This document shows, in pieces, positions 1 to 64,000 of a stretch of 64,000 bases of DNA (position 1 is the first letter of the stretch; every line of letters begins with the position of its first letter). Location of the stretch: assembly GCA_944323925.1 (NCBI GenBank), contig CALUUI010000002.1, positions 62,001-126,000 of the forward strand. The letters run 5' to 3'. The stretch comes from Candidatus Gastranaerophilales bacterium (GTDB taxonomy: Bacteria > Cyanobacteriota > Vampirovibrionia > Gastranaerophilales > Gastranaerophilaceae). A program made the translations under genes and the position numbers. Below the pieces are notes generated by a model, which was given only the letters and a program-made list of their open reading frames with translations, was not told the DNA's origin and did not search any database.

Positions 1-316
1 CTTTTTTAAGAGTATATCCTCTCCTTAATTGCATTGTGCCGTTATTTCTTTCGACAAACAAATTCCTTTTCCCTGCCTGTTTTGCAACCTCGTAACCTAT
101 AATTACCGCACCTATTGCAGGAGAAACGATTGTATCAAATTCTACTCCCTTTAGGCTTTCTACAATGTATTTTGCTATTTTTTCCGTATATTCAGGATAC
201 TGATACAACTTTGCACATTGGAAATATATATCTGAATGTAATCCGGAAGTAAGACAAAAATGGCCCCGAAGTACTCCTTCTGTTTTTTCTAACAACTCTA
301 AAGCCTCATTACTCAT
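1..316 (-). CDS. pyrE: Orotate phosphoribosyltransferase, N-terminal part (cut by window edge)
   Basis: Pyrimidine synthesis: joins orotate to PRPP to make OMP. About 105 residues are visible, beginning MSNEALELLEKTEGVLRGHF. The family signature LTSGLHSDIYFQCAKL lies near residues 22-37, and PAIGAVIIGYEVAKQ begins the phosphoribosyltransferase fold. The C-terminal half with the PRPP loop lies outside the window. The ATG at 316 overlaps the last codons of pyrD by 8 bases, the usual sign of translational coupling. The visible part matches PyrE well and has no frameshift. Confidence 0.93.
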   Translation of the reverse strand, partial: MSNEALELLEKTEGVLRGHFCLTSGLHSDIYFQCAKLYQYPEYTEKIAKYIVESLKGVEFDTIVSPAIGAVIIGYEVAKQAGKRNLFVERNNGTMQLRRGYTLKK

Positions 317-1226
317 TCCTTAACGCTCCTTTCAAGTCATCTAATGTATTAAAATTATTTTTCTTCATAAAATCTTCAAGCTCTAAAACCAATTTTCCCG
401 CAATATCAGGATGGGTAAAATTGGCCGTCCCAATCTGAACAGCCTCTGCCCCAACCGCAAAAAATTCAAAAACATCCTCTAAACAACAAATTCCGCCCAT
501 GCCAATAATAGGAATATCAAGCACCTCTTTTAACCTTACAACTGCGCTCAAAGCTACAGGCTTAATTCCTTTTCCCGAATATCCGCCCTTTACCTGTTCT
601 TTTCTAAATTTCCCGTTTTCAAAAAACAATTTGAGCCCCAATCCTTTTAAAGTATTTATTGCTGATACCGCATTTGCCCCTGCCTTTTGAGATGCTAATC
701 CAAGTTTTTCAATACTTGTTACATTTGGTGTTAGCTTAACTATCAAACAACCGCTATAAACTTCTCTAACCATACTAACTAAACGATACAAAACTTGGTC
801 ATCCACTCCAAACTCAAGACAACCATGGTTTACATTCGGACACGAAACATTCAATTCTATCATGCCAATTTTATTAATTTCGCATAATTGAGCCAGTTCA
901 ACATACTCTTCGAAAGTCGAGCCTGCAAGATTAACGCAAAAATCTATTCCTTTTTCTAATAAAACCGGCAATTTTTCTTTTAAAAACACCTCAATCCCAA
1001 CATTCTCAAGCCCGATTGAGTTAACCATGCCGCACTCTGTTTCTATTATCCGCTGCCAGTCATTTCCAAGTCTTGGTTTTAGAGAAATAGCCTTAGTAAC
1101 AATACTCCCAATTAAGGTTAAATCCGTATAATCCTCATACTCCAAATTATACCCATAAGTACCGGAAGCCGTCATAATAGGATTTTTTAATTTTAGTCCG
1201 TTTTTATTAACTCTTAAATCAGGCAT
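309..1226 (-). CDS. pyrD: Dihydroorotate dehydrogenase B, catalytic subunit
   Basis: Oxidises dihydroorotate to orotate using FMN, passing electrons to PyrK (class 1B, NAD-linked). The NVSCPN motif near residue 129 carries the cysteine base expected for class 1 enzymes, and GMGGICCLEDVFEF and AVQIGTANF form the C-terminal FMN phosphate site. The open frame reaches a GTG at 1235. The ATG at 1226 is preferred because GGAGG sits 9 bases before it, while the GTG has no usable spacing. It overlaps pyrK upstream and pyrE downstream. Having pyrK next door confirms the 1B subtype. Confidence 0.95.
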   Translation of the reverse strand: MPDLRVNKNGLKLKNPIMTASGTYGYNLEYEDYTDLTLIGSIVTKAISLKPRLGNDWQRIIETECGMVNSIGLENVGIEVFLKEKLPVLLEKGIDFCVNLAGSTFEEYVELAQLCEINKIGMIELNVSCPNVNHGCLEFGVDDQVLYRLVSMVREVYSGCLIVKLTPNVTSIEKLGLASQKAGANAVSAINTLKGLGLKLFFENGKFRKEQVKGGYSGKGIKPVALSAVVRLKEVLDIPIIGMGGICCLEDVFEFFAVGAEAVQIGTANFTHPDIAGKLVLELEDFMKKNNFNTLDDLKGALRNE

Positions 1227-1998
1227 CTTCTCCACCCTCCACTAAATCATAGAAAACAACCCTTGAATCATAAACAGTCCCCTCTTTACAGACAGCCGAA
1301 TTTTTTATAACCCCATTATCTTTAATCTTAATAACACACCCTCGACATGCCCCAATTGAACACGCCATCATTTTTTCCATTGAAACCTGACAAAATATAT
1401 TGTGCCTTTGAGCAATCTCAGATATCAATTTCATAACAATCACAGGTCCACAAACACAAATATTATCAGGTTTAAAGTTATTTATTAAATTCTCAACATA
1501 ATTTACGATACTGCCTTTATTGGAATAACTTCCATCATCTGTTGAAATAAAATCAAACTCCGATTTAAAACAAACAGGTATCTCACCTTCCTCTCTAAAT
1601 CCGCATGCCAGTAAAGCAGGAATATTTTGTTCCTTAAGCATAGAGTACATATAATAAACAGGTGCCATCCCAACCCCTGCTCCAATTAGAAGATTTCTTT
1701 TTCCTACCTTAAATGAATTTCCATGAACGCCCGTAAAATTAATACTTTCTCCTGATTTAAGCGTAGAAAAATACTTTGTACCATCTCCCTTTATTTTATA
1801 AAGCAATTCAATTACCCCTGAATGATTATTCAAAATACTAATCGGTCGTCTAAAAGTTTTATCAGGTACCAGAAAAGATAAAAATTGCCCCGGATTGGAA
1901 ATTATTCCGTCCGGGGTTTGTATTTTCATCAAATATAAATTTTTACCAACTGGTTTATTATCAATAACTATAGAATCAAATAGTTTATTATATTTCAT
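1219..1998 (-). CDS. pyrK: Dihydroorotate dehydrogenase B, electron-transfer subunit
   Basis: FAD and [2Fe-2S] subunit that moves electrons from PyrD to NAD. A ferredoxin-reductase fold is visible: RRPIS at residues 50-54 (FAD), GAGVGMAP at 107-114 (nucleotide) and CGP near 183. The C-terminal cluster ligands are C213, C218, C221 and C237. The length of 259 residues is normal. It is first of the three overlapping genes pyrK-pyrD-pyrE. A terminator hairpin lies just upstream, so the operon has its own start. Confidence 0.95.
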   Translation of the reverse strand: MKYNKLFDSIVIDNKPVGKNLYLMKIQTPDGIISNPGQFLSFLVPDKTFRRPISILNNHSGVIELLYKIKGDGTKYFSTLKSGESINFTGVHGNSFKVGKRNLLIGAGVGMAPVYYMYSMLKEQNIPALLACGFREEGEIPVCFKSEFDFISTDDGSYSNKGSIVNYVENLINNFKPDNICVCGPVIVMKLISEIAQRHNIFCQVSMEKMMACSIGACRGCVIKIKDNGVIKNSAVCKEGTVYDSRVVFYDLVEGGEDA

Positions 1999-2012
1999 CT
2001 TTACCTCCGATT

Positions 2013-2048
2013 AAAAAAAAGGGAAAAGCGATTGCTTTTCCCTTTTTT
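2013..2048 (-). terminator. Intrinsic terminator of the dCMP deaminase gene
   Basis: A stem with GGGAAAAGC paired to GCTTTTCCC around a GATT loop is flanked by A and T tracts. Read on the minus strand it is followed by eight T, which fits termination of the deaminase transcript before pyrK. Its A/T flanks would allow some function in both directions. Confidence 0.85.
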
Positions 2049-2173
2049 GAAGTAAACAAAATATTTTTATTTAAAAAAACATTCAAAATCATCATTTCAC
2101 CGTCTTGAATATTATCCCAAATTAAAAATATCGGGTCAAGAGAAGGTAAAGAATTGTAAACAGAATAAAGAAT

Positions 2174-2620
2174 CTATGCTTCCTCTAATTCACGCTTAAT
2201 ATCTTCCGCTGAGACATGCAAAATAGGAGAATTTTCATCCTTTCTTAAATAAACATCTTTAATTCCTGCTTGAACAATAAAACGTTTACATAGAATACAA
2301 ATAATATCGTGTCCCCAGATATACATAGTAGCACCTTTACATCTATCTTGCCCTGCCTGTATAATAGCATTTTGTTCAGCATGAATAGAACGACAAGTCT
2401 CATACTTGGTACCCGAAGGAATATTATGCTTTATCCTGTAACATACGCCACGCTCATAACAAGACTCAACACCACTAGGAGTACCATTGTAACCTGTAGC
2501 TTTAATTTTTTTATCCTCTCCGACTATTACGGCTCCAACATTTGCACGCAAGCAATTAGAACGAGATGCACAAGTTTTCGCTAAATCCAAAAAATAATCA
2601 GTCCAAGGTTTTATACCCAT
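2174..2620 (-). CDS. dCMP deaminase (ComEB-like)
   Basis: Zinc deaminase converting dCMP to dUMP for thymidylate supply. Numbering from the chosen ATG, the zinc ligands and catalytic glutamate are H80-A-E82, C108 and C111. GYNGTPSG near residue 44 is the substrate-binding signature of dCMP deaminases. The usual PCxxC reads ICILC, keeping both cysteines but not the proline. The longest frame begins at a GTG at 2626. The ATG at 2620 is preferred because AGGAAG precedes it at good spacing. The gene is monocistronic, divergent from the SMR exporter. Confidence 0.87.
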   Translation of the reverse strand: MGIKPWTDYFLDLAKTCASRSNCLRANVGAVIVGEDKKIKATGYNGTPSGVESCYERGVCYRIKHNIPSGTKYETCRSIHAEQNAIIQAGQDRCKGATMYIWGHDIICILCKRFIVQAGIKDVYLRKDENSPILHVSAEDIKRELEEA

Positions 2621-2692
2621 AAACACTTCCTTTTTCCTAATTATGACCCAGCTTTACACCCTTTTTCAATAAAATAATATTATAAATTTACA

Positions 2693-2721
2693 TTTGTTTA
2701 AAATAAATTTTGATTTATAAT
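2693..2721 (+). promoter_or_regulatory. Promoter giving a leaderless SMR transcript
   Basis: A perfect TATAAT at 2716-2721 lies 7 bases before the ATG at 2729, with a weak -35 (TTTGTT) 17 bases upstream. Transcription would begin at about the start codon. I see no guanidine riboswitch between the divergent genes. Confidence 0.6.
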
Positions 2722-2728
2722 AACACTT

Positions 2729-3046
2729 ATGGGTTGGATATATTTATTAATAGCCGCAATATTTGAAGTAGGTTGGCCATTTGGTTTAAAGATGGCAGAT
2801 GTAGGTCATTCAAAAATTGCTTGGATAATCTTTGCCATAATAGCAATGACATTAAGCGGAGTATTTTTATTTCTTGCACAAAAAACAATTCCCGTCGGTA
2901 CAGCCTATGCAGTTTGGACAGGGATTGGTGCTGCTTGTACTTTTTTACTTGGAGTACTTATTTTTCATGATACTTTAAGTCTAATGCGTGCTTTTGGTGT
3001 AATTCTTATTATAAGCGGAGTTATTTTATTAAAAATAGGGCATTAA
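2729..3046 (+). CDS. Small multidrug resistance (SMR) family exporter, Gdx/SugE-like
   Basis: A four-helix inner-membrane exporter working as a dimer with proton antiport. Residue E13 in AAIFEVGWPFGLK is the essential membrane glutamate. GTAYAVWTGIGA near residue 56 is the SMR signature and is closer to the guanidinium exporter (Gdx/SugE) branch than to EmrE. The 105-residue length is typical. The branch call is from memory of consensus sequences, so the substrate is uncertain; the usual guanidine riboswitch is absent upstream. It lies alone, divergent from the dCMP deaminase. Confidence 0.88.
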   Translation: MGWIYLLIAAIFEVGWPFGLKMADVGHSKIAWIIFAIIAMTLSGVFLFLAQKTIPVGTAYAVWTGIGAACTFLLGVLIFHDTLSLMRAFGVILIISGVILLKIGH

Positions 3047-3119
3047 TTTTAGTTAAAATAAAATAATAATCATACAATTGGCTGATTTCATTTTAGAAGA
3101 AAAATCATAAATTTGAATT

Positions 3120-3509
3120 ATGGATATAGATTATAAAAAAATGTTAGAACTTGCTAAAGAAGTTTCTAAAAATTCATACGCACCATTTTCAAAGTTTCAT
3201 GTAGGAGCTTGTGTAATGGGCGGAAGCGGAAAACTTTATCAAGGTTGTAATTTTGAAAACTCCAGTTTCGGACTTACAATCTGTGCAGAGCGTTGTGCAA
3301 TAGGAAACGCTATTTCACATGGAGAAAAACAGATTTTGGCTGTAGCAATATATTCTCCGGAATCAGATGAATGTTATCCTTGCGGAGCTTGCAGGCAAGT
3401 AATTTTTGAATTTAAAGGTGATTTTGAGACTGAAATAATTACTGAAAAAAATAACGAACCCAAAATTGATAAAATATCTCATTTGTTACCTTTTGGATTT
3501 AAAATCTAG
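3120..3509 (+). CDS. cdd: Cytidine deaminase
   Basis: Pyrimidine salvage: cytidine or deoxycytidine to uridine. CAERCAIGNA (C55, E57) and PCGACRQV (C88, C91) give the three-cysteine zinc site of the short tetrameric enzymes. SYAPFSKFHVGAC near residue 19 is the substrate region. Length 129 is standard. It opens the cluster cdd - small protein - pgpH - ybeY - dgkA, resembling the conserved yqfF-ybeY-dgkA-cdd-era neighbourhood of Firmicutes. No clear ribosome site precedes the ATG; a -10-like CATAAAT lies about 8 bases upstream, so the mRNA may be leaderless. Confidence 0.95.
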   Translation: MDIDYKKMLELAKEVSKNSYAPFSKFHVGACVMGGSGKLYQGCNFENSSFGLTICAERCAIGNAISHGEKQILAVAIYSPESDECYPCGACRQVIFEFKGDFETEIITEKNNEPKIDKISHLLPFGFKI

Positions 3510-3524
3510 CAATGTACTTTAAAC

Positions 3525-3737
3525 ATGTATATTATAGAGTTAATAATAAAACTGATTAATAAACGTAAACGTAAAAACAATGTTTCATACTATACAAATC
3601 AAACAAACGAAGAACAAGAAGAAGAAACTTGTGAACATGTTTTCAGACCTGTAGACAGCACCGGTCAAGTATTGGCTTGTATTAAGTGCGGATTTGTAGT
3701 AAATATGAATGATAACCAAAATGAGGATAATTTATGA
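3525..3737 (+). CDS. Small zinc-ribbon-like protein of unknown function
   Basis: A 70-residue protein not matched to a named family. A basic, hydrophobic N-terminal helix (residues 1-18) is followed by a Gln/Glu-rich linker, then C36, H38, C52 and C55, which could bind one zinc ion. It starts 15 bases after cdd, and its stop overlaps the pgpH ATG (ATGA), so it is probably translated with pgpH. No strong Shine-Dalgarno site is visible. Gene status rests on the coupling and the cysteine pattern. Confidence 0.6.
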   Translation: MYIIELIIKLINKRKRKNNVSYYTNQTNEEQEEETCEHVFRPVDSTGQVLACIKCGFVVNMNDNQNEDNL

Positions 3738-5908
3738 CTTATAAAGAAAAGTTTTTTGACTTTATCAAATCAAACGCTTTTAAGAATTTTATACTATTTA
3801 TGATGTTTACAATAGCAATGACAGTTGTAATATCATCTCAAAACTTCTTTTTCCAACAAATTATTGAAAACGGAGTAAGTAAGCAGGACATAGTTGCTCA
3901 AAAAAATATAACCGTTGTAGATACAATAAGAACCGAACAGCACAAAAAAGAAGTAGCAAGAAAAGTAGAACCAATATTAACCCAAGCAAATGACGACTTT
4001 ATAAGAGTAAATTTAACCAATCTAAGAAATACTATTTTAAGAATAAGAGATTCCAAGGTTTCATCAGACAAAAAATTTAACGAAATTTCAGTACTGTTTG
4101 ATATGCCGCGCTCACCAGAAAAGACTTCAATGGTTGAATTCTTAAGAGATTCTGATACAGAAACCTTCACAAGAGTTTTTAACAGAGCGCAAAGCACTCT
4201 TGATACTGTTTTAAATATAGGTATAACAGCAGAAGATTTTGAAAAAGACAAAATCAAAGACATAATAAGAAAAGGTATGTATCAATCAATTCCGCAAGGT
4301 CAAGCCAAAATGATTGTTAATATCCTAAATCAAGTTATCGTTCCAAACCTTATAGTAGACGAGTTTGCAACAGAAATTGCAAGAAGAAACGCCGAAAACT
4401 CAGTTAAACCTTATGAAGTAACCTTTAAAAAAGGTGATACAATTATATTCGAAGGTGAACAAATAACAAAAGTAAAAAGCGATGCACTTCGTGAAGCAGG
4501 GTACAATGTTCTTGAAATTAACTACTTTGGGATAGCAGGGATATTCTTTATAATTGCACTTTCTACAGGAATGTTTCTCCTATATCTTAAAGGGTTTGAA
4601 AAGAACTTCCTTGAACCAAATTACTTGAGATTGTTTGCATTTATGTCAATATTTATCTCACTATTTCCGGTTGTATTACCCACAGGATTTTCACCATACA
4701 TCATTCCTTTTCCTGCTTTTATGATTATACTATCAATATTTACAACCCCACGTGTAGCTTTGCTTGCTGCAAACTTAATCCTTGTTAACCTTGCAATCGG
4801 ACTTCATTACGGAATAGAAATGGTAGCATCATTCTTATTATTAAATACATTTACAATGATGGCAGTTTATAACCATAAATTTACTCAAAGAAACGATATG
4901 ATATATATCGGTTTTAAAATAGCAACAACAGGCGGTTTAATCCTTGGTTGTATCTATTTGTTAGAAAAATTCCTTATGAATATCGATAATATGCTTATTC
5001 TAAAAGATGTAGGCTACATTATATTAAACAGTTTTGTAATCGGCGGTTTATTGACCTTAGGCTTTTTACCGCTCTTGGAAAAATTTTTCCAAATGATATC
5101 TCCATACGGTTTGGTAGAACTTGCAGACCAAAACCAACAACAGTTATTAAAAGATTTACAGCTAAAAGCCCCAGGCACATATAACCACAGTATGATGGTA
5201 GCATACTTATGTGATGCTGCAGCAGAAGCAATTGGAGCAAACCCGCTTCTTGCAAAAGTCGGAGCTATATATCACGACGTTGGGAAACTGAAACGTCCTA
5301 TGTTCTTTGTAGAAAACCAATCCAGTTACGGAATAGAAAACCCACATAACAACTGCTCACCTAAGTTTTCAAAAATGTTGATAACCGCACACCCGAAAGA
5401 CGGTGTTGAACTGGCAAAAGATAACAAGCTCCCACCAATAATAAATAACTTTATACTCCAACACCACGGGACAGGGCTCGTAAGTTATTTCTATAATCAA
5501 GCAGTGGCACAAGATGGTGCAGAAAACGTAGCAGAAGACCAATTCAGATATCCCGGACCAAAACCTAACTCTAAGGAAACAGCTATTTTGATGATTGCTG
5601 ATGCCGTTGAGTCAACTGTTAGAGCTAACAAAGCATCCTCTGCTGAAGAAATTGATAATATTATTAATAAAATTATTAAAGACAGATTAAATGACGGACA
5701 ATTATCAGAAGCACCAATTACATTAAAAGACTTATCAACAATAGCTTCCGTAATGAGCCGTATTTTAAGAGGAATCCATCACGAAAGAATCAAATATCAA
5801 CAAGACTTGGTTAATGAACTAGACAGAAATAAAACTGCCGTAAGAAATATTGACAAAGATTTGGAAGCTAAAATTCAAGAACTTGAAAGCAAAAGAGATG
5901 AACATTAA
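3734..5908 (+). CDS. pgpH: 7TM-HD family cyclic-di-AMP phosphodiesterase PgpH (YqfF)
   Basis: Membrane phosphodiesterase expected to degrade c-di-AMP. A first membrane helix covers about residues 17-37, then a long extracytoplasmic 7TM-HD extracellular domain, several membrane helices at about 265-480, and a cytoplasmic HD domain with YHDVGKLKRP near 513-522 and HHGTG near 577. The 724-residue length is normal. Overlaps with the small gene upstream and ybeY downstream make one operon. No c-di-AMP cyclase lies in this window. Confidence 0.92.
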   Translation: MTYKEKFFDFIKSNAFKNFILFMMFTIAMTVVISSQNFFFQQIIENGVSKQDIVAQKNITVVDTIRTEQHKKEVARKVEPILTQANDDFIRVNLTNLRNTILRIRDSKVSSDKKFNEISVLFDMPRSPEKTSMVEFLRDSDTETFTRVFNRAQSTLDTVLNIGITAEDFEKDKIKDIIRKGMYQSIPQGQAKMIVNILNQVIVPNLIVDEFATEIARRNAENSVKPYEVTFKKGDTIIFEGEQITKVKSDALREAGYNVLEINYFGIAGIFFIIALSTGMFLLYLKGFEKNFLEPNYLRLFAFMSIFISLFPVVLPTGFSPYIIPFPAFMIILSIFTTPRVALLAANLILVNLAIGLHYGIEMVASFLLLNTFTMMAVYNHKFTQRNDMIYIGFKIATTGGLILGCIYLLEKFLMNIDNMLILKDVGYIILNSFVIGGLLTLGFLPLLEKFFQMISPYGLVELADQNQQQLLKDLQLKAPGTYNHSMMVAYLCDAAAEAIGANPLLAKVGAIYHDVGKLKRPMFFVENQSSYGIENPHNNCSPKFSKMLITAHPKDGVELAKDNKLPPIINNFILQHHGTGLVSYFYNQAVAQDGAENVAEDQFRYPGPKPNSKETAILMIADAVESTVRANKASSAEEIDNIINKIIKDRLNDGQLSEAPITLKDLSTIASVMSRILRGIHHERIKYQQDLVNELDRNKTAVRNIDKDLEAKIQELESKRDEH

Positions 5909-6395
5909 TATATTCAGTGAAAATATTTGTGAAGATAAAAAGATTGATGAAAAAAAAGCTATTTCGATAGCCAAACAGGTTTTTGAATATTATATGGCAC
6001 ATATAGGCGAACAATCCGCTTTAAATGGCTTTAAATACGACACTGTAACTTTTGATATTTTATATTGCGACTCTAAAAAAACTCACGAATTAAACAAAGA
6101 ATACAGAGGTAAAGACTATCCCGCCGATATAATAACATTTGCCATCTTTGCCGATGATGAAGATAAATTTATATTTGACGGAGAAATTAATCTTGGTGAA
6201 TTTATTATAGCCCTTGATAAGGTTGAAGAAGAAAGCAAAAAAAAGAACAAAACCTTCGAAGATGAGCTATATTTTTTAATCTCACATGGAATAATGCATC
6301 TCCTAGGATTTGACCACCAAACAGAAGAGGATTACAATTTTGTTGTAAGCATGCAAAATGAAGCCTTGAAAGTTGTAGAGTATGACAAAGTTTAA
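5898..6395 (+). CDS. ybeY: Endoribonuclease YbeY (16S rRNA maturation)
   Basis: Metal-dependent endoribonuclease for 16S rRNA 3' processing and ribosome quality control. The zinc motif HGIMHLLGFDH lies near residues 131-141. Upstream is the family pattern LNKEYRGKDYPADIITFA. The open frame extends back to 5850 within pgpH, but the ATG at 5898, overlapping the pgpH stop, gives the normal 165 residues. It is translationally coupled to pgpH and overlaps dgkA. Confidence 0.94.
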   Translation: MNINIFSENICEDKKIDEKKAISIAKQVFEYYMAHIGEQSALNGFKYDTVTFDILYCDSKKTHELNKEYRGKDYPADIITFAIFADDEDKFIFDGEINLGEFIIALDKVEEESKKKNKTFEDELYFLISHGIMHLLGFDHQTEEDYNFVVSMQNEALKVVEYDKV

Positions 6396-6759
6396 AACAA
6401 AAAATTTTAATTCATCATTTAAAAACGCAAGAAAAGGTATGAGAATAGTACTAAAAAGCGAACGCAATATTCGCATTCACATGATAATAGCGTTATTTGT
6501 ACTATTTTTGGCATTTTTATTCGGATTTAAACCAATAGAAATCTGTATTTTGTTATTAACAATAGGTATGGTAATAATATCAGAAATGCTAAATACAGCA
6601 ATAGAATTTGCCCTTGATGCAACATTCAGAAATAAGTATTGCACACTTGTAGGGATGGCAAAAGACATCTCCGCAGGAGCAGTAATGGTGGCAAGTGTAA
6701 TCAGTGTAGTAGTAGGTGTAATTCTTTTCGGTCAAGCCGCAATAAGAGCTTTATTTTAA
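6382..6759 (+). CDS. dgkA: Diacylglycerol/undecaprenol kinase, DgkA family
   Basis: Small membrane kinase for diacylglycerol or undecaprenol, recycling lipid carriers. SEMLNTAIEFALD (about residues 67-79) contains the conserved glutamates of the active site, and there are three hydrophobic helices (about 32-50, 52-76 and 97-119). Its ATG lies inside the end of ybeY, so it is coupled. In monoderms this order goes with undecaprenol kinase activity. The substrate here is not decided by sequence. Confidence 0.9.
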   Translation: MTKFKTKNFNSSFKNARKGMRIVLKSERNIRIHMIIALFVLFLAFLFGFKPIEICILLLTIGMVIISEMLNTAIEFALDATFRNKYCTLVGMAKDISAGAVMVASVISVVVGVILFGQAAIRALF

Positions 6760-6774
6760 TTACCTACTACTTTC

Positions 6775-6802
6775 CGGTTAGAAAAGTTTTTTTTCTAATC
6801 CG
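6775..6802 (+). terminator. Hairpin after dgkA, possible weak terminator
   Basis: CGGTTAGAAAA pairs with TTTTCTAA(T)CCG around a short T-rich loop. No T tract follows the stem, so it may be an attenuator or RNA-stabilising hairpin rather than a full terminator. Confidence 0.4.
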
Positions 6803-6858
6803 TCAATTTATGATAGGAAATTACTATAAAAATCCCTATATTATATTAGGAGATTTTT

Positions 6859-7680
6859 ATGAAACGATTTCTTATAACACTTTTTATCATCCTTGCCACA
6901 TTCACACCCGCAATCTGCGCAAGTAAGTACAACGAACAACTAATAACCATTGAAGAAGAACTCTATGGGATAAATTACTCTGATCAATCAGATGAAACAA
7001 GACTCGCCAGATTAGAAGAATCCGTTTACGGTGTTGTTTCCAAAAACAATCTAGCTACTCGAATGAAAAAACTCTCAGATGACCTTTCGGCAGATGTTAT
7101 AAAAGATAAAATCAAACCATGCGAAGATACCTTTATGGAAGATGAGTCCTCAGAAGAACTCGCCTCAGATGAAACAGTAAGATATCCCGTCCTTGACAGG
7201 GCAGAAACTAAATTGTTCAGTAAAACATATGAAAAAAACAGCCTTGATGACAGAATTGCCCGCATTGAAAAACAACTGTTCAACCAAACTTACTTAAACG
7301 ATAATTATAACGCTCGTGTTGAAAGAATTAAAAATAACGTATTCAAAGAAGACTACCGTGTAGCATCAGAAAACGTACGTTATGATGATATCTATAATGG
7401 AAGCGGTATGACAAGCGGAGATTTAAGCGGACTTAACAGAAATCTGTTTACAAGAAAAGGTCAAACCTCTTTTTCTAACCAATTAGCCAATATAGAAAAC
7501 CAGATGTTTGGAAGCTCATTTGACAGTGACACAGAGCAGCAGAGAATAGACAGAATAAACAGTGCATACAAGGCACAAAACTCAATAAAAAAATATGATT
7601 CAAACAGATTTCAACAGGGGCTATCTACAGCCATGCAAATAGGCGCAATGCTTTTGATGCTTGTTTGTATGATTTTATAA
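6859..7680 (+). CDS. Secreted or membrane protein with repeated R-x-x-R-(L/I)-E motifs, unknown function
   Basis: A 273-residue protein of no recognised family. It begins with a Sec signal (MKRFLITLFIILATFTPAICA) and ends in a hydrophobic segment (about 255-273). Between them, units recur such as TRLARLEESVYG, DRIARIEKQLFNQTY, ARVERIKNNVF and QRIDRINSAY, spaced about 30-40 residues. This suggests an amphipathic helical repeat with an aromatic at each unit end. A good ribosome site (AGGAG) precedes the ATG. It follows dgkA after 99 bases and may be read from its own start. Confidence 0.75.
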   Translation: MKRFLITLFIILATFTPAICASKYNEQLITIEEELYGINYSDQSDETRLARLEESVYGVVSKNNLATRMKKLSDDLSADVIKDKIKPCEDTFMEDESSEELASDETVRYPVLDRAETKLFSKTYEKNSLDDRIARIEKQLFNQTYLNDNYNARVERIKNNVFKEDYRVASENVRYDDIYNGSGMTSGDLSGLNRNLFTRKGQTSFSNQLANIENQMFGSSFDSDTEQQRIDRINSAYKAQNSIKKYDSNRFQQGLSTAMQIGAMLLMLVCMIL

Positions 7681-7768
7681 TAAAATATTAACTTCTGTAA
7701 CAATTTTAAATAGGAAATTATATTAATAAAAATAAAAATATTTGTGATAAAATACCCTGTGGGATTTG

Positions 7769-7792
7769 GTGTGTGTGTGTGTGTGTGTGTGT
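7769..7792. repeat. (GT)12 dinucleotide microsatellite
   Basis: Twelve uninterrupted GT units in the spacer between the secreted repeat protein and the XRE regulator, 24 bases before the first operator arm. Such tracts are prone to slippage. It lies outside any supported gene, so length change could affect promoter spacing or DNA shape only. Confidence 0.95.
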
Positions 7793-7814
7793 AAAACTCC
7801 CCCTGATTGACTAG

Positions 7815-7877
7815 CATATAAATAGGTTATTTGGTGCACTTAATTTTTCTACTCATATAGAATAACCTGTTTATATG
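7815..7877 (+). promoter_or_regulatory. Long inverted-repeat operator and promoter of the XRE gene
   Basis: Two 17-base arms, CATATAAATAGGTTATT at 7815-7831 and AATAACCTGTTTATATG at 7861-7877, are inverted copies with one mismatch. Between them lie TTGGTG (7831-7836) and a -10-like TATAGA/CATATA (7854-7861). The second arm includes the ATG of the regulator, so transcription would begin about 8 bases before the start codon. This layout fits negative autoregulation by the encoded DNA-binding protein. Confidence 0.7.
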
Positions 7878-8195
7878 ACAAATTTTCAAGGATTAATTAA
7901 CAAGGCGATAAAAGAACTTAGACTTAAGTCAGGACTTTCTCAAGAAAAATTTTCCGAGAAATGCGGAATATCAGTGGATGGTTATCGCAATATTGAACAT
8001 AACAGATATACTCCAAAATCAAGTACTATTGATAAAATTTGCGAAGCATTTAATATTACACCAATTGATTTATTACATTATGCCTATAAAAACAATAATA
8101 ACAAGGCTAAATTAATTACAGAAAGAGTTGTTGGCTTGGATAATAAGCAAATTGATTTAATATTGGAATTTATTACATTATTAAAACGTATATAG
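7875..8195 (+). CDS. XRE-family transcriptional regulator, probably autoregulated
   Basis: A 106-residue protein with a Cro/C1 helix-turn-helix at about residues 8-66 (LRLKSGLSQEKFSEKCGIS, then YRNIEHNRYTPKSSTIDKIC). A C-terminal helical tail probably dimerises. No partner gene follows on the same strand. It is likely a repressor of its own promoter, since its start codon lies within a 17-base inverted repeat. No ribosome site is visible, consistent with a leaderless mRNA. It could be a phage-type or stress regulator; the target is unknown. Confidence 0.88.
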   Translation: MTNFQGLINKAIKELRLKSGLSQEKFSEKCGISVDGYRNIEHNRYTPKSSTIDKICEAFNITPIDLLHYAYKNNNNKAKLITERVVGLDNKQIDLILEFITLLKRI

Positions 8196-8223
8196 TTTTT
8201 GCTTAAGGATAACCCACACATAT

Positions 8224-8260
8224 AAAAAAAACAGGCACTTATCTGAATGCCTGCTTTTTA
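8224..8260. terminator. Bidirectional terminator between convergent genes
   Basis: CAGGCA at 8232-8237 pairs with TGCCTG at 8248-8253 around a 10-base loop, with A tract before and T tract after. It can end both the XRE transcript and the facing small gene. Confidence 0.8.
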
Positions 8261-8283
8261 TATAAACCCATATATTTTAATCC

Positions 8284-8487
8284 TTAGTTATTACTTAATA
8301 CTAATCTGAATGTCGCTAAATTCTTGATTGATAACATTCTGTGCTTGTTTTGCTGTTCATGCGCTATATTAAATATTCTGATTATTCTCTGAATCTCTTC
8401 TATATCTTGTCTGGTTTCCAATTTGTAAACATTCTTAACCGGATCTACTACTACTGACATCGCTGCGTTTAATTCATGTTCTTTCAT
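8284..8487 (-). CDS. Small protein of unknown function
   Basis: A 67-residue open frame starting MKEHELNAAMSVVVDPVKN, with a likely helix DIEEIQRIIRIFNIAHEQQ in the middle. No family recognised and no membrane segment. AAGGAAAAAG lies about 9 bases upstream of the ATG, and a terminator follows the stop, both supporting a real gene. It faces the XRE gene and is divergent from the phosphohexomutase, with a 236-base AT-rich spacer. Confidence 0.55.
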   Translation of the reverse strand: MKEHELNAAMSVVVDPVKNVYKLETRQDIEEIQRIIRIFNIAHEQQNKHRMLSIKNLATFRLVLSNN

Positions 8488-8663
8488 GGGGTATCTTTTT
8501 CCTTTTTTCGTCCTTACTCTTATATAAAGTTTTTCGTTTTCTTAAAATTGCTTTTTTTTTAACAAAATGTAAACAAATATTTACAAAAGATATACGTTTT
8601 ATATATAAAACTTAATAAAATCTTTTCCTCACTGTCTTATTGGGGAATTTATAAAACTTGCCC

Positions 8664-8692
8664 TTTACCGTCAAAAATCTTTATAGTATAAT
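8664..8692 (+). promoter_or_regulatory. Promoter of the phosphohexomutase gene
   Basis: TTTACC (8664-8669), 17 bases, then a perfect TATAAT (8687-8692). Predicted transcription start near 8699, with AAGGAGAG before the ATG at 8724. This also shows that the longer frame beginning at 8658 is not the real start. Confidence 0.7.
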
Positions 8693-8723
8693 TTCCCATG
8701 GTCAGCCGAAAAGGAGAGAATAT

Positions 8724-10985
8724 ATGACAAGACAAGCATCTTGCGAGTTGGAAAATGAATTGTTTAAAAGTGTTTTTGATAAAACACCTGATTACATTAA
8801 AAACTTAAACTTAATGAACTTTGATAATAAGGATGAGTTTACATTTACGCTAAAACGTGAACATTTATACCCGTATGATGCTACAAACAATCCTGAAGGC
8901 TTGAATTTAAAAGAATGGTTTGAAGGATATGCAAAAGAAGCAAGAGTTTCCACAGCAGGAATAAGAGGACCTCAAAATATACTTTACCCGCAAGACACAA
9001 GATTTCCGATAAATTTAGTTGGAATCGTGCTTGCAACATTAGCTAAAGGACTTGTATTAAAGTCAAAATACCCTGACAAAGAAATAGTAAAACTTGCAGG
9101 CAGCGAAGTAAGATATAATTCGGCATTGTATCTTGATGCGATTGCAAGAATTCAAGCGGCTTTAAATATTCGTACGCTTACTAATCCTGAAAGAAAGACT
9201 ATGCCTATATGGTTAGCTTCTTTCTTAGCGTTCAAATTGGATTTAGCGGGGGGCGAATATATTACATCAAGTCATGGTATCTCTGTTAAGACTGCAACGA
9301 AGGATTTGAACAACCAAGGCAGTCAGTATTTACCTGATGAATCAATAGAATTTGTTGAAAAAATCCAAGAAATTTTTGATGAAACAGAGAAAAATGGTAG
9401 CTATGAAATTAAAATAGCAGCTGAAAATAATCCATTAATTGATGAATTGGTACTTGCAAAACTTAATGATGGAATAGATTTATATGTTGAGTATTTAAAA
9501 TCGGGAGTAGCAACTCATCTTGAACAGCTTAAAAAGATGAAAAACAAGATTATGGTCGAATGCGTTGGAGGATGTGCTTATAATACATTAAACAAAGTGC
9601 TTCATGCTCTTGAAATAGAGGATAAGTATGAGTGGAATAATATTTCAGAAGATCCGTTCTTCCATTCAATAGGAAAATATGACCACGATCCTAAGGGTAA
9701 CAAAGTTTTTTATGATTATTCTGTTGATGCAACGGTTGTTGCTACAAGACAAAACGGTGAAAGTTATTTCCCTGTTATTGAAACATTAAATTACCCTGAA
9801 GTACTTAAAAATTCACCATTAGGCACTATTGTTCTTATAACTGACCCTGATCACGACAGACTTACAGTTTGCCAAATTGAGGCTACCGGTAATTCTAATA
9901 CATTGGATGAACTTGGAATTTCGTACATTCAACTTGATGAAAACCGTTTATTAACTGTTTATACAGCAAACCAAGCATTTTTAATGTTAATGGAATATCG
10001 TTTAAGACAGTTAAAACATAACGGAAAATTACATAACCATCCAAGATTTATGATTAAGACAACAGCATCGGCACTTTCTTGGGATGAGTGGGGAAAACAA
10101 CACGATGTAAGAGTTGTTAATGTTCCTGTCGGGTTTAAAGAAATTGCAAACATTATGAAGAAGGTAGAGCTTCAAATCAAGCAAAATCCTGAATCAGAAG
10201 TTATCGTTGAAGATGTATTTGGAAACAAAATTAATCTTGGAGTTCAACCGAGGTTGATATTTGGCGGCGAAGAATCCGGCGGGATGATTATGGGGGCTGA
10301 AGAATTAATCGAGTCATTAACCGGCAGAAAAGCTATTGCTATGAGAGAAAAAAGTGCAACTGAAGCTATCATTGTTGCTTCTTGCTTAGCGGCTAAACTC
10401 GAAGAAGATAATGAAACTTTATCTCAATATCTTGAACATATTTTTGAAGCTGAAGAAATTAAATCAATTTACGATGTAAGAGAAGACATTTCATACTACA
10501 ATGAATCCGAACCGGATATTGAAAAGCTAAAAGCTGCTAAAGTTGAAGGTGAAAAGCAAAGAACAAAGAATGATTTGTTCTATTTATCACTTGCAATAGG
10601 ATATAAAGAGGGTATTATCAGTTTAGAAAATATCAAAGAAGTTTTAAACGATGCGTTTTTAACACTTGAGTTTGATAATCTTAAATCAATAAAATTTGTC
10701 GGTGACGGAACATATTTAGAATTTACCGACAAGTATGTTGAAATCCGTCCATCCGGTACTGATGCAAAGACAAAAGCATATGCTGGCGGTGACAACCTTG
10801 AAAATATAACTAAGTATGCTAAGACTCTTGGAAATTACTCTGGTGAAAGAACTATATTACACAAAAAATATATTCCTGAAGAGTTTTATGAAACCTCGAA
10901 GGAAAAAGCTATGGAATACTATCTGAGATTTGTTGAAAAAGGTGCTAATAACGAACCTTTTGAAATTCCTCAGTATAATTTCTAA
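8724..10985 (+). CDS. Alpha-D-phosphohexomutase (phosphoglucomutase/phosphomannomutase family)
   Basis: Moves phosphate between C1 and C6 of a hexose. Four signatures are present: phosphoserine loop ITSSHGIS near residue 182, metal loop TDPDHDRL near 373, sugar loop GGEESGG near 513 and phosphate loop RPSGTDAK near 674. At 753 residues it is longer than classic PGM/PMM (about 450-580), with insertions between domains. The start at 8724 is chosen because of AAGGAGAG and a promoter at 8664. Glucose versus mannose specificity cannot be decided here. A terminator follows. Confidence 0.87.
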   Translation: MTRQASCELENELFKSVFDKTPDYIKNLNLMNFDNKDEFTFTLKREHLYPYDATNNPEGLNLKEWFEGYAKEARVSTAGIRGPQNILYPQDTRFPINLVGIVLATLAKGLVLKSKYPDKEIVKLAGSEVRYNSALYLDAIARIQAALNIRTLTNPERKTMPIWLASFLAFKLDLAGGEYITSSHGISVKTATKDLNNQGSQYLPDESIEFVEKIQEIFDETEKNGSYEIKIAAENNPLIDELVLAKLNDGIDLYVEYLKSGVATHLEQLKKMKNKIMVECVGGCAYNTLNKVLHALEIEDKYEWNNISEDPFFHSIGKYDHDPKGNKVFYDYSVDATVVATRQNGESYFPVIETLNYPEVLKNSPLGTIVLITDPDHDRLTVCQIEATGNSNTLDELGISYIQLDENRLLTVYTANQAFLMLMEYRLRQLKHNGKLHNHPRFMIKTTASALSWDEWGKQHDVRVVNVPVGFKEIANIMKKVELQIKQNPESEVIVEDVFGNKINLGVQPRLIFGGEESGGMIMGAEELIESLTGRKAIAMREKSATEAIIVASCLAAKLEEDNETLSQYLEHIFEAEEIKSIYDVREDISYYNESEPDIEKLKAAKVEGEKQRTKNDLFYLSLAIGYKEGIISLENIKEVLNDAFLTLEFDNLKSIKFVGDGTYLEFTDKYVEIRPSGTDAKTKAYAGGDNLENITKYAKTLGNYSGERTILHKKYIPEEFYETSKEKAMEYYLRFVEKGANNEPFEIPQYNF

Positions 10986-11012
10986 AAAAGACTTTATTAG
11001 GAGTTTATAGTT

Positions 11013-11049
11013 ACTGTCGGAAATTTTTTTTCGACAGTTTTCTTTTTTT
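11013..11049 (+). terminator. Terminator of the phosphohexomutase gene
   Basis: ACTGTCG at 11013-11019 pairs with CGACAGT at 11032-11038, followed by TTTTC and a further run of T. The facing formyltransferase gene ends within this T tract. Confidence 0.85.
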
Positions 11050-12017
11050 TAATAACACATTTCCGGTTTAATTATTTTTTTGTTTTTTAAACATTTCAAG
11101 AATAATTTTGTTAAAAACTCTTTTTTATAGAGTTTCAAGCCTTCAAATTTAATCAACTTGTCATCACCGCATACAACTGTCATGCCAAGATTTTCAGGGG
11201 AAATTTCCACAACTGAAGCCGGAGTATGATAATCGGTATTGTTATCTAAAATATATGTTCTATGCGGATCCGGTGATAAAAATTCTTTACCGGAGCCGAA
11301 AAATGTCTTACCCCAAGGATGAATAGCTCGTATATTTGCGTAAACTTCCTCAGATGATTTTCTGAAATCAAGCATTACTTCCATATCTTTTGAAGAATAA
11401 TAAGTAGCTCTTTCCTCTATTTGTGTAAGCGGGATAATTACGTCCTCTTGAAGTTTATTTAACAGCTCAAATACTGCCCCTCTTGCAACAAGCACTGTAC
11501 GTTTTTTAAGGCTTTCTCCCGTATCATCGGGCAGAACTTCTACCCCTCTTTGAAAGAGTATTGCACCCGTATCATAGTTTTCATCAACCAAGTGCAGGCT
11601 TATTCCGCTTAAATCCTCTCTGTGCTTTATTACTTGATAATAAGGATTAGCCCCGCGATACAGCGGAAGTAAAGACGGATGAGCGTTTATTACACCCAAT
11701 CGTGGGATGGTGAATATTTCCATTCGTATTTTTTCACTCCAGGAGCCTACCAATATTACATCAGGATTTAATTTTAATACGGCTTTTTTAAACTCTTTAC
11801 TGTTTATACTTCTTGCTTTTATTTCAGGTAAATTGTAACTTTTTATATATGAATAATCCAAAGACGGAATTATACTATCTCTAATCCTTCTAACAAGCGG
11901 ATTATAGTTTTTTCTATCACCTCTTAATACTCCAACTATTTCACATTTCGCATCAAGTGTTCCTGCTATTAAGTTGGTAAACATTTCTCCATATCCGACT
12001 ATTATCACTTTTAACAT
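11049..12017 (-). CDS. Formyltransferase-fold protein (methionyl-tRNA formyltransferase-like)
   Basis: Probably transfers a formyl group from 10-formyl-tetrahydrofolate. Catalytic N111, H113 (INAHPSLLP) and D149 (ENYDTG) are all present. A C-terminal domain contains RAIHPWGKTFFG, like the tRNA-binding part of Fmt. The N-terminus (VIIVGYGEMFTNLI) lacks the usual GTPxF start of Fmt. It may therefore be a sugar-nucleotide or other formyltransferase rather than Fmt. It overlaps ribF by 7 bases, making a flavin/folate pair. Symbol withheld because a separate true fmt may exist elsewhere. Confidence 0.8.
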   Translation of the reverse strand: MLKVIIVGYGEMFTNLIAGTLDAKCEIVGVLRGDRKNYNPLVRRIRDSIIPSLDYSYIKSYNLPEIKARSINSKEFKKAVLKLNPDVILVGSWSEKIRMEIFTIPRLGVINAHPSLLPLYRGANPYYQVIKHREDLSGISLHLVDENYDTGAILFQRGVEVLPDDTGESLKKRTVLVARGAVFELLNKLQEDVIIPLTQIEERATYYSSKDMEVMLDFRKSSEEVYANIRAIHPWGKTFFGSGKEFLSPDPHRTYILDNNTDYHTPASVVEISPENLGMTVVCGDDKLIKFEGLKLYKKEFLTKLFLKCLKNKKIIKPEMCY

Positions 12018-12901
12018 AGTGCTATATCCTTTTCTATTTGTGCTTTTAACTCATCTAATGAATTAAATTTCTTTTCAGGACGAATTTGAGCTTCAATATT
12101 TATTTTAATTATTCTTCCGTAAATATCATTATGAAAATTAAGAATATGAACCTCTACAACAGGAATATTATTACTGTCATCAATAGTTGGTTTTATACCA
12201 AAATTCATCATGCCTGAATATGTTTTTTTATCAAGTTCTACTTTTACTTTATAAACACCATAAGGTATTTTAACTAATTTATCGGGATAAATAATATTCG
12301 CAGTCGGAAAACCTAGTTTTCTACCTAATTGCCTGCCATATATCACTTCACCCTCTATAGAAAAACAATGTCCTAAAAACTCATTTGCACTTCTTATATC
12401 ACCTTTTTTTAATTTTTCACGTATTGCTGTAGATGAAATTATTTCACCATTTAATTTTTCAGGCTCTATACAATAATATTCATACCCATATTTTATAGCA
12501 CTTTCTTTTAAATACTGAGATGTACCCAAACGGGATTTGCCAAATGTATGATTAAACCCAGTTGTTATTGCTTTAGGATTGAATTTTTCACACAATAGCT
12601 TTAAATACTCTTCTCGAGTCGTGTTCATAATACTTTCATTAAAATCTAATGAAAAAATATAATCCACTCCAAACTCTTTTATTAATTCATCTCTGTCTTT
12701 TATAGTAGATATATATTCAACATTTTTGCCTGCACATTCGGCAGGATGATTGTTAAATGTTATAATAGCAGATTTACAATTATATTTTTTTGCCAGATTA
12801 ACTGTATTTAAAATAACACTCTTATGAGCCCTGTGTACTCCATCAAAAAAACCGAGACCTATTGATAAATTTTTATAATCGTCATCTATTAATTCAAACA
12901 T
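12011..12901 (-). CDS. ribF: Bifunctional riboflavin kinase / FAD synthetase
   Basis: Makes FMN, then FAD, from riboflavin. The N-terminal nucleotidyltransferase has GFFDGVHRAHKSVI (about residues 17-30) and ISSTAIREKLKKGDI (about 151-165). The C-terminal kinase has GRQLGRKLGFPTANI (about 189-203) and the EVHILNF segment. The 296-residue length is normal. It is read with the downstream formyltransferase. The 153-base spacer to the divergent glycosyltransferase holds both promoters. Confidence 0.94.
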   Translation of the reverse strand: MFELIDDDYKNLSIGLGFFDGVHRAHKSVILNTVNLAKKYNCKSAIITFNNHPAECAGKNVEYISTIKDRDELIKEFGVDYIFSLDFNESIMNTTREEYLKLLCEKFNPKAITTGFNHTFGKSRLGTSQYLKESAIKYGYEYYCIEPEKLNGEIISSTAIREKLKKGDIRSANEFLGHCFSIEGEVIYGRQLGRKLGFPTANIIYPDKLVKIPYGVYKVKVELDKKTYSGMMNFGIKPTIDDSNNIPVVEVHILNFHNDIYGRIIKINIEAQIRPEKKFNSLDELKAQIEKDIALC

Positions 12902-13027
12902 AATTTAATTTTATCAGTCAAAATAACTATGGTAAAGATGTTAAAATAAAATATCAAAAATAAATATTTAAAACTATTAAACGCTTAAAGAAATTTAACA
13001 AAAATACTAATTTAACTATATTTCTGC

Positions 13028-13033
13028 TATACT
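13028..13033 (+). promoter_or_regulatory. -10 box of the glycosyltransferase gene
   Basis: TATACT lies 21 bases before the ATG, and GGGGAAG provides the ribosome site. A clear -35 is not visible (TTTAAC-like sequence upstream with short spacing). Confidence 0.45.
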
Positions 13034-13054
13034 ATCGTTATAAATGGGGAAGTC

Positions 13055-14416
13055 ATGAGAGAAAGAATACTCTTATTAACAATAGTAGGATTTTTAAGCG
13101 TCTTTTTATATGTATTCCAATACCACGTCAATACGGTAATTGGTTTCATAATCTTGTGCGGGTTTATGGTTGTATACGGAATCTATATGAATCTTGCGAC
13201 AAAACATAAGAAACGTAAACTCCAAAAACAGCCTGCTGTTATTAACGAAAATTACAAACCTTTTATCACTATACTAATTCCTGCACATAATGAAGAAGGA
13301 GTTATAGCAAATACGGTTGAAAATATACTTAACTTAAATTATAAAAATTTTGAAATAATAGTAATAGATGACAGAAGTTGTGATAATACCCCAATTGTAA
13401 TAAAACAACTTGAAGAAAAATATGAAAAAGTACATGCCCTAATACGTCCTCAAGATGCATACCCCGGAAAATCAGCAGTATTAAATGATGCACTTAAATT
13501 ATCAAAAGGTGAAGCAATACTTGTATTTGATGCCGATGCGACGGTTGACAGCGATTTTTTGGATAAACTTCTTCCTGAATTAGAACCTGCAGATGTAGGT
13601 GCTGTTCAAGCAAGAAAAGTTATAAGAAATAAAGATGTAAATATTCTTACTCGTTGTCAAAATAATGAATATACGTTTGATTGTAACCTTCAAACAGGCA
13701 GAGATTCTGTTAAAGGAGCTGTTGAATTAAGAGGAAATGGTGAATTAATAAAACGTCAAGCACTTGAAGATATTGGCGGATGGAATAATGATACAATAAC
13801 AGACGATTTAGACATGTCTACAAGACTTCATATTAAGGGCTGGGACGTTAGATTTTGCCAAGATGCCATTGTTTACGAAGAAGGCGTTGTATATCTTATT
13901 CCGTTATTTAGACAACGCAGGAGATGGCTGGAAGGTAGTATCAGAAGATATTTAGAATATTTCTGGGACGCTTTTAATTCTAAAAAAATGTCACTTAAAG
14001 CACAAACTGATATGTTTATTTTCATTCTTCAATTCATAATGCCATTTTGGTTTATTTTAGAAGTATTATTCAGAACTGTTAAATTCCTTATGGGCAAAGT
14101 TGGTCCAAATGAGTTTTTATCTTCTGTTATTATTGCTATAGTAATGGCATTTGGTTTCTTTACAGCCATAAGATATAGTTTAAGAAGATATGATAATTGC
14201 CCGAGATTAAAATCAATCAAAGAGGCTTTTGAAACAACAGTTTATATGTTGATAATATGGTTTCCGATGGTATTGTTCATCTTAGGCAAAATTGTATTCC
14301 TTAAAAAAGATATGAAATGGGGCAAAACTGCTCACGGACTTGTTATGGAAAAGGAACAAAAATTGTTGGAAAAATTAAAACGAAAACTTAATAAAAAAGA
14401 ATTACAAAAAGTATAA
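13055..14416 (+). CDS. Membrane-bound processive family 2 glycosyltransferase
   Basis: Likely polymerises or adds sugars at the inner membrane. Two N-terminal membrane helices (about 5-45) are followed by a GT-A domain with IDDRSCD (D105/D106), DADAT (D159/D161), TDDLDMSTR (about 249-257) and RQRRRW (about 287-292), the D,D,D,QxxRW pattern of NodC/IcaA/BcsA-type enzymes. C-terminal membrane helices span about 320-430. Product polymer unknown. GGGGAAG precedes the ATG. It lies upstream of apt and deoB, but no functional link is evident. Confidence 0.87.
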   Translation: MRERILLLTIVGFLSVFLYVFQYHVNTVIGFIILCGFMVVYGIYMNLATKHKKRKLQKQPAVINENYKPFITILIPAHNEEGVIANTVENILNLNYKNFEIIVIDDRSCDNTPIVIKQLEEKYEKVHALIRPQDAYPGKSAVLNDALKLSKGEAILVFDADATVDSDFLDKLLPELEPADVGAVQARKVIRNKDVNILTRCQNNEYTFDCNLQTGRDSVKGAVELRGNGELIKRQALEDIGGWNNDTITDDLDMSTRLHIKGWDVRFCQDAIVYEEGVVYLIPLFRQRRRWLEGSIRRYLEYFWDAFNSKKMSLKAQTDMFIFILQFIMPFWFILEVLFRTVKFLMGKVGPNEFLSSVIIAIVMAFGFFTAIRYSLRRYDNCPRLKSIKEAFETTVYMLIIWFPMVLFILGKIVFLKKDMKWGKTAHGLVMEKEQKLLEKLKRKLNKKELQKV

Positions 14417-14450
14417 AATACAAAAAAATAAAATAATAAGAGGTAAAAAC

Positions 14451-14975
14451 ATGTTAACATCTTTAAAAGAAAAAATAAGAACAGTCCCCGATTTCCCCAA
14501 AAAAGGTATTATGTTTTTGGATATTACAACAGCTGTAAAGGATCCTGAAACACTTAATAAAATGATAGATTTTTTATATGAAAATTACAAAGATAAAGAA
14601 ATTGACTATGTAGCAGGTATTGAATCAAGAGGTTTTATATTTGGTGCTCCTTTGGCTTGTAAGTTAAATGCAGGATTTATTCCTGTTAGAAAACCTAACA
14701 AATTACCTGCTAAAACTGTCAGTGAAACTTACGCACTTGAATACGGAACTGACTCAATCGAAATCCATGAGGATGCGATAGAAAAAAGTAAAAAAGTACT
14801 TATTATTGATGATTTATTAGCAACCGGTGGTACAGCAGCTGCAGCTTGTAACTTATTTAAAAAAGTAGGCGGAGATGTTGCAGGTGTTGCTTTTATTATT
14901 GAGATAGAAGAACTTAAAGGTAGAGAAAAAATAGAAAAAACCGGTGTTGAAGTTATCTCAATGTTAAAATTCTAA
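14451..14975 (+). CDS. apt: Adenine phosphoribosyltransferase
   Basis: Salvages adenine with PRPP to AMP. KIRTVPDFPKKGIMFLDIT at the N-terminus and the PRPP-binding VLIIDDLLATGGTAAA (about 121-136) are family hallmarks, as is IESRGFIFGAPLA. Length 174 is normal. It has an AGAGG ribosome site, lies 34 bases after the glycosyltransferase and 22 before deoB, and is probably cotranscribed with deoB as a purine salvage pair. Confidence 0.96.
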   Translation: MLTSLKEKIRTVPDFPKKGIMFLDITTAVKDPETLNKMIDFLYENYKDKEIDYVAGIESRGFIFGAPLACKLNAGFIPVRKPNKLPAKTVSETYALEYGTDSIEIHEDAIEKSKKVLIIDDLLATGGTAAAACNLFKKVGGDVAGVAFIIEIEELKGREKIEKTGVEVISMLKF

Positions 14976-14997
14976 GATTTTATAAGGAGTCTAAGAA

Positions 14998-16176
14998 ATG
15001 AAAAGAGTTATAATAGCCGTAATTGACTCTATGGGAATAGGCGCAATGCCTGATTGTAAAGAGTACGGTGATATTCCTGAGTGTAATACGTTAAAAAACG
15101 TGTGTAGAGTAAATAATGGGCTTAATCTTCCTGTAATGGAGAGTTTAGGGTTAGGCAATCTTTGTGAACTTCAAGGTGTTAAGCCTGTAGAAAACCAGCT
15201 TGGAATAACTGCTGTATTAAAAGAAGAATCAAAGGGAAAAGATACAACAACAGGTCACTGGGAAATAGCAGGACTTGTTTCTGAAAAGAAATTTGAAACA
15301 TTCCCAAACGGTTTTCCAAAAGAACTTATTGATGAATTTGTAAAACAAACAAATTGCGGCGGAGTTCTTGCTAATATTCCTGCAAGCGGTACTGTTATTA
15401 TTGAACAGCTTAATGATGAGCACCATAAAACCAAATATCCGATTGTTTATACAAGCGCAGACAGCGTTTTCCAAATAGCTGTAGATACTGATTTAATACC
15501 ATTAGAAACACTTTATGATTGGTGTAAAACAGCAAGAAAGATTCTTGATGAAATGGGATATTTTGTTGCAAGAGTAATTGCAAGACCTTATAAAATTATT
15601 GACGGAAAACCAACCAGAATAAGTGCTGATAGACGTGATTATTCAATGGTGCCGCCAAAAGATACTATACTTAATACTGTTAAAAAACTAGGTGCAAGCG
15701 TTGTTGGTATCGGGAAAATTGAAGATATTTTTGCTAAATCAGGAATTACTCACGCTGTTCATACTTCTTCAAATAAAGAAGGACTTGAACTTACACTAAA
15801 AGCTATAAAGAATGAACTTGAACTTGATAAAATAGCTTATCCTGATACTAATATAACCAATAATGATATTGGTATAATTTTTACAAATCTGGTTGATACA
15901 GATATGCTATACGGTCATAGAAATGATTACAAAGGTTATGGTAAGGCTATTGAAGAAATAGATACTTATCTTGATAAAATAATAAAATCACTTACTGACG
16001 ATGATATGCTAATTATAACAGCAGACCACGGTTGTGACCCGACTGTTCCGGGAACCGATCATACAAGAGAAAAAGTTCCTGTATTAATATACAAAAAAGG
16101 TATTAAACCATACAACTTCGGTGAAATGACCGGATTCAAATTTATTACTGCTGCTATAGCTTTTCATCTATTGTAA
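14998..16176 (+). CDS. deoB: Phosphopentomutase
   Basis: Interconverts (deoxy)ribose 1- and 5-phosphate in nucleoside salvage. Alkaline-phosphatase fold: DSMGIGAMPD at residues 9-18 (metal), KDTTTGHWE near 80-88 with the phosphorylated threonine, DTDMLYGHRND and ITADHGCDPT, GTDHTRE for the two metal sites. The 392-residue length is normal. AAGGAG precedes the ATG. With apt and the cdd gene it outlines nucleoside recycling. Confidence 0.96.
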   Translation: MKRVIIAVIDSMGIGAMPDCKEYGDIPECNTLKNVCRVNNGLNLPVMESLGLGNLCELQGVKPVENQLGITAVLKEESKGKDTTTGHWEIAGLVSEKKFETFPNGFPKELIDEFVKQTNCGGVLANIPASGTVIIEQLNDEHHKTKYPIVYTSADSVFQIAVDTDLIPLETLYDWCKTARKILDEMGYFVARVIARPYKIIDGKPTRISADRRDYSMVPPKDTILNTVKKLGASVVGIGKIEDIFAKSGITHAVHTSSNKEGLELTLKAIKNELELDKIAYPDTNITNNDIGIIFTNLVDTDMLYGHRNDYKGYGKAIEEIDTYLDKIIKSLTDDDMLIITADHGCDPTVPGTDHTREKVPVLIYKKGIKPYNFGEMTGFKFITAAIAFHLL

Positions 16177-16199
16177 TTTTATTTTGTGTTCTTTATAAT
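16171..16199 (+). promoter_or_regulatory. Promoter of the ferredoxin gene
   Basis: TTGTAA (16171-16176, overlapping the deoB stop codon), exactly 17 bases, then TATAAT (16194-16199). The predicted leader is about 40 bases, ending in AAAAGGAG before the ATG at 16246. Confidence 0.8.
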
Positions 16200-16245
16200 A
16201 TTATTGGTTAAAAACCAATGTAAAAATTTTAAAAGGAGAACTAAA

Positions 16246-16422
16246 ATGAACGTAAAAGTTAATGATTCTTGTATAGGTTGTGGCGCATGCGAATCTATTT
16301 GCGATGCAGTATTCAGCGTTGAAGATGTTGCAAAAGTTAATGAAGCAGCTATCGCTGGTAATGAAGATTGCGTTAAAGAAGCAGCAGATTCTTGCCCTGT
16401 TTCAGCTATAGAAGTTGAATAG
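16246..16422 (+). CDS. Small ferredoxin, single [4Fe-4S] type
   Basis: A 58-residue electron carrier. Cluster ligands are C9, C12, C15 (CIGCGAC) and C50 followed by proline. C19 and C42 could form the disulfide seen in single-cluster ferredoxins where the second cluster was lost. The start is set by AAAAGGAG and the upstream promoter; the longer frame from 16186 runs through the promoter. It is monocistronic with its own terminator. Likely partners are anaerobic oxidoreductases not in this window. Confidence 0.92.
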   Translation: MNVKVNDSCIGCGACESICDAVFSVEDVAKVNEAAIAGNEDCVKEAADSCPVSAIEVE

Positions 16423-16444
16423 TTTTAGATATTAAAACGAAAAT

Positions 16445-16477
16445 GACCTTTTGTAGTTAATACAAAAGGTCGTTTTT
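16445..16477 (+). terminator. Terminator of the ferredoxin gene
   Basis: GACCTTTTGTA (16445-16455) pairs perfectly with TACAAAAGGTC (16461-16471) around GTTAA, followed by GTTTTTT. Confidence 0.9.
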
Positions 16478-16833
16478 TATGTTATGAACCGCATTAATGA
16501 TTTAAAAAAACCTTTAAATCCCTTTTCTTCAGGTAAAACAGTTTCAGGAAAAAATTGTTCATAACTGTTTATTATATTAACAGGAAGTGATTTTCCTAAA
16601 CGTAAAATATCGGCTATAGATTTCAAGTATAAATCCTGTTCCTCTTTATATTCATTATCACGTTTTCTAATATCTTCGTCTGCCTCATAGTAAATTAGAG
16701 CATGATATGCCGCTAAAATACTTTTATCCCTCTCACCTTTAGGAAATCTTAATAAAGCCTCTCTTGTTATTCTTCTGCCAGCAAGTACTTCGTCTATTAA
16801 TCTTGCACATAATCGTCTGTTTTCCGCACTCAT
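16477..16833 (-). CDS. Conserved-looking protein of unknown function
   Basis: A 118-residue soluble, charged protein, mainly helical by eye (SAENRRLCARLIDEVLAGRR; a long acidic stretch EDIRKRDNEYKEEQD). No family recognised, no signal peptide. It begins one base after the stop of the lipoprotein gene, so the two are translationally coupled and probably act together. It faces the ferredoxin gene across a terminator. Confidence 0.7.
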   Translation of the reverse strand: MSAENRRLCARLIDEVLAGRRITREALLRFPKGERDKSILAAYHALIYYEADEDIRKRDNEYKEEQDLYLKSIADILRLGKSLPVNIINSYEQFFPETVLPEEKGFKGFFKSLMRFIT

Positions 16834-16834
16834 A

Positions 16835-17059
16835 TTAATATTTTATATCAAAATTTGTTCCAAATGGAATATCATAATTAACCTTTTGTCCGTCTGATAA
16901 ATCTATAACACCTGGCGGAAGTTTTTTTTCTTGCTTATTTAGATTTTGAAATTTGCGTTGATAATTAACCAACTTACCATCATCAACTTTAACACAGGCA
17001 GTTAGTAAAAAAGAAAGACCAATACAAAAAACACATATTAGGATTGTTAATCTATTCAT
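16835..17059 (-). CDS. Small lipoprotein of unknown function
   Basis: A 74-residue protein with a lipoprotein signal: MNRLTILICVFCIGLSFLL then a TAC lipobox. The mature part is only about 50 residues and ends PFGTNFDIKY. The open frame extends to a TTG at 17107, but that codon overlaps the -35 box, and GAGGTG sits 6 bases before the ATG at 17059. The downstream gene is coupled. Function unknown; likely anchored in a membrane facing the periplasm. Confidence 0.75.
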   Translation of the reverse strand: MNRLTILICVFCIGLSFLLTACVKVDDGKLVNYQRKFQNLNKQEKKLPPGVIDLSDGQKVNYDIPFGTNFDIKY

Positions 17060-17078
17060 AATTAACACCTCTATATAC

Positions 17079-17107
17079 ATTATACACTGTGTTATATACT
17101 TTTTCAA
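17079..17107 (-). promoter_or_regulatory. Sigma-70-type promoter of the lipoprotein operon
   Basis: On the minus strand TTGAAA (17107-17102), 17 bases, then a perfect TATAAT (17084-17079). This fixes the translation start of the lipoprotein at 17059. Confidence 0.85.
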
Positions 17108-17152
17108 TCCTATAGAATTACTATATTTGCAAACAAAGTAGTAATATGTAAT

Positions 17153-18106
17153 TTACAATCTCAGAGTAGTAGAATAATCTAATTCCTCAATATATTTAGA
17201 AGCGTAAACGGCACTTACAGCACCGTCAGAAACAGCTGTTATCACTTGTCTTAGCGGTGTATTTCTTATATCACCGGCAGCATAAACACCAACTTCTGAA
17301 GTTTGCATTGTCGTATCTGTGAGTATAAACCCATTTTCATCCTGTTTTAGTTGACCATTTATTAAATCGGTATTAGGTACAACTCCTATAAAAGGAAAAA
17401 CTCCATCTATTTTAAGTTCTGTTATTTTATCACTTTTAACATTGTTCAAAACTATACTTATAACTTTTTCTTCGCCTTTTATTTCAATAGGTACAGTATC
17501 ATAGATAAATTCTATCCTATTATTATTTTCAGCCCTGTTAACAAGGATTTTATCAGCTCTAAATGTATCTCTTCTATGCACTATATAAACTTTTTTAGCA
17601 AACTTAGTCAGATAAATACCTTCTTCTACAGCGGTATTTCCTCCGCCAATTATAACAACTTCTTTATCTCTATAAAAGGCTCCGTCACATACTGCACAAT
17701 AACTTACACCTCTACCAAAAAATTCTGACTCGCCTTGTATTCCAAGTTTTTTAGGTGATGCACCCATCGCTAAAATTACGGATTTTGCATTGAAGGTATA
17801 TTCAGAAGTTTCTATAATTTTTGGATTACTAACTAAATCAACTTTTAAAATCTCTTGCATCGGGTACTTATCAGCACCAAATTTATCGGAATGTTCTTCA
17901 AATTTTTCCGATAATTCAAATCCGCTAATCATAGGAAAACCAATATAGTTTTCTATATCCGCATAATTGGATGGCTGACCACCAAACATTGTTATATCAA
18001 CTATTGCGGTTTTTAAAGCACATCTTGTTGCGTAAACTGCTGCACTTAATCCCGCAGGTCCTCCGCCTAATATTACTACATCATAATCCAACATCTTTTT
18101 TGACAT
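17153..18106 (-). CDS. trxB: Thioredoxin reductase
   Basis: FAD/NADPH disulfide reductase acting on thioredoxin. GGGPAGLSAA (residues 14-23) binds FAD, CAVCDG (C137, C140) is the redox centre, GGGNTAVEEG binds NADPH, and AAGDIRNTPLRQ (near 271) is the C-terminal FAD motif. Length 317 is normal. It lies 14 bases after an exported unknown protein and belongs to the pgi - exported protein - trxB run on the minus strand. Confidence 0.95.
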   Translation of the reverse strand: MSKKMLDYDVVILGGGPAGLSAAVYATRCALKTAIVDITMFGGQPSNYADIENYIGFPMISGFELSEKFEEHSDKFGADKYPMQEILKVDLVSNPKIIETSEYTFNAKSVILAMGASPKKLGIQGESEFFGRGVSYCAVCDGAFYRDKEVVIIGGGNTAVEEGIYLTKFAKKVYIVHRRDTFRADKILVNRAENNNRIEFIYDTVPIEIKGEEKVISIVLNNVKSDKITELKIDGVFPFIGVVPNTDLINGQLKQDENGFILTDTTMQTSEVGVYAAGDIRNTPLRQVITAVSDGAVSAVYASKYIEELDYSTTLRL

Positions 18107-18120
18107 AATATATTCCTCAA

Positions 18121-18624
18121 TTATCTTAAAACATTATCGCCGGATATTTTCTCACCGCTTATTTCATATCTTGCAGTATTAGATTTCATTTTATGTCCGT
18201 CTAATAATGAAAATTCCTCAAGTTTTAAGTCGTTTATACCTGAAAAGGTGTTGTTATTTAATCTTATTGTTACAGTATCTGTCAGTTTTTTATTATCAAA
18301 ATCAACTATTCTGGTAAAAGAAACGACATTCCCCTGAGCTGCGTTTATTGAAACATCAGCGCTCGCACCCGTAAAAGGGTTGCTTAAATTTAAGACGTTA
18401 CCAACACGAGATAAGTTCCATAAGTCTGTACTTTTTGGTTTAAATAACTTATAATCACTTGCTTCTACTATCTTGGCATTTACACGCCAACTTCCAAATA
18501 TTGCTTTTGGAACCTTATCTATAGATACCCCTGCCTGTAAAGTATATGTTTCTTCTGACATAACAGGTGTGAACATCATTAGTGAAATTAATATTAAAAT
18601 TAAAAGTTTAAAATATTTTTTCAT
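18121..18624 (-). CDS. Exported protein of unknown function
   Basis: A 167-residue protein starting with a clear Sec signal, MKKYFKLLILILISLMMFTP(VMS). The rest is beta-rich by eye (SFTRIVDFDNKKLTDTVTIR), perhaps a lipocalin- or beta-sandwich-like fold, but no family is recognised. The frame extends 8 codons into pgi; the ATG at 18624, just after the pgi stop at 18626, is preferred since it begins the signal peptide. Probably cotranscribed with pgi and trxB. Confidence 0.7.
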   Translation of the reverse strand: MKKYFKLLILILISLMMFTPVMSEETYTLQAGVSIDKVPKAIFGSWRVNAKIVEASDYKLFKPKSTDLWNLSRVGNVLNLSNPFTGASADVSINAAQGNVVSFTRIVDFDNKKLTDTVTIRLNNNTFSGINDLKLEEFSLLDGHKMKSNTARYEISGEKISGDNVLR

Positions 18625-18625
18625 A

Positions 18626-20014
18626 TTAAACACGAACAAGTTTTTCATTTAAGGTTTGAGCGGATTCTTCAAAACCTGAACGTCCCATTAAAGCATAAGT
18701 GTAATTTTTAGCTTGTTCAACCCCCGGTTGATTAAATGCGTTAATATTATACAATTCGCCTGATATTGCTGTTTGAACTTCTAACATGTACATTAATTGT
18801 CCTACATGATAACCATTAACTTCAGGAAGTGAAATAGTCATTGTCGGGCGTTTATAATCAGCAAGCGCAACTCGTGTTGAATCAGCTTCCGCATTTAATA
18901 AATTGTTAATTGTTTTTCCACCTAAATAACCTATTCCCGTATATTCAAAAATCTTAGGAATTTCAAGCTCTGTATCGAAGTTATCAACTCTAATAAAAGT
19001 AATAACTTTGTTATTTGGTCCTTCATTATAAAGTTGAATTTGAGAATGTTGATCAGTTGCACCAAGGGCTTTAACAGGTGTTGGACCAACATGTACAACT
19101 TCATTATTATTATTAACTTCTTTACCAAGAGATTCAGCCCAAAGTTGAACATACCAATCGGAAATATATTTTAATTTACTTGAATAAGGCATCATAACAG
19201 AAATATTTTTACCTTTCTTTGTATCAAGCAAATATTGAACCAAAGCAGCTTGCGCAGCAATATTTTGATGAATATCGGTATTCTTAAGTGCCAAATCCAT
19301 ATCTTTAATACCGTTAACAATTTCTTCAATATCAACCCCAACAAGTGCCAACGGCAAAAGCCCAACAGCAGAGAATACAGAAAATCTTCCGCCTACATCA
19401 TCAGGGATTACAAAGGTTTTATATCCTTCTTGGTCTGCAAGTTGTCTTAGAACACCTATTTTTTTATCGGTAGTTGCTACTATGTTTTTCCTGTAATCAT
19501 CACCAAGTTCTCGTTCTAACCTGTCTTTAATAATCATATACTGTGACATAGTTTCAGCTGTAGAACCTGATTTTGTTATAACGTTAACAAGTGTCTTCTT
19601 TAAATCTAAGCTATCAAGAAGTCCATTCATATAATCCGGATCAATATTATCCATAAAGAAAATTCTTGGGAAATTATTTCTTTGTTCAGGAGTAAGAATA
19701 TTCCAATAAGGTTTTAAAAGAGCCTGAGAAAGAGCAAGTCCTCCCAAAGCAGAACCACCGATACCAAGTACAAGTACATTATCAAATCTGCCTTCTACCA
19801 TTGATGCAAATTCTTTTACATACCAGACGGTTTCTTCATTATAGCCTAAATTCATCCATTGAAGCCATTGACCGGGTTTATCTTTTCGTTGGTTTAATTC
19901 TACAATTATATTGGCTATTCTATCTTTATAATTATCAAATTCTTCTTGAAGATTTAACCCGTCACTCTCTCCGATAATCATTGCATCTGTATTGCGGCAG
20001 CTCAATCTTATCAT
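18626..20014 (-). CDS. pgi: Glucose-6-phosphate isomerase
   Basis: Interconverts glucose 6- and fructose 6-phosphate. VLGIGGSALGG (about 80-90), VITKSGSTAETM (about 137-148, sugar phosphate loop), the GATDQHSQIQLYNEGP signature and the C-terminal lysine in QPGVEQAKNY are all visible. At 462 residues it belongs to the short bacterial form. GAGGAG precedes the ATG. It heads the pgi - exported protein - trxB group. Confidence 0.95.
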   Translation of the reverse strand: MIRLSCRNTDAMIIGESDGLNLQEEFDNYKDRIANIIVELNQRKDKPGQWLQWMNLGYNEETVWYVKEFASMVEGRFDNVLVLGIGGSALGGLALSQALLKPYWNILTPEQRNNFPRIFFMDNIDPDYMNGLLDSLDLKKTLVNVITKSGSTAETMSQYMIIKDRLERELGDDYRKNIVATTDKKIGVLRQLADQEGYKTFVIPDDVGGRFSVFSAVGLLPLALVGVDIEEIVNGIKDMDLALKNTDIHQNIAAQAALVQYLLDTKKGKNISVMMPYSSKLKYISDWYVQLWAESLGKEVNNNNEVVHVGPTPVKALGATDQHSQIQLYNEGPNNKVITFIRVDNFDTELEIPKIFEYTGIGYLGGKTINNLLNAEADSTRVALADYKRPTMTISLPEVNGYHVGQLMYMLEVQTAISGELYNINAFNQPGVEQAKNYTYALMGRSGFEESAQTLNEKLVRV

Positions 20015-20106
20015 TACTTGAAATACTCCTCTTTATACAAAATACCCTAATAATATTTTATTACAAAAAGGTTTAAACACAATAATTGTAAAAATAGCAC
20101 TAAAAA

Positions 20107-20604
20107 CTATAATGCAAAATCACCATGTTTTTTAATATGTTCAATTAATCCGCCATCGTTAAGCAATTTAACCATAACCTCCGGCAAGGGTTGGATTTGA
20201 ATAATAGTACCTTTAGTTAGGTTATTAATAACACCTGATTTAATATCCAAATCAAGTTCATCACCTGCGTCAATACCGTCAGTATCACACTCAATAGCTA
20301 AAAGTCCTATATTAATAGCGTTTCTGTAAAAAATACGAGCAAAACTTTTTGCAAGAACGGCACCAACACCTGCTATTTTAATAATTTGCGGAGCATGTTC
20401 TCTAGATGAACCAAGTCCAAAATTTGAACCTGCTACAACAAAATCGCCTTTTGACATATTTTTTGCAAAATTTTCATCTGCATCTTCTAAAACGTGTTTC
20501 GCAAATTCATTTAAGTCTGAACGCAAGTGAAATAATCTACCTGGCGCTATATGGTCAGTTGATATATTATCTCCAAATTTAAAGGCTTTTCCGGTTAATC
20601 CCAT
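20107..20604 (-). CDS. leuD: 3-isopropylmalate dehydratase, small subunit
   Basis: Swivel domain of the leucine-pathway aconitase-type hydratase; needs LeuC, which is not in this window. NISTDHIAPGRL at the N-terminus and VAGSNFGLGSSREHAP (about residues 52-67) are the substrate-binding hallmarks. Its 165 residues match the short archaeal/clostridial LeuD type. Homoaconitase or methylmalate dehydratase specificity cannot be excluded. GGAGAG precedes the ATG. It lies between dnaN and pgi, apart from other leu genes. Confidence 0.87.
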   Translation of the reverse strand: MGLTGKAFKFGDNISTDHIAPGRLFHLRSDLNEFAKHVLEDADENFAKNMSKGDFVVAGSNFGLGSSREHAPQIIKIAGVGAVLAKSFARIFYRNAINIGLLAIECDTDGIDAGDELDLDIKSGVINNLTKGTIIQIQPLPEVMVKLLNDGGLIEHIKKHGDFAL

Positions 20605-20638
20605 TTTTCTCTCCTTTGCTATTTTCTAACCATATATT

Positions 20639-21757
20639 TTACACTCTTATTTGCACTGGCATTATCAAGTATAGATAATCTTCTTCGCTTTTTGGTCTTA
20701 TTACCGCTGCTGATAGATTTGTATTCATCTGGATTAATACTTCCTCTACTTCTGCTATTTTCAAGAAATCAAGTAAGTATCTGTAATTGAATGCTATAAG
20801 CATATCTTCTCCGCTATAAGATATTTCTATTTTATCTTCACTTGCACCTGCATCAGGTGTATCTGCATTTAATTTTAATACCCCATCACTAAATTCAAAT
20901 TTAACGATGCTTGTTTTTTCATTTATCATAGTAGAAACTATTTCCAAAGCAGAAATTAATTTTTCTCTGTTAACCAACGCTTGTTTAGCAAAACTTGTCG
21001 GTATTAATTGATTATATTTTGGATATTGACCTTCCATCAATCTTGAAATTAGTTTTGTTGAACCTGTTTGAAAAATTATTTTTGATCTTTCTTTTGATAT
21101 AACAACATTTTCATCTTCAACATAGGATGTCATTCTAATAAATTCAGATAAAACTTTTGAAGGTACAATCATTGAAAAATCTTTATTTTCGTCATTTTTA
21201 ACAAACTCTTTTGCTCGTGCAAGTCTGTTACCATCAGTCGATGCCATTTCCAATATCTTGTCATTTATTGAACAAATAACGCCTGATAAAAGATTGTTTG
21301 TTTCATAACCTGCTGCAGCAAAATTTGTCATCTTTGCACAGGTTATAAAAGGCTTCATTTCTATTTCTATACTTTCACCATCTTCAGTTACTCCATCTTC
21401 TATCGGTGGAAATTCTGATGCTGAAATACCTATTATATCAAACTTTGATTTCCCGCTTGTTATTATTGCTATATTATTGTCATTTATCTCAAAATTAACA
21501 GGCGCATTACCTAGTCTTGATATAATATCTGAAAGTCTTTTTGCAGGAAGTGTTATTTTCCCTTCTTTTTCAACCTGACAATTAATATTTGTAACTACTG
21601 TTAAATCAAAACTTGTAGCAGATAATTTTAAAGTATCATTGGAAACTGATTCTATTAAAATATTAGCAAGAACAGGCTGCAAACCTTTTGCAACAGTTGC
21701 TCTTTCAACTATCCGTAAACCGTTTAATATAACTTCTTTATCTACTGCAAATTTCAT
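20639..21757 (-). CDS. dnaN: DNA polymerase III sliding clamp (beta subunit)
   Basis: Ring-shaped processivity clamp, three repeated clamp domains in 372 residues. The start MKFAVDKEVILNGLRIVERA, the NILIESV and ISRLGNAPV segments, and the conserved C-terminal end YLYLIMPVQIRV fit DnaN throughout. GGAG precedes the ATG. It lies near dnaA (23.4 kb) on the same strand, separated by a response regulator and an AT-rich region. Confidence 0.95.
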   Translation of the reverse strand: MKFAVDKEVILNGLRIVERATVAKGLQPVLANILIESVSNDTLKLSATSFDLTVVTNINCQVEKEGKITLPAKRLSDIISRLGNAPVNFEINDNNIAIITSGKSKFDIIGISASEFPPIEDGVTEDGESIEIEMKPFITCAKMTNFAAAGYETNNLLSGVICSINDKILEMASTDGNRLARAKEFVKNDENKDFSMIVPSKVLSEFIRMTSYVEDENVVISKERSKIIFQTGSTKLISRLMEGQYPKYNQLIPTSFAKQALVNREKLISALEIVSTMINEKTSIVKFEFSDGVLKLNADTPDAGASEDKIEISYSGEDMLIAFNYRYLLDFLKIAEVEEVLIQMNTNLSAAVIRPKSEEDYLYLIMPVQIRV

Positions 21758-21819
21758 TTTGAAACTCCTTCACCCTTTTTTATCTTTGTAAAAATTATAT
21801 TACAAAATTATATTTAATA

Positions 21820-22518
21820 CTATATATTTAATTTATATCCACCACCGTAAACAGTTTCTATATATTTTTTCCCATCTGAAATCTTATCTATTTTACTTCT
21901 TAAATGTCTTATATGAACTCTTATTGTTTCAACATTATCATCAGGCTCATATCCCCAAATATCTTTTAGTAATTTAGCACCGGAAACTATAATCCCGTGG
22001 TTTTGGAACAAAATATTAAATATATCAAACTCTATAGGAGTAAGTTTTTGTATTTTATCAGCTATCTTTACGCTGTAATTTTCAGGTAAAAGAGTAATCT
22101 CTTTAAACGTTAACAACTCCCTTGTACCTGCTGATTTTGGAATTTTATCAGAACGTTTTAACAATGCTCTGATTCTTACCATCAATTCTTCTATTTCAAA
22201 AGGCTTACAAAGATAATCATCTACACCTGTATCAAAACCTTTTACTTTATCATTAAGTTGAGATAATGCAGTAAGCATAATTATAGGAGTATCGGATATT
22301 TCAGGACATTGACGGATTCTTTGAGCAACAGTAAAACCGTCAACTTCAGGCATCATAACATCAAGCACTATACAAGAAGGTTCCTCTTGCTTTGCAGCTT
22401 GAAATCCGTCTATTCCGTTAAAACATTGGATTACTTGATATCCTGCAAGCTCAAGATTTATTTTTATAAGCTCATTTATTGCTTTATCATCATCTATTAC
22501 TAAAATCTTATTTGCCAT
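21820..22518 (-). CDS. OmpR/PhoB-family response regulator
   Basis: Two-domain transcription factor. The receiver domain (1-120) has acidic residues DDD near 8-10, phospho-acceptor D in VLDVMMPEVDGF (about residue 53), T in MLTALS and K in DYLCKPF. The winged helix (about 130-232) has VETIRVHIRHLRSKI and ends YGGGYKLNI. No histidine kinase is adjacent; the nearest is at 53.4 kb, and pairing is only a guess. Its upstream region carries a TTATGTACATAA palindrome 51 bases from the start codon. Confidence 0.92.
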   Translation of the reverse strand: MANKILVIDDDKAINELIKINLELAGYQVIQCFNGIDGFQAAKQEEPSCIVLDVMMPEVDGFTVAQRIRQCPEISDTPIIMLTALSQLNDKVKGFDTGVDDYLCKPFEIEELMVRIRALLKRSDKIPKSAGTRELLTFKEITLLPENYSVKIADKIQKLTPIEFDIFNILFQNHGIIVSGAKLLKDIWGYEPDDNVETIRVHIRHLRSKIDKISDGKKYIETVYGGGYKLNI

Positions 22519-22568
22519 AGCTAAATATATTGTAGAAAAAATGTAGATAATTGTCTATAACTTGTTTT

Positions 22569-22580
22569 TTATGTACATAA
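22569..22580. promoter_or_regulatory. TTATGTACATAA palindrome, copy 1
   Basis: Perfect 12-base palindrome upstream of the response regulator. An identical copy is at 23042-23053, upstream of the divergent small gene. Possible shared operator, or DnaA-box-like pair. Confidence 0.5.
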
Positions 22581-22950
22581 CTTTTTGATTATTTTTATTT
22601 ATCATAAAATTTTGACAACTTTTTGACATCTTTATACAATCTTTTTATACAAAATTCTACAATCTTTTGACATCCATTTTTATTAATATTACTATGTTTT
22701 AACTATTTTTCTACAAATCTTTACAGCTTATTACTACGATTATTATTTTAATAAATTATATATATATTTATTATTAATATAATAAATGTAAATAAATAAT
22801 GTAAAAAAACTCTTTTATAAAAAAATCAAATTAATAATTAAATTAATAAAGTAAATAAATGTAATTTGTATATTTTTTAATATAATTTACAATGTAACAA
22901 AATGTAAATTTAAATTTTAAAATAGCTAGAATCAAGATATAATCCTGTAT

Positions 22951-22970
22951 ATGATATGATATGATATGAT
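22951..22970. repeat. Four tandem ATGAT pentamers
   Basis: ATGAT repeated four times, continuing as GTGATG. Seen directly. Its place in the candidate origin suggests an unwinding or binding element, but this is a guess. Confidence 0.85.
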
Positions 22971-23041
22971 GTGATGCATGTACTATATTTTTATTAAAGT
23001 TTTTTTTTAACGTGCCGTAATATCTTTTGTAAGTTTCAAAT

Positions 23042-23053
23042 TTATGTACATAA
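23042..23053. promoter_or_regulatory. TTATGTACATAA palindrome, copy 2
   Basis: Identical to the palindrome at 22569-22580. It lies 34 bases before the start codon of the small Asn-rich protein, where an operator or promoter would be expected. Confidence 0.5.
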
Positions 23054-23087
23054 ATAGTATTAAATTAAAAAAGAAAGGAAATTAGTT

Positions 23088-23324
23088 ATGTTAATGAACA
23101 ATTTAAACGGATTTAAGTTTAATTATCTACAAGCTCAAAATATTGTAAGAGAAACAAATACTGGGAAAACAAATGAATCAAATAGTTCTAATAATACTGA
23201 TAATACAAAAAATCTAACAGAAAAAGATAAAAGTTTGCTAGATAAATTAAATGAAATTGATAAAAGAAATAAAGAATCAATAAATCAAACTATTGAAGAC
23301 AATTTTAACAGATTTTCAAGCTAG
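23088..23324 (+). CDS. Small hydrophilic Asn/Lys-rich protein, unknown function
   Basis: A 78-residue protein (or 76 from the second ATG at 23094) with a low-complexity middle (NESNSSNNTDNTKN) and a charged helical C-terminus (LTEKDKSLLDKLNEIDKRNK). No family recognised, no signal peptide. AAGAAAGGAAA precedes the ATG and a strong terminator follows the stop, supporting a real gene. It faces dnaA. Composition resembles exported or flagellar-chaperoned linkers, but there is no proof. Confidence 0.6.
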   Translation: MLMNNLNGFKFNYLQAQNIVRETNTGKTNESNSSNNTDNTKNLTEKDKSLLDKLNEIDKRNKESINQTIEDNFNRFSS

Positions 23325-23336
23325 ATTATTTGACAA

Positions 23337-23370
23337 AATCAATTACGCTTAATATTAAGCGTAATTGATT
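23337..23370. terminator. Perfect palindromic bidirectional terminator
   Basis: A 34-base perfect palindrome with AATCAATTACGCTTAAT in each arm, followed by T on the plus strand and, on the minus strand, by a T run from the A tract. It ends both the small Asn-rich gene and dnaA. Confidence 0.85.
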
Positions 23371-23387
23371 TTTATAATTACAAACTT

Positions 23388-24779
23388 TTACATTTCCAGC
23401 TTGAGAGCTTGTTTTATTTCTCTCAAATCTTCTCTTAAAACTCTGTTTGTAACAAGTTCTGATTTAATTTTTTCATAAGAGAAAAGCATAGTCGGATGTT
23501 TTTTCTCGAAAAATTCACCTATATTAACGTAACTCATGCCTGTAGTTTCTCTTGTTAAATAAACAGCAACTTGTCTTGCTTGAGAAATTGTTTGAGAACG
23601 CTGTGTGCTTTTTAAATCTTTTAAAGTTACATTATAGTACTCAGCACAAACTTTTGCTATTTCATTAATAGTAATTTTCTTTTTATTTTCTTCGCATTTA
23701 AGTATATTTTTAGCAAAATCTAAAGTAAGTGGTTCACCGCTAATACTTGAATAAGCAGATACTTTGTTAAATACGCCTTCTAATTCTCTAACGTTATCGC
23801 AGAAATTTTTTGCAATATATTCACAAACATCATAAGGCATTTCAATTCTTTCATTATCAGCAAGATTTTTAAGAATAGCAATTCTTGTTTCCAAATCGGG
23901 CGGCTGAAGATCAACCACAATACCCATTTCAAACCTTGTTCTTAATCTGTCTGTCAGGGTTGGAATATCTTTAGGCAATCTGTCAGAGGTAATAACAATT
24001 TGCTTACCTTTGTTATACAGAGTGTCAAAAGTATGGAAAATTTCTTCCATTGTATGAGTTTTAGACTCTACAAATTGGATATCATCAATAAGTAAAATAT
24101 CTACGTTTCTGTATTTTTGTCTAAACTTATTCATTCTTTCATTAGAATTTCCGCCCATTCTAAGGTTGTTAATAAGTTCATTAACGTATTCTTCGGTTTT
24201 AATATACCTTATTTTCATTTTAGGATGATGAAAAATAGCATAATGCCCTATAGCCTGCATAAGGTGAGTTTTACCTAGTCCCGAACCACCGTAAATAAAT
24301 AGCGGGTTATATTTTTTACAAGGCTCTTGTGCTACTGCAAAAGCTACGGCGTGAGCCATTTTGTTGTTTTCTCCTACAACAAAATTTTCGAATTTATATT
24401 TTAAATTCAGATTAGCTGCTGATTGCATAATAGCAAGATTATCCATTGCACGCTCTCTGGTTTCTTTATCAAAATATTTTTTGTTAATTTTTTCTGTTTG
24501 CTTTTTTAGTTCTTCAGATTTTTTTGAATCAACTATTATTTCAAACTTAATTTCTCTGCCAGTAACAGCTTTAAAAGCATCCATAATTTGTTGATAATGA
24601 TGCTTTTTAATAACCTGAACAGCAAAAGATGCACCTGTAAGTAAAGTCATAGTATCATTTTCAAACCCGACAGGCTCAAGCGGCATTATCCAAGGGTAAG
24701 AGGTTTCAGGAACTGTTTTTTTTAGTTCCTCTTTTACACTATCCCATATTTCGACTGCTTCGTTTATTGCTGTTCCCAT
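23388..24779 (-). CDS. dnaA: Chromosomal replication initiator protein DnaA
   Basis: ATPase that binds DnaA boxes and opens the origin. Domain I covers about residues 1-85, a short linker follows, then AAA+ with NPLFIYGGSGLGKTHLMQAI (about 157-176), Walker B ILLIDDIQF and sensor ITSDRLPKDI. The C-terminal domain IV has the DNA-binding signature, with SQARQVAVYLTRE and KKHPTMLFSYEKI. At 463 residues it is normal. The ATG at 24779 has no clear ribosome site; TATCATATAAGAT just upstream may be a promoter with a very short leader. Confidence 0.96.
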   Translation of the reverse strand: MGTAINEAVEIWDSVKEELKKTVPETSYPWIMPLEPVGFENDTMTLLTGASFAVQVIKKHHYQQIMDAFKAVTGREIKFEIIVDSKKSEELKKQTEKINKKYFDKETRERAMDNLAIMQSAANLNLKYKFENFVVGENNKMAHAVAFAVAQEPCKKYNPLFIYGGSGLGKTHLMQAIGHYAIFHHPKMKIRYIKTEEYVNELINNLRMGGNSNERMNKFRQKYRNVDILLIDDIQFVESKTHTMEEIFHTFDTLYNKGKQIVITSDRLPKDIPTLTDRLRTRFEMGIVVDLQPPDLETRIAILKNLADNERIEMPYDVCEYIAKNFCDNVRELEGVFNKVSAYSSISGEPLTLDFAKNILKCEENKKKITINEIAKVCAEYYNVTLKDLKSTQRSQTISQARQVAVYLTRETTGMSYVNIGEFFEKKHPTMLFSYEKIKSELVTNRVLREDLREIKQALKLEM

Positions 24780-24843
24780 ATCTTATATGATACATTAATT
24801 AATTTTGGCATGCAAAACTTTATTAACTTTTTTGTAGTTTAAT

Positions 24844-25650
24844 TTATATTAAAACAGGATTATCTTTTATTTTGTAAAACAATTCCCCTGAAACTTTGAA
24901 CTGTTCAGGATTTGCGCTTACATAAAATTCTTCTTTTCCTGTTTTTTCAGATGAATTATTTAGGTTTTTATCTATCAAATCTTGTTTTATAAACTCGGCA
25001 AAGTAATCTGCAGGGTCAATAAGCATGCTTTTATCAGTAAATTTAGTTATTAAATTGGTTAAAAACGGATAATGAGTACATCCGAGAATAATTTTATCAG
25101 GCTTGTATTTTAATAACTCATCAAGATAGTTTTTAACAAGTTCTATACTTTCCGGTTTAGAGAAAGTTTGGTTTTCAACAATTTCAACCCACCCAGGGCA
25201 GGCTTTTGTATAAATTTCTATATTGTTATTGTATTTTTTTATTTCGCTCTCATAAACTCCGGATTGGATAGTTGCTTTTGTAGCAAAAATTCCAAGTTTA
25301 TTAAAACCTAAATTAGCAAGAATTTTTGCTGAAGATTGAATAATAGGATAAATAATAAACGGATACTCATCTTTCACATATTCATAAGCAACAGATGATG
25401 TAGTATTACAAGCCAAAACAACTGCTTTTACGTTTTTGTCCAAAAAGAAATTTAATGTGTTTCTAAGATAACCTATAATTTCATCCTTAGATTTAGAGCC
25501 ATACGGATTATTTTTTAAATCACCATAATAAATAGTATCTTCATTGGGCATAATATTTCTGAATTTTGCAAAAACAGATAATCCGCCGACTCCTGAATCA
25601 CAAAACCCGATAGGTAAATTTTTTTTATTTTTTTGAACTAATGTATTCAA
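24844..25650 (-). CDS. murI: Glutamate racemase
   Basis: Makes D-glutamate for peptidoglycan. FCDSGVGGLSV (D18), ACNTTSS (C81) and GCTHYPFL (C191, H193) give the two-cysteine active site. It begins with TTG at 25650, five bases after GAGGG and inside the end of the amidase gene, a 26-base overlap, so it is translationally coupled. No later in-frame start would keep the catalytic N-terminus. Length 268 is normal. Confidence 0.93.
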   Translation of the reverse strand: MNTLVQKNKKNLPIGFCDSGVGGLSVFAKFRNIMPNEDTIYYGDLKNNPYGSKSKDEIIGYLRNTLNFFLDKNVKAVVLACNTTSSVAYEYVKDEYPFIIYPIIQSSAKILANLGFNKLGIFATKATIQSGVYESEIKKYNNNIEIYTKACPGWVEIVENQTFSKPESIELVKNYLDELLKYKPDKIILGCTHYPFLTNLITKFTDKSMLIDPADYFAEFIKQDLIDKNLNNSSEKTGKEEFYVSANPEQFKVSGELFYKIKDNPVLI

Positions 25651-27508
25651 TTATACCCTCAGCTATTGATTTAGCAATAAGCTGTTTCCTTTTTTCCGTA
25701 ACCAGCTGCGCACGTTCGGCATCGTTTGAAATAAATCCCATTTCGACCAGTATTGCCGGAACTGTCGTATGATTTATAACATAAAATTTAGATTTGAACA
25801 ATCCTCTGTCTTTTGTAGACGGAATATTTTTTACAAGGTGTTTATGTACAACTTCCGCAAGCTCGTGGCTGTAATCGTTGTACCAATGGGTCTCAACTCC
25901 ATAAATATCATTTTTTACAGATGAGTTAACGTGGATACTTACATAAATATCAGGTTTTTTCTTTTCAGAAAATTCTACTCTCTCCTGAAGTGATACACTG
26001 CTATCGTCGTTTCTTGTCATATAAACTTTATAGCCCTTTTCTTGAAGTATAGCTTCTACCATTTTTGAAACATCAAGAGTAATATCTTTTTCATTAATAC
26101 CTGCTCTTATTGCACCGTAGTCAGTTCCGCCATGTCCGGGGTCGATTACAACGCTGCCTTTTACTTTCTTATTTCTTTGGATTAAAGGTGCTGGTGTTGG
26201 TGAAGTTACTACTATTTTTACGGCTTTTCCGTTTATATTTTGGTCAAATCTTATTACTTTATCCCTTGATAACGGGCAGGTCATTCTTATACCGATATTT
26301 GACATAAGTGAAAGTTTGATGTCTTTTAATCCTGCCTGCTCAAGTGCTTGTTTAAATTCCTGTTCGTTATAACTTACTGCATTTAAAAAATATGCCGTAA
26401 ATGAATCAGGATTTCGTCTTACTCCTATTATTACAGGTTTTGTAAATGCTAATGTAAATTCGTTTGTATATCTGTCTATTTTTTTATTAAAATATCCGTT
26501 TATATTGGTTTTTGTTTGTGAAACGTAAGCTGAATTTAATTTATCAGTATTAATAATAAAAATAGATTGGTTATCAGGAGAGAAAATAGGAAGATACTTA
26601 GCAGTTTGGTTTGTAGTAATTACAACCCTTGCTTTGTTAACTTCAAATTGTCCCACTTTAACTGTTTCACCGCTATCTCCAAGCGGAATTTCTTTATTCC
26701 TAATACTTGGTTCTACATACGAATTAGGCATATCTATAACCATTCTTGACGGATTAGACAAGAAGGTAGGATTTTCTATTTGAGCATGCCCGACACCTTG
26801 TACGAGGATTCCGTTGTTTTGATATTTAACAAGTTTTAGGTAATATCCTGTTTTTAGGTCTGTATCAATATTAGTTTTTTTTACCGTATCATAATTTAAT
26901 CCGTCTGAATTGTTGAGAGTTGTGTTTTTTATTGAACTTTGTATTTCTTCTAATACTTTTTTATCAGCATCAGGTTTCATTATTGGAATGGTATTTCTCT
27001 CAACTGTTTGTGAATATATTTTTGAGTATTCGTAATAATCATTAGATGATTTTCTAAAATCTCTGAAAATTGTGCTGAAATAATCTCCGTTTATATCCAA
27101 TTTTCCATAATTAATAAGAATATTTCCATTAATTTGAGAAACTTTAATATCAGAATTTGAAGTATCTTCATCAAGAGTTAAAACAACTCTTACAACTGAC
27201 GGAGAAACAGAATTTTGAGAAATAACAATTTCTTTAATCGGGCTTTTTTCAAGTACATAGTTACGTTTTTCACCGATAAGAACAGAGTTTTCTAAGTCAA
27301 AATAAACTCTGTTAGGCTGCTTAAGATTATAAGTTTTAATGTCTCTTTGCCCGCCATCGGGTGCTGTTGCAGATAAGAAAATAAGTTTATCAGAGTTATC
27401 AAAATGAACAGAATCAATTTTAAGGATATCTTGTGCTAAGACTGTCCCTGAAAAGCTCAAAAATAAACATATTATAAATGTTAATAATTTAAAAATAAAT
27501 TGTTTCAT
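25625..27508 (-). CDS. N-acetylmuramoyl-L-alanine amidase with AMIN domains (AmiC-like)
   Basis: Periplasmic zinc amidase cutting stem peptides from peptidoglycan. A Sec signal (MKQFIFKLLTFIICLFLSFS) is followed by two or more AMIN-type beta domains (about 30-130 and 200-400) and an Amidase_3 domain: VVIDPGHGGTDYGAI, SIHVNSS and AILVEMGFISN carry the zinc ligands and catalytic glutamate. The open frame extends 13 codons further; the start at the signal peptide is preferred. 627 residues. It overlaps murI, making a peptidoglycan pair. Repeated AMIN domains are typical of cyanobacteria and relatives. Confidence 0.92.
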   Translation of the reverse strand: MKQFIFKLLTFIICLFLSFSGTVLAQDILKIDSVHFDNSDKLIFLSATAPDGGQRDIKTYNLKQPNRVYFDLENSVLIGEKRNYVLEKSPIKEIVISQNSVSPSVVRVVLTLDEDTSNSDIKVSQINGNILINYGKLDINGDYFSTIFRDFRKSSNDYYEYSKIYSQTVERNTIPIMKPDADKKVLEEIQSSIKNTTLNNSDGLNYDTVKKTNIDTDLKTGYYLKLVKYQNNGILVQGVGHAQIENPTFLSNPSRMVIDMPNSYVEPSIRNKEIPLGDSGETVKVGQFEVNKARVVITTNQTAKYLPIFSPDNQSIFIINTDKLNSAYVSQTKTNINGYFNKKIDRYTNEFTLAFTKPVIIGVRRNPDSFTAYFLNAVSYNEQEFKQALEQAGLKDIKLSLMSNIGIRMTCPLSRDKVIRFDQNINGKAVKIVVTSPTPAPLIQRNKKVKGSVVIDPGHGGTDYGAIRAGINEKDITLDVSKMVEAILQEKGYKVYMTRNDDSSVSLQERVEFSEKKKPDIYVSIHVNSSVKNDIYGVETHWYNDYSHELAEVVHKHLVKNIPSTKDRGLFKSKFYVINHTTVPAILVEMGFISNDAERAQLVTEKRKQLIAKSIAEGIIEYISSKK

Positions 27509-27694
27509 TTTTTTATAGTCAACTATGCACCATAAAAATTTTATCAAAAATAAATCTCTAATGCCTTATTTTTACAAAAATTAATTATTAAAAATTTATT
27601 AGTAATTTTGATAAAAATTTTTAAACATATTAAGAATTATATCTTCAAAAAGATAAAAAAATATGGTACAATAAACCTATATTCGGAGTGTGAA

Positions 27695-28543
27695 ATGTTT
27701 AAATTAGGATTAATAGGCTACCCTTTAGGTCATTCAATATCAGCAGCAATCCACAGTGCGGCTATGAAAAGTATAGATGTGGAAGGAATATACGATGTTT
27801 TAGAAACACCGCCTGAGGATTTAATATCAAGAATAAAGTTTTTAAAGACACAGAATTATAATGGTTTTAATGTAACAATCCCGTTAAAAGTACCTGTATC
27901 ATTATTTTTGGATGAAATAGATGATTATTCAAATATAGCAGGCTGTGTAAATACCGTAAAAATAAATGCAGATAAGACATTATTCGGATATAACACCGAT
28001 ATTTACGGATTTAAAATGGCGATTCCTTTAGATGTAAATTTGAAAAATAAAAATGCATCAATACTAGGAACAGGCGGGGCTTCAAGAGCGGCGGTTGTTG
28101 GTCTTGCAGAACTTGGTGTAACAGAAATTGATATGTATACCAGAAACATAATAAATGCAAATCAGACTATTAATTATTTGAGAGCACAATTTCCAAATAT
28201 AAAATTTAGTGCATATCAAATACAAAATATAAGGGATTTATCGCATACTTCAATAATAGTAAATTGTACACCAATAGGTATGCGTGGTTATATGATGAAT
28301 GAAAGTCCGTTGGAAGAAGATGATATTAAAAAGTTAAAAGAAGATACAATAGTTTATGATATAGTTTATAATCCTACAAAGACAAAATTAATATCATTGG
28401 CGCAAAAACACGGATTAAGAACAATAGGCGGTCTTGATATGTTAATAATGCAGGCGCAAAGAGCTCAAATAATCTGGACAGGGAGAACACCTGATGCAAA
28501 CCTTATGAAAATAGCTGCCTTAGAAGTTCTTGCGGAGAATTAA
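27695..28543 (+). CDS. aroE: Shikimate dehydrogenase
   Basis: NADPH-dependent step of aromatic amino acid synthesis. MFKLGLIGYPLGHSIS starts the enzyme with the shikimate-binding serines, NVTIPLK holds the catalytic lysine, AGCVNTVK follows, GTGGASRAA binds NADP and GGLDMLIMQAQ ends the fold. The long frame from 27608 adds 29 residues with no homology; TCGGAG before the ATG at 27695 marks the true start, giving 282 residues. It is divergent from the amidase gene. Confidence 0.95.
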   Translation: MFKLGLIGYPLGHSISAAIHSAAMKSIDVEGIYDVLETPPEDLISRIKFLKTQNYNGFNVTIPLKVPVSLFLDEIDDYSNIAGCVNTVKINADKTLFGYNTDIYGFKMAIPLDVNLKNKNASILGTGGASRAAVVGLAELGVTEIDMYTRNIINANQTINYLRAQFPNIKFSAYQIQNIRDLSHTSIIVNCTPIGMRGYMMNESPLEEDDIKKLKEDTIVYDIVYNPTKTKLISLAQKHGLRTIGGLDMLIMQAQRAQIIWTGRTPDANLMKIAALEVLAEN

Positions 28544-28549
28544 AAACAA

Positions 28550-28951
28550 TTACTTAATTTGAAAAATACATTGAGAGCAGTGTGCTTTTGGATGGAAAAC
28601 TAAATTATCTTCCAAATCATACATTTTAGCAATTCTAACAACGAGTTTTGAACCGCAAAGCGGACAGTATAAATCTGTTTCACCTTGGAGTATTAGTTCT
28701 TTCAAATTATCAATAGTCTCAGGATTAACGGATATATCTTCAACATTTTTTTCGTAGTGCTTAATTTCAGCAGGCTGAAGTTTGAGTGCTCTTGCTAGTT
28801 TTTGTCTTATAGTGACCGATAAAAAAAGTTCTTTACCTGATTCAATATCTTCAATAACTTGGATATCAATTCCTGAACGTTTAGCTAAGCCTGTTACTGA
28901 CATGCCTGCTTTTTCTCGTTTTTCTGATATAAATTCTGCAAGACTTTTCAT
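28550..28951 (-). CDS. XRE-type helix-turn-helix protein with C-terminal zinc ribbon
   Basis: A 133-residue regulator-like protein. A helix-turn-helix at about 5-60 (KREKAGMSVTGLAKRSGID, QVIEDIESGK) is joined to a C4 zinc ribbon with C96, C99, C125 and C128. The domain pair suggests a DNA-binding protein whose ribbon binds a partner or metal. It ends 6 bases after the facing aroE stop. AAAGGATTA precedes the ATG. It lies just upstream of, and divergent from, the flagellar operon, so it could regulate it; that is inference. Confidence 0.82.
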   Translation of the reverse strand: MKSLAEFISEKREKAGMSVTGLAKRSGIDIQVIEDIESGKELFLSVTIRQKLARALKLQPAEIKHYEKNVEDISVNPETIDNLKELILQGETDLYCPLCGSKLVVRIAKMYDLEDNLVFHPKAHCSQCIFQIK

Positions 28952-29206
28952 ATTAATCCTTTAATACAGTGATAACTTTCTAATTATATCATAATTACAA
29001 AAGATTTAAGTCCGAAAAACAAAAATAATATTTATAACAAAGATTAATCCAAAGGTTAATATGAAATAGTAAAATTCAACCAAAAGGTTGATGAAGGTAG
29101 AAGCTAAATATTATACATTTAGAGTGTAGACTTGGTAAGTATTATATACAAAGGCAAAAACAGGCCTAAATAAAAGTAATAAAATGTCGGAGGAGAATAA
29201 TATATA
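28952..29206. other. Divergent control region before the flagellar operon
   Basis: A 255-base spacer. TCAACCAAAAGGTTGA at 29077-29092 is a perfect 6-bp hairpin or operator. A TTGGTAAGTAT motif at 29132-29142 recurs inside the operon. I find no convincing sigma-28 (TAAA..GCCGATAA) or sigma-54 (GG..GC) promoter. GGAGGAG lies before the first gene. Confidence 0.5.
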
Positions 29207-29758
29207 ATGGAGCTTACGGGCTTGGATATAGCATTAAGACGTATAAGCATGATTGAAAACAGATTTCAATCATTGATGAATGCTACAGGGACTGTAGATT
29301 CAGATTTTCAACATATATTAGACGACTCAGTAAAGATAAAAACCGGAAAAGGAACTCCGTCAGATAAGGCAGAAATCACAAATCTAATAGAGAAATACTC
29401 CGAACAAAACAATTTAGATGCAGATTTTGTAAAAGCAGTAATTCAACAAGAATCAGGTTTCAATCCGAATGCAACATCAAAATGCGGAGCAATGGGATTA
29501 ATGCAATTAATGCCAAAGACAGCAGAGAGTTTGGGTGTAACCAATGCTTATGATGCAGAGCAAAACATATATGGCGGAACAAAGTATTTAAAAGGTTTAT
29601 TAGACAGGTTTGATAATAATAAAGAATTGGCATTAGCCGCATATAATGCAGGACCTAATGCTGTAAAGAAATATGGTGGAATACCGCCATATGCGGAAAC
29701 GCAAAACTATGTAAAGCGTGTATTAAGTAATTACGATAATATGAAAGGAGCGTACTAA
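29207..29758 (+). CDS. Lytic transglycosylase (SLT domain) at the head of the flagellar operon
   Basis: Peptidoglycan-cutting enzyme, probably opening the wall for the flagellar rod. SLT fold: IQQESGFNP with catalytic E82, [10 protein letters not shown], then [18 protein letters not shown]. 183 residues, with no Sec signal; a flagellar-export-type N-terminus ([19 protein letters not shown]) is present instead. This fits export through the flagellar apparatus, standing in for the muramidase half missing from FlgJ. Its last base is shared with the flgF ATG. GGAGGAG precedes the ATG. Confidence 0.9.
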
Positions 29759-30573
29759 TGCTTGTAAGGAGTTTAGAGAGTGCAGCAAACGGCATGTTAT
29801 CGTTAATAGATATGAATGATAACATAGCGAACAACATAGCAAACGTAAATACAACAGGATACAAAAAGAGTGAATTAACATTTAAAAATGCTATGAATGC
29901 CGCTGTGTATAATCAAAAAGGCAGTGTAATAAGAGGTGAAACACAAAACAGATATCTAGGCGAATTAAGTTTAGGAAGTGAAACAATGCGCTTAACCAGA
30001 GATTTTTCTCAAGGAGCGAATGCAAAAACTAACAATAAACTGGACTTAGCAATAGAGGGAGATGGATTTTTCAAGATAGAAGACAGAGACGGAAATATCG
30101 CATATACGAGAAACGGTTCATTTTGTTTAAATAAGGATTCTTTCTTAGTAACAAAAGAAGGTGAATATGTTTTAGATAATATGAACAGACGAATAAGTAT
30201 CTGGAATGAGGATATGGAATTAAATGACAAAATGGATATAACTGTTTCAGAAAACGGTATGATAGAAGTAAATGATAACGGAATGAAATTTCCATTGCAG
30301 ACAATAGGAATTTGGGATTTTAGAGATAAAGAAAACTTATTTGAAGTAAATTCAACAAGATTTTTACCCAAAAATCCTGATGAGAATCCTGCAATACCTG
30401 CTGAAAGATATACGGTACAGCAAGGTATGTTAGAAATGTCAAACGTAAATGTAATTCGAGAAATGATAAATTCAATATCAACCTCAAGGAATTACGAATC
30501 ACTCTCACAGTTGGTGAGAACAAACAATGATATGTTATCTACGGCGATATCAGTAGGTAGGGTATCACAATAA
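29758..30573 (+). CDS. flgF: Flagellar basal-body rod protein FlgF
   Basis: Proximal/distal rod component of 271 residues. NIANNIANVNTTGYKKSE near 22-39 is the rod/hook N-terminal signature, DLAIEGDGFFKI the central one and EMINSISTSRNYES the C-terminal helix. Of the two adjacent FlgG-like genes this is called FlgF because it comes first and is more divergent. It overlaps the transglycosylase stop and is followed 31 bases later by flgG. Confidence 0.87.
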   Translation: MLVRSLESAANGMLSLIDMNDNIANNIANVNTTGYKKSELTFKNAMNAAVYNQKGSVIRGETQNRYLGELSLGSETMRLTRDFSQGANAKTNNKLDLAIEGDGFFKIEDRDGNIAYTRNGSFCLNKDSFLVTKEGEYVLDNMNRRISIWNEDMELNDKMDITVSENGMIEVNDNGMKFPLQTIGIWDFRDKENLFEVNSTRFLPKNPDENPAIPAERYTVQQGMLEMSNVNVIREMINSISTSRNYESLSQLVRTNNDMLSTAISVGRVSQ

Positions 30574-30604
30574 AAGAATTAAAAGACAAGGTGAGGACTA
30601 GAAA

Positions 30605-31393
30605 ATGTTAAGAGCATTAACCACAGCAGCAACAGGTATGATAGCACAACAAAACTATCTTGATGTAATAGCGAACAATGTGGCAAACGTAAATACAACA
30701 GGTTTTAAACAAGTAAGATTGGAGTTTCAGGATTTGTTATCACAAGCATCACGAACTCCCGGTGCGATGATGAACCAAGGTACATATCAACCTGTAGGTT
30801 TAGAAATAGGTTTGGGTGTAAAATCTGTAGCGACAACAAGAGTTTTCACACAAGGAACAGCGATGTTAACCGGACGTGATTTGGATATAGAAATAGAAGG
30901 TGAAGGATTTTTCCAAATCCAAAGAGAAGACGGTACATTAGCATATACTCGTGACGGATGTTTTCAACGTGACTCATTAGGTCAGGTATGTACAAATGAC
31001 GGTTTGTTATTACAACCTGCAATAACAATTCCGAACAATGCTACAAAAGTTACAATAACACAGGACGGTAACGTATCAGTATCAATACCTGGTCAAACAG
31101 AGCAGTCAGTAATCGGAAGTATCCAGTTAGTAAGATTTCAAAACCCGTCAGGGCTTCAATCAATAGGTCACAACTTATTCATTGAAACCTCAGCATCAGG
31201 AACACCTATAGCAGGAACTCCGGGGCAAGAAGGTTTAGGACTTTTACAACAAGGTATGATTGAAGGTTCTAATGTTCAGATTGTAGATGAGCTTGTAGGA
31301 TTGATTAAAGCGGAAAGAGCGTTTGAATCGAATTCAAAACTAATCAATGCATCAAGTGATATATTACAAACAACAAATAATATGGCTACATAA
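30605..31393 (+). CDS. flgG: Flagellar distal rod protein FlgG
   Basis: Distal rod subunit of 262 residues. MLRALTTAATGMIAQQNYLD and NNVANVNTTGFKQVR are near-consensus FlgG, with DIEIEGEGFFQI and the C-terminal ELVGLIKAERAFESNSK. GTGAGGAC lies before the ATG. It is followed by flgA, flgH and flgI, the standard rod-ring order. Confidence 0.94.
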   Translation: MLRALTTAATGMIAQQNYLDVIANNVANVNTTGFKQVRLEFQDLLSQASRTPGAMMNQGTYQPVGLEIGLGVKSVATTRVFTQGTAMLTGRDLDIEIEGEGFFQIQREDGTLAYTRDGCFQRDSLGQVCTNDGLLLQPAITIPNNATKVTITQDGNVSVSIPGQTEQSVIGSIQLVRFQNPSGLQSIGHNLFIETSASGTPIAGTPGQEGLGLLQQGMIEGSNVQIVDELVGLIKAERAFESNSKLINASSDILQTTNNMAT

Positions 31394-31430
31394 TAAAGCG
31401 GCTTGAGGAGAGAGGTTTAATTAAGGGATT

Positions 31431-32138
31431 ATGAAAAAGTTCATTTACATAGCAATAATATCAGCAATATTAAGCGGAGCAGTACAGGCTCAAACTATAG
31501 CGGGAAACACGGTAAAAGCTGATATTGCTAATGTACTTGAACAGACTTATTACAATAAGTTAACAGGTTGTGAAACAGAAGTACAAGTATTAAACGTACC
31601 GTTTAAAGATTTAATAGTACCAGATGGAAAGTTAACATATAAGGTAGTATCTCCGGAAGGCAGATATTTGCCAAGGGATATAAAGCGGATAAATGTTTAT
31701 GTTGACGGAACATTGGTTAAAACATTGAATTTACCTGTTCAACTAAAAGTATATAAGGAAGTTTTAACAGCTAAAGAACCTATGGTAAGAGATCAGGCAA
31801 TCACAGCAGAAAATACTTATGTACAGCGTATGAATGTAGCAGATAAGTTAGATTATGTACTAACAAATGACAGCTTATCAAAAGATATAAAAACCAAAAA
31901 ACCGATGAGACAAGGAGAGGTTTTAGATAAGAGATTTTTACAAATAAAACCTGAAGTAGTAAGAAACACAGAAGTAAGAGTATTCTTTACCTCGAATGAT
32001 AATCTGATGATAACAATAGATGCTGTAGCATTAGAAGACGGATTGTTAGGTGATTATATCAATGTAGAAAATAAGAATTATAAAAAAGTATATAAAGGGA
32101 AAATAATAGGCGAGAACAGAGTTCTTGTAGCTATCTAA
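31431..32138 (+). CDS. flgA: Flagellar P-ring assembly chaperone FlgA
   Basis: Periplasmic chaperone for FlgI. A Sec signal (MKKFIYIAIISAILSGAVQA) precedes a conserved FlgA body; the SAF domain is visible as AKEPMVRDQAITAENTYVQ and KKPMRQGEVLDKRFLQ, ending in VENKNYKKVYKGKIIGENRV. 235 residues. Ordered between flgG and flgH as expected. Overall identity to well-known FlgA is low, so context carries part of the call. Confidence 0.88.
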   Translation: MKKFIYIAIISAILSGAVQAQTIAGNTVKADIANVLEQTYYNKLTGCETEVQVLNVPFKDLIVPDGKLTYKVVSPEGRYLPRDIKRINVYVDGTLVKTLNLPVQLKVYKEVLTAKEPMVRDQAITAENTYVQRMNVADKLDYVLTNDSLSKDIKTKKPMRQGEVLDKRFLQIKPEVVRNTEVRVFFTSNDNLMITIDAVALEDGLLGDYINVENKNYKKVYKGKIIGENRVLVAI

Positions 32139-32153
32139 CGGAGTCAAGCGGAA

Positions 32154-32768
32154 ATGAATAAAAAAGTAATAATAACAATATTGTCAATAATAACTCTTGG
32201 AATAGGCATGGCAAGTGCTGAATCATTATTCACATTAGGAGCAACCGCAAATTATGGCGGAGTGCCAAAGTCATTATATGGTGGAGTTCAAGCAAGACAA
32301 GTAGGTGACTTAATCTCAATAATAATGAGTGAGAATGTAAGAATAAATGACAGTTTAGAGTATTCAAGCTCCAAGACTTCAACAACAACAGATTCATTTA
32401 CATCATATATAAAAAATTGGTTAGGTTTAGGCTTAAAAACAGCAGACGGATACGGCGGATCTAACGATGTAACAACATCAGCAGACGGTTCACGTCAAAT
32501 GACATTTGATGATAATATAGCTGTTCAAGTAGTACAACAATTACCTAATGGAAATTTATCTGTACAAGGTAAAAAAACAATAATAAACGGAAATGAACGA
32601 ATGGATTTTGTCGTAACCGGGATAGTAGATCCAAGATGGATAAATACCGAAGGTCAGGTGTATTCATATAATGTAGCAAATCTACAATTTGCATTATCTG
32701 GTAGAGGTTCAATTTCCAGAAATCAAAACGAAGGACTCTTCAACAGATTTGTTAAATACTTATTCTAA
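32154..32768 (+). CDS. flgH: Flagellar L-ring protein FlgH
   Basis: Outer-membrane ring of the basal body; proves a diderm envelope. ARQVGDLISIIMSENVRIND, NGNLSVQGKKTIINGNE and VTGIVDPRWINTEGQVYS match FlgH. 204 residues. Unlike enterobacterial FlgH, the signal sequence (about residues 1-22, ending GIGMASA) has no lipobox cysteine, so it is probably not a lipoprotein. It is followed by flgI after 19 bases. Confidence 0.92.
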   Translation: MNKKVIITILSIITLGIGMASAESLFTLGATANYGGVPKSLYGGVQARQVGDLISIIMSENVRINDSLEYSSSKTSTTTDSFTSYIKNWLGLGLKTADGYGGSNDVTTSADGSRQMTFDDNIAVQVVQQLPNGNLSVQGKKTIINGNERMDFVVTGIVDPRWINTEGQVYSYNVANLQFALSGRGSISRNQNEGLFNRFVKYLF

Positions 32769-32787
32769 TAAACTAAGGCAGGAAGAA

Positions 32788-33897
32788 ATGAAAATCATAA
32801 CAAAATTAACAGCAATAATAATGATACTAATGATGCTAGGCTCAAATGCGGTAATGGCAATAGAGTCAAAGGTAAGAATAATGGATTTAACACATATAAA
32901 AGGTGTAAGGGATAACCAAGTCGTGGGATATGGTATCGTCGTAGGTTTGCCGGGAACAGGTGATAATTCACGTTCAACACAAATCACCAATAAAATGTTG
33001 TTAATGAACTTAGGTACAGTAATTGAACAAGAAAACTACATCCAAAAAGGTTCATCAGCAGCAGTAATAGTAACAGCAACCATTCCCCCATTTTCTAAAA
33101 ACGGAGATAAAATAGATTGTACAGTATCAACTCTAGCCGATGCAAAGAGTTTAGAAGGCGGAGTATTGGTACAAACAATCTTGAAAGCACCAAACGGAGA
33201 GGCGGTAGCAGTAGCACAAGGTCCTGTATCAGTAGGCGGTATAAATAAAATAGCAGGCGGCGCACAACAGAGAACAGCAATAACAACAACAGGAAGAATC
33301 CCAGGCGGGGCAATAGTTGAACGTGATATCACAACAGATATAGGTGATGAAAACTCTGTCACATTATCACTTGATAAGTCTGATTATACCCTTGTATCGA
33401 GGATTGCACAGACAATTTCATCTAATGTAGCACCGGCAAAAGCAATTGACGGAAGTTCCGTACAAGTTCAAATCCCTGAAAAATTCCTAAATGATAGAGT
33501 AACTTTCGTATCTATTTTAGAAAATTTAGAAGTAAGTCCTACATTAGAAAGAGCAAGGGTTGTAGTAAATGAACGTACAGGAACCGTAGTTATCGGAAGT
33601 GATGTAAAACTTCTTCCTGCAGCAGTTGCGCACGGAAATATAACAGTAACAGTAACTACATCACCTGAATTTTCACAACCTTATCCGTTCTCTAATGGTG
33701 AAACTATTGGTTTTGAAAATGCTGAAGTGAGTATTAATAAAACAAGTGCAAGTCTTGTTTCTATGCCTGCAAACAGTAACTTAAACGACCTTGTAAGAGC
33801 CCTAAACTCAATAGGTGTAGCTCCAATTGATTTGATTTCTATATTACAAGCGCTTAAGAAATCAGGTAGTTTACAAGCAGAATTGATAATTATTTAA
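32788..33897 (+). CDS. flgI: Flagellar P-ring protein FlgI
   Basis: Periplasmic ring around the rod. After a signal peptide (MKIITKLTAIIMILMMLGSN then AVMA) comes RIMDLTHIKGVRDNQVVGYG, GLPGTGDNS and the conserved ASVLVTATIPPF-like and GASVERDI-like stretches (here AAVIVTATIPPFSKNGD and GAIVERDI). The frame opens earlier at 32689 inside flgH; GGAAG before the ATG at 32788 and the signal peptide fix the start. 369 residues, normal. Confidence 0.95.
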   Translation: MKIITKLTAIIMILMMLGSNAVMAIESKVRIMDLTHIKGVRDNQVVGYGIVVGLPGTGDNSRSTQITNKMLLMNLGTVIEQENYIQKGSSAAVIVTATIPPFSKNGDKIDCTVSTLADAKSLEGGVLVQTILKAPNGEAVAVAQGPVSVGGINKIAGGAQQRTAITTTGRIPGGAIVERDITTDIGDENSVTLSLDKSDYTLVSRIAQTISSNVAPAKAIDGSSVQVQIPEKFLNDRVTFVSILENLEVSPTLERARVVVNERTGTVVIGSDVKLLPAAVAHGNITVTVTTSPEFSQPYPFSNGETIGFENAEVSINKTSASLVSMPANSNLNDLVRALNSIGVAPIDLISILQALKKSGSLQAELIII

Positions 33898-33919
33898 CAG
33901 AAAAATAAAAGGTAAGTAT

Positions 33920-34273
33920 ATGAGTATAAATATAACAACAGCGGATACAGATGCTATCCAAATGATGTCAAAACAAACAATAAACGGTGAACAAGAGATT
34001 TATAACAAGATAAAATCTGCCGGTAATAAAAAAGAGCAATTAGATAAAGTTTCAAAAGAATTTGAATCACTATTTGTAACTAAAATGCTCTCTGTTATGG
34101 ATAATACTGTAGATAAAACAGGCGGTATTTTCGGTGAAAAACAACCTTATCTTGATACCTTTAAGTCGTTTATATTCCAAGAAATGGGTCGTGATATTGC
34201 TAATAATCCAAGAACATCAATAGGACTTGCAAAACAAATTTATACTCAAATGGAAAAATACGTTCAAGAATAA
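33920..34273 (+). CDS. flgJ: Rod-capping protein FlgJ, short form without muramidase
   Basis: Scaffold for rod assembly. KVSKEFESLFVTKMLSVM and GGIFGEKQPYLDTFKSFIFQEMG are the FlgJ N-terminal (rod-binding) signature. At 117 residues it has only this domain. The peptidoglycan-cutting function is probably supplied by the SLT protein at the start of the operon. GGTAAG precedes the ATG. Confidence 0.9.
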   Translation: MSINITTADTDAIQMMSKQTINGEQEIYNKIKSAGNKKEQLDKVSKEFESLFVTKMLSVMDNTVDKTGGIFGEKQPYLDTFKSFIFQEMGRDIANNPRTSIGLAKQIYTQMEKYVQE

Positions 34274-34310
34274 AATTAACAATAAAAAATGGTAAGTATC
34301 GGAGTAAAAA

Positions 34311-34586
34311 ATGATTTCTTCAATTAATCAAAATAGTACAAGTAGTTTACAAAACTTAACAAACCCAATAGGGTTAAAATACAAGTCAGATAATGATTTA
34401 AGCCAAAATGGAGAACAAGAAAAAATAGGAATAAATACAAAATCCAGCCAAAATGTGTTACAAAAAATCGATTTAGTGGAATTAAGAAAGTATGCAGGGT
34501 ATGCAGGCGAATCTAATATCACGGACGATGACATAAAATATGGATTAATATATGGACGAAGTGTCATTGCAGATTATTTAGCGTAA
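34311..34586 (+). CDS. FlgM-like anti-sigma-28 candidate
   Basis: A 91-residue hydrophilic protein with a disordered N-half (SINQNSTSSLQNL) and a C-terminal helical part (VLQKIDLVELRKYAGYAGES, DDIKYGLIYGRSVIADYLA). FlgM proteins share this plan, ending in a pattern like I..G.Y.VD..KIAD.L. Its place between flgJ and flgN, where flgM often lies, and the presence of a sigma-28-type factor at 61.2 kb support the call. Sequence match alone is weak. CGGAG precedes the ATG. Confidence 0.55.
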   Translation: MISSINQNSTSSLQNLTNPIGLKYKSDNDLSQNGEQEKIGINTKSSQNVLQKIDLVELRKYAGYAGESNITDDDIKYGLIYGRSVIADYLA

Positions 34587-34612
34587 TATGAATGGAATCA
34601 AACGGTGCAAAT

Positions 34613-35110
34613 ATGAAGAATATAATTACGAAAATAATTAATCATTTAGAACAAGAGTTATCATGTTACAACGAGCTAAGTGCAGTATATGATGAACAAA
34701 AAGAAGCCTTAGTAAAAAATCATCATGAAGAATTAGAAGGAATAGATAATCGAATAATAACACTCTATAATCGTGTAAAATTATTAAACGAAAAACGTAC
34801 AGAACTATTTAATCAATTAAGACCCGGAATAGAGAAGTTATCCGAAGTAATAGAGATAGCAAAGGCAGAAGAAAGTCCTAATGTAGAAAAATTAGAGAAT
34901 TATAAAGAAACATTTAAAAAATTATCATCAGATATAGAAAGAAAGCAATATATAAATTTTGAATTATTAAAAACAGGAATAAATATATCAGATAAAAAGT
35001 TAGGACTAATAATAGAAGCCTTTGTTCCGCAAGGCAGTATATATAATGACAAGGGACAAAGCAAAGATTTAAAAGAATTATCAATGAGTACAATAAACGA
35101 AGAAGTATAA
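34613..35110 (+). CDS. flgN: Flagellar export chaperone FlgN
   Basis: Coiled-coil chaperone for FlgK and FlgL. Long helices (ITKIINHLEQELSCYNELSA, VYDEQKEALVKNHHEELEG) fit the FlgN family. The open frame starts at 34592, but the second ATG at 34613 begins the first helix directly and gives 165 residues. It lies directly before flgK and flgL, its usual clients. FlgN sequences are weakly conserved, so position is important evidence. Confidence 0.83.
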   Translation: MKNIITKIINHLEQELSCYNELSAVYDEQKEALVKNHHEELEGIDNRIITLYNRVKLLNEKRTELFNQLRPGIEKLSEVIEIAKAEESPNVEKLENYKETFKKLSSDIERKQYINFELLKTGINISDKKLGLIIEAFVPQGSIYNDKGQSKDLKELSMSTINEEV

Positions 35111-35124
35111 AAAGGAATAAAAAT

Positions 35125-36699
35125 ATGGCAAGTTTACTATCAGCATTAAATATGAATTCAAATTCATTAAAGGTTAATGAAAACGCAATATCAGTTGTGT
35201 CAAACAATGTTGCCAATATGAATACAATAGGTTATCATAAGCAGACAGTAAATTTAGCAACGCGTACAAATGAAATTCCAATAGGTAATAACGTATATCG
35301 TCAAATAGATTCCTTGGCCGGAGTACAAATAGCTGGAATAACCAGAAATACCAACAAATATTTAGATAATGCATACAGGGATGCCTTAGGCAGTTTGGCA
35401 AGTTTGTCACAACAGCAAAATAATATTAGCGATATAGCAGATTTATTTGAAGAGTTAGATGGAACCGGTATAGATGCAGGTTTAAAGAAATTTTTTGATG
35501 CATTAAATGATTTGAATAACAATCCAACAGATTCAACAGCAAGAGTTCAATTTTTAGAAGCCTCAAAAAGTTTAACATCATTAATGAATAAAACCGCGGA
35601 AAAATTGCAAGATCAAATGTATTCGCAAATGGGAGATGGTGTAGATGCTGCAAAATTAGCAGATTCACCATTTGCAGAAGACATAAAAAATATAAATGAT
35701 TTATTCGCTCAACTAGCAAGTGTAAATGATTCATTGGCGAGAACTCAAACAGGAACACTAACAGCTAACAATTTGTTAGATACTCGAGATACCATATTAG
35801 ATCAAATTTCCGAATATATGGATTTTGATATAGAAGAATATCCAAACGGTACAGTACGCTTAAGTATAGATGGCGTTGATATGGTAAAGGGAAGTGAAGT
35901 ATTTGGAAAATTTACAGTTCAAACGGCATCTGAATATTGCGCCTCTCAAGGAATAACATATCCGGATGATTGGGATGGGGCATTAGCGGTTGTAGGAATA
36001 GAATGTAATGATGGCAGAACTTTTGGGAATATCAATGATACATTAACAACCGGAAAATTAGGCGGATATTTGGTTGAAGGTTCAGATACAAACGGTACAA
36101 TAAGTGCAGATTATCTATTGGGCAAATTAGATGAATTAGCAGTAACCGTTGCAGACATATTTAATTCCATTCAAACAGATGCAAATGCATATTGTATCGA
36201 TCCAACTACTTGGACGTTATCAAATGCAAACCAAGGAGTAAATATATTTGTATCTTCAGATGGTGGCGCAATAACAGCAAGTAATATAAAAATAAACGAT
36301 GCTTTATTAGCAGACGGCGGTCAATGGTTAATAGCAACAGCATATTTTGAAGATCCTGCACAATTTGATGCCAACGCAGTAGGTAATAATTCAAATGTAG
36401 TAAATATGTTGAATACAAGAGAATCAGCACAAGCCGGATTGGGCGGTTTGACATTTGAAGACTATTATTCAGCGCTGGTTGGTAAAGTAGGTACAGCATT
36501 AAATAATGTAAATGGTGAAATAGAAGCACAACAAAGTATTGTAGACAATCTTGATTTACAAAGAACAGCTGAATATTCTGTTGACCTAAATAGTGAATTG
36601 ACCGATATGATAAAATTTCAAACAGCATATTCTGCAGCTGCAAGAGTATTTACAACTTGTTCAGATTTATTAACAGTATTAGTAAACTTAGGAGCATAA
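35125..36699 (+). CDS. flgK: Hook-associated protein 1, FlgK
   Basis: Hook-filament junction protein of 524 residues. N-terminal VNENAISVVSNNVANMNTIG and C-terminal VDLNSELTDMIKFQTAYSAA are the paired helices of hook-associated proteins; the middle is variable. AAAGGAAT precedes the ATG. It is followed by flgL after 4 bases. Confidence 0.95.
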   Translation: MASLLSALNMNSNSLKVNENAISVVSNNVANMNTIGYHKQTVNLATRTNEIPIGNNVYRQIDSLAGVQIAGITRNTNKYLDNAYRDALGSLASLSQQQNNISDIADLFEELDGTGIDAGLKKFFDALNDLNNNPTDSTARVQFLEASKSLTSLMNKTAEKLQDQMYSQMGDGVDAAKLADSPFAEDIKNINDLFAQLASVNDSLARTQTGTLTANNLLDTRDTILDQISEYMDFDIEEYPNGTVRLSIDGVDMVKGSEVFGKFTVQTASEYCASQGITYPDDWDGALAVVGIECNDGRTFGNINDTLTTGKLGGYLVEGSDTNGTISADYLLGKLDELAVTVADIFNSIQTDANAYCIDPTTWTLSNANQGVNIFVSSDGGAITASNIKINDALLADGGQWLIATAYFEDPAQFDANAVGNNSNVVNMLNTRESAQAGLGGLTFEDYYSALVGKVGTALNNVNGEIEAQQSIVDNLDLQRTAEYSVDLNSELTDMIKFQTAYSAAARVFTTCSDLLTVLVNLGA

Positions 36700-36703
36700 A
36701 TAT

Positions 36704-37687
36704 ATGACTATATCACAAGGCATATCATCACAAATGTTATATTCAATAATACAAAGCGGACTTAGTAAAAATTATAATAACTATGCTAATATAATGGCGC
36801 AAATAGCCTCTAATTCAAAGCTAACCTCAATATCAGATGATCCAGTAGCAACAGTAAATGTTCTAAAAACCCAAAAAGGATTAGAGAATGTAGCTGTATA
36901 CTTAGAAAATATATCAATAGCTCAAGATGAAATAACAGAATTAGATGATTTGCTAGATACATTGAATAGTAATATAGTAAGCTCCTATAAGCCGTTAGCG
37001 GTTCAAGCAGCAAACGGAACGTATGAAGCAGATGCATTGCAAGCAATGTTATCAGAGTTAGAGGGTGGTTTAGAAACAATAGTTCAATTAGGTAATACAA
37101 AATTTAACGGAGATTATGTATTTGCCGGAACCAATGTAAAAACCCAACCATTTACAATCAATAAAGATGCAGATGGAAATATTACGTCTGTAACATATAG
37201 CGGTACCCCATCAGATGGTGAATATCAAAGATATGTTCAAACCGGAGACGGAACATATGAAGTAATAAATGCAGCAGGAGACAGTGTATTTGGCTATTAT
37301 GATGAAGCAACCGGAGAAAGCGAAGGAATAATCGGTACAATGGTAGAAACTATTAATGCCATAAAAACATTAATAGAAAAACCATCAGATGCAGAAGTTT
37401 CAGCTGCCAATGACGCATTATATGCTCTTTTAGATAGATTTGATGAAAATATGTCAGAAATTACAACCGTCCAAACTAAATATGCAGCAGCATATAATAA
37501 CATGGATATGTCAAAAACTTCTTTAGATAACACAAAAGTTAACTTAACAAGCTATTTATCTAACTTAAAAGATATTGATATAACAGAAGCAGCAACAGAG
37601 ATGTATAATGCAATGTATGCATATCAGGCAAGTATGTCACTCTTATCTCAAGTATATCAAACAGGTACGTTATTGAATTATATATAG
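36704..37687 (+). CDS. flgL: Hook-associated protein 3, FlgL
   Basis: Junction protein next to the filament, 327 residues. The N-terminal flagellin-like helix contains MAQIASNSKLTSISDDPVAT, the middle NTKFNGDYVFAGTN is characteristic of FlgL, and the C-terminus ends TEMYNAMYAYQASMSLLSQV. Last gene of the operon; a structured 3' region and a terminator follow. Confidence 0.93.
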   Translation: MTISQGISSQMLYSIIQSGLSKNYNNYANIMAQIASNSKLTSISDDPVATVNVLKTQKGLENVAVYLENISIAQDEITELDDLLDTLNSNIVSSYKPLAVQAANGTYEADALQAMLSELEGGLETIVQLGNTKFNGDYVFAGTNVKTQPFTINKDADGNITSVTYSGTPSDGEYQRYVQTGDGTYEVINAAGDSVFGYYDEATGESEGIIGTMVETINAIKTLIEKPSDAEVSAANDALYALLDRFDENMSEITTVQTKYAAAYNNMDMSKTSLDNTKVNLTSYLSNLKDIDITEAATEMYNAMYAYQASMSLLSQVYQTGTLLNYI

Positions 37688-37826
37688 TATAGTTTAAGCA
37701 CGGAAGCTGTAAACTAAAGTGGAGGAGACAGGAGAGGCATAAAAGATTACGGGAAAAGCCGTATAAAAGAGATTTTATTACAATATACTTACCATTATAA
37801 GGGGCAGATTGCCCTTTTTCTTTTTT
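37688..37826 (+). ncRNA. Structured 3' end of the flagellar operon with terminator, possible small RNA
   Basis: Three hairpins follow flgL: AGTTTAAGC/GCTgTAAACT at 37691-37715, TACGG/CCGTA around GAAAAG at 37748-37763, and the terminator GGGCA/TGCCC at 37802-37814 followed by T-rich sequence. Between the first two is a purine-rich stretch GGAGGAGACAGGAGAGG. The arrangement could be a 3'-UTR-derived small RNA or simply mRNA protection. Structure seen by eye; no expression evidence. Confidence 0.4.
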
Positions 37827-37828
37827 TT
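37801..37828 (+). terminator. Terminator of the flagellar operon
   Basis: GGGCA (37802-37806), loop GAT, TGCCC (37810-37814), then TTTTTC and eight T. Strong rho-independent form. Confidence 0.88.
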
Positions 37829-37855
37829 GATGTTATATTATGTTAAAATTGTGGT

Positions 37856-38998
37856 ATGAATATATTAGCAGTGCAAATTTTTTCACAAACAAGGCCACAA
37901 AAAAGATTATCTTTGCCTGTGAGAGGAAAAACTGTTATGGATGCTCAAACAAATTCTGCAAAATATGGTGAAATAGATTACTATCCTTATAGTACTGTAA
38001 AAATACCGTTTACAGGCAAATTTTCAGATGCGTATCCAAAATATTGGTTAAAAAATTTATTAAAATTAAATTTACCTTGTCCTTGTTGCGGGAAAACAAT
38101 GATTCCTTTGGATAAAATAAAAGAATTACCTGCGGCAGGTTTGTTTAGTGCATCTTGCTTAACGGCTATTAATGCACTTGAACAATATGAAGACATTATG
38201 AAGCCTGTTGAATATAGCATAATGCAAATAATAAAGCCACTTGCACAAAAATATCCGGGAATTGATTTACAAGAATTAATAGTATTACTATCTTTTGAAT
38301 ACGAAAGTAATTTAGTTGCAACACAGCTTACTATTCTAAACAGATTAAAATCAATGATTCCTGAATTGGAAAAGGAACATCAACAAGAATTATACGATAT
38401 AACTCAAACAGCAAAAGAATTTATTGTAAAAAAACGTATGGTAAAATTTAAACGTAAAATTTTTATAAAAGATGTAGAAGAATTTGCGGATAAAATAAAA
38501 GATAAAGAATTAAGTGAAAAAATAAAATATGAAGCAGAACAAATGCCGACATCAGAGGATTCGGTATCCGCGTTTATAATGAAGTATAAAGACAGAACAC
38601 CTGAAGAAATAGGTGAAAGGCTTCTAATGTTTTCAGCAGCAACATTAGAGCATATAACTCCTGATAGCCAAAATGGTGAGGTAACAATCTGGGAGTGTCA
38701 AAGATGTAATAATAATCGTTCTGATAGACCAATAGTAGAACAAATAACACAAAACCCTAACATGCTGGATAATTTACGTAACCATATTGGTATTTTAGTA
38801 GATAGAGCAATATTTTTAAGAAACCATGGCGGAAATGAACAGGCAAATAAATTATTTGGCTATGCTAAAGCTGTAAGAGATGAATATTTAACAAATATAA
38901 AAAAAGCTAAAGAAGATTCAATAAAAGTTGAACAAGAAGCCCTGATTAAACTCCAATTTGATGAAATTCCAATACCTCCTGATTACATAGAAGAATAA
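37856..38998 (+). CDS. HNH-endonuclease-like protein with a long helical insertion
   Basis: A 380-residue protein with no clear family name. CPCCGK (C75, C78) and, some 200 residues later, LEHITPDSQNGEVTIWECQR then CNNNRSD (H near 266, C near 281 and 284, N after it) together match the HNH pattern CxxC...EH..P.S.G......C..CN..R. The segment between, about 80-255, is highly charged and helical. If the HNH halves join, it is a nuclease with an unusual insertion; otherwise a zinc-binding structural protein. A -10-like TAAAAT lies 6 bases before the ATG (leaderless). Confidence 0.65.
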   Translation: MNILAVQIFSQTRPQKRLSLPVRGKTVMDAQTNSAKYGEIDYYPYSTVKIPFTGKFSDAYPKYWLKNLLKLNLPCPCCGKTMIPLDKIKELPAAGLFSASCLTAINALEQYEDIMKPVEYSIMQIIKPLAQKYPGIDLQELIVLLSFEYESNLVATQLTILNRLKSMIPELEKEHQQELYDITQTAKEFIVKKRMVKFKRKIFIKDVEEFADKIKDKELSEKIKYEAEQMPTSEDSVSAFIMKYKDRTPEEIGERLLMFSAATLEHITPDSQNGEVTIWECQRCNNNRSDRPIVEQITQNPNMLDNLRNHIGILVDRAIFLRNHGGNEQANKLFGYAKAVRDEYLTNIKKAKEDSIKVEQEALIKLQFDEIPIPPDYIEE

Positions 38999-39017
38999 TA
39001 AAGTAAAATTGGTATAT

Positions 39018-39052
39018 AAAAAACCACTGTTTGATTTAAACAGTGGTTTTTT
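39018..39052. terminator. Bidirectional terminator between HNH-like gene and pseudopilin gene
   Basis: AACCACTGTTT pairs with AAACAGTGGTT around GATTT, with A run before and T run after, able to end both facing genes. Confidence 0.88.
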
Positions 39053-39073
39053 ATATGTTATAATCAACAGAAA

Positions 39074-39859
39074 TTATTTCTTGTTCATCATATATTCTGC
39101 TGCTTTTGAACCAGGATATGCTCCGATGCTATACAACAAAATCGGGTATTGATCTCGAGCATTAAATGTTGAAGAATTACAAACTACTGCATTTCCTTCT
39201 TCATTATCTCCATCTTTATCGCTTTCCGCATCATTTGTACCATCAGTAACTGAACCACCAAGATTTAGGTCAAAATCAATATCTTTACTTGATTTTCCTT
39301 GTGGTCCAAGGCAATTAGCAACCATATTAGGTTTTTTGAAACCGTTAACGTCATATATTACAGCAAAACAATTAACAGCTACGCCAGATGCAGTTGTACA
39401 TGTATTATCAACAATAGTTATATCAGGATTGAATAAAAGAGCAGAACCGTCTTTAAAAAACATAGCATGAGTAGGTTTTTTAGCATCCTCAGAGTTTGCT
39501 GCTCCACCATAATTCAAACAACTTGAATCTGTTGCGCTTTCAGCTCCTGGAGCACATGAATCAGTGGATGTTAATTCAACTAGTTTTTCGGTTTGCATGC
39601 GATTACATAAATAAGCATATAGTGAATTATTATCTTTGTTATCATCACCAGCGTCAATCATTTCATCAAAGCTGATATTTTCTAAAGCAACTTGCATTTG
39701 TACAGCTTCTGTTAAAGCATTGACACCTTTTTTCAAAGCTGTTGAATACTCACGTTCTGCTGTATTAGCCATTAAAGTTGGCAAAGTCAATGTTGCAATA
39801 ACACCGATGATACCTAATGTGATAAGTACTTCTGCCAATGTGAATCCTAGTTTTCTCAT
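39074..39859 (-). CDS. Type IV pilin / type II secretion pseudopilin-like protein
   Basis: A 261-residue prepilin. MRKLGFTLAEVLITLGIIG gives the G/FTLxE cleavage site and the hydrophobic stalk helix. The head domain contains several cysteines (CNRM, CAPGAES, CLNYGG, CTTASG) and an acidic region DAESDKDGDNEEGN. It is exported and assembled by a PilD/PilB-type machine; a GspE/PilB-like ATPase is at 63 kb, but no other pilus genes are nearby. Such stand-alone pseudopilins are common in Melainabacteria (my recollection). Confidence 0.87.
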   Translation of the reverse strand: MRKLGFTLAEVLITLGIIGVIATLTLPTLMANTAEREYSTALKKGVNALTEAVQMQVALENISFDEMIDAGDDNKDNNSLYAYLCNRMQTEKLVELTSTDSCAPGAESATDSSCLNYGGAANSEDAKKPTHAMFFKDGSALLFNPDITIVDNTCTTASGVAVNCFAVIYDVNGFKKPNMVANCLGPQGKSSKDIDFDLNLGGSVTDGTNDAESDKDGDNEEGNAVVCNSSTFNARDQYPILLYSIGAYPGSKAAEYMMNKK

Positions 39860-40035
39860 CTGTTATATTCCTTTCTCTTCTTTGTTTTGTTCTAAGCTCT
39901 TTTTTTATTAAGTATTTTTCAACTTTCCATTAAACTATAACCAGATTATATTAAATTTTATTAATTAAGTCAACATATTAAATTTTGTGTTACATGAATA
40001 TTAATTCCACATTTAAAAATTTTTAAAACAAAACA

Positions 40036-40899
40036 TTAAGAAATGTTACGATGCTTTTTTAAGACTAAAGTAATAGTCGTAATTACAAAGAAAAGAATAT
40101 AACCTAAAGCGCAGGATTTACCTGCATTGAAGAATTCAAATCCTTCTTTATAAATACTGTATACAATAACATCAGTAGCTCCGTTGGGTCCGCCTGATGT
40201 CATAATGTAAATTAAATCAAATACTTGAAAAGAAGATATTATAGTTGATAATCCAACAAAAACAATAATCGGTAATAATGCAGGGATAATAACATTTGCT
40301 AATATTTTAAAATTTCCGGCGCCATCAATTTTGGCTGCTTCAATTGTCGAATTATTAAGATTTGTAAAGCCTGCAAGGTATAAAATAGTGTTATATCCAA
40401 GCAATTTCCATACTGATACAAAAATTATAATTGGCATGGCAAGATTTTCGTCATATAACCATTTGTAATTAAGGTTAAATAAGTTATTTATAAGTCCGGA
40501 TGTAGGGTCAAATATCCAGCACCATACAGTTCCAATTACTATCATGGGGGTTATGTATGGGATAAAACAAATTACTTTGAATTCCTCGCTAAACTTGAAT
40601 TTAAGATTAATCAAATAAGCAAGAAATAGCGGTAATGATATTCCAAATAATGTAACACAGGTTACATAAATTAGAGTGTTAATGTATATTTTGAGGTATT
40701 CAGAATTAGTAAGTACTTCAATATAATTTTTAACTCCGACAAAAACAGGTGGATTTAGAAAATCCCATTCAAAAAAACTGATGCCAAAAGATATAAAAAT
40801 CGGAATGATGATAAATATAAAAGTACCTATTAGTGCAGGTAAAACAAATAAAAAAAATTCTCTTTTCTTATAAGTAGATGGCTTTAAGTCATAATTCAT
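40036..40899 (-). CDS. Sugar-type ABC transporter permease (MalF/UgpA-like), orphan
   Basis: A 287-residue membrane subunit of a carbohydrate or glycerol-phosphate importer. About six membrane helices are visible, and the EAA loop EAAKIDGAGNFKILANVIIP (about 187-206) contacts the ATPase. No second permease, binding protein or ATPase gene is adjacent, so its partners must be encoded elsewhere. Substrate unknown. The gene looks intact. Confidence 0.9.
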   Translation of the reverse strand: MNYDLKPSTYKKREFFLFVLPALIGTFIFIIIPIFISFGISFFEWDFLNPPVFVGVKNYIEVLTNSEYLKIYINTLIYVTCVTLFGISLPLFLAYLINLKFKFSEEFKVICFIPYITPMIVIGTVWCWIFDPTSGLINNLFNLNYKWLYDENLAMPIIIFVSVWKLLGYNTILYLAGFTNLNNSTIEAAKIDGAGNFKILANVIIPALLPIIVFVGLSTIISSFQVFDLIYIMTSGGPNGATDVIVYSIYKEGFEFFNAGKSCALGYILFFVITTITLVLKKHRNIS

Positions 40900-40942
40900 G
40901 GTTGTAATTATAGCATGAATTTATATTCTTAATTTATATAAA

Positions 40943-40977
40943 TAAAAAAAAAGACCTTGGAATAAAAATCAAGGTCT
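40943..40977 (-). terminator. Terminator-like hairpin upstream of the ABC permease
   Basis: AGACCTTG (40952-40959) pairs with CAAGGTCT (40970-40977), with an A tract on the left that reads as T run on the minus strand. It would stop minus-strand transcription entering from the repeat region at 41 kb. No minus-strand gene is visible there. Confidence 0.65.
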
Positions 40978-41082
40978 GTCCGTTTAAATAAGAAGAGAGA
41001 GCTTTATGTTTTTTTTAAAACTCATAAAATAAATTTTTTGCTCAAAATTATTTTAAAAAGTCAAAAAATTTACAAAAATTTA

Positions 41083-41136
41083 CATATCCCCTCCCCAACT
41101 TGGGGAGGGTTAGGGAGGGGAGTGGTCTTTTGGAGG
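41083..41136 (+). repeat. GC-rich hairpin/G-quadruplex repeat, A copy 1
   Basis: CATATCCC then CCCTCCCCAA (41089-41098) paired with TTGGGGAGGG (41100-41109), followed by TTAGGGAGGGGAGTGG. The run GGGG-A-GGG-TTA-GGG-A-GGGG at 41102-41120 is a canonical G-quadruplex motif overlapping the hairpin's right arm. The tail GTCTTTTGG is shared with copy 3. Very unlike the AT-rich surroundings. Confidence 0.9.
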
Positions 41137-41173
41137 AAAAGAAGTAGAGTTTTAATACGGGGGCAAGTTGATT

Positions 41174-41226
41174 CCCTTGCGGGATACTCCCCATCCCAGC
41201 CTTCCCCTATCAGGGGAAGGAGATAG
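41174..41226 (-). repeat. GC-rich repeat, B copy 1 (inverted relative)
   Basis: CCCTTGCGGG, TACTCCCCATCC, then the 8-bp hairpin CCTTCCCC/GGGGAAGG around TATCA (41200-41220). Its reverse complement resembles repeat A (hairpin followed by GGGATGGGGAGTA), so B is an A-family member in the opposite direction. Confidence 0.8.
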
Positions 41227-41238
41227 CTTAACATTGTT

Positions 41239-41275
41239 CCCTCCCCAACTTGGGGAGGGTTAGGGAGGGGAGTGG
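41239..41275 (+). repeat. GC-rich hairpin/G-quadruplex repeat, A copy 2
   Basis: Identical to copy 1 over the whole hairpin plus G-quadruplex core (41239-41275), with the quadruplex motif at 41252-41270. Its right end runs into the DUF559 promoter: TGATAATAT at 41280-41288 is an extended -10 box. Confidence 0.9.
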
Positions 41276-41294
41276 TTTGTGATAATATAAGAAT

Positions 41295-41633
41295 ATGAAC
41301 TCCACTGAAAAAGCAAGAAATCTTAGAAAAAATATGACAAAACAAGAACGAAGATTATGGCAATTTCTAAGAAAGAAAAATATTAATAATCTTAAATTTA
41401 GACGTCAATATCCAATAGGGAAGTATATAGTAGACTTTATATGCAACGAAAAGAAATTAATTATAGAAATTGATGGTGGACAACATAATGAAGCCCAAAA
41501 CATATCTTATGATCAAGAACGAACAGAATATCTTGAAAGTAAAGGCTATACAATAATACGATTTTGGAATAATGATATTGATAACAATATAGAAGGTGTT
41601 TATCAAGAGATTTTAAAATATTTAATTTATTGA
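41295..41633 (+). CDS. DUF559 protein, VSR/PD-(D/E)xK-like endonuclease, inside a repeat cluster
   Basis: A 112-residue protein of the DUF559 family, related to very-short-patch-repair endonucleases. RKNMTKQERRLWQFLR and LKFRRQYPIGKYIVDFIC lead to the catalytic set D47, E58-I-D60-G-G-Q-H64 (LIIEIDGGQH), then GYTIIRFWNNDI near the end. A perfect extended -10 (TGATAATAT) lies 7 bases before the ATG, with no ribosome site, so the mRNA is probably leaderless. GC-rich hairpin repeats flank it on both sides. Cutting activity and target are unknown. Confidence 0.9.
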   Translation: MNSTEKARNLRKNMTKQERRLWQFLRKKNINNLKFRRQYPIGKYIVDFICNEKKLIIEIDGGQHNEAQNISYDQERTEYLESKGYTIIRFWNNDIDNNIEGVYQEILKYLIY

Positions 41634-41638
41634 ATTTA

Positions 41639-41698
41639 CCCTTACGGGGTACTCCCCATCCAAATATTTACCTCCCTTCTCCGAGTTGGGGAAGGAGC
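41639..41698 (-). repeat. GC-rich repeat, B copy 2
   Basis: CCCTTACGGGG, TACTCCCCATCC (12 bases identical to B copy 1), then CCTTCTCC/GGGGAAGG hairpin around GAGTT (41675-41695, one G-U pair). Begins 6 bases after the DUF559 stop codon. Confidence 0.8.
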
Positions 41699-41709
41699 AT
41701 TATCTCTTG

Positions 41710-41760
41710 CATATCCCTCCCCGGCTTTGGGAGGGTTAGGGAGGGGAGTGGTCTTTTGGG
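41710..41760 (+). repeat. GC-rich hairpin/G-quadruplex repeat, A copy 3
   Basis: CATATCCC, CCCTCCC/GGGAGGG hairpin with changed loop (CGGCTTT), then the same TTAGGGAGGGGAGTGGTCTT tail. The quadruplex motif GGG-A-GGG-TTA-GGG-A-GGGG at 41729-41746 is kept although the hairpin loop has changed. With copy 1 it brackets the whole element. Confidence 0.9.
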
Positions 41761-41773
41761 AAGTAAGGTTTTA

Positions 41774-41802
41774 GATGCGGTAAATCTTAGATTTACCGCA
41801 TC
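41774..41802. repeat. Perfect 12-bp hairpin at the right edge of the repeat element
   Basis: GATGCGGTAAAT (41774-41785) pairs with ATTTACCGCATC (41791-41802) around CTTAG. No T run follows, so it is not a simple terminator; it may be a boundary of the element. Confidence 0.75.
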
Positions 41803-41928
41803 CTACTTGTTTACAAATAATAAAAAACAGAAAATTAAATATAAATAATATATTTCCCCTTTTACCCCCTTGAAGTTTTGAGTTATTTTTTGTAACATTA
41901 TATTAGCTGTTTAATAGAGGAGAAACAA

Positions 41929-44418
41929 ATGTTCGAACGTTTTACCGAAAAAGCAATAAAAGTAATAATGCTTGCTCAAGAAGAAGCAAGACGGTTAGGT
42001 CATAATTTTGTAGGTACAGAGCAAGTATTGCTGGGTTTAATAGGAGAAGGTACCGGTATAGCTGCCAAGACTCTAAAATCAATGGGAGTTAATCTTAAAG
42101 ATGCCAGAATAGAAGTCGAAAAAATTATAGGTAGAGGTTCTGGTTTTGTAGCAGTAGAGATACCGTTTACTCCTCGAGCAAAACGAGTATTAGAACTATC
42201 ATGGGATGAAGCAAGACAACTCGGCCATAATTATATAGGTACAGAACATTTGCTTCTTGGCTTGATAAGAGAGGGTGAAGGTGTTGCAGCAAGAGTTTTA
42301 GAAAATCTTGGTGTTGACTTAAATAAAATAAGAAGCAATGTAGTTAAAATGCTTGGTGATACAAAACCTCAAACAACCGCAGCCGGAGGAATTTCATCAT
42401 CTTCATCACAAGCGTCAAAAGTTAAAACTCCAAGTTTAGACGAATATGGTACTGATTTAACATTAGCAGCAGCAGAAATGCGTTTGGATCCTGTTGTAGG
42501 GCGTGAAAAAGAAATTGAACGTGTTATTCAAATTCTTGCAAGACGTACAAAGAATAATCCGGTTCTTCTTGGTGAACCTGGGGTTGGTAAAACAGCTGTT
42601 GCCGAAGGTCTTGCTATCAGAATTGTTAATGCAGAAGTTCCTGATATTTTAGACGGGAAGAAAATTATCCAATTAGATATGGGATTATTAATTGCAGGTA
42701 CAAAATATAGAGGCGAATTTGAAGAAAGACTCAAAAAGATTATGGATGAAATTCGTCAAGCAGGAAATATTATTCTTGTAATTGATGAAATGCATACATT
42801 AATTGGTGCAGGTGCAGCAGAAGGTGCTATTGATGCTGCAAACATCTTAAAACCTGCACTATCAAGAGGGGAAATTCAGGTTATTGGTGCAACTACATCT
42901 GATGAATATAGAAAATACATCGAAAAAGATTCTGCACTTGAAAGAAGATTCCAACCGGTTATTATTGATGAGCCGTCAATTGATGAAACAATTGAGATTA
43001 TTAGAGGTTTAAAATTCAAGTATGAAGAACACCACAACTTGATAATTTCTGATGACGCAATTGTTGCGGCTGCTAAATTATCAAGTAAATATATTAATGA
43101 CAGATTTTTACCTGATAAAGCAATTGACGTTCTTGATGAAGCAAGCTCAAAGGTTAGATTAAAAGTAAGTACTCTTTCTCCGGAAGGCAAAGAGCTTGAT
43201 AAAGAACTAAGAAAAATTATTAAAGAAAAAGAAGAAGCAATCAGAAATCAAGAATTTGAATTGGCATCATCATTAAGAGATGATGAAGCAAATATGAAGG
43301 ATCGTATCAGAGAGGCTTCTGAAGCATGGAAACGTGATAATGATACGAATAAGCCTACAGTAACCGAAGAAGATGTTGCTGAGGTTATAGCAACCATGAC
43401 CGGTGTTCCTGTTACAAAACTTACAGAAGGTGAAACAGAAAGATTGCTTAAACTGGAAGATACATTACATGCTCGTGTTATTGGTCAAAGTGATGCCGTT
43501 ACAGCTATCTCTAAAGCAATAAGACGTGCAAGAGTAGGTTTAAAAAGTCCTAACAGACCAATCGGAAGTTTTATCTTCTCAGGTCCTACAGGTGTTGGTA
43601 AAACTGAACTTGCTAAAGCTCTTGCAGAAGCGGTGTTTGGTTCTGAAGATAATATGATAAGAGTTGATATGTCAGAGTTTATGGAAAAACATTCAACTGC
43701 TAAACTTATCGGTTCACCTCCGGGGTATGTTGGTTATGATGATGGCGGGCATTTATCCGAAATCGTCAGAAAGAAACCTTATTCAGTTATTCTTTTTGAT
43801 GAAATTGAAAAGGCTCACCCGGATGTATTTAATATTATGTTGCAAATCCTTGATGACGGTCGTTTGACTGATGCTAAGGGTAGACATATCAATTTCAAAA
43901 ATACAATTATAATCATGACTTCTAACGTTGGTGCAAGTATGATTGCTACTCAAGGAAAGTTAGGGTTTACTACAGGCGAAGATGCTAAAAAAGATAAGTA
44001 TGAAAAACTTAAAGAAACAGTTAATGAAGAACTTAAAAAGGCATTTAGACCTGAATTCCTTAACCGTATTGATGATATAATCGTATTCGCTCACTTGAGT
44101 AAGGAAGAAATCAGACAAATTGTTGATTTGATGATGAAAGATTTATTTAAACGTTTAAGCGAAAGAGAATTGTCTGTTGAAGTAACTGACGAAGTAAAAG
44201 ATTTCTTAGCAAAAGACGGTTATTCTGAAGCATATGGTGCAAGACCTTTAAGAAGACTTATTCAAAGAAAAATCGAAGATCCGCTTGCAGAAGAAATTCT
44301 GACAAGTGCTTATCAACCGGGCGATACGATTGTTATGAAACTTGTTGATGAAAAGATTGTGTTTGAGAAAAAACAAAAAGATGAAGCTCAGCAAGAAGAA
44401 ACTCAAGCGGCTCAATAA
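41929..44418 (+). CDS. clpC: ClpC-type AAA+ chaperone / protease ATPase
   Basis: Hexameric unfoldase feeding ClpP. Two Clp N-terminal repeats (about 1-145), first AAA+ with [13 protein letters not shown] near 216 and [12 protein letters not shown], a middle region with UVR-like [20 protein letters not shown], and second AAA+ with [14 protein letters not shown] near 553, and [13 protein letters not shown]. 829 residues. AGAGGAG precedes the ATG, and TTGAGT with TATTAG 17 bases on may be the promoter. No McsA/McsB or CtsR genes are adjacent, as in cyanobacteria. A terminator follows. Confidence 0.95.
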
Positions 44419-44426
44419 TAAAATTT

Positions 44427-44456
44427 AAAACCTCTCTTTTATAAGAGAGGTTTTTT
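44427..44456 (+). terminator. Terminator of clpC
   Basis: AAAACCTCTCTT (44427-44438) pairs with AAGAGAGGTTTT (44443-44454) around TTAT, ending in T run. Confidence 0.9.
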
Positions 44457-44474
44457 ATATCCATTATACATTTG

Positions 44475-44483
44475 TGCTAATAT
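44475..44483 (+). promoter_or_regulatory. Extended -10 box of mnmA
   Basis: TGCTAATAT lies 6 bases before the mnmA ATG, and no ribosome site is visible, so the transcript is probably leaderless. The -35 region is weak, as allowed by the extended -10. Confidence 0.5.
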
Positions 44484-44489
44484 AGTGAT

Positions 44490-45518
44490 ATGAAAAAAGC
44501 TATTGTCGCAATGAGTGGCGGTTTGGACAGCTCTGTTACCGCTTTATTATTAAAACAGCAAGGTTATGAAGTAATTGGCGTTACAGGATTAATGCTTGAT
44601 ACCCCTCAAGCTCATTTGGTTTGTCATAATGCTAAAATAACTGCTGATAAACTTGATATAGAGCATCATGTTATTGATGTTTCAAATCTGTTTAATGAAA
44701 AGGTTGTTTCTTATTTTGAAACCGAATACAAATCAGGTAGAACTCCTAATCCTTGTATTCAATGTAATAAATTTATTAAATGGGGTGAATTGTTTAATAT
44801 ATCAATGGAAAAATTTAATGCCGATATATTTGCAACAGGACATTATGCTGAAATTCGTTTTGTAGAGGGTTATTACAAACTCTATCCTGCCAAAGATGAG
44901 AAGAAAGATCAATTATATTTCTTATATAAATTATCGCAAAATGTTTTATCTAAAACGGTTTTTCCGTTATATAAGTATCAAAAGCCGAAAATAAGAGAGA
45001 TTGCAGAAAAATATAATCTTCCTGCAAAATCTGCTAAAGAAAGTCAAGATATTTGTTTTATACAAAAACCTTGTACAACAAAAAAATATTTGTTAGACAA
45101 GTTTGGAGAAAAAGAAGGTCTGTTTATTGAGAAATCGTCAGGAAAAATCTTAGGTAAACACTCAGGATTTTATCAATATACAATAGGGCAAAGAAAAGGT
45201 ATTGGTATTGCTTATCCTTATCCGCTTTATGTTCTTGATATTGATGCTCAAAAAAATATTGTTTATTTAGGTAAAGAAGAAGAAAATTATTCGGATTCTC
45301 TTTATATTAAAGATATATCACTTTCATACCCGATGCAGTCTGATTTTGAAGCTATGGTTAAAATAAGATATAATATGCAAGCCTGTATGGCAAACGTAAA
45401 TTTAGCAGAAAAAAAAGTTACGTTTAAAACCCCTGTAAACTCTGTTACATCAGGTCAAGCCTGTGTTTTTTATTCTCCAATTGATGGTCATTTGATTGGT
45501 GGCGGAGAAATTGTTTAA
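44490..45518 (+). CDS. mnmA: tRNA-specific 2-thiouridylase MnmA
   Basis: Adds sulfur to U34 of Glu, Gln and Lys tRNAs. AMSGGLDSSVTALLL (residues 7-21) is the ATP pyrophosphatase P-loop, NPCIQCNKFIKWG and ESQDICFI hold the two catalytic cysteines, and GQRKGIGIAYPYPLYVLDID starts the C-terminal RNA-binding part. Length 342 is normal. It lies downstream of the clpC terminator with its own -10 box. Confidence 0.94.
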   Translation: MKKAIVAMSGGLDSSVTALLLKQQGYEVIGVTGLMLDTPQAHLVCHNAKITADKLDIEHHVIDVSNLFNEKVVSYFETEYKSGRTPNPCIQCNKFIKWGELFNISMEKFNADIFATGHYAEIRFVEGYYKLYPAKDEKKDQLYFLYKLSQNVLSKTVFPLYKYQKPKIREIAEKYNLPAKSAKESQDICFIQKPCTTKKYLLDKFGEKEGLFIEKSSGKILGKHSGFYQYTIGQRKGIGIAYPYPLYVLDIDAQKNIVYLGKEEENYSDSLYIKDISLSYPMQSDFEAMVKIRYNMQACMANVNLAEKKVTFKTPVNSVTSGQACVFYSPIDGHLIGGGEIV

Positions 45519-45575
45519 AGATTGTGTATATAAGTTTGCGAGAAAAATGTCAATTTTTTCGCATCCTCATATAAT

Positions 45576-45600
45576 AAAAAGAGGTCGAATTCTCAACCTC
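45576..45600 (-). terminator. Terminator of the flagellin gene
   Basis: On the minus strand GAGGT...ACCTC (5-bp stem, 10-base loop) is followed by TTTTT. A second hairpin of GCGAGAAAAAT/ATTTTTTCGC lies at 45538-45562. Confidence 0.65.
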
Positions 45601-45646
45601 AAATATAAGTACATATCCCAATCAACAATCAAAATTTTATTAACTA

Positions 45647-46540
45647 CTAGATTAAGTTTACAGCGATAGATGGCATTTGGTTAGCTGTAGCTAGTAGCGT
45701 AGAAGCTGCACTTTGAAGAATTTGTGCTGAAATATAACTTGTAGATTCTTCTGCAATATCAGCATCTCTCATTGAGCTTCTTGAATTTGTTAACTGTGTT
45801 ACGTTTGTATTAACAGCAGTTATAGCAGATTCTAATCTGTTTTGCGCAGCACCAAGGTTTGTTATTCTTGTTGCTATATCTGTAATAGCACTATCAATTA
45901 TTGACAAGAACTCTGATGGACTGGTTGTTTCTTTTACCGGATTATCTGGGTCTGCTACATCAACACCTGATAATACTTTTGCTATTTCTTCTACGTCACC
46001 ACCAGCACCTGCCAATAATGTTTCGGAGCTTGCTTCTTCAAATAATGTTGCTTCCAAGATAATCTTACTCGAATCTGCGCCGTATAAACCTATTTGAATG
46101 TTTATAGGATCAGTAATATCACCATTCATTAAATTCATACCGTTATATTCAGCAGTATCAGCCACACGAGTGATTTCGTTTAACCTTGCAGTAATTTCGG
46201 CGTTTATCGCTGCTAAAGAATCTTCACTATAGGTTCCGTTAGCGGCTTGTTCCGTCAAATCTCTGATACGTTGCAAGTGGGTTGTTATTAACGCATAATT
46301 TTCTTCAGTTGTTGTTAACATATCAATACCGATTTGTGCGTTATCTGCTGCAACCTCGAATGAGCCTATTTTTGTGGTCATTGTATCTATAATGTTATAG
46401 CCCGCTGCGTCATCTTTTGCTCGGTTAACTTTGAAACCCGTTGTCATTCGCTCAATCGCTTGAGTCATTGAATCTGTTGCACTATTAAGGTTGCTTCTTA
46501 CAATCATGGCTGATGTGTTAGTTACAATACTTAATGACAT
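45647..46540 (-). CDS. Flagellin
   Basis: Filament subunit of 297 residues. The conserved N-terminal D0/D1 part (about 1-150) contains RMTTGFKVNRAKDDAAGYNI, TEENYALITTHLQRIRDLTE and YNGMNLMNG; the C-terminal part has NRLESAITAVNTNVTQL and SRSSMRDADIAEESTSY. The middle variable domain is short, so the filament should be thin with few exposed loops. AGGAG precedes the ATG. It is apart from the main flagellar operon and has its own control region; it is probably controlled by the sigma-28-type factor at 61 kb. Confidence 0.95.
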   Translation of the reverse strand: MSLSIVTNTSAMIVRSNLNSATDSMTQAIERMTTGFKVNRAKDDAAGYNIIDTMTTKIGSFEVAADNAQIGIDMLTTTEENYALITTHLQRIRDLTEQAANGTYSEDSLAAINAEITARLNEITRVADTAEYNGMNLMNGDITDPINIQIGLYGADSSKIILEATLFEEASSETLLAGAGGDVEEIAKVLSGVDVADPDNPVKETTSPSEFLSIIDSAITDIATRITNLGAAQNRLESAITAVNTNVTQLTNSRSSMRDADIAEESTSYISAQILQSAASTLLATANQMPSIAVNLI

Positions 46541-46720
46541 ATTATTCTCCTATTTTTCCCTAATCATTCACATACTAACTATGACACCGGATATAATACC
46601 CTAATCCCTAACCTAACTTAATACGTGTCAGACTATCTCTTTTTATATATCCCTAATATCAACTACAAGTTGACATGTTCATACTATAACATCTATCTAT
46701 AAATGTCAAGTATATCTTAT
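46541..46720 (-). promoter_or_regulatory. Flagellin control region with repeated TTAGGG motifs and a palindrome
   Basis: On the minus strand TTAGGG occurs at 46563-46558, 46604-46599, 46611-46606 and 46656-46651, with TTAGGT at 46616-46611. TCAACTACAAGTTGA at 46659-46673 is a 6-bp inverted repeat just beyond. No clear sigma-28 promoter (GCCGATAA) is seen. The rest of the 308-base spacer up to bioB holds nothing else that I recognise. Confidence 0.55.
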
Positions 46721-46848
46721 ATAAAATTTACATACCTTTATATACTTAATATTTTCTTTTGATGTTTTATTTGGTTCTTTTTTATATATGGGCTTTCTTT
46801 CTGTTTTTGTTATATAGTGGTGTTAGAGTATTTTTTATTGAGGTTAAT

Positions 46849-47769
46849 ATGGATAAACAAAAATTATTAGATTTATATAATTTAGATATCAATGAGTTGG
46901 TTAAAATATCAGCTAAGGTTACGGATGAAAATTTTTCCAATGTTGTTGAGGCATGCTCTATAATTAGTGCCAGAACGGGGAAGTGCGGAGAAAATTGCAA
47001 ATATTGTTCACAGTCTGCACATAATCATGCGCATATTGAGTGTCATCCGCTTGTTGATTTGGAAACGGTAAGAAAAGCAGCTATAAGTGCAAACGAGAAT
47101 GGAGCTGTAAGATTTTCGCTTGTAACATCCGGAAGAAGACCGTCTGACGAAGATTTTGTTCATATTCTTGAGATGGTAAAGGTTGTTAATTCTATAGATG
47201 GTCTTACGTGTTGTGCATCGCTTGGAATTTTAACCGAGGAGCAGATGAAACAATTAAGCGAGGCAGGTTGTGTAAGGTATCATCATAATATTAATACTTG
47301 CAGGAATTATCATCCGCAAATTTGTACTACACACACTTATGAGGATAGGATTAAAACTATTGAGCTTGCCAAAAAATATAATATGGAGGTATGCTGCGGA
47401 GTTATTATCGGGATGGGAGAAACACGTGAAAACCGTGTTGAGATGGCATTAGAACTTGCTCAAATCAATCCTGAGTCTGTACCTGTTAATATTCTTACTC
47501 CTATTGAAGGTACACCTTTTGAGGGGTACAAAAATAAGATTGATGAAGATGAAGTTGTAAGAACAATGTGTATATTTAGAATTGCAATGCCAAAAGCACA
47601 GATAAGGTTTGCAGGCGGCAGATCAACAAGATTAAGCCAACAAAATCAGGAACTATGCCTTAAAGCAGGTGTTAACGGTGTCATCGTAGGAAATTATCTT
47701 ACAACTGCAGGCGTTGATGTAAGTGAGGACAGAAAGACTTTTGAAAAACTTGGTAAAGTTTTAGTTTAA
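46849..47769 (+). CDS. bioB: Biotin synthase
   Basis: Radical SAM enzyme inserting sulfur into dethiobiotin. GKCGENCKYCSQS gives the CxxxCxxC cluster site; RFSLVTSGRRPS, CCASLGILTEEQ and RFAGGRSTRLS are BioB features. The open frame begins at 46759 within membrane-like sequence; TTGAGG before the ATG at 46849 gives the normal 306 residues. No other biotin gene is in the window. Confidence 0.93.
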   Translation: MDKQKLLDLYNLDINELVKISAKVTDENFSNVVEACSIISARTGKCGENCKYCSQSAHNHAHIECHPLVDLETVRKAAISANENGAVRFSLVTSGRRPSDEDFVHILEMVKVVNSIDGLTCCASLGILTEEQMKQLSEAGCVRYHHNINTCRNYHPQICTTHTYEDRIKTIELAKKYNMEVCCGVIIGMGETRENRVEMALELAQINPESVPVNILTPIEGTPFEGYKNKIDEDEVVRTMCIFRIAMPKAQIRFAGGRSTRLSQQNQELCLKAGVNGVIVGNYLTTAGVDVSEDRKTFEKLGKVLV

Positions 47770-47776
47770 GTCTTTA

Positions 47777-49018
47777 TTATTCCATTACTATATGAACTGC
47801 ATTTGAAATTGCAACTCCGCCTTTATAGGCAGGAGAGTTTAGAATTGTACCATTACCGTACATTACTGTTGAGCTGCCACCGTCTAAATTCATAGCATTT
47901 ACGCAGCCTATTTGTTTCATATAGCGGGCAAGTTCGCCTAGGGTTAAACCGACTGACGCGCTTTCTCTTCCGTCTGCTGTTATTATAATTATGTTATTAT
48001 CGCTTGTATATCCGATTGCTGTTCTTGGGTTCCTGCCGGTTATCCCTGTTAATTTTTGTTCGGTTGCATCTATATAAATTTCACCGTCTTTTATTAGATA
48101 TGGCCCGCCGCTTATTATATGTTTTACATTTTTCCATTCGGGGGTTGTTTTAATTTCTAATTTTATTCGTTTATCATTTAGTAGAGATTGAAGTTTTGAT
48201 TTTGGACCTGATATTACATAACCATTTTGCGGGATTTCTAATCTTGTTGTTGAATTGGAGATTATTTTTCCATCTTGTATTGCGATTACCATACCTTTTT
48301 GAGGTGCTGCAGGTGAATATTTTCCCCATAAATTATCATAGATTAATACGTTTGTTGATAATGTTCTTGGCTGATTAATATTATTGATTTTCAATTCCTG
48401 ATTGTTGGTTTTTAGGGTTATATTTACTTCGGCTCTTGCCATTTCAAATTTATCATCGAAAATCCCCATTGCTACTCGGTTATACATTTCTCCTGTATAT
48501 ATTCGCCCATCTATCATTAATAATCCTAACGGTGCTCCTGTATCTTGTTTAAAATATCCCCCATTCACTGATACGATTGCTTTATCTCTTATACTCAAAT
48601 TCTTTATACTTGATTTATAGTTTAATGTGCTTCCTGCAATTGCCGGTTCCAGTCTTAAATTTGGGTTAATACTAAAATCTGTTTCTATAATATTTAGTTT
48701 GACCGGTCTTGAATTAAAATATCTTACTACTTTTATTCGTTTTACCCCTTTGGCTAAATCCGTTATAGTTCCTCCGGGATATTTTTGTTTAATGTAATTA
48801 TCAAATAGTTCTTCTTTGTCTTCTTGTGTAAAAACATCCTCTATTGTTGTTTTGGTACTCTCTATTGATGGAACAGTCGGTGGTGAAACCGAATAAGCTA
48901 TGTTATCCGCTGCTTTTACTCCTAACATTGCAGATAAAAAAAGTACACTCATTGATGCTGTTAAAATCCAGCCATTTAACGCTTTTTCCTCATTTAGACG
49001 CAGACATATCGTATCCAT
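47777..49018 (-). CDS. Secreted phosphodiester glycosidase domain protein (NAGPA-like)
   Basis: A 413-residue exported protein. An N-terminal membrane/signal segment (about 16-36) is followed by a linker, then a phosphodiester glycosidase (NAGPA/DUF2233) domain: SVNGGYFKQDTGAPLGLLMI, RTAIGYTSDNN, and NAMNLDGGSSTVMY, then SNAVHIVM. The family removes sugars from phosphodiesters, and bacterial members often act on wall polymers. A sigma-70 promoter and about a 95-base leader lie upstream. It faces bioB. Confidence 0.87.
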   Translation of the reverse strand: MDTICLRLNEEKALNGWILTASMSVLFLSAMLGVKAADNIAYSVSPPTVPSIESTKTTIEDVFTQEDKEELFDNYIKQKYPGGTITDLAKGVKRIKVVRYFNSRPVKLNIIETDFSINPNLRLEPAIAGSTLNYKSSIKNLSIRDKAIVSVNGGYFKQDTGAPLGLLMIDGRIYTGEMYNRVAMGIFDDKFEMARAEVNITLKTNNQELKINNINQPRTLSTNVLIYDNLWGKYSPAAPQKGMVIAIQDGKIISNSTTRLEIPQNGYVISGPKSKLQSLLNDKRIKLEIKTTPEWKNVKHIISGGPYLIKDGEIYIDATEQKLTGITGRNPRTAIGYTSDNNIIIITADGRESASVGLTLGELARYMKQIGCVNAMNLDGGSSTVMYGNGTILNSPAYKGGVAISNAVHIVME

Positions 49019-49061
49019 TTTGAGCTCCTGATTAAACTACTAACGGATACCTTTTTATTAG

Positions 49062-49147
49062 AGAGTGGTTTGGGGCGATACACTCTGAGCAATTGATGCA
49101 GAATCCCTTGCTACTATTATTATAACATGTTTGAGATTAACTCTCAA
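49062..49147 (-). promoter_or_regulatory. Promoter and structured leader of the glycosidase gene
   Basis: On the minus strand TTGAGA (49147-49142), 17 bases, then TATAAT (49124-49119). The leader of about 95 bases carries the hairpin AGAGTG/CACTCT (49081-49086 with 49062-49067) around a 13-base loop containing TCGCCCC, then AGGAGC before the ATG. I could not match it to a known riboswitch. Confidence 0.75.
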
Positions 49148-49160
49148 CCCCATGGTTTAT

Positions 49161-50066
49161 TTATTTTATCAAATTATATTCTTCAAAATTTAGATTATTA
49201 TTTACTTTTAGAGAATCGATAACTTCTTTCCCATAACTTTGAAATACAGCGTTGTATCTTTTTAGAGTTGTTTCAAGTATTTCCTCTATTTCTTTTGCAC
49301 TTAATTTTATTTCACGGCTTTTTAGGCCTTTTATAGTCGCTTCTAATGATAAGCCTTTCTTTTTGGCTACTACATCTGCAAATTTCATTTTAAGGCACAT
49401 TATACCGACTTGTACTCCCAGATTATCATCTTTGCCACAGGCTTCTCTTAGTTCTGCGGGAGTATTGTATCTGCGGATATTTTTACCATTTTTATCGGTT
49501 GCTATTTCTCCTTCAGGTGTGTGTTTATATAAAATCTTATTCATTGTTTCTTCATCTATCAAATTATATAGCTTTAAACGTCCCCCGTTTGTATCTGAAA
49601 ACATATCTTGGATTGTTATCGTGGTTACTTGCATTGCTCCGGAACCGGTAGCTGAATTAATATGTTTACTGAATTTACTCTCTTTGCATATTATTGCTGC
49701 TAAAAGTTCTACTCTTATATCTGTTGTTTCTCCGTTTTCTTTTATTATTTTTGTCCAGTATGCTAAATCTTCTTCACTTAGGTTGAGTTTTACTTTATTA
49801 GTTTGGAGTTTGATGATTTTTTCAATTTCTGCCCTGCGTTTACGTTCTTTTACTTCCGGAAAAATATTTTCTAATGTACTTTCAGACCATTCTCTTAATT
49901 TTTTATTATTATCTTCCATATATTTTTCCCAAGAAAAACTTTCTTCTTTTATTGTTTCTTGGGGGACTAGTGGGAGAATTATTTCTTTCGGGTTTTTGAC
50001 CTTTTGTTTAGGTTGTTCTTGGTTAGTGAAAATATTTGTTTCTCTTAATCCTTCAACTTTTGTCAT
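49161..50066 (-). CDS. Lytic-transglycosylase-like protein, no signal peptide
   Basis: A 301-residue protein with a central SLT-like domain: LAAIICKESKFSKHINSATG (catalytic E in KES, about residue 133) and SGAMQVTTITIQDMF, followed by an unusually long helical part. The N-terminal 100 residues are charged and partly disordered. No Sec signal is seen, as for the flagellar transglycosylase at 29.2 kb. It could be released by lysis, exported by another path, or act on internalised wall. Not near other flagellar genes. The call rests on the two SLT motifs. Confidence 0.7.
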   Translation of the reverse strand: MTKVEGLRETNIFTNQEQPKQKVKNPKEIILPLVPQETIKEESFSWEKYMEDNNKKLREWSESTLENIFPEVKERKRRAEIEKIIKLQTNKVKLNLSEEDLAYWTKIIKENGETTDIRVELLAAIICKESKFSKHINSATGSGAMQVTTITIQDMFSDTNGGRLKLYNLIDEETMNKILYKHTPEGEIATDKNGKNIRRYNTPAELREACGKDDNLGVQVGIMCLKMKFADVVAKKKGLSLEATIKGLKSREIKLSAKEIEEILETTLKRYNAVFQSYGKEVIDSLKVNNNLNFEEYNLIK

Positions 50067-50234
50067 ATTTTTATACCCATGTTTATACTATGTATATATA
50101 AAGTATTTATCTTTCTAAAAATTGCTAGCTACTATTTTTTTATATTAAATTTGTTAATAAATTTTGTTTGCAATAGTCAATTTTATATAATCATCTGTTT
50201 TTATATAAATAGTTGATGAAAGGAGAGATTTGTT

Positions 50235-51164
50235 TTGGCATTTATTTCACAATTATTTTATAAAACAACTAATCTTATGCCAAGAAAAGAAATTGTAAGA
50301 ACCTGTAAGGAAATAGGAAAAGAATTAGGTCGGGATTCTAAATCATCTGATAGCATTGATTTGAACAAGTTTAGACAGTTATTAGCCAAGTCAGTCGGTA
50401 AAAAGAAAGCTGATAAAATTGTTATAGCTGATGATTTTGAAACTTTTAAAAAATACACAAAAGAGTTAGGCATAGATGATAATACATCTGAGGTGTATTT
50501 TATGAGTTCAAAATCAGCTGTTTTAGCTAATCCAAAGGATAATACCGTATTATTGTCATTAAGAACTTCGGGAACAGAAATGGCTGAAGCGCTAAATTTG
50601 GCTACACATGAACTCGAACATGTTTTGTTTAGATCGTTGAGTCCGAGAGCTGCGTTAGAAAAAATTTATATAAAGCTTCGCGGTTCTAAGTATATGGATA
50701 AAATTTTACAGAAATACGGGCAATTAATTAATGAAAAAAGTTTTGATATGCAAAATGGTTTATTATCAAAAAGTCAATTTGAAGATTTAAGCCCGATTGG
50801 CGGTTATACTAATCAATTACTTAATATAGAAGGTTTGTTAAAGCAAATGAATATAAGCTCCTACAAAACTTTTCGTACCGACTTGGATTCTTTGGTTTCT
50901 GATTTATTAGAAAAGAAAAATCCGAAAATTAATATCAAAATTTTAAATGCAATGCGGGCAGTTTTAAAAGACGAATCAAGGGCCTATAAATCAGGTGGTG
51001 CAGTTGAGAGATTTTGGACAGAAGCACAGGGAAAAGTCAATCCTAATGCTAATAAGTCAGAAATGTTTGCAATGTTATATGATGAAACTCTGCCAAGTAT
51101 AAGAAAAGCATTATGGAAACAAAGAATTGAATATTTAAAAAATATTTTTAAAATTGGGCAATAG
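50235..51164 (+). CDS. Predicted zinc metalloprotease-like protein (HELEH)
   Basis: A 309-residue protein with no recognised family. NLATHELEHVLFRSL contains the zinc site H125-E-L-E-H129. A candidate third ligand is the glutamate in KDESRAYKSG near residue 246, the ExxA(Y) type of gluzincins. The N-terminus (SQLFYKTTNLMPRKE) has no signal peptide. The best start is TTG at 50235, about 8 bases after AGGAGAG. It lies directly before the type III toxin-antitoxin locus. Whether linked to it is unknown. An inactive homologue is possible. Confidence 0.65.
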   Translation: MAFISQLFYKTTNLMPRKEIVRTCKEIGKELGRDSKSSDSIDLNKFRQLLAKSVGKKKADKIVIADDFETFKKYTKELGIDDNTSEVYFMSSKSAVLANPKDNTVLLSLRTSGTEMAEALNLATHELEHVLFRSLSPRAALEKIYIKLRGSKYMDKILQKYGQLINEKSFDMQNGLLSKSQFEDLSPIGGYTNQLLNIEGLLKQMNISSYKTFRTDLDSLVSDLLEKKNPKINIKILNAMRAVLKDESRAYKSGGAVERFWTEAQGKVNPNANKSEMFAMLYDETLPSIRKALWKQRIEYLKNIFKIGQ

Positions 51165-51220
51165 ATTTAGTTTACAGTTTGTTTTTTTTGTTTTGTCTTG
51201 ATAAAACTTGAACTACGAAC

Positions 51221-51250
51221 TTGAAAAATTTTGAAAATATGTAATAATAT
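51221..51250 (+). promoter_or_regulatory. Promoter of the type III antitoxin RNA
   Basis: TTGAAA (51221-51226), 18 bases, then TAATAT (51245-51250). Predicted start near 51257, at the beginning of the first repeat. Confidence 0.65.
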
Positions 51251-51253
51251 AAG

Positions 51254-51370
51254 TAGAAGATGTTTCTCGTAGAGCCGCGAGAAAGGTAAAATAAAAAAAG
51301 CTCAATTAGAAGAACTTCTCGTAGGGAATGCGAGAAGGGTAAAATAAAAAAGTTCCCATTTAGAAGAAAA
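51254..51370 (+). ncRNA. ToxI-like antitoxin RNA: two tandem pseudoknot repeats plus partial third
   Basis: TAGAAGA marks each unit start, at 51254, 51307 and 51361, giving periods of 53 and 54. Unit 1: stem TTTCTCG/CGAGAAA, loop GAGC pairing with GCTC (51300-51303). Unit 2: stem CTTCTCG/CGAGAAG, loop GGGAA pairing with TTCCC (51353-51357). Both share the 15-nt A-rich loop GGTAAAATAAAAAA-. The first stem pair changes from T-A to C-G, and the second stem changes sequence completely while keeping its pairing. This is the H-type pseudoknot architecture of type III antitoxins, here located between promoter and terminator in front of the toxin gene. Confidence 0.88.
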
Positions 51371-51409
51371 TAAAATTCCTCTTTATTGTATAATAAGGAG
51401 GAATTTTTA
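51371..51409 (+). terminator. Terminator between antitoxin RNA and toxin gene
   Basis: AAATTCCTCTTTATT pairs with AATAAGGAGGAATTT (one G-U) around GTAT, followed by a T run. In type III loci this hairpin sets the ratio of antitoxin RNA to toxin mRNA by partial read-through. Confidence 0.88.
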
Positions 51410-51424
51410 ATTATTGAGGTTTTA

Positions 51425-51853
51425 ATGAAATATATATTTTTATCACAGCAATTTTATAAAGATTATTCACATTGTTCTGAAATAGAGCAAAAACAATCCA
51501 GACCATATGTGATGTTAGTTATAAAAATTGATAATTTAATTTTTGCCTTACCAATGCGTTCACATATAAAACATAATTATGCTTTTATTACAGATATAAC
51601 TTGCGGATGTGGAATTGATTATTCAAAAGCAGTTGTTATAACAGATCAAAAACTATATATTGATAATAAACAACCTAGAATTCGTCCTAATGAATATAAA
51701 GCGCTTTTAGGAAAAGAATATATCATTACAAAACAATTCAAAAAATATCTATCTGATTATAAAAAAGCAGTATCCGCAAAGTCTGAGAGGGTAAATTCTC
51801 AGTATAAATATTGTACTTTACAATATTTTCATAAAGAACTTGGACTAATATAA
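51425..51853 (+). CDS. Type III toxin, ToxN/AbiQ/TenpN-like endoribonuclease
   Basis: A 142-residue protein resembling the ToxN superfamily, closest by eye to the TenpN/CptN branch. Start KYIFLSQQFYKDYSHCSEIE, then RPYVMLVIKI (R26-P-Y28), FALPMRSHIKHNYAF (about 40-54) and GIDYSKAVVI (63-72), and a basic helical C-terminus. The toxin would cut RNA, including its own repeat RNA, and be held inactive by the bound pseudoknots. The frame extends to a TTG inside the terminator; GAGG before the ATG at 51425 fixes the start. Family subtype is my inference. Confidence 0.87.
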   Translation: MKYIFLSQQFYKDYSHCSEIEQKQSRPYVMLVIKIDNLIFALPMRSHIKHNYAFITDITCGCGIDYSKAVVITDQKLYIDNKQPRIRPNEYKALLGKEYIITKQFKKYLSDYKKAVSAKSERVNSQYKYCTLQYFHKELGLI

Positions 51854-51875
51854 TTTAATAATAAAGGATTGAATT

Positions 51876-52244
51876 ATGAATATTTTGGCAGTATTTATCG
51901 GTGGTGGTTTTGGTGCTATTTTAAGGTATCTTACAGGTGTTCTGTTTTGTAATTTGCGATTTGGGCTTGTTCCGGCAACATTTTTTGTTAATGTTCTTGC
52001 AAGTTTTATCTTGGGGGTTTGTTTTTCCATCTTTGCAACTCGAGCCAATTTGTCACCTGTTATCAGATTAGCTCTTGTAGCAGGTTTTTGCGGCGGGTTG
52101 TCAACCTTCTCAACTTTTGCTTTTGAAAATCTGCAAATGCTTGAAGCAGGAAATTTTATACATTTCTTTGTTTACTCAATAGCAAGTGTTATTTTTTGTG
52201 TTATTGCTGCGGCAATAGGGGTTTATTTTGGAAAATTGCTCTAA
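51876..52244 (+). CDS. crcB: Fluoride ion exporter CrcB (Fluc)
   Basis: Membrane fluoride channel working as a dual-topology dimer. GGGFGAILRYLTGVL (about 9-23), FFVNVLASFILGV (with the conserved Asn) and GFCGGLSTFSTFAFE are the signatures; four hydrophobic helices in 122 residues. AAAGGA precedes the ATG. No fluoride riboswitch is seen in the short spacer behind the toxin gene. Its stop overlaps the facing folC stop by 4 bases. Confidence 0.93.
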   Translation: MNILAVFIGGGFGAILRYLTGVLFCNLRFGLVPATFFVNVLASFILGVCFSIFATRANLSPVIRLALVAGFCGGLSTFSTFAFENLQMLEAGNFIHFFVYSIASVIFCVIAAAIGVYFGKLL

Positions 52245-53410
52245 ATTAGTTCTTCTCGTGAACTAAATAGATTTTGAAGCATATAAAATGAACCGCAAAC
52301 AATCGTTAATTTATCATCAAAAATTAGTTTCCCGTCAAATTTTTGGCTGTTATACGGGCATGCTGATTTTAAATCCTCATATTTTGTCGCATTTGGATAA
52401 TTAAACTCATAAAAATATATTTCATCACCTTCTCTGAACAATATATTTGTCATTTTTTCGTAATCTTTATTTTTTAAACAACCAAAAACAAATCGTCGTT
52501 TTTGATTAGGATACATCATATCTAAATTAAGCCTCAATGCCTCAACGCCGTTTGGATTATGAGAAGAATCAACTATTAGATTATGCTTTGGAAAATATTC
52601 AAATCTAAACGGATGAATAATATCTTTTAAACCTTTTATGATTTGCTCTTCAGTAATATCATTAAAGAAGGTTTTTATAACTGTAATTGCAAGTGCAAGA
52701 TTTTCTTCCTGATGGAAACCTTTTAGGCTTGAGGCTTCTTTATATTCACTATTAATATAAGGTGAAATAAGGATAAAAAGAGAATTCAATTCATCTGCCC
52801 TATCTTTTAGAACCTCTAATCCGTTTGCCGTTACAACAGGGCATTCGGGCTTTATTATACCTGCCTTTTCGTTAGCTATTTCATCTTTCGTTTTTCCTAA
52901 GCGTTCTGTATGGTCATAATCTATATGAGTTATTACTGAGCAGATATTCTTCTCTATTACGTTTGTCGCATCAAAACGTCCGCCAAGACCTGTTTCTAAA
53001 ACAACTATTTCAGCATTCTGTTCTTTAAAAAACAAAAACATCATTACTGTTAGTATTTCAAACTCTGTCAGGTGAATATTATTTTTATCAGCAAGTTTGC
53101 AAATATCAAATACATAATCTGCAAATTTTTCTTCTGAAATATCCACTCCGTTAAGTTTTATTCTCTCGGTGTATTTAAAAATATGCGGACTGGTGTATAA
53201 GCCTATTTTAGTATATTTCTGTCTTAATATTGAATCCAGAATAGCGCAAACACTTCCCTTTCCGTTGGTTCCTGCAACATGGATATATTGTAAATCGTTC
53301 TGTGGATTTCCGTACAACTCAAGAACTTGTTTTATTCTGTTTAAACCAAGTTCAATGTAAAACCGCCCCTTTGAGGTTAGAAGTTCGATAGCTTTTTGAT
53401 AGTTACTCAT
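52241..53410 (-). CDS. folC: Folylpolyglutamate synthase / dihydrofolate synthase
   Basis: Adds glutamate to folates. HVAGTNGKGSVCAILDSIL (about 44-62) is the ATP P-loop; VLETGLGGRFDATNV, ITHIDYDHTERLG and LIVDSSHNPNGVEAL are Mur-ligase-type motifs of FolC. 389 residues, normal but on the short side. It starts 2 bases after the stop of the sensor kinase gene, so the two are cotranscribed. Confidence 0.94.
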   Translation of the reverse strand: MSNYQKAIELLTSKGRFYIELGLNRIKQVLELYGNPQNDLQYIHVAGTNGKGSVCAILDSILRQKYTKIGLYTSPHIFKYTERIKLNGVDISEEKFADYVFDICKLADKNNIHLTEFEILTVMMFLFFKEQNAEIVVLETGLGGRFDATNVIEKNICSVITHIDYDHTERLGKTKDEIANEKAGIIKPECPVVTANGLEVLKDRADELNSLFILISPYINSEYKEASSLKGFHQEENLALAITVIKTFFNDITEEQIIKGLKDIIHPFRFEYFPKHNLIVDSSHNPNGVEALRLNLDMMYPNQKRRFVFGCLKNKDYEKMTNILFREGDEIYFYEFNYPNATKYEDLKSACPYNSQKFDGKLIFDDKLTIVCGSFYMLQNLFSSREELI

Positions 53411-53412
53411 AA

Positions 53413-55299
53413 TTATTTCTTTTCAATAGATAAAGACCAGCCGTTACCTTCTGAAGTCTGTTCTGTTTCGCTTTCTGAAGGAAGTTTAGGTATATATTCT
53501 TCTCTTTCTTCCTCAGGCTGATCAATTGGGAGTCTGAAACCAAACGTAGAGCCTTCACCGAGTTTTGATGTTACAAAAACTTGACCATGGTGGTGCTTTT
53601 CTATTGCTATTTTAACCAAGTGTAAACCAAGTCCTGTACCTTTTACTGAGTGAGTTGCATTTTCAACTCTATAGAATCTTTCAAATATTTTATCCAAACA
53701 CTCCTCAGGAATCCCCGGGCCTTGGTCTTCTACGCTCACTTCAACACAGTTATCTACACGAGAACGCTCTGCTCTTATCTTAATTCTCTTACCGTCAGGT
53801 GAATATTTGATTGCGTTTGAAATTATATTCATTAATGCTCTTGATATACTGTCTATATTTAGCATCACCTCAGGTAAATCAGGTTCTTTGATTATTGAGA
53901 AGGTTAAATTGTGTTCTTTTGCAAGTACTTCCACTTGATTTACGCAGTCTTCTATTATTTCTACAATATTTTGTTTACTCATTTCTAAGTGTACATTTTG
54001 TGATTCATAACGCGAGAAATCAAGAATATCATTTACCATACGGTTTAAGCGAATAATTTCTTGGTTCATTACTCCGATAAATTCACGTTGTGTGTTGAAG
54101 TCAAAATTGTCACCATAATTATATAATGTATCAATGTAACTTCTTAAAACTGTTACAGGAGTTCTTAACTCGTGAGAAACATTTGAAATAAAGTGTGATC
54201 TTAATTGATCCATTTCAATTTCTTTGGTTACATCGATAAGTACAATTATATAGCCTGTATAAGCTCCGCTTCTTGTAAACATTGGTGAAATAAGCGACTT
54301 GATTATTCGTTTTGAGATTTCAATATTGAATTCAAGCGGCTTTGTTTCCATTTCTTCAAGCGGTGTATCTTTGAATTGTTCTATCTTATCTTTGAAACAC
54401 AATTCTCCGTTTGTATCACAGAACTGTTGAATTTGTGTATTTAAAATATCGGCATCAGTTACTTCAAGAAGTTGTTTTGCGTGATTATTTACTAAAATCA
54501 CTTTATCTTTACTATCACATACAACTACACCGTTTACAATGCTCATTAATACGGCTTCTAGTTTATTTCTTTCAAATGTCAAGCTCTCTATTGTTTGTTC
54601 GTTATATCGGCTTAATTTGGCAGACATATCGTTAAAGGCATCAAATAATTCTGCTACTTCCTTATCTGCATTTTCATTTTCTATCTTGTATCCAAAATCA
54701 CCTGATGAGATTTTCTTAACGCCATTGTAGAGTTTTCTTAATTCTCTGCTTATTATTGACGTATTCATATAGACAATGCCCAATATAACAAGCCAAGCAA
54801 GTATGAATACGAATATCATAGAAACTTTTGTTGTTCCAACAATCTTATTAAGTGTTTTTCCGGATAATCCAACCATAACAGAGCCGGTTGTATCTACTTG
54901 TCCGAGGTTTGTTATTTTTAATGGCGCAGATGCTTTTATTGCATCTGTTTCGTATTTGCTTGGAAAATCATCTTTAGATGAGTAAATTAACCTTGAGTTT
55001 TTATCCCTAAATTCTACATACGAAATATCCGTATTGTTTTTCAGAATTGACTTTGAATGATTTCTTAAAGTTTCATACTTTTCTAAATCCGGAATATCTT
55101 TTGTTATTTCTTCACTCTCAATAGCAAGTGTTTTTGAAATTATTGATGCAAAATTTCTGTACCCGGAATTTAGTGCGTGTTCTATTTCAAAGATAGCAAA
55201 ATAGGCCAAAAGCGCTATAAATAGCGTACTTAAAGCCATCCCCGCAACTATCAATTTTGACTGTGTTGTCAATTTTTTTCCGGAAACTTTCTCATCCAT
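53413..55299 (-). CDS. Membrane sensor histidine kinase (HAMP-PAS-HisKA-HATPase)
   Basis: A 628-residue sensor. Membrane helix 1 about 14-36, outside sensing domain about 37-155, helix 2 about 157-178, HAMP to about 235, PAS about 245-360, then FISNVSHELRTPVTVLRSYI with the phosphorylated histidine (about 383), N box ALMNIISNAIKYSPDG, EDQGPGIPEE and GTGLGLHLVK. It resembles the PhoR/WalK/Hik33 class. No response regulator is adjacent; the OmpR-type one at 21.8 kb is a possible but unproved partner. folC follows 2 bases later. Confidence 0.94.
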   Translation of the reverse strand: MDEKVSGKKLTTQSKLIVAGMALSTLFIALLAYFAIFEIEHALNSGYRNFASIISKTLAIESEEITKDIPDLEKYETLRNHSKSILKNNTDISYVEFRDKNSRLIYSSKDDFPSKYETDAIKASAPLKITNLGQVDTTGSVMVGLSGKTLNKIVGTTKVSMIFVFILAWLVILGIVYMNTSIISRELRKLYNGVKKISSGDFGYKIENENADKEVAELFDAFNDMSAKLSRYNEQTIESLTFERNKLEAVLMSIVNGVVVCDSKDKVILVNNHAKQLLEVTDADILNTQIQQFCDTNGELCFKDKIEQFKDTPLEEMETKPLEFNIEISKRIIKSLISPMFTRSGAYTGYIIVLIDVTKEIEMDQLRSHFISNVSHELRTPVTVLRSYIDTLYNYGDNFDFNTQREFIGVMNQEIIRLNRMVNDILDFSRYESQNVHLEMSKQNIVEIIEDCVNQVEVLAKEHNLTFSIIKEPDLPEVMLNIDSISRALMNIISNAIKYSPDGKRIKIRAERSRVDNCVEVSVEDQGPGIPEECLDKIFERFYRVENATHSVKGTGLGLHLVKIAIEKHHHGQVFVTSKLGEGSTFGFRLPIDQPEEEREEYIPKLPSESETEQTSEGNGWSLSIEKK

Positions 55300-55441
55300 A
55301 CCGGAATTATATCATGTATGAATTTTTGTAGCAAATACTATTTTTTACTTATTTTGGATGTAAAAATTTATGAATTGTTTTATTTTGACAAGAATTTTTG
55401 ATAAGATTTCTTTATCGGATAAACGGGGGAGTGATTATTTT

Positions 55442-56653
55442 ATGCGAAAAAAAGCTAAGAAAAAAGTTCATGAAAAACTTCATCAATCTAAAAATAATGA
55501 AAGTTTTAATGTTTGGATTTGGTGTGTTATTGGTTTAGGGATAATCTTAAGACTTGTTTTTCCGATTATGAATGCAGGGCTCTGGCATGATGAATGCGCT
55601 GTTGCAATTAATATTCTGGATAGAGATTTTTGGGGATTATTTAACCCGCTAAGATTTTTACAAGTGGCACCACCATTGTTTTTATCTGCGGTTAAGCTCC
55701 CTACTTTATTAATTAATCCTTTGGAAAATTCCGCTATTACAGATTTTGTTCTAAGATTAATTCCACTCTTTTCTGGTATTGCGTCAATTTTTGCTTTTTA
55801 TTATTTACTTAAAAATCTCTTTACTAATAAGTATATTCAATTTATTGGGGTTTGTTTGTTTGCTTTAAATCCGCTTTTAATTCAATATTCGTACGAATTA
55901 AAGCCTTATTCAACGGATGTTCTTGTGACTATTTTGTTATTAATCTATTTTATTAAATACAATCCTGATTCTTATATAAAACAATTTTATCAAATACTTA
56001 TTATTTCTTTTTCGATGTTAGTTTCATTTCCTGCCGGATTTGTTATATTTGCAGGAATTTTAAGGATTCTTTTTAAAGATTATAAAAAATTCTTTTGCGC
56101 TTTAACGGCTTTTGCATTAGTACTTATATTTTATTTTATATACCATATCTGGGGCGTAATGGAAGCGAACGGCGCCGGCATGGATAGGTATTGGCTTGCT
56201 TATTTTATTAATTTTGATAATTTTGTTCAACTTGTTACTTTATTTGTCAAAAATACGTTTAATATATTTGTCCTGCCGTTTGCTACTCTGGGAGTTATTA
56301 TTGCAGGATTTCTGGTTTCGTGTTTTAGGGATTATAAAATTGCTATCATATCATTTTTTATAATAACTTCTTTATTTATGGCATCTTATCTTCATTTATA
56401 TCCGTTTGCTGATAGAATTTTATTATTTTTAATCCCTGTTCTTATAATTCTATGCTGCGAACTCTTTGATATTATTCCTCTTGAACTATCTAAAGTTTTG
56501 CCAATAATATTTGTTATTCTTGCTTGCTACAATATTTATACAATGAATAATATATTAATTAGTAAGATTAATACAAATTCTAAAATTCAAGAACAATTTT
56601 TATCAAAAAATTCAGAAGTTGAATCTATCTATTATTCAAGATTTAATAAATAA
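55442..56653 (+). CDS. Polytopic membrane glycosyltransferase (GT39/ArnT-like)
   Basis: A 403-residue membrane protein with about ten hydrophobic helices. After the first helix comes NAGLWHDECAVAIN, the acidic pair in the first outer loop typical of GT-C enzymes that use polyprenyl-phosphate sugars; PFADRILLFLIPV near the end is also family-like. Donor and acceptor unknown; glycan or protein (for example flagellin) targets are possible. The open frame starts at 55370; GGGGAGTG before the ATG at 55442 and the basic start MRKKAKKKVHEKLH are preferred. It faces uvrA, 4 bases away. Confidence 0.82.
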   Translation: MRKKAKKKVHEKLHQSKNNESFNVWIWCVIGLGIILRLVFPIMNAGLWHDECAVAINILDRDFWGLFNPLRFLQVAPPLFLSAVKLPTLLINPLENSAITDFVLRLIPLFSGIASIFAFYYLLKNLFTNKYIQFIGVCLFALNPLLIQYSYELKPYSTDVLVTILLLIYFIKYNPDSYIKQFYQILIISFSMLVSFPAGFVIFAGILRILFKDYKKFFCALTAFALVLIFYFIYHIWGVMEANGAGMDRYWLAYFINFDNFVQLVTLFVKNTFNIFVLPFATLGVIIAGFLVSCFRDYKIAIISFFIITSLFMASYLHLYPFADRILLFLIPVLIILCCELFDIIPLELSKVLPIIFVILACYNIYTMNNILISKINTNSKIQEQFLSKNSEVESIYYSRFNK

Positions 56654-56657
56654 ATTG

Positions 56658-59483
56658 TTATTCAAAAAATGGTTTTAGATATTGACCTGTATAAGATTTT
56701 TTGCATTTAGAAACCTCTTTAGGAGTACCGCAGGTGACAATTTCTCCTCCGCCTTCTCCGCCTTCGGGACCTAAATCTATTATATAGTCAGCTACTTTAA
56801 TCAAATCCAGATTGTGTTCAATAATCAAAATAGTATTTCCGTTATCTGCAAGTCTTTGTAGTATTTTAATAAGTTTGTCCAAATCATACCAATGTAGACC
56901 TACAGAAGGCTCATCCAATAAATAAAGAGTTTTGCCTGTTGCTCTTTTGTTTAGTTCTGCCGCAAGTTTAATTCTTTGTGCTTCGCCGCCTGAGAGAGTT
57001 GTTGCGCTTTGTCCGAGTTTTATATAATCAAGCCCTACATCATTTAAGGTTTCCAACTTGTTTCTAATCTGCGGGATATTTTCAAAAAACTCTAATGCTT
57101 CTTTTACACTCATCTCTAAAACATCTGAAATCGTTTTACCTTTATATTTAACTTCTAAAGTTTCACGATTATATCTTTTACCTTTACAAACATCACATTT
57201 AACATAAACATCAGATAGGAAATTCATCTCAATCTTAAGCACACCGTCACCGCTGCAGGCTTCGCATCTTCCGCCTTTAACATTAAAACTGAATCTCCCA
57301 GGCTTATATCCGCGCATTTTAGCTTCATTGGTTTTTGCAAATAGTTCTCTTATTGGTGTGAATACATCCGTATAAGTTGCAGGGTTTGAACGGGGAGTTC
57401 TGCCTATGGGCGATTGGTCAATAGCTATAACCTTATCAAGGTTTTCAAACCCTAAAATTTCATCTACTCCTTGAGGTTTTGGTTTATTTTTTCTTAGCTT
57501 ATGTGCGGCATATTCATAAATCAAACTCTGCATAAGCGTTGATTTTCCTGAGCCGGAAACACCCGTTAATACTACCATTTTCCCTAATGGGATATCTATA
57601 TCAATATTTTTTAAATTATTTAGATGTGCATTTCTTACTTGAAGATAATATCCGTTCCCTTCTCTGATTTTTTCAGGGATAGGAATTTTATATTCACCAG
57701 AAAGATATTTACCAGTAATAGAATTTTCATTTGCAATAATATCATCAATTGAGCCTGCAGCAATAACATTTCCACCGTTTATCCCCGCTTTTGGCCCGAT
57801 ATCTATTATATAGTCAGCATTTCTGATTGTATCTTCATCGTGTTCAACAACTATTAACGAGTTACCTAAATTTCTTAATTTAATAAGCGTTTTAATAAGT
57901 CTGTCATTGTCTCTTTGGTGAAGTCCTATTGAAGGCTCGTCTAATACATACAATACACCTGAAAGCCCGCTTCCTATCTGTGTTGCGAGTCTTATTCTTT
58001 GAGCTTCGCCACCTGATAGAGTTCCTGCCATTCTTGCAAGGTTAAGGTAGCTTAGACCAACATCTTTTAAAAATTTTAATCTGTTTCTTATTTCATCCAA
58101 GATTTGTTTAGCAATCTTCATTTGAAAATCACTAAGTTCAAGATAAAGTGATGAAATAAACTCGAATGCTTCATCAATAGATAATAGACAAAATTCATGG
58201 ATATTTTTACCCATAATTCTAACAGCAAGCGGAAAAGGCTTCAATCTTGCACCACCGCAAGACGGGCATGGTACCATTATCATATATTTTTCAATCTCGC
58301 TTCGCCAATAATCACCGTCTGTTTCGTGATAACGCTTCATTAAGTATGGGATTACCCCAGGAAATTTTGCCATTCTTGTTTTGTAGCGTCTTGTACCGAA
58401 TTCTTTTACTCGAATTTGCATATAATCATCTGAGCCGTAAAGAATTATATTTTGCTGCTCCTCAGTTAAATTCTTAAACGGAGCTTTTGTATCAATTCCA
58501 TAATGTTCGGCAACGCAGTCAATTAAATCTTTATAGTAATCGTTTGATGTCTTACTCCAAGGATAAATTGCACCGTCATCAAGTGATTTGTCCTTATCAG
58601 GAATTACTAAGTCAGGGTCAATTCTGTAATCAACACCTATACCTGAACATTTGTCACAAGCTCCGTATGGATTATTAAATGAAAAAATCCTCGGCGCTAA
58701 TTCTTCAAAACTGATATTACATTTTTTGCATGCCAGTTTTTCACTATATAGTTTTTCTTCACCGCCGACAATGTCTATAGCTGTTAGACCGTCTGCTTTT
58801 TCAAGTGCTATTTGTACAGAATCCGTTATTCTTGAACGGGCGCTTTCTTTTACTACAACACGGTCAATTACAACTGAAATTGTATGTTTCTTTGTTTTGG
58901 CAAGAGTTATTTCATCTTCTTCAAGATTATAAATCTCATCATCAACTTTTACTCTTACAAATCCCACTTGTCTGAGTTCTTCAAACAAAGATTGAAATTC
59001 CCCTTTTTTACCACTGACAATAGGTGCTAAAATCTGGATTTTAGTCCCTTCTTCAAGTGTAAGAATATTATTAACAATCTCATCAATGGTTTGCGGCTTA
59101 ATTTCTTCTCCGCAAATTGGGCAGTAAGGAGTTCCGACTCTTGCGTATAAAAGCCTTAAATAATCATATATTTCTGTTACTGTACCAACAGTTGAACGAG
59201 GATTGTTGCTGGTTGATTTCTGGTCAATAGATATTGAGGGCGTAAGCCCATCAATATAATCAACATCAGGCTTATCCATTTGACCTAAAAATTGGCGAGC
59301 GTATGTTGAAAGACTCTCTACATAACGTCTTTGTCCTTCTGCAAAGATTGTATCAAAAGCCAGCGAACTCTTACCTGAACCTGAAACCCCTGTCATAACA
59401 ACAAGTTCATTTTTGGGAATTTCCAAGGAAACATTTTTTAAATTGTGCTCTCTTGCACCTTTTATTGTTATTTTATCAATCAT
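56658..59483 (-). CDS. uvrA: Excinuclease ABC subunit A
   Basis: DNA damage recognition ATPase of nucleotide excision repair. Two ABC modules: [20 protein letters not shown] near residue 33 and [12 protein letters not shown] in the second half, each with signature LSGGEAQRI; zinc-binding cysteines [23 protein letters not shown] and [10 protein letters not shown] are in place. 941 residues from the ATG at 59483; six more codons exist upstream, but [17 protein letters not shown] is the usual UvrA start. It lies after anmK. Confidence 0.96.
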
Positions 59484-59529
59484 ACTGTTATGGTACTCCA
59501 TACGGAATTATATATCAAATAAAGCAGGT

Positions 59530-60645
59530 TTAATAGCTAAATTTACCCATAACAATACGTTTTGTAGCACCTGTGCATTCGGGAAGATTATTGGATATTC
59601 CGTAATATGCACAGTAACCGAGTAATGCAAACGCCATAGCCTCTTTATAATTGTTAGAAATTCCAAAATCTTCGTGAGTGTTTAATTCTATACTATCAGG
59701 TAAGTATCGTCTTAAGAATTTTAGAATAGCCTTGTTATAAGCCCCGCCTCCGCCAATAATTACTCTCTCTGGAGTAACATAAGGGAAAATAAACCGCTCA
59801 TAACTTTGCACAATTGATTTTGCTGTAAGCGCCGTAAGAGTTGCAATGATATCAGCATCATCATTTGGCGCAAGTTTTAGCATGTTTTCTATATATCTTT
59901 CATTAAAGTATTCTCTGCCTGTTGTTTTGGGAGGTGAAAGATAATAATATTCATCCTGTAATAAACAATCGAGCCAACTTTCAGAGATTTTCCCTGAAAG
60001 TGCTATTTCTCCGTCTTTATCATAAGGCTGTTGAAATAATTTTTTCATACAGTAATCAATCATCAAATTTCCGCAACCGTTATCAAATCCGAAAGTTGGA
60101 GTGTTATCTGAAATAACTGTTACGTTTGAAATCCCACCAATATTTTGAACTAAAGAATTTTTAAACCATTTTTCATCAGCAAAACAAACCAGCGGGGCTC
60201 CTTGACCGCCCGCCGCTATATCTCTTACTCTATAATCAGAGATAGTAAGACATTTTGTTCGCTCTGCTATAATTGCACCTTCTCCTATTTGTAAGGTGCT
60301 CTTTTTTGATAGGTTATCTATTTTTTCATCATAGGGGTAATGATATACTGTCTGTCCATGACTGGATATTATATCAACCTTGCCAAATTCTTCTATCAGG
60401 ATATTTGCCGCCTTGGCAAAACATTCTCCGACTAAAAAATTTAGCTGACATAATTCTTTTATGCTTATCTCTTCTCTAAAAGCTCTTAATATCATTTCCC
60501 TGATATGTACAGGGTAAGAGTGGTTTATTCCTTTGATTAATTTACAACTCATATCTGGATTAACTTCACATAGTGCAGCATCTATACTGTCACAAGATGT
60601 TCCTGACATTAATCCTATTACTCTTAATGTTGTTTTCTCTTTCAT
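59530..60645 (-). CDS. anmK: Anhydro-N-acetylmuramic acid kinase
   Basis: Recycles cell-wall anhydro-MurNAc to MurNAc 6-phosphate. [15 protein letters not shown] (about 12-26) is the ATP loop; [32 protein letters not shown] and [10 protein letters not shown] are family motifs. 371 residues. Its substrate is made by lytic transglycosylases, two of which are in this window. It is likely read before uvrA. AAAGGAT precedes the ATG. Confidence 0.94.
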
Positions 60646-60685
60646 ATCCTATCCTTTTGTTGATTTTATTATAAAACAATCGCTT

Positions 60686-60847
60686 TTAATTAGAATAGGC
60701 TTTAATTTTTTTCACTCTTTTCAATTGATTTGTGTGTTTTTTGTTGTTGACAGGATTTATAATCTCCTCAAAATCTGTCTGAAAACTTCCTACTGTAATC
60801 TCCAAAATTATGACTTCGCCATCACTCCTTTCTCTTAATAAACTCAT
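60686..60847 (-). CDS. Possible small protein (53 residues), unknown
   Basis: An open frame in the long spacer upstream of anmK: starts MSLLRERSDGEVIILEITVG, has a beta-like first half, then a basic end (KHTNQLKRVKKIKAYSN). AGAGAAG lies 5 bases before the ATG. No family recognised. Composition looks coding for this genome, but it is short and could be chance. Confidence 0.35.
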   Translation of the reverse strand: MSLLRERSDGEVIILEITVGSFQTDFEEIINPVNNKKHTNQLKRVKKIKAYSN

Positions 60848-61155
60848 GTTACTTCTCTAATTTTTGGATTACAAGTAACAAAATTTTGTAAAAATTTTTA
60901 CAATTGACCATGCCCCCGATACCTTCTGTAATCTAAACTTGTTTACAAAATTTACAATTAAATTTTTCCATTATTTTTCGAAAAATAATTGATTTATCTA
61001 TTGATTTTTTTTAGCTTTGCTTCATGTTCACTATTTGCGGGAAGCATGTCTATAATTGGTTTTTAAGAGATAGTTTTAAGTTTATAAAATAAAAAAAGAT
61101 TATATAAATTTTTATTTTTATATAATCTTTTTTTAGAAATTTTTTTACGAATAAA
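60848..61155. other. AT-rich spacer between anmK side and the sigma factor gene
   Basis: About 300 bases without a gene. It holds an 18-base perfect palindrome TTGTAAAAATTTTTACAA near 60887-60904, several TTTACAAAATTTACAAT-like runs and, at its right end, the terminator of the sigma factor gene. I see no RNA gene in it. Confidence 0.5.
61091..61134 (-). terminator. Terminator of the flhB-sigma factor transcript
   Basis: AAAAAAAGATTATATAAA (61091-61108) pairs with TTTATATAATCTTTTTTT (61117-61134) around an 8-base loop. Symmetric A/T flanks allow action in both directions. Confidence 0.85.
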
Positions 61156-61827
61156 TTAATAATCTACTCGACCGTGAGCTTTTAAATACTCCCTTATGTT
61201 ATTAAGCGAGGCTTGAACAATTCTCGTAATTCTTGAAGGAGAGAGTCCAATGGTTGTTGCAATATCTTTAGCCTGCATATTTCTGTAAAATCTGTATTCA
61301 ACAACCGTTCTTTCCTTTGGAGGAAGTTTTGCAATCGCTTCCTTAATTAGTCGTGACATCTCAACAATTTCAGCTTTTTCATCCGGCATAGCGGAAGTAT
61401 CTTTAATAAAGTCAAACGGTGAATCATTATCAGAAGCTGCGGCTGCTAAACCATCAATAGATAAAATTGTTTCATAAACAGCTTCTCTTACTTTACCCGG
61501 AGAAATATTAAATTCTGTTGATTCATCAGTGCTATCGTTAATTTCGTCATCTTCTTTTTGTTGTGATTTGTTTTTTATAGAATACCATTTATAACGATGT
61601 CTTAATTCATTCCGAATTGCCCATTTAATAGCCGTTCCCATATAAGCATCATTGTAGTGGGTTAACTGTTCAGGGGTTTTATTTTTAATCATTGCTTGAA
61701 CGGCAATAATACCAATACTGACGAGTTCCTCATACTCTATCATGTGTCTTGGCATTCTCTTATGCTCTATTCTCGCTACTCTCTGAACAACACCTATGTA
61801 TTGTTTTAATAAAGAATTATTTTCCAT
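61156..61827 (-). CDS. Sigma-70 family factor, FliA/SigD (sigma-28)-like
   Basis: A 223-residue alternative sigma factor. Region 2 has EYEELVSIGIIAVQAMI and AIKWAIRNELRHRYKWYSI; region 3 is short; region 4 has KLPPKERTVVEYRFYRNMQA and DIATTIGLSPSRITRIVQ. Adjacent flhB and the many flagellar genes support a FliA role, and the FlgM-like protein at 34.3 kb could be its anti-sigma. A general or stress role is not excluded. It lies 13 bases after flhB. Confidence 0.86.
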   Translation of the reverse strand: MENNSLLKQYIGVVQRVARIEHKRMPRHMIEYEELVSIGIIAVQAMIKNKTPEQLTHYNDAYMGTAIKWAIRNELRHRYKWYSIKNKSQQKEDDEINDSTDESTEFNISPGKVREAVYETILSIDGLAAAASDNDSPFDFIKDTSAMPDEKAEIVEMSRLIKEAIAKLPPKERTVVEYRFYRNMQAKDIATTIGLSPSRITRIVQASLNNIREYLKAHGRVDY

Positions 61828-61840
61828 AATTGATTAAAAG

Positions 61841-62923
61841 TTAACTTTTCTCTATATTACCTTTTTTTTGATTATTTTTCAAGCCATACACAAAAAGTAA
61901 AATTTCAGCAACCGCTTTATATAGTTCTGGCGGGATTTCTTGGTTAATTTCAACCATTCTAAATAAGGCTCTTGCAACAGGAGGGTTATCTATAATTGGA
62001 ACTTGATGTTTTTCAGCAATGTCGATAATTTGTCTTGCAATAAGCTCAGTACCTTTTGCAATAAGAGTTGGTGATTGCATAGTTTCAGCATCATATTTTA
62101 GCGCACAGGCAACGTGAATAGGGTTTCTTACAACGAAGTCGGCATCAGGAACACTGTCCATAGCACCTTTTTGGAGCATTGCCATACGGCGTTGTCTTAA
62201 TGCAGCTTTTACGTTCGGATCTCCTTCGGAGTTTTTATATTCATCTTTTATTTCTTTAAATGACATTTTTTGGTCTTTTAAAAACTTCCATCTGGTAACA
62301 CCATAGTCTGCTGCTGCAAGAACCAGAAAGGCAATACCTGCTTTAAACACGAATTCTACAATTAATGACCCGAATTCGATCATTATGGCAAATTGGTTAT
62401 CTATCGCGGCTAGCATTAAAATACTTTCTAAATGTGACCTGTATACCATCCAACCAACAATCCCAAGTACAACTACTTTTAAAATATTTTTGAATAGTTC
62501 AAAAATAGTTTTGGGGTTAAAAAGATTTTTAAAATATTTTGTTGGGTTTAATTTATCAAGTTTAGGAACAAGTGGTGCAACAGTGACCAAGGGACCTACT
62601 TGCATAAAATCAGATAGTATGGCAACAAATGCCGCTATAAATAATAAAGGTAAAATTATTAAAGCAAAAGGCACAAGAGTGGTTGTCATTAAATATGAAA
62701 TCCCTATGTCTTGAATGTGGGCATTTGGTATTTGTTCATATAATTTTGTGAACATACCACTGATTTGGTTCCATAAAAATGGTGCAATCCCTTTTATAAT
62801 AGAAAACATAATAAGTAATGAAAGAGCGATGCCAACCTCTCTTGATTTGACAACTTGACCTTCTTTTCGAGCTTTTTCCAGTTTCTGAGGGGTGGCCTCA
62901 AACTGTTTATCTTCATCACCCAT
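61841..62923 (-). CDS. flhB: Flagellar type III export protein FlhB
   Basis: Export-gate switch protein of 360 residues. EATPQKLEKARKEGQVVKSR at the start, four membrane helices (about 28-50, 85-115, 145-170, 188-212), then the cytoplasmic domain with the self-cleavage site NPIH (about 266-269) followed by ACALKYDAETMQSP and VPIIDNPPVARALF. The usual NPTH is NPIH here; N and P, between which cleavage occurs, are kept. It is followed by the sigma factor gene. Confidence 0.94.
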   Translation of the reverse strand: MGDEDKQFEATPQKLEKARKEGQVVKSREVGIALSLLIMFSIIKGIAPFLWNQISGMFTKLYEQIPNAHIQDIGISYLMTTTLVPFALIILPLLFIAAFVAILSDFMQVGPLVTVAPLVPKLDKLNPTKYFKNLFNPKTIFELFKNILKVVVLGIVGWMVYRSHLESILMLAAIDNQFAIMIEFGSLIVEFVFKAGIAFLVLAAADYGVTRWKFLKDQKMSFKEIKDEYKNSEGDPNVKAALRQRRMAMLQKGAMDSVPDADFVVRNPIHVACALKYDAETMQSPTLIAKGTELIARQIIDIAEKHQVPIIDNPPVARALFRMVEINQEIPPELYKAVAEILLFVYGLKNNQKKGNIEKS

Positions 62924-62944
62924 TTGTCGTTTTGCCTCTGATTA

Positions 62945-64000
62945 TTATACTAAATACTTCTTTATGGTTGATTTATCAAAGACTTCTATGCTGTTTTGTG
63001 AATGGATGAAGATAAGACAACTAATTATTGATTTGAATGATTCAAAATCAATGTAGTTTAGTTTTTGTCTTAAATCAGTCATATTATTGGCTAGAAATTC
63101 TGTGATAATTGTTTTGTCATTGTAAAAAAGTTCCGATAAAAATTCGATACCTTCTTTGGTTTTTACTCCCTCCAGATATAGAATATCAGGTTTTTGAAAT
63201 TCTATAAATCTAAGGGCTTTGTCCATATTGAAACCAACATTTTCATTTAGTTCGCATTGATGAACATTAGGTAAGTTATATTTTGCAATAGATTCGATAC
63301 TCATAACATTTTTCTTGCCATTAGCAATATCAAGAAGAATGGAATAAATAACGTGAGTTTTTCCGCTAAGCGGAGACCCGCAAACAAGAATAATTCCCGG
63401 GGATTCTGCTGCAATTCTGATTTTTTGGCGTTGTTTTTCGTCAGGAATAAGTTCTTCAAGCAGTTTTGGTCGTTTATATATTTTTAATAAAATTCTTTCT
63501 CCCATAATAGTTGGGAATGCAGAAATGCTTGCTGTAAGCATTAACTCATCAACCTTGAAACACAATTTTCCAAGTTGCGGAATTTCGCAAACTGTCGGAT
63601 CAAGGTTTGATAGAGTTTTTAATTTAACAACAAAAGCCGCTGATAAAAATGACGGTAAAAGACCTTTTTCGATTGTTTCACCATTATTTTTAAAATATAC
63701 TCCTAAACCATTATCTATTTGTTCAAAATAGATTTCGTGAATTTTTTCAATGATTGCTTGTTTTAAAATTGCTCGGATGATTCTTTGAATATGATCATCG
63801 CCTGAATTCTTATGAAGTTCTTCTCTCCAGTCAAAGCCATCACTTGAGTCCTCTAAGTAAATTTCTTTTACTGTTTCTGCTTCGTTATAATATTCATCTA
63901 TTTTCTTTAGAATAACACTTTCAGAAGCAATTACAGGCTCGATAGAGCACTCTGCTGATTCTATGATTTTATCTACTGCAAACAAATCAAGCGGATCTGC
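62945..64000 (-). CDS. Degenerate GspE/PilB-family ATPase, 5' end outside the window
   Basis: Secretion/pilus-type ATPase, about 352 residues visible, with the frame still open at the window edge (ADPLDLFAVDK reads on before the TTG at 63985). QAIIEKIHEIYFEQIDNGLG corresponds to the family's SDIHFEP part, VCGSPLSGKTHVIYSIL (near 200) is the Walker A and KPDILYLEGVKTKEGIEF the Walker B, with E kept but the usual GEIRDxET replaced. The changed motifs suggest weak ATPase activity. It lies 21 bases upstream of flhB; not FlhF-like. Confidence 0.72.
   Translation of the reverse strand, partial: ADPLDLFAVDKIIESAECSIEPVIASESVILKKIDEYYNEAETVKEIYLEDSSDGFDWREELHKNSGDDHIQRIIRAILKQAIIEKIHEIYFEQIDNGLGVYFKNNGETIEKGLLPSFLSAAFVVKLKTLSNLDPTVCEIPQLGKLCFKVDELMLTASISAFPTIMGERILLKIYKRPKLLEELIPDEKQRQKIRIAAESPGIILVCGSPLSGKTHVIYSILLDIANGKKNVMSIESIAKYNLPNVHQCELNENVGFNMDKALRFIEFQKPDILYLEGVKTKEGIEFLSELFYNDKTIITEFLANNMTDLRQKLNYIDFESFKSIISCLIFIHSQNSIEVFDKSTIKKYLV

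Follow-up and report, generated by a model that had tools for sequence, protein, structure and literature searches.

The question raised by this locus is whether a small DUF559 nuclease gene and the hairpin repeats on both sides of it form a mobile or homing element. The window (the whole 64-kb stretch of DNA analyzed) belongs to a Gastranaerophilales-like genome of 1.94 Mb in 42 contigs, a lineage assigned from the named loci closest to it. Its 0.7-kb block, with the order A> <B A> [DUF559] <B A>, lies between two genes that we take, from reading their sequences, to encode an ABC-transporter permease (40036–40899, minus strand) and clpC (from 41929, plus strand). We consider it probable that the DUF559 gene, together with the inverted repeats that flank it, constitutes one mobile genetic element that spreads in a homing-like manner.

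Organization of the repeat-nuclease block

The order of elements given in the initial annotation is correct, and the repeats between 41089 and 41746 bracket one intact DUF559 gene (Table 1). The three A copies and two B copies were all located; the A starts previously placed at 41083 and 41710 include a common CATATCCC flank, and the third A copy differs in its loop and keeps all of its G runs. B1 belongs to a second type of triplex motif and is inverted, and B2 is degenerate and was not caught by the strict scan. The description of the block as GC-rich holds for the repeats (0.49–0.51) but fails for the gene, whose value of 0.257 lies below the window mean of 0.322.

Table 1. Coordinates of the features of the block in the window
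Feature	Coordinates	Strand	Basis
Block missing in congener G003 (empty site)	41085–41814		Flank alignment to L137
Repeat A1, putative type-A intrastrand-triplex motif	41089–41120	+	DNA hairpin fold, -10 kcal/mol
Repeat B1, inverted; triplex core 41188–41220 (TCCCCATCCCAGCCTTCCCCTATCAGGGGAAGG)	41174–41222	-	Fold z -4.5
Repeat A2, directly 5' of the DUF559 gene	41239–41270	+	Triplex-motif scan
Candidate promoter -10 region TGATAATAT	41280–41294	+	Sequence comparison; function inferred
DUF559 nuclease (VSR-like PD-(D/E)XK), 112 aa	41295–41633	+	PF04480 profile match
Repeat B2, inverted, degenerate hairpin	41639–41697	-	Sequence
Repeat A3, changed loop, G runs retained	41715–41746	+	Triplex-motif scan, fold

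At E ≤ 0.01, the genome contains 14 repeat units, grouped in a few clusters, and four of them (A1, B1, A2, and A3) are in this block. The gene-free A1–B1 interval and the A2–gene–B2 unit share the motifs at their two ends, GAGTGGT and CCCTTRCGGGRTACTCCCCATCC, and the former looks like a deletion version of the latter. The -10 region TGATAATAT lies only a few nucleotides 5' of the ATG, with a similar TGATAAAATAAAAATATG in most of L024–L029; this closeness suggests that the DUF559 mRNA may be leaderless.

Two further repeat features were observed. A 29-nt palindrome, GATGCGGTAAATCTTAGATTTACCGCATC (41774–41802), adjoins the right side of the block and represents a second repeat family dispersed in the genome (G000 C2:1072, C8:71307, C27:5336, and C18:21309). 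Repeat clusters elsewhere in the genome (L016, L017, L018, and L019), some of them at contig ends, lie inside a longer mosaic repeat (CAAGGTTCTTTCTTTTTGTTGCGATGC..., ACAATCACTTAGCGAAAC...).

The A repeat fits an intrastrand-triplex motif

The A repeat reads CCCTCCCC-AACTT-GGGGAGGG-TTA-GGGAGGGG, that is, a Y-arm, an R-arm, TTA, and a mirrored R third strand. A canonical quadruplex had been emphasized for these copies in the initial annotation. The G runs are real, and canonical quadruplex motifs occur in the 64-kb window only within the three A copies, but the emphasis was unsupported as stated, since the mirrored arm is a better fit to a triplex motif, and the quadruplex was set aside as the key feature. 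In GGGGAGGG-TTA-GGGAGGGG, the last arm is the exact mirror of the first (all 8 nt match in A1 and A2), and therefore an intrastrand triplex is the more specific description. As judged from its letters, the A repeat is a putative BoxC/PIT/TM-type intrastrand-triplex motif, to which it is a perfect match.

When the third strand was not required for detection, the own-mirror score was 6.80/8, compared with 5.81 for the arms of other units, and the second loop was 3 nt long in 137 of 166 units. Comparison of mirrored with unmirrored arms, counted by distinct arm, gave only p 0.06, which leaves selection for a triplex unproven. At two loci (L046 and L047), 46-bp tandem arrays of the B-type repeat were found 3' of DUF559.

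The DUF559 product is a VSR-like nuclease

The gene product matches PF04480 (Pfam) over its full length (E = 1.2e-43), and the gene is the only DUF559 gene in the 1.94-Mb genome. Residues D47, E58, D60, H64, D73, and R89 are intact in the window protein, and the catalytic D47, E58, D60, and H64 are invariant in 167/167 proteins, a set that includes 45 labelled as part of longer ORFs or as adjacent to a site motif. The fold was assigned by homology to the solved endonuclease-like protein 3hrl (E 8e-28). A weaker match (E 2e-4) was obtained with the mobile-intron protein 3r3p, which we take to be I-Bth0305I of the VSR-like (EDxHD) homing endonuclease family, and profiles for homing endonucleases also matched (PADLOC HEase, 7e-7; PHROG homing endonuclease, 2e-6). 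The nuclease domain is related to those of homing endonucleases, and its active site is intact. ORFs of ~1000 to 1450 aa in G004, G007, G013, and many relatives match DUF559 weakly and probably form a separate family.

Repeats accompany DUF559 genes across bacteria

A scan of relatives gave 80 DUF559 loci, and loci added later brought the survey to 164 distinct genes from Gastranaerophilales, cyanobacteria, Clostridia, Proteobacteria, and Deinococcus. The 80 loci yielded 78 GC-rich hairpins in the 250 nt before the gene and 73 in the 250 nt after it, compared with at most 15 in any other 250-nt bin; the corresponding numbers of triplex motifs were 62 and 64, compared with at most 10. Clustering of the repeats around DUF559 genes was confirmed on the larger set, where a triplex motif lies within 300 nt of 120/164 genes, against few or none per 250-nt bin over most of the surroundings: 70/92 in Gastranaerophilales and near loci, 17/21 in cyanobacteria, 3/3 in E. 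coli, 19/37 in other phyla, and 11/11 in a plasmid collection (Proteobacteria, cyanobacteria, and Deinococcus). The strict motif is absent within this distance at 44/164 genes, and several of these misses, for example in Clostridia, have a hairpin whose second loop is longer. In 38/70 loci, the upstream flank was more similar to the inverted downstream flank than in the best of 20 shuffles, and a similarity score of 18, reached by 25 near-flank pairs, was reached by 0/62 far-flank pairs. The position profiles and shuffles rule out a chance association.

The association also holds at the level of whole genomes. When 99 relatives were searched with a covariance model of the repeat, repeats were present in 21/23 genomes with a strong DUF559 (mean 18.7), compared with 17/76 without (mean 2.8; Fisher p 3e-9). 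With one genome per genus, the counts were 15/15 and 6/25 (p 1e-6), and p remained ≤ 0.003 after five units were removed per gene copy; little weight should be placed on the exact values of p, because the model was trained on repeats from DUF559 loci and the per-genus test controls relatedness only partly. Many repeats without a strong DUF559 were found in G034, G051, G007, and G004. The orientation of the repeats to the gene varies by lineage (> gene < in the window, < gene > in PriA). In E. coli, a triplex motif lies less than 300 nt downstream of the DUF559 gene ycjD.

Occupied and empty intergenic sites

Of the checks suggested in the initial annotation, the clustering described above and the comparison for empty sites both came out positive: empty sites exist at the window locus and, as described below, in PriA and IspE. 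In congener G003 (L137), the flanks align with window positions 40933–41084 at 95.4% and 41815–42000 at 94.2%, and a 49-bp AT-rich stretch stands where the window has the 730-bp block. A strong DUF559 was found in 0/6 congeners, and no target-site duplication was readable at the window locus.

The nine nearest DUF559 relatives compared (68–88% aa) have no syntenic neighbor in common with the window copy. Together with the window copy they occupy nine different neighborhoods, L026 and L029 being at a common site, and these neighborhoods require a route to new sites beyond what ordinary homing supplies. In two Deinococcus species, the unit is at different junctions of one hpa gene cluster, with long inverted ends in one of them. 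In E. coli (L180 and L182–L184, sapF–fabI region), the ycjD gene is present between sapF and fabI in 3365/5426 genomes; the ycjD-minus genomes examined have a TetR-linked efflux operon upstream of fabI. Because this operon is at the site, the ycjD-minus junction is not clean, and E. coli was dropped as an empty-site system.

In-frame insertion within conserved proteins

Thirty-six of 161 distinct DUF559 genes lie in frame inside stop-to-stop ORFs of at least 250 aa. The hosts, named from recognizable motifs, include PriA, IspE, HydF, PrmA, and a HydE-like C-terminus. The unit in PriA fills the loop before the Walker A motif: the interrupted protein (L262) reads FELTGEQRAVYEGIKSKID-PSPQPSPARGEG...DUF559...PSPLAGEGRVRGS-KTILLHGVTASGKTEVY, the uninterrupted protein (L241) reads FELSPDQQKVYEGIKNKAEGNKTILLHGVTASGKTEVY, and the ends of the insert are an inverted triplex-motif pair, CCCTCACCCCAACCCTCTCCCGCAAGGGGAGAGGG and CCCTCTCCCCTTGCGGGAGAGGGCAGGGTGAGGG. 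Within one genus, repeat-DUF559-repeat is present in PriA of G049, G118, and G205, and PriA is uninterrupted in G107, G112, G149, G178, G187, and G218. Across genera, IspE has the insert in G168, G208, G164, G043, G040, and G270, and has none in G192, G149, and G205. The PriA insert of ~145–165 aa consists of repeat, DUF559, and repeat, leaving no room for a HINT splicing domain.

The same PriA loop has in-frame low-complexity inserts with neither DUF559 nor repeats in G012 and G121 (L257 and L258), which are possibly decayed units. In cyanobacteria (L213 and L221), DUF559 units are in frame in large ORFs that also contain an adenine-methylase-like motif.

Lateral transfer into the same site

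Two pairs of PriA inserts are far more alike than the genes that contain them. The insert dS is 0.109 for G049/G205, compared with 0.79 and 1.13 for the flanking codons, and 0.147 for G040/G208, compared with 0.73 and 2.5; dN is 0.02–0.05 in both pairs, and Fisher tests on approximate synonymous counts gave p below 1e-15. Therefore, the insert moved laterally into the same PriA site. A slow synonymous rate was rejected as the reason for the low values, since other pairs show no such drop and have DUF559 pS of 0.57–0.95; in G049/G118, the insert diverged more than the PriA flanks.

On a tree of the 167 proteins (FastTree only, from a short protein), site labels required 18 changes, compared with 44.5 when shuffled. 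A branch with support 98 separates the nine PriA copies from all other proteins, and the labels HydF, HydE, and IspE changed one, two, and four times, respectively. Lineages thus keep to a site, and inserts cross species into the same site, as in PriA. Occupied alleles, empty alleles, and lateral spread into one site are all found in the PriA series, and this same-site transfer backs the homing half of the original suggestion of a mobile or homing element.

Proposed mechanism and alternative explanations

The gene and the triplex-type repeats travel together and are present or absent at otherwise conserved sites. This co-travel and presence/absence, with the same-site transfer, indicate that the unit is mobile and homing-like. 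We infer that the nuclease drives the movement, and its likely cut target is an unoccupied one: the VSR-like enzyme would break an empty allele or a gene-free repeat pair, and repair from an occupied copy would then insert the element, as with a homing endonuclease. The repeats would mark the ends of the element and perhaps fold them. Gene-free A/B pairs (BoxC/PIT/TM) would be non-autonomous derivatives of the element, much like REPINs in relation to RAYTs, and cutting of such pairs followed by repeat-homology repair could produce the arrays of the window and the dispersed pairs. The DUF559 unit is likely the owner of the BoxC/PIT repeat family. Several observations weigh against this reading: the different neighborhoods of the window copy and its nearest relatives, the lineage-dependent orientation of the repeats, the repeat-rich genomes that lack a strong DUF559, the genes without a strict motif, and the lack of a readable target-site duplication at the window locus. 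Whether such units form a distinct and very widespread class of mobile element, with a VSR-like nuclease between triplex-forming inverted repeats, placed intergenically or in frame in essential proteins, homing, and shedding the BoxC/PIT/TM repeats of E. coli, cyanobacteria, and many other bacteria, we judge to be evenly balanced.

The nuclease could instead act on the repeats themselves, recognizing and cutting them in folded form, e.g., on single-stranded DNA at the fork, and thereby mobilizing repeat pairs and its own unit in a REP/RAYT-like manner; the cognate empty allele would then not be the target. Gene-free dispersed inverted repeat pairs do exist, the third strand fits its own arm better than those of other units, and the E. 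coli repeats are also A+B inverted pairs (PMC4666352). However, the covalent chemistry used by Y1 transposases is not available to PD-(D/E)XK nucleases, and the clades that keep to one site and the transfer between species into a single PriA position look like target recognition, so we regard this explanation as unlikely. The comparison with REP/RAYT systems made in the initial annotation remains useful as an analogy, but there is no tyrosine transposase here, the gene being DUF559.

A lower probability is given to the repeats being moved in trans by another factor, with DUF559 as cargo caught between them. Repeat-rich genomes without a strong DUF559 do occur, and DUF559 has no known transposition chemistry; against this, DUF559 is the partner in every lineage examined, with an invariant active site. 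At 23 repeat loci without DUF559, the recurrent families among 57 neighboring ORFs were a prepilin-like family and short ORFs, and no recombinase-like family or other repeat-moving gene was recognized among them. It is very improbable that DUF559 is an ordinary host gene for Vsr-type mismatch repair, with the repeats as unrelated clutter or terminators. The window gene, next to the presumed ABC permease and clpC, is not linked to a cytosine methyltransferase, which is a weak argument, Caulobacter VsrA also being unlinked. That DUF559 protein acts in a manner interpreted as Vsr repair (PMC12907096), and ycjD is common in E. coli, yet the patchy presence, the empty sites, and the laterally transferred inserts speak against a host function, which is largely refuted by in-frame insertions with repeats at both ends. 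Homing-like spread of the gene with its repeats is the reading that we retain.

Relation to known elements

The BoxC/PIT/TM repeats described by Holder et al. (2015, PMC4666352) occur in over 260 genomes as well as in E. coli. E. coli K-12 has 23 of them, including five inverted A+B pairs, and triplex formation in vitro and local genome instability were shown for the E. coli motif; no transposase- or integrase-like neighbor and no mobility gene were reported (PMC4666352). The repeats described here have the same pyrimidine arm, loop, purine arm, 3-nt second loop (TTA in type A), and mirrored purine third strand, as well as the inverted A+B pairs. The known repeats were described as gene-free, whereas those here are tied to a DUF559 gene and also occur in frame inside proteins. 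REPIN/RAYT systems (Bertels and Rainey 2011, PMC3116915) likewise have a palindrome-flanked gene and gene-free palindrome pairs dispersed in the genome. They differ in that the enzyme here is a PD-(D/E)XK nuclease and not a Y1 (HUH) tyrosine transposase, that the relatives have up to 8 matches per genome, and that the third-strand tag is unlike GTAG/CGTC.

Rickettsia palindromic elements (PMC10969869) are also palindromic DNA in frame in unrelated conserved genes, but they are ~150 bp long with only a short peptide ORF, whereas the units here carry an intact nuclease gene. A related nuclease domain, site-faithful lineages, and same-site lateral transfer are shared with the VSR-like (EDxHD) homing endonucleases such as I-Bth0305I. 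In contrast to these, the units described here have no intron or intein, have their own inverted triplex repeats, and lie in coding frame without a splicing domain.

An earlier description of a DUF559-repeat unit was not found in the searchable literature, and in titles, abstracts, and combined-term searches, publications naming DUF559 showed no link to repeats; priority cannot be claimed because most subscription papers and bioRxiv preprints were outside the search. Since the BoxC/PIT/TM repeats became known in the 1990s, their origin has not been explained, and their surroundings show unusual rearrangement (PMC4666352). With a nuclease gene resident in the unit, that origin and the instability of the sites can be tested directly. 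DUF559, a large "domain of unknown function" family that includes E. coli ycjD, becomes a probable mobile-element enzyme, and one that inserts in frame into PriA and IspE without splicing.

A phage-labelled gut contig (MT835749.1, L275) contains a DUF559 gene with a Clostridia-type repeat upstream and is a possible vehicle.
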